This document shows positions 1 to 8,058 of a stretch of DNA of 8,058 nucleotides, one piece after another. Source of the stretch: a bacterium (GTDB lineage Bacteria; SM23-31; JAUVVT01); contig JAUWXV010000170.1 of the NCBI GenBank assembly GCA_030616165.1, positions 1 through 8,058 on the forward strand. The letters run 5' to 3'. The position numbers and the translations under genes are program-made. The first letter of the stretch is position 1. Every line of letters starts with the position of its first letter. Under the pieces are notes generated by a model. It was not told the DNA's origin and ran no database searches. It worked only from the letters and a program-made list of their open reading frames with translations.

Positions 1-140
1 ATTGTTTAGATGACGAACCATGGATCTCATGGATAAAATTTTTCAAACAAATATTTGAAAAAAGTCCTGCATTAAAAGAATTTTGGGATAAAAATAGTAT
101 TTGGTATTCAACTGAATTTCAGGGTATCTTAAATACTTAA
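1..140 (+). CDS. 3' end of an unrecognised protein gene (partial)
   Basis: An open frame enters from the left edge (first complete codon at 3) and ends with TAA at 138-140, giving the last 45 residues of a protein. The tail is rich in aromatic and charged residues (PWISWIKFFKQIFEKSP, then EFWDKNSIWYSTEF) and has no membrane segment or recognisable catalytic motif. The run of Trp, Phe and Tyr at an amphipathic spacing suggests a folded helical C-terminus. I do not recognise the family. It points the same way as the AdoMet decarboxylase-like gene, with 151 bp of about 80% AT DNA between them and no clear terminator, so cotranscription is possible but not shown. The coding call rests on the frame running unbroken to the edge and on sensible amino-acid composition; the other two forward frames stop within the first 15 bases. 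Confidence 0.6.
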   Translation, partial: CLDDEPWISWIKFFKQIFEKSPALKEFWDKNSIWYSTEFQGILNT

Positions 141-291
141 GTGAAAAAAGACTAAATATGCTAATTATACATTAGACAAATTTTTAAATATATTTTAATT
201 ATTTTTCTTTATTTAATTTTGAAAGTTCATTATCTTTTAGTAATGAAGTAATTTCTAACTAAATGTACTAATTTATTTAAGAGTACAGAAT

Positions 292-672
292 ATGGATATA
301 TCTAATAAAAATTATTTTATATCAATAATTGGTTTTAGTAAAAATGAAAAGCTTTTAAGTGATAAAAAGTTAATTTCCACTATTTTGAAAAATTTAGTAG
401 AAATTGCTGATATGAAAGCTACTAGAGAACCAGTTATAACTAAAATAGAGAATGAACCTGGACTTGAAGGGTATATACCTATTGATACCTCAAATATTAC
501 AATAAGTACTTTTTTATTAACAAGAAGTATAGTTGCTGGAATACATACATGTAAAAATTTTGATTATAAAAAAGTTATTATATATTTAAAGGACAGTTTC
601 GACCTCGAAAATGTAAAATTTTTTTATTATACTGATTCAGATTTCAGACCAATTTCTGATGTGTTATTATAA
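292..672 (+). CDS. S-adenosylmethionine decarboxylase-like protein, probably catalytically dead
   Basis: The 126-residue product has the length and layout of a class 1B bacterial/archaeal AdoMet decarboxylase (SpeH/SpeD2 type), the pyruvoyl enzyme that makes the aminopropyl donor for spermidine. Family proenzymes carry G-V-S-G...A-E-S-H-I-S-I-H-T...F-T-C. Here the matching segment is GLEGYIPIDTSNITIST (residues 57-73), then GIHTCKNFD (83-91). Counting from the self-cleavage serine (Ser63 in the Thermotoga enzyme, Ser67 here), the cysteine lies at the family spacing of +20 (Cys87). The processing histidine at +5 is Ser72 and the serine at -8 is Glu59. The C-terminal part (YKKVIIYLKDSFDLENVKF) fits the family's last helix and strand. 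The serine and cysteine are kept while two processing residues are lost, so normal maturation to the pyruvoyl form is doubtful. ATG at 292 has no clear Shine-Dalgarno sequence. No spermidine synthase is visible. The fold assignment is from motif memory and spacing, not a search. Confidence 0.72.
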   Translation: MDISNKNYFISIIGFSKNEKLLSDKKLISTILKNLVEIADMKATREPVITKIENEPGLEGYIPIDTSNITISTFLLTRSIVAGIHTCKNFDYKKVIIYLKDSFDLENVKFFYYTDSDFRPISDVLL

Positions 673-784
673 TTGTTCTTGATATTTTTCACGCAGTTAC
701 TGATCTCATAATAATCTGTCCTTGACGAAAATCATCAAAAGATTAAGAAATTTATTTCCTCTGATTTAATAATTACTAAAAATC

Positions 785-792
785 AAGGAGGT
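785..792 (+). promoter_or_regulatory. Strong Shine-Dalgarno sequence
   Basis: AAGGAGGT lies five bases (TTAAA, counted from GGAGG) before the ATG at 797. It is the best ribosome-binding site in the window and fixes the start of the following exported-protein pseudogene, which confirms that this was once a translated gene. Confidence 0.8.
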
Positions 793-796
793 TAAA

Positions 797-1070
797 ATGA
801 AAGCAAAAATTTTTGTTTTTGTGGCAATTTTATTAATTCCTTTTAATGCTCTTTCTCAGTAAATTGATAAAGAGAAAGTTTTAAATTCTAAAGTAGCCAT
901 AGAATTATTATCAGGGCAAATAATTTACGTTAAAGTAATTGAAATTGAATCTGAATCTATTAAGATTTCTAAATCAGACAATACTGAACAAACTTTATTA
1001 TTTTCTAGGATAAGAAGAATTTATAATGAAAAAAATAAAATTATTTATAGAAGTAAACTTTCTGTGGTAA
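797..1070 (+). pseudogene. Small exported protein gene, stopped after its signal peptide and truncated
   Basis: ATG at 797, behind a perfect Shine-Dalgarno sequence, opens a Sec signal peptide: MKAKIF, a hydrophobic core (VFVAILLIPF), then NALSQ. Codon 22 (860-862) is TAA, one C-to-T change from CAA (Gln). Beyond it the same frame stays open and reads as a plausible mature domain (VAIELLSGQIIYVKV, then IKISKSDNTEQTLLFSRIRRIYNE). This resembles the small beta-rich modules of secreted Bacteroidota proteins, in which a residue stretch around 'dG..i..kVieI....ikik' is followed by an Ile-rich 'I..I.' strand. Near 1065-1071 the sequence passes into a RAYT leader repeat (CTGGGGACACC...), so the natural 3' end appears to be lost. 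The gene therefore carries both a nonsense codon and a truncation. Function is unknown. Stop-codon readthrough or a sequencing error at 860 are the alternatives for the nonsense codon. Confidence 0.72.
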
Positions 1071-1375
1071 TCTGGGGACACCATACATATTTATTGATTT
1101 TCGGGTTGAATTTTTGTATATTTTTTTATTGCAAGAATTGCATGAGTGGTTGTTCCGGATTATACCCACCATGTTACAAAGCGGGGCATCCGCCGGCAGC
1201 AGGCATTTTTCATTGATGGTGATTATCTTGCCTATCTCAGCATTATGGCTGAATGGTGCGGTCGTCATGATGTTGAAGTATGGGCTTACTGTTTGTGGCA
1301 CATCTCAAACTTTTTATTAGACGCATGCTTTCACCAAAAAAACGAGGAAGAAAACTAAAAAATAAAAACAAATAA
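1071..1375 (+). pseudogene. RAYT (Y1/REP-associated transposase) remnant, MARIARVVVP type, internally deleted
   Basis: The piece begins with a leader repeat (TCTGGGGACACCATAC, 1071 on). From 1128 the frame reads I-A-R-I-A-stop-V-V-V-P-D-Y, then THHVTKRGIRRQQAFF and GDYLAYLSIMAEWCGRHDVEVWAYCL. This is the N-terminus of Y1 (HUH) single-strand transposases of the REP-associated family, whose usual start is M-A-R-I-A-R-V-V-V-P-G-x-x-H-H-V-T-x-R-G. The start ATG reads ATT (1128) and the sixth codon CGA reads TGA (1143-1145). After 'AYCL' the expected M-P-N-H-x-H HUH motif is missing. The sequence instead runs into RRMLSPKKRGRK-LKNKNK (1319-1375, a different frame), which has the basic P-K-x-x-G-R-K tail of RAYT C-termini. 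The middle of the gene, including HUH and catalytic Tyr regions, has therefore been deleted with a frame change near 1292-1320. The piece is clearly GC-richer than its flanks, which fits transfer. It cannot be active. Confidence 0.85.
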
Positions 1376-1395
1376 TTATTAAATATGGGATATAA

Positions 1396-1839
1396 ATGAC
1401 AACAATCGTATATAAGAAAACCGAAATAGCAGTAAAACAACTTGAAACTGCAATAGATTTATTTCTAAATCATAAGGATTACATTTGTGCAATCACATTG
1501 GCTGGTGCCTCTGAGGAAATTTTGGGAAAATTTGTGGAGCAAATGGGCAAGAAATCAGCTCACAAATCTTCAGCCGAATCACTTAAAGCAAAATTTAATC
1601 TAACTATTAGTAATAAAGAATTAAACTCAAGATATTTAAATTTTGCAAGAAATACTCTTAAGCATGCAAATATAACTGACGGAGATACTGTTAAGTTAGA
1701 TGCTCAGACAGAAGCGATTTCGTTAATAATTAGGACAATTGATAATCTCATAAAACTCGATAATTCATTTAGTTTCAATACACCGGATTTCTTTTATTTG
1801 TTAGATAATAATCGTAGAGATCTGCTATTTAATACGTAA
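1396..1839 (+). CDS. Hypothetical all-helical protein with a HEPN-like R-x4-H motif
   Basis: The 147-residue product is predicted helical. A first helix pair (KQLETAIDLFL, then YICAITLAGASEEILGKFVEQM, residues 14-50) is followed by a charged linker and the motif FARNTLKHAN (residues 83-92). R85-N86-T87-L88-K89-H90 matches the R-x4-H signature of HEPN nucleotide-binding/RNase domains, with a polar residue right after the Arg as usual. A last helix follows (AQTEAISLIIRTIDNLIKL). I recall unnamed bacterial proteins with the same 'AitLAGAaEEIL ... RNalKH' layout, but no characterised function. No nucleotidyltransferase (MNT) antitoxin or other partner is adjacent, since both sides are RAYT debris. 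The C-terminus NNRRDLLFNT is odd: 1808-1820 is identical to 13 bases of the REP copy at 2159-2171, so the 3' end may have been rewritten by an element. ATG at 1396 has only a weak purine stretch upstream. Confidence 0.6.
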   Translation: MTTIVYKKTEIAVKQLETAIDLFLNHKDYICAITLAGASEEILGKFVEQMGKKSAHKSSAESLKAKFNLTISNKELNSRYLNFARNTLKHANITDGDTVKLDAQTEAISLIIRTIDNLIKLDNSFSFNTPDFFYLLDNNRRDLLFNT

Positions 1840-1840
1840 A

Positions 1841-1930
1841 TTCGGAGACACAATACTAATTATTGACAACATACGCATAAATTCGCCGCCACAATACATA
1901 TTTCCTGTCAACATAGTTAGAAAATCATAC
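1841..1930 (+). repeat. Tandem pair of RAYT leader repeats (units 1 and 2)
   Basis: Two units begin at 1841 (TTCGGAGACACAATACTAAT) and 1882 (TTCGCCGCCACAATACATAT), 41 bp apart. The pair closely matches the pair at 2945/2986, also 41 bp apart, over about 100 bp. The motif GGGGACACAATACTAATT is the leader that precedes MARIA-type RAYT starts elsewhere in the window. Here unit 2 runs instead into a GYYFVTIC-type RAYT fragment. The first unit begins one base after the stop codon of the HEPN-like gene. Confidence 0.75.
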
Positions 1931-2140
1931 ATTATTCATTCTCAAAACACATCAAAACGATTTCGCGGGAAATACCATATTGAAACCGCACGTTTAAAAA
2001 ATTGGGATTACGGTTCAAGCGGATATTATTTTGTCACAATTTGCGTTAAAAACCATTTATGCGTTTTTGGAAATGTGGATGATAACAAAATGATATCATC
2101 AGAAATCGGCAAAATCGCTGTAGGAAACAGGCATGCCTGA
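1922..2140 (+). pseudogene. RAYT N-terminal fragment, GYYFVTIC type
   Basis: In the frame ending with TGA at 2138-2140 the sequence reads KYHIETARLKNWDYGSSGYY, then FVTICVKNHLCVFGNV, then SSEIGKIA. This is the N-terminus of a second RAYT subfamily, whose members typically begin K-Y-R-I-E-S-x-R-L-x-x-W-D-Y-x-x-x-G-x-Y-F-V-T-I-C-T and continue F-G-E-I-x-D-G-x-M-x-L-S-E-I-G. No Met start is present; the frame is open upstream into leader unit 2. After GKIA it enters a palindromic REP sequence (CAGGCATGCCTG, 2128-2139) and stops. The next recognisable RAYT-derived bases (TATAATTGATAATCG, 2151 on) correspond to the region just after the HUH motif in the copy at 2742, so about a quarter to a third of the gene, including HUH, is deleted here. 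Confidence 0.82.
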
Positions 2141-2150
2141 AATCCCTGCC
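2120..2150. repeat. Degenerate REP palindrome centred on CAGGCATGCCTG
   Basis: CAGGCATGCCTG (2128-2139) is a perfect 12-bp palindrome. Its arms GTAGGAAA (2120-2127) and AAATCCCTGC (2140-2149) are an imperfect extension of the same inverted repeat. It sits at the deletion junction inside the RAYT fragment and supplies its stop codon, so it is probably the footprint of a REP insertion or REP-mediated deletion. Confidence 0.55.
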
Positions 2151-2165
2151 TATAATTGATAATCG

Positions 2166-2191
2166 TAGAGACGTTGCAGGCAACGTCTCTA
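2166..2191. repeat. REP palindrome TAGAGACGTTGC..., copy A (one central mismatch)
   Basis: This 26-bp inverted repeat has 12-bp arms TAGAGACGTTGC and GCAACGTCTCTA around the centre AG. The second copy (2757-2782) has centre AT and is a perfect palindrome. The same kind of element is known as a dispersed repeat in several bacterial groups. Here it lies in frame with RAYT residues IIDN, encoding RRDVAGNVS. Confidence 0.85.
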
Positions 2192-2210
2192 AAATCTTCT
2201 CTGCATCCCT

Positions 2211-2250
2211 GCCCGCCTCTGGTGGGCTTGTCTGCCTCTGGCGGGCTTGC
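2211..2250 (+). repeat. CCCGCC hairpin, tandemly repeated
   Basis: GCCCGCC (2211-2217) pairs with GGTGGGC (2221-2227) around TCT. A second version, GCC-TCT-GGC (2234-2242) followed by GGGCTT, repeats the same sequence 21-23 bp later. The counterpart in copy B is a single hairpin at 2820-2834. It is not followed by a T-tract, so I do not call it a terminator. Confidence 0.6.
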
Positions 2251-2361
2251 CCTTCGCCTCCGTGGTTCAATTATCTTAATTCGCACTTCTCTTCACTCTT
2301 CCCCTTTGTGCCTCTATTCTTCATTCTTCATTCGTACTTCCTCATTCTTCCTTCAAATAAA

Positions 2362-2429
2362 TTCAGGGACACAACACCTATTTCTTGACAATATGGTTAA
2401 ATAATTATAAATTTCTTATGCCTCGATTG
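2362..2429 (+). pseudogene. RAYT leader (unit 3) plus four-codon start, then broken
   Basis: Leader TTCAGGGACACAACACC starts at 2362 and ATG CCT CGA TTG follows at 2418 (56 bp downstream), matching M-A-R-I/L, the first four residues of MARIA-type RAYTs. The next codon is TAG, because the GGGCGAAC hairpin element begins here. The remainder of the transposase is absent. Confidence 0.6.
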
Positions 2430-2432
2430 TAG

Positions 2433-2454
2433 GGGCGAACCCGTGTGTTCGCCC
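2433..2454. repeat. REP hairpin GGGCGAAC/GTTCGCCC, copy A
   Basis: GGGCGAAC (2433-2440) and GTTCGCCC (2447-2454) form a perfect 8-bp stem with loop CCGTGT. The copy at 3058-3079 has the same stem and loop CCATGT. Both copies directly follow CGATTGTAG. The stem lacks a T-tract, so it is a repeat rather than a terminator. Confidence 0.85.
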
Positions 2455-2470
2455 TCTATTAAGTACGAAA

Positions 2471-2581
2471 TTCAGGCACACAACACTAATTTCTTTCCAA
2501 TCTGCTTAGAAAATCATACATTTTCGTATGGCACGATTGGCAGGAGTTGTCGCACCTGAATATCCTCGTTTACTCAAATAA
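2471..2581 (+). pseudogene. RAYT leader (unit 4) with a 17-residue MARLAGVVAP start fragment
   Basis: Leader TTCAGGCACACAACACTAAT starts at 2471. ATG at 2528, 57 bp later, begins MARLAGVVAPEYPRLLK and ends at TAA 2579-2581. This matches the M-A-R-I/L-A-R-V-V-x-P-x-Y-P opening of MARIA-type RAYTs, after which the sequence diverges and stops. It is a 5' stub with no catalytic region, and the clearest copy showing that the leader repeats belong to RAYT 5' ends. Confidence 0.75.
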
Positions 2582-2607
2582 AACTCCAACCACATCACTT
2601 TCCTATT

Positions 2608-2633
2608 GTCATTCCCGCGAAAGCGGGAATCCA
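2608..2633 (+). repeat. dRS3-like hairpin, copy 1 (CCCGC-GAAA-GCGGG)
   Basis: ATTCCCGC (2611-2618) and GCGGGAAT (2623-2630) form a perfect 8-bp stem closed by a GAAA tetraloop, within GTC...CCA. The sequence type is the ATTCCC-N8-GGGAAT repeat known as dRS3 in Neisseria and seen widely elsewhere as a dispersed element. A sister copy with paired base changes lies at 3830-3855. Confidence 0.8.
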
Positions 2634-2756
2634 TTTATTTCTTTACCTCCAAACTATTTAGGGTCTACTGAAAAAAGAAATTATATATATTAAATCCCTT
2701 TTCACACAAATCATAATGCCAAATCATATTCATGGAATAATTATAATTGATAATCG

Positions 2757-2782
2757 TAGAGACGTTGCATGCAACGTCTCTA
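2757..2782. repeat. REP palindrome TAGAGACGTTGC..., copy B (perfect)
   Basis: All 26 bases are self-complementary (13-bp arms ending in TGCA at the centre). It encodes RRDVACNVS in frame with the RAYT HUH segment just upstream, the position at which REPs are often embedded in RAYT-like genes. Confidence 0.9.
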
Positions 2783-2819
2783 AAATCTTCTCTGCTGGCG
2801 TCCCTGCCCTGTGGGTTTA

Positions 2820-2834
2820 CCCGCCTCTGGCGGG
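2820..2834. repeat. CCCGCC-TCT-GGCGGG hairpin
   Basis: A perfect 6-bp GC stem with a three-base loop, the copy B counterpart of the tandem hairpin at 2211-2250. There is no T-tract after it. Confidence 0.6.
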
Positions 2835-2944
2835 CCTGTCCTTTGGATCCGTGGTTCAATTATCTTAATTCGCACTTCTCTTCCCTCTTCCCCTTTGTGC
2901 CTCTATTCTTCATTCTTCATTCCCAAATCGTCATTCGTGTCTAT

Positions 2945-3054
2945 TTCGGGGACACAATACTAATTATTGACAACATATTCATAAATTCGACAACACTATA
3001 CTTATTTCTTGACAATATATTTAAAAAATTATTCATTTTCATACATCACGATTG
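2945..3054 (+). pseudogene. Tandem RAYT leaders (units 5 and 6) and a broken four-codon start
   Basis: Units start at 2945 (TTCGGGGACACAATACTAAT) and 2986 (TTCGACAACACTATACTTAT), 41 bp apart. At 3043, 57 bp after unit 6, ACA TCA CGA TTG stands where ATG GCA CGA TTG is expected for a RAYT start, so even the start codon has decayed. TAG and the GGGCGAAC hairpin follow at once, as in copy A. Confidence 0.65.
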
Positions 3055-3057
3055 TAG

Positions 3058-3079
3058 GGGCGAACCCATGTGTTCGCCC
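3058..3079. repeat. REP hairpin GGGCGAAC/GTTCGCCC, copy B
   Basis: An 8-bp perfect stem (3058-3065 with 3072-3079) and loop CCATGT, one base different from copy A. Confidence 0.85.
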
Positions 3080-3130
3080 TCCTTTCTAATAGCCAAAACC
3101 TAACAGCAAACACCTAAAACAAAAAAGTTC

Positions 3131-3159
3131 TTGACTTAACGAATATTTTTTACTATATT
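3131..3159 (+). promoter_or_regulatory. Sigma70-like promoter for the HTH gene
   Basis: TTGACT (3131-3136) and TATATT (3154-3159) are separated by 17 bp and lie about 55 bp before the ATG at 3214. A second -10-like TATAAT is at 3160-3165. The short inverted repeat GTTAT-TT-ATAAC (3168-3179) lies at the expected transcription start and could be an operator, possibly for the DNA-binding product itself; that is speculation. If the host uses the Bacteroidota-type sigma factor, this match may be misleading. Confidence 0.5.
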
Positions 3160-3213
3160 TATAATTAGTTATTTATAACAATAACAACAGGAACAAAACA
3201 ACACAAGGTTATC

Positions 3214-3603
3214 ATGATATCAGAAATACTTTCTCCCAAAAAACGAAAATTTATTTCATTATTAATAACTCAAGGTTTTAAAAAACCTGTATCAAATGAA
3301 ATTGCAAAAGAAATAGGAATAAGTCTTACTACATATTACAGGTGGCTCAAAAACGAACAACTCTTAAAAATCGCCGAGCAGGAAAAAGCAGTCGATTTTA
3401 AAAAACAGATGCCTGAAGTTATGGCAAAATTGGTGAAAAAAGCAAAAAACGGAGATACAAAAGCCATAAAGATTTATCTTGATATATTTTATAATCACAT
3501 AAACGACAAAAATGATGAAGAAATCCTAACACCTGATAAAGCCATCGATTTAATTCATAAGGCAAGAAAAGAAAAAAATGACAACGAAATTAAAAATCAA
3601 TAA
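3214..3603 (+). CDS. Helix-turn-helix protein, phage terminase small subunit/phBC6A51-like
   Basis: The 129-residue product has an N-terminal helix (LSPKKRKFISLLI), a helix-turn-helix at about residues 25-47 (PVSNEIAKEIGISLTTYYRW, with the I-A-x-x-I-G-I-S turn), then LKNEQLLKIAEQ. A helical domain follows (PEVMAKLVKKAKNGDTKAIKIYLDIFYNH, residues 68-96) and a charged tail. This order, HTH then 'W-L-K-x-x-x-L' then 'L-x-x-x-A-x-x-G-D-x-x-A-x-K-I-x-L', is that of phBC6A51-family/terminase small subunit-like proteins, which bind DNA in phage packaging or occur as prophage leftovers. No terminase large subunit or other phage gene follows; the next 250 bp are repeats. It may be an orphan phage gene or a domesticated regulator. 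Start: ATG at 3214 with AAGG (3205-3208) at good spacing. Length is normal for the family and no lesion is seen. Confidence 0.7.
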   Translation: MISEILSPKKRKFISLLITQGFKKPVSNEIAKEIGISLTTYYRWLKNEQLLKIAEQEKAVDFKKQMPEVMAKLVKKAKNGDTKAIKIYLDIFYNHINDKNDEEILTPDKAIDLIHKARKEKNDNEIKNQ

Positions 3604-3608
3604 CTTGC

Positions 3609-3626
3609 ATAACACCTCCGTGTTAT
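3609..3626. repeat. Short hairpin just after the HTH gene
   Basis: ATAACAC and GTGTTAT form a 7-bp stem with loop CTCC, six bases after the stop codon. The position suits a transcription terminator, but only TTGG follows instead of a T-run, so its role is uncertain. Confidence 0.4.
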
Positions 3627-3651
3627 TTGGATCCACCTTTAGCAGACGACC

Positions 3652-3678
3652 GAAGCCCCCCACGCAACTGCGGGCTTC
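3652..3678. repeat. GAAGCCC/GGGCTTC inverted repeat
   Basis: GAAGCCC (3652-3658) pairs with GGGCTTC (3672-3678) across a 13-base loop. It appears to be a degenerate relative of the adjacent CCGAAGCCCC element at 3691-3748, whose opening GACCGAAGCCC it shares at 3648-3658. Confidence 0.45.
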
Positions 3679-3690
3679 AACAACACCCTC

Positions 3691-3748
3691 TGTCATTTCG
3701 ACCGAAGCCCCGAGAGACTTCGGGGCGCAGTGGAGAAATCTCCCTCAT
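3691..3748 (+). repeat. TGTCATTTCGACC...GGAGAAATCTC dispersed repeat
   Basis: The element starts TGTCATTTCGACCGAAG and ends GTGGAGAAATCTC, with an internal hairpin GCCCCGA (3707-3713) / TCGGGGC (3720-3726). I recognise this ending and opening as a non-coding repeat common between genes in Bacteroidota-group genomes. It is GC-rich against its surroundings. The 75-residue open frame that crosses it (3578-3805) is not credible as a gene. Confidence 0.65.
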
Positions 3749-3785
3749 ACATCGCTCGGAATGATAAAAAAGATAGTTCTGAAAT

Positions 3786-3804
3786 ACTCGCTTATGCGGG
3801 AATG
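3786..3804 (-). repeat. Degenerate dRS3-like hairpin, inverted
   Basis: GCGGGAATGA (3796-3805) is the reverse complement of TCATTCCCGC, the left arm of the two forward copies, and pairs imperfectly with ATACTCGC (3785-3792) across TTAT. It is therefore a third, decayed copy in the opposite orientation. Confidence 0.45.
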
Positions 3805-3829
3805 AAAAATTTAATATTAATAGTTATCT

Positions 3830-3855
3830 GTCATTCCTGCGAAAGCAGGAATCCA
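3830..3855 (+). repeat. dRS3-like hairpin, copy 2 (CCTGC-GAAA-GCAGG)
   Basis: ATTCCTGC (3833-3840) and GCAGGAAT (3845-3852) form a perfect 8-bp stem with the same GAAA loop and the same GTC...CCA flanks as copy 1. Both arms differ from copy 1 by one base, at paired positions, so the stem is preserved. Confidence 0.8.
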
Positions 3856-4098
3856 TTTTCTTATGGAGTAATGTCGCACTGAAAAAAATCTTTAAAAATT
3901 CACTATCATGAATTACATAAAAACATTAATAACAATCACTTCCAGAATTACAAAATGATAAAAATGATAATTTTTAATCAATTTTTATCACAAAATGAGC
4001 AAAAATTCTCATAAAATGGTCGTATTTTATCAAAAAATGACAAAAACATATCACCATTCCGCTCCTGCGATTATTCCCCTGGTTATAAACGGGCAAGG
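3856..4098. other. AT-rich convergent intergenic region
   Basis: This stretch separates the left (+) genes from the 3' end of the Omp85 gene (-). It holds five irregularly spaced AAAATGA/AAAATGG words (3953, 3961, 3993, 4013, 4034) but no credible gene. I see no hairpin with a T-tract that would clearly terminate either convergent transcript. Much of it lacks coding character on both strands. Confidence 0.5.
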
Positions 4099-5853
4099 TT
4101 AAAAATTACTCTGCAGTCCGAAATGAATTTTGGCGTTGGCAGGGCTGTCTCCTTCCCCTATTCCATAATCAAATCCGATTAACCCAATTTTCGAAGATAT
4201 GCGGAATCCAAATCCGTATCCAGATCTAAAAAGTTTAGATTCACTCCTTTTAATATATCCCCCATCATAAAAAAGAAATATGCGTGATTTTTCACCAAGA
4301 AGGTATCTGTATTCGAGTTTAATAAGGCTGACAGTTGAGCCCCGGAACTGCCTTTCCTTGTATCCTCTCAGAGAGTTTGTTCCACCCAGCGTAAATAACT
4401 GACTATACGGTATTTTACCTTCAGTAGAAGATATTTGAGCGCCATAAATATGCGAATAAATCGAGCCCTTCTTTGTCGTCGGCATAGAAATCCGAAGGTC
4501 AACCGTCATCTTTTTATCCAGAAATTCTCTTGGATTAGAATTACCCGAAAGATTCTCACCTTTAAGATTGTTCCTTTTTCCGATAGAATAAAAAGTCGAG
4601 TAAAAAATTCCCTTTCTTGGATTAAGTCTGTCGTCTCTGGAATCATAATCAAAACCAATTTTCCCGTAAATCATCCTTGAATCCGAAATATTGTATTCCG
4701 ATTTTCCGAACTTATCAGGTATGGTATTTTCATATCCGAACGTCAAAAATCCTGATATATTGTTAAACAACGGGAGATTGAATTCACCGGCAAATCCCCT
4801 TTTAAGATATGTTGAATCCTCAACCGACTGGTTGAAAAATACTGACATATTTACAGGAAAATTTAGAAAATAGGGTTCACTATACTGTAAATTTAAATCC
4901 TGTGAAAATCCACCTCTATTTTCCCATTTTACCGAAACCGACCTTCCGGTTCCGAAAAGATTTCCAAAAACAATATCTATGAATCCATTTATCTGTCCTT
5001 TTGATGAATTACCTCTCGAAGGCAAATACCCTAAAATACCGCTGAAATAATTGGAGGATTTCTCAATAACTTTTAATAGAATTCCATTTTTTGAAGATTT
5101 AAAAGTTATAAGTTCCGGTTTCCCATCAAGTTTTATAAATTCAAGTTTATTAAATCTTTTAGAAACATTATTCAGCAATTTCTGGTTAAAAAACTCACCC
5201 TCTTTAAGACGGCTTTCTCTTATTATTAGATTCTTTTTAGTAAAATTATTACCTTCTACGGCAATAGTGTCAACCTTTACGGGCGAACCCTCATTTATAT
5301 AAAATTCAAGCAAAATCTCGCTGCTTTTACCAATATCCTCAAAACATTGCTCTTCGATTTCAACTTTACAGAACGGATATCCATTTTCTTCATACCATTT
5401 AATAATCTTCTCTATTCCACTTTCAATACCTTTTTCATTAAAGTAATCTCCTTTAGAAATACCAAAATTTTTCGATAATATGTCACCAGATATTACATTG
5501 TTCCCATTAAATCTAACTGCTTTTATCCTTATCTTTTCACCCTCATAAATGTAAATTTTTACACCTTTTACCGATTCGCTATCTCTTAATTCACACAGCG
5601 AATCAATCCGCACATTATAATAGCCCAAATCTTTATATTCATTTAATATTTTTCCCAAACAATCATAAATCCTGTCGTAATCAAACTTCTCTTTAAAATC
5701 CTCTGCCACTTTCCCGATTAGATAATCATCAGAAAATACATTATTTCCGATAAACTCAATATTTCCCACTTCTCTTTTAATCTCAGAGCCTTTAACATTA
5801 AAAGAGAATAAAATAATCAATATCAAAAATATTATAAATGGTTTAGTATACAT
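4099..5853 (-). CDS. Omp85-family outer-membrane assembly protein, TamA/BamA-like
   Basis: The 584-residue protein starts with a Sec signal peptide (MYTKPF, then a hydrophobic run to about residue 20, cleavage near KGS at 21-23). Three POTRA domains follow at about 29-107, 108-191 and 192-267, each opening with a strand of the pattern I-x-F/V-x-G-N-N (IEFIGNN, VRFNGNN, IAVEGNN) and carrying the usual helix pair and G-Y-Y/G-Y-P turn. Residues 270-584 form the surface-antigen/D15 barrel: YDSRDDRLNPRKG (403-415), and the loop-6 motif GGTNSLRGY (490-498) containing the family's R-G-Y/F, ending in KIHFGLQSNF with the C-terminal aromatic of barrel proteins. BamA usually has five POTRAs and about 800 residues; three POTRAs and 584 residues match TamA. 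It should sit in the outer membrane, with POTRAs in the periplasm, and help insert beta-barrel proteins. No TamB is in the window. The start is fixed by the signal peptide; no Shine-Dalgarno sequence is seen. It follows the large barrel gene by 86 bp. Confidence 0.93.
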   Translation of the reverse strand: MYTKPFIIFLILIILFSFNVKGSEIKREVGNIEFIGNNVFSDDYLIGKVAEDFKEKFDYDRIYDCLGKILNEYKDLGYYNVRIDSLCELRDSESVKGVKIYIYEGEKIRIKAVRFNGNNVISGDILSKNFGISKGDYFNEKGIESGIEKIIKWYEENGYPFCKVEIEEQCFEDIGKSSEILLEFYINEGSPVKVDTIAVEGNNFTKKNLIIRESRLKEGEFFNQKLLNNVSKRFNKLEFIKLDGKPELITFKSSKNGILLKVIEKSSNYFSGILGYLPSRGNSSKGQINGFIDIVFGNLFGTGRSVSVKWENRGGFSQDLNLQYSEPYFLNFPVNMSVFFNQSVEDSTYLKRGFAGEFNLPLFNNISGFLTFGYENTIPDKFGKSEYNISDSRMIYGKIGFDYDSRDDRLNPRKGIFYSTFYSIGKRNNLKGENLSGNSNPREFLDKKMTVDLRISMPTTKKGSIYSHIYGAQISSTEGKIPYSQLFTLGGTNSLRGYKERQFRGSTVSLIKLEYRYLLGEKSRIFLFYDGGYIKRSESKLFRSGYGFGFRISSKIGLIGFDYGIGEGDSPANAKIHFGLQSNF

Positions 5854-5893
5854 AGTTAATTTTTAAAATAAATAATTAAATAATTTATTTCCT

Positions 5894-5919
5894 GACACCT
5901 TTTTTTCAAAAAAGGTGTC
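5894..5919. repeat. Perfect inverted repeat between the two outer-membrane genes
   Basis: GACACCTTTTTT (5894-5905) and AAAAAAGGTGTC (5908-5919) are perfect 12-bp arms around TC. On the gene strand it follows the stop codon of the large barrel gene by about 20 bases and precedes the Omp85 start by about 40. As RNA it would fold, but no T-run follows on the gene strand, so it could be a weak terminator/attenuator, an mRNA-end stabiliser, or a REP-like element. The GGTGTCCC edge recalls the GGGGACACC of the RAYT leaders. Confidence 0.75.
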
Positions 5920-5939
5920 CCAAAAAACTTTAACATAAA

Positions 5940-8058
5940 TTAGAAAAATGCTCTCATTTCAACCCTTCCGATATGGAATATTCCTCTTTTTTCTTTATAA
6001 CCTGAATACTCAAAGTCCGCAGTAATATGATTAGCGATACGATATTGGAAATTCAATTTCAATCTGAAATTATCCCCCGGTCTTTTACCCTCAGCCATTT
6101 CGTAGGCAAGAATATCAACCTTCGGGTTTGTCTGAACCTTAAACCACTCAAATTCACCATTAATGCGACCCTTATTAGTAAGAGAATATCTGAATGACGG
6201 CATAAAAGAGATATAATAAAGACTTAATTCATTATAAATTGAATTATTTTTTTCCTTACCTAATTTGAATCTCGCCTTATATTCGATTCTTATTTCAGGT
6301 TTGTAAAAAAACTCAATATTAGCACTATTGGAAATAATATCTCTTCCCCATGATGGATTATTTGAGAAAATTCTCATTAAAGATTTATTTTTGAGATTGA
6401 GCAACAATCCCATATTCCTTACAAAGTTTGACTTTATTTCAACTGATCTTTCAAAAAAACTTCTATTTTCGCTTCTTTCTACAAACTGATTATTAATTAA
6501 CGATGAATAATTCAATCTCACTCTCATATAAAAATTCTTAATGTTTTCAAAAAACGTAAAATCCTGCAGTATTGAAATATTTCCAAAAAAAACATTGCTG
6601 TTTTTTTGAACATTAAATGATGGAATACTGAAAAAATCCGTTTGTTTTTTATTTTTTGACTTTTCTTCAAATCTGAATATGGATTTGGTTTTTAATCCTT
6701 TTAACATTTTAAAAATTATATTCTTATTGTCTTTATTCAAAAACTTTGAAAAATTAACATCAACAGTAGAGCCAAACTTAATTCCTTCTACAGAATGAAA
6801 TTCATCTGTTGCAAATGTTCGAGTAATAAAATTGCCGTTTCTATCCGGATAATATTCACCAGTCATATCATTTATGGAATAATCCCCTTTCCCCTCTTCT
6901 ACCTGAAAATAGACCCTCCTCTTTTTTGGTGCTCTCTCACTCGAAAGTTGATAATTATTCTGTAAAACTATTCCACGATTTTTCGTAGAAAATCTTATTC
7001 TTATATCGCCGAGGTTTGTAATAATATCTTCTCTGTTATCAGCAAATTTTTTACTCCTATTGATAAACTCTGCGGATGCAGAAAAATTACTTCCTTTTCG
7101 GAAATTAAAACCAATATTCCTTGTAAATGCCTTTGATGACGGAGAGAAACAGAATTTATCGAACACCTTATCTTTCCTGAGACGAAATGAACTATAACCT
7201 GAAAAGATGTTACCCTTCTTATATTCAATTTTCCCGCCGATATTGCTGAAGTTGAATCCATTATCAGTTATAAAATCTGTGGCTTCTTTTTTAATCTCTC
7301 TCTCGAACTCAAATGACGGTTTCAAAGAACCGAATTTATAAAATATATTCCCCATCTCCCTTATCCAATCGCCTGAATAATTATCATTTAGATGACTGCT
7401 TTTTATAGATTCTCTCTTGAAGAAAATATATGGTAGAGATTTATGTGAGATTTTAATCTCCATAGAATTTCTACCCGATTTCACATATTCACCAATCCCG
7501 AATTTTCCGAGAATAGCATTAAACAAAATGTAAGGGCGGGGAGATATTAGTGCATTAACTTCCAGTTCATTCTCCCCTTTTATTTCATCGCCTTTCAAAT
7601 CCCATTTTCTGTGATATTCAACCTCTCTTGTTCTGTCAATACTGTAAAAATTTTCATCCCTCTTTTTAAGTTTTGCTGAAAAATTGACTTTACCAAGATT
7701 TAATCCTTTTATTGAAAGTGCTTTCGGGGAAACGGATAGACCAATATTCACAGCACTACCGCTATTTTTCTTATTGGTAAGACCACTACTGTTTTGACTC
7801 AGAGCAAATTCCGAATTAAAACTGATATAATCATTTGGCTTAAAATCAAGTTGAATATCTCCAACACTCCTGCTTTCCCCGCTTCCGATAATTATTATCG
7901 GAAGATAATCACCTTTACTCCTTCCCATCCACCTGTATATTTCTCCGCCCAAAAAGTCATAATCACCAGCCTTATCTCCAACTCTTGAAAATGTAACCTT
8001 GTATTCTCCGAGATTCTCACCAACATAAGAATAATAAATCGTTCCGAGAGAATCTACC
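5940..8058 (-). CDS. Large outer-membrane beta-barrel protein with GxxxGDY motifs (N-terminus outside window)
   Basis: The frame is open to the right edge; 705 C-terminal residues are visible and the true start lies beyond 8058. A TTG at 7950-7952 is internal, since the frame continues upstream as a clear part of the protein. Nearest the edge are three spaced repeats, VGENLGEY (8001-8024), VGDKAGDY (7959-7982) and MGRSKGDY (7905-7928), the last followed by LP. A fourth, VEEGKGDY, is at 6879-6902, followed by GEYYPDRNGNFI. The rest alternates polar and hydrophobic residues with many aromatics, as in transmembrane beta-strands, and has no helical membrane segments or catalytic motif. It ends RVEMRAFF with a C-terminal Phe, as outer-membrane barrels do. 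Near the end, LAYEMAEGKRPGDNFRLKL then FQYRIANHITADFEYSGY looks like the closing strands of uncharacterised giant barrels in FCB-group bacteria, as I recall them. Function is unknown. SprA/Sov-type secretion barrels were considered but not supported. Confidence 0.75.
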   Translation of the reverse strand, partial: VDSLGTIYYSYVGENLGEYKVTFSRVGDKAGDYDFLGGEIYRWMGRSKGDYLPIIIIGSGESRSVGDIQLDFKPNDYISFNSEFALSQNSSGLTNKKNSGSAVNIGLSVSPKALSIKGLNLGKVNFSAKLKKRDENFYSIDRTREVEYHRKWDLKGDEIKGENELEVNALISPRPYILFNAILGKFGIGEYVKSGRNSMEIKISHKSLPYIFFKRESIKSSHLNDNYSGDWIREMGNIFYKFGSLKPSFEFEREIKKEATDFITDNGFNFSNIGGKIEYKKGNIFSGYSSFRLRKDKVFDKFCFSPSSKAFTRNIGFNFRKGSNFSASAEFINRSKKFADNREDIITNLGDIRIRFSTKNRGIVLQNNYQLSSERAPKKRRVYFQVEEGKGDYSINDMTGEYYPDRNGNFITRTFATDEFHSVEGIKFGSTVDVNFSKFLNKDNKNIIFKMLKGLKTKSIFRFEEKSKNKKQTDFFSIPSFNVQKNSNVFFGNISILQDFTFFENIKNFYMRVRLNYSSLINNQFVERSENRSFFERSVEIKSNFVRNMGLLLNLKNKSLMRIFSNNPSWGRDIISNSANIEFFYKPEIRIEYKARFKLGKEKNNSIYNELSLYYISFMPSFRYSLTNKGRINGEFEWFKVQTNPKVDILAYEMAEGKRPGDNFRLKLNFQYRIANHITADFEYSGYKEKRGIFHIGRVEMRAFF

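Follow-up and report, generated by a model that had tools for sequence, protein, structure and literature searches.

A giant SprA-related outer-membrane barrel, an Omp85-family protein and an NHL propeller are inherited together across bacterial phyla

A gene for a very large outer-membrane barrel that directly precedes a gene for an Omp85-family protein raises the question of whether the two proteins belong to one system, and which part each would play in it. The window, by which we mean the whole stretch of DNA analyzed here, is a complete contig of 8058 bases (C339) from a draft genome of 3.74 Mb. On its minus strand we identified an ORF (5940..8057), open at the contig end, that encodes the C-terminal 705 residues of a giant SprA-like barrel of about 1137 residues. 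The next gene on this strand (4099..5853) is complete, has an ATG start and encodes an Omp85-family protein of 584 aa, as assigned from the ORF, Pfam/NCBIfam, an AlphaFold2 model and a tree. These positions and this order agree with the preliminary description, which had proposed a substrate with its dedicated insertase, or a two-part export machine. The ORF coordinates leave a gap of 86 bp between the barrel stop and the Omp85 start (5854..5939, minus strand). Scanning of the minus strand in this gap revealed no hairpin resembling a terminator, which is consistent with one transcript for both genes.

The barrel had been singled out for repeated GDY motifs. Within the window part, GDY occurs three times against 0.12 expected from shuffled sequences and G-x3-G-D-Y twice against 0.01, and neither count was reached in any of 5000 shuffles. 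The first spot (residues 13–51 of the window part, 7905..8021, minus strand) comprises the G-E-Y and G-D-Y motifs of an inserted GDY domain, a domain that spans about residues 390–476 in a full-length relative. A second spot, GKGDYSINDMTGEYYPDRNGNF (residues 387–412, 6822..6899, minus strand), lies between two long barrel strands. The motif is therefore clearly above shuffled expectation, but it is found at only two or three spots and does not form a repeat along the barrel.

The N-terminus of the barrel, which lies beyond position 8058, was recovered elsewhere in the same genome. Using a profile of relatives, we found the first 426 codons at the end of contig C215 (L227:11707-12986), where the barrel part begins with a signal-like stretch. 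Directly upstream of the barrel start lies a gene for a secreted NHL propeller of 324 aa, and further upstream are rplM, rpsI, rpsB, tsf, pyrH and frr (names of these ribosomal and translation genes were assigned from their sequences). In a sister genome (G001), one contig carries the NHL gene together with 877 N-terminal barrel residues, behind the same genes. Aligned to the G001 protein, the C215 part covers residues 1–424 and the window part begins at residue 431, so that the two parts fit a whole barrel of about 1137 aa. The join, which spans two contigs, is predicted from this fit. The NHL repeats of the window genome's own propeller score 86.5 bits, above the Pfam cut-off, and all 35 NHL propellers inspected (35/35) have an N-terminal hydrophobic stretch. 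The adjacency of barrel and Omp85 thus stands, but the proposed pair is in fact a trio with a secreted propeller gene before the barrel, and the window carries two thirds of a three-gene outer-membrane system of propeller, giant barrel and Omp85.

The arrangement extends well beyond this genome, as the preliminary description had suggested for the pairing. Relatives of the barrel were found in at least 584 loci by scanning the named genome collection with a conserved stretch from a five-member barrel alignment; the best 80 of these (at least 584) loci belong to KSB1, Calditrichota, LCP-89, Gemmatimonadota, Ignavibacteria and other Bacteroidetes records. Propeller, barrel and Omp85 genes follow one another in this order in KSB1, LCP-89, Gemmatimonadota and several Calditrichota. 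In a sample of 310 genomes, with one or two genomes per family, the barrel is present in 61, and in 31 of these 61 the Omp85 gene follows it immediately on the same strand; linkage is missing in about half. The Omp85 clade, taken at 200 bits or more, was detected in 42 of the 61 barrel genomes vs 3 of the 249 others; for this comparison, as for the one among SprA-bearing genomes given below, Fisher values overstate the significance, as they treat genomes as independent and ignore shared ancestry. At 200 bits no member of the clade was detected in the remaining 19 barrel genomes, where the protein is either divergent or absent. When 28 barrel genomes were tested, 27 contained a full-length Omp85 orthologue (496–843 bits, against at most 154 bits for BamA or TamA in the same comparison), even where the genes are unlinked. 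Ignavibacteria have all three genes, though at scattered positions, and a single clear, unlinked NHL propeller orthologue was found in 10 of 11 Ignavibacteria-type genomes. Propeller, giant barrel and Omp85 are thus passed on together in different phyla, both where their genes are linked and where they are not.

Gene surroundings bear on what this co-inheritance means. In the window's class the trio sits after rpsB-tsf-pyrH-frr, where outer-membrane genes are often found, and the unlinked Omp85 gene of Ignavibacteria instead adjoins genes for a UbiA prenyltransferase, rnhB and Mla-type proteins; a UbiA gene also lies beside the Omp85 gene in two records with the triad, G004 and one from Gemmatimonadota. 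This would fit a loose cluster for outer-membrane biogenesis, in which the Omp85 protein assists many clients as a third, general factor for assembly or lipid homeostasis, and BAM inserts the barrel. However, triads were found in quite different gene surroundings as well, and the Omp85 clade tracks the giant barrel more than it tracks SprA: among SprA-bearing genomes it occurs in 42 of 59 with the barrel vs 1 of 25 without it. We therefore regard a loose cluster as an unlikely explanation, although BAM, rather than the Omp85 partner, could be the inserter of the giant barrel.

The Omp85 protein itself was described beforehand as TamA-sized with three POTRA domains, and Pfam and AlphaFold2 both support this. 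It has a signal sequence without a lipobox, a motif whose like was seen in 1 of 48 relatives. Pfam recognizes three POTRA stretches and the Omp85 barrel (73 bits), and the AlphaFold2 model shows three POTRAs and 16 barrel strands. With POTRAs followed by a 16-strand barrel that contains the RGF/Y motif (GGTNSLRGY, conserved in the alignment), the protein has the features that define the Omp85 superfamily. Superposition of the model with VIA-align covers 516–536 residues of POTRA3-5 and the barrel of E. coli BamA (Z 25–26), and gives Z 24 on TamA. The predicted fold is thus an insertase fold.

Despite these likenesses, the protein falls short of the family models for BamA (TIGR03303, 164.6 bits vs a cut-off of 297), TamA (NF047950, 45 bits vs 625) and TamL (NF052279, 24 bits vs 400). 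In a maximum-likelihood tree with 7 BamA proteins and 14 proteins of TamA type, 11 of which have a Pfam-confirmed TamB as neighbor, a branch with 100/100 support separates the triad and unlinked Omp85 orthologues from both groups, while the order within the clade is unsure owing to very long branches (L050, L053, L054 and L056). The clade is therefore neither BamA nor TamA.

BamA has five POTRAs in most phyla. The protein studied here shares with BamA the Omp85 fold, a POTRA3-5-like arm, the 16-strand barrel and the RGF/Y motif, but differs in having three POTRAs and in its separate clade. The window genome encodes its own five-POTRA BamA elsewhere, next to OmpH, which rules out that the Omp85 protein is the sole BamA of the organism, a possibility raised in the preliminary description. 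With TamA (of TamA/TamB) and TamL it shares the three POTRAs and a size near 580–600 aa. It lies outside the TamA clade and, as noted beforehand, has no TamB beside it; a weak TamB candidate of the window genome is on another contig (C288), and TamA-TamB pairs exist separately in the same genomes as the new protein. TamL differs in its lipobox and TamB neighbor, neither of which is found here. The tree, the scores and the missing TamB neighbor together rule out TamA and TamL. A list from 2014 comprises ten Omp85/TpsB subfamilies, including a Bacteroidetes/Chlorobi lipoprotein group, later TamL (PMC4104836, PMC4494059). TpsB/FhaC proteins resemble the present case as Omp85 proteins with a large linked partner gene, but their partner is a secreted beta-helix, whereas here it is a membrane barrel; they have two POTRAs instead of three, and here a propeller gene stands ahead of the pair. 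Two-partner secretion was ruled out on the nature of the linked partner. The window genome also codes for a patatin-type Omp85 protein.

For the giant barrel, we used AlphaFold2 on a relative of 1139 residues with a 60-member alignment (mean pLDDT 85.6, pTM 0.72). The model consists of an N-terminal beta domain followed, from residue 144 on, by 40 strands as counted by DSSP, between which two small beta domains are inserted. The window barrel ends in ...RVEMRAFF, and barrel C-termini of the family end in RAFF or AAFR; these are beta-signal-like. Pfam returned nothing above cut-off for the window part, the barrel profile had no significant match among PDB sequences, and no Pfam or NCBIfam entry for the family was found in this analysis.

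Structural comparison points to SprA, the pore of the type 9 translocon. When the barrel model was searched with Foldseek against 350,542 PDB chains, the top four matches were SprA structures (6h3i, 6h3j, 8gl6 and 8gl8), though the superposition is imperfect (TM 0.23–0.30, rmsd about 30). VIA-align paired 715 residues, nearly the whole barrel, with SprA (Z 14.8, rmsd 8.0), the longest alignment among the fifty matches listed. Porins and the usher FimD reach a Z equal to or above that of SprA, but over only 250–370 residues. At the profile level, hhalign of the barrel against SprA from the same genomes gave a probability of 96.4 % (E 1.4e-9) for an alignment of 160 columns. This alignment takes in the module 'GTERVYIDGE..RGE..DYVIDY..GQITFT' together with the barrel stretch 'E.A.S..D.N..S..DD.DN.G.A'; a second match corresponds to an N-terminal copy of the DY-IDY module. 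SprA_N (PF14349) gave no match at E<=1 in the window part and four relatives. The homology to SprA is thus real but partial, confined at the sequence level to one segment of the barrel and the DY-IDY module, and together with the fold matches it identifies the giant barrel as remotely related to the type 9 pore and shorter than it. The barrel, which had been called uncharacterized, indeed matched no family entry here, but it is not wholly without relatives.

Since the sequence homology extends no further than the module and a short segment of the barrel, and since LptD, TonB receptors and porins likewise match the model, the barrel might be a structural, adhesive or lipid- or polysaccharide-handling protein and no protein channel, its likeness to SprA being due to nothing more than its size and a shared plug-like module. 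The four top ranks of SprA in Foldseek and the length of the SprA alignment, as well as the separate SprA carried by 59 of the 61 barrel genomes (on contig C242 in the window's own genome), argue against this, and we consider it quite improbable.

SprA translocates CTD-bearing cargo together with PorV, Plug and SprE. Like SprA/Sov, the new protein is predicted to be a very large outer-membrane barrel in a single chain, and it contains twice the shared module 'SE.V..DG..L..G.DY.IDY..G.I.F'. It differs in length (about 1140 aa, against about 2000–2400 aa for SprA), in predicted strand number (about 40 by DSSP on the model, against 36), and in having its own Omp85 and propeller partners. Kinship with SprA also suggests a different part for the Omp85 protein. 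As a second barrel, PorV, occupies the opening of SprA in the type 9 system (PMC10994853), the Omp85 protein may itself work within the channel complex, docked beside the finished barrel and carrying or gating cargo as PorV does at the lateral opening of SprA, in a three-protein export machine. The fixed gene order and the three-way co-occurrence would fit this arrangement. PorV, however, comes from a different barrel family and lacks POTRAs, whereas the Omp85 protein has kept the POTRA-barrel layout of an insertase and the RGY motif, which makes such a docked role rather unlikely.

The reading that we favor, tentatively and at somewhat less than an even chance, is that the trio provides another giant channel in the outer membrane, for which the Omp85 protein is the dedicated assembly factor and the propeller an accessory. 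The giant barrel would be exported by Sec, after which the POTRA-bearing, BamA-shaped Omp85 protein would fold and insert this unusually large client. BamB, a propeller, serves BamA. The propeller of the trio resembles BamB but is of the NHL type, and its proposed role is modeled on the BamB-BamA pairing: it may act on the POTRAs within the periplasm, or on the mouth of the barrel, which it might cap. Once finished, the barrel would act as a broad, gated channel that probably exports putative folded or bulky cargo in parallel to SprA. A broader version of this proposal, possible but more doubtful, is an export pathway separate from type 9 that shares the ancestry of its pore, with a barrel of ~40 strands, more than the 36 of SprA, built by a client-specific miniature BAM of Omp85 and propeller, in many FCB phyla.

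The new element is the dedicated combination of a SprA-like pore with an Omp85 protein. A description of the trio was not found in the open-licence literature, the scope of our search, and such absence is no proof. A Nature paper of 2025 on BAM subunits of Bacteroidota does not mention NHL or propeller. If the proposed function is correct, many FCB bacteria own a second giant outer-membrane channel beside the type 9 translocon, the assembly of very large barrels becomes directly testable through an Omp85 protein dedicated to one client, and private clients of Omp85 paralogues become a testable question. As a smaller relative, the giant barrel can also serve to study how SprA arose, and our analysis draws attention to a family with at least 584 genome loci that had escaped the Pfam and NCBIfam entries consulted here. 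Strand parity by DSSP on the barrel model would make both DY-IDY modules periplasmic and turn both GDY spots outward. Pfam matches of the barrel to Prok-E2_D and DUF2460 were below cut-off and taken as chance; the DUF2460 match coincides with the DY-IDY module.

The sequence TPIQPEGNTQ.L.E.DKV (residues 190-204 of the full-length barrel relative at locus L063) ranks among the best conserved of the barrel and is also found among the lowest-confidence parts of the AlphaFold2 model. It may represent a lumenal or partner-binding segment. In the Ignavibacteria, the unlinked Omp85 orthologue is located in a fixed cluster (loci L152-L157, L047, and L230) that also includes rimO, genes for a sugar kinase and the prenyltransferase UbiA, rnhB, and MlaE/F/D-like genes. 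UbiA is likewise encoded directly after the triad Omp85 in the triad genome G004 and in a Gemmatimonadota genome.

A PlpD-like fusion of a patatin-like phospholipase, POTRA and Omp85 is encoded at L059:5685-8339 (contig C328 of genome G000). This fusion contains three POTRA stretches, whereas a single POTRA was described for PlpD (PMC4104836).

Within the window, several dispersed direct repeats are present at positions 1066-3081: one unit of 58 nt occurs five times, a 126-nt repeat occurs twice (88% alike), and the unit TTGTAGGGGCGAACCC..GTGTTCGCCC, which contains a palindrome, also occurs twice. In appearance these repeats are mobile-element-like or REP-like, and it may be they that broke the assembly. 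The gene at 3214-3603 (+), flanked by the repeats on one side and the trio on the other, is predicted from its HTH_Tnp_1_2 match (PF13022, 56.8 bits) to encode an element-like DNA-binding protein. A short ORF at 1146-1358 (+), starting with MVVPDYTHHVTKRGIRRQQAFF, yielded no match in a Pfam search; we take it to resemble a broken REP-associated transposase. A stand-alone S-adenosylmethionine decarboxylase-like protein of 126 aa (PF02675, 41.5 bits) is encoded at 292-672 (+), in very AT-rich surroundings.
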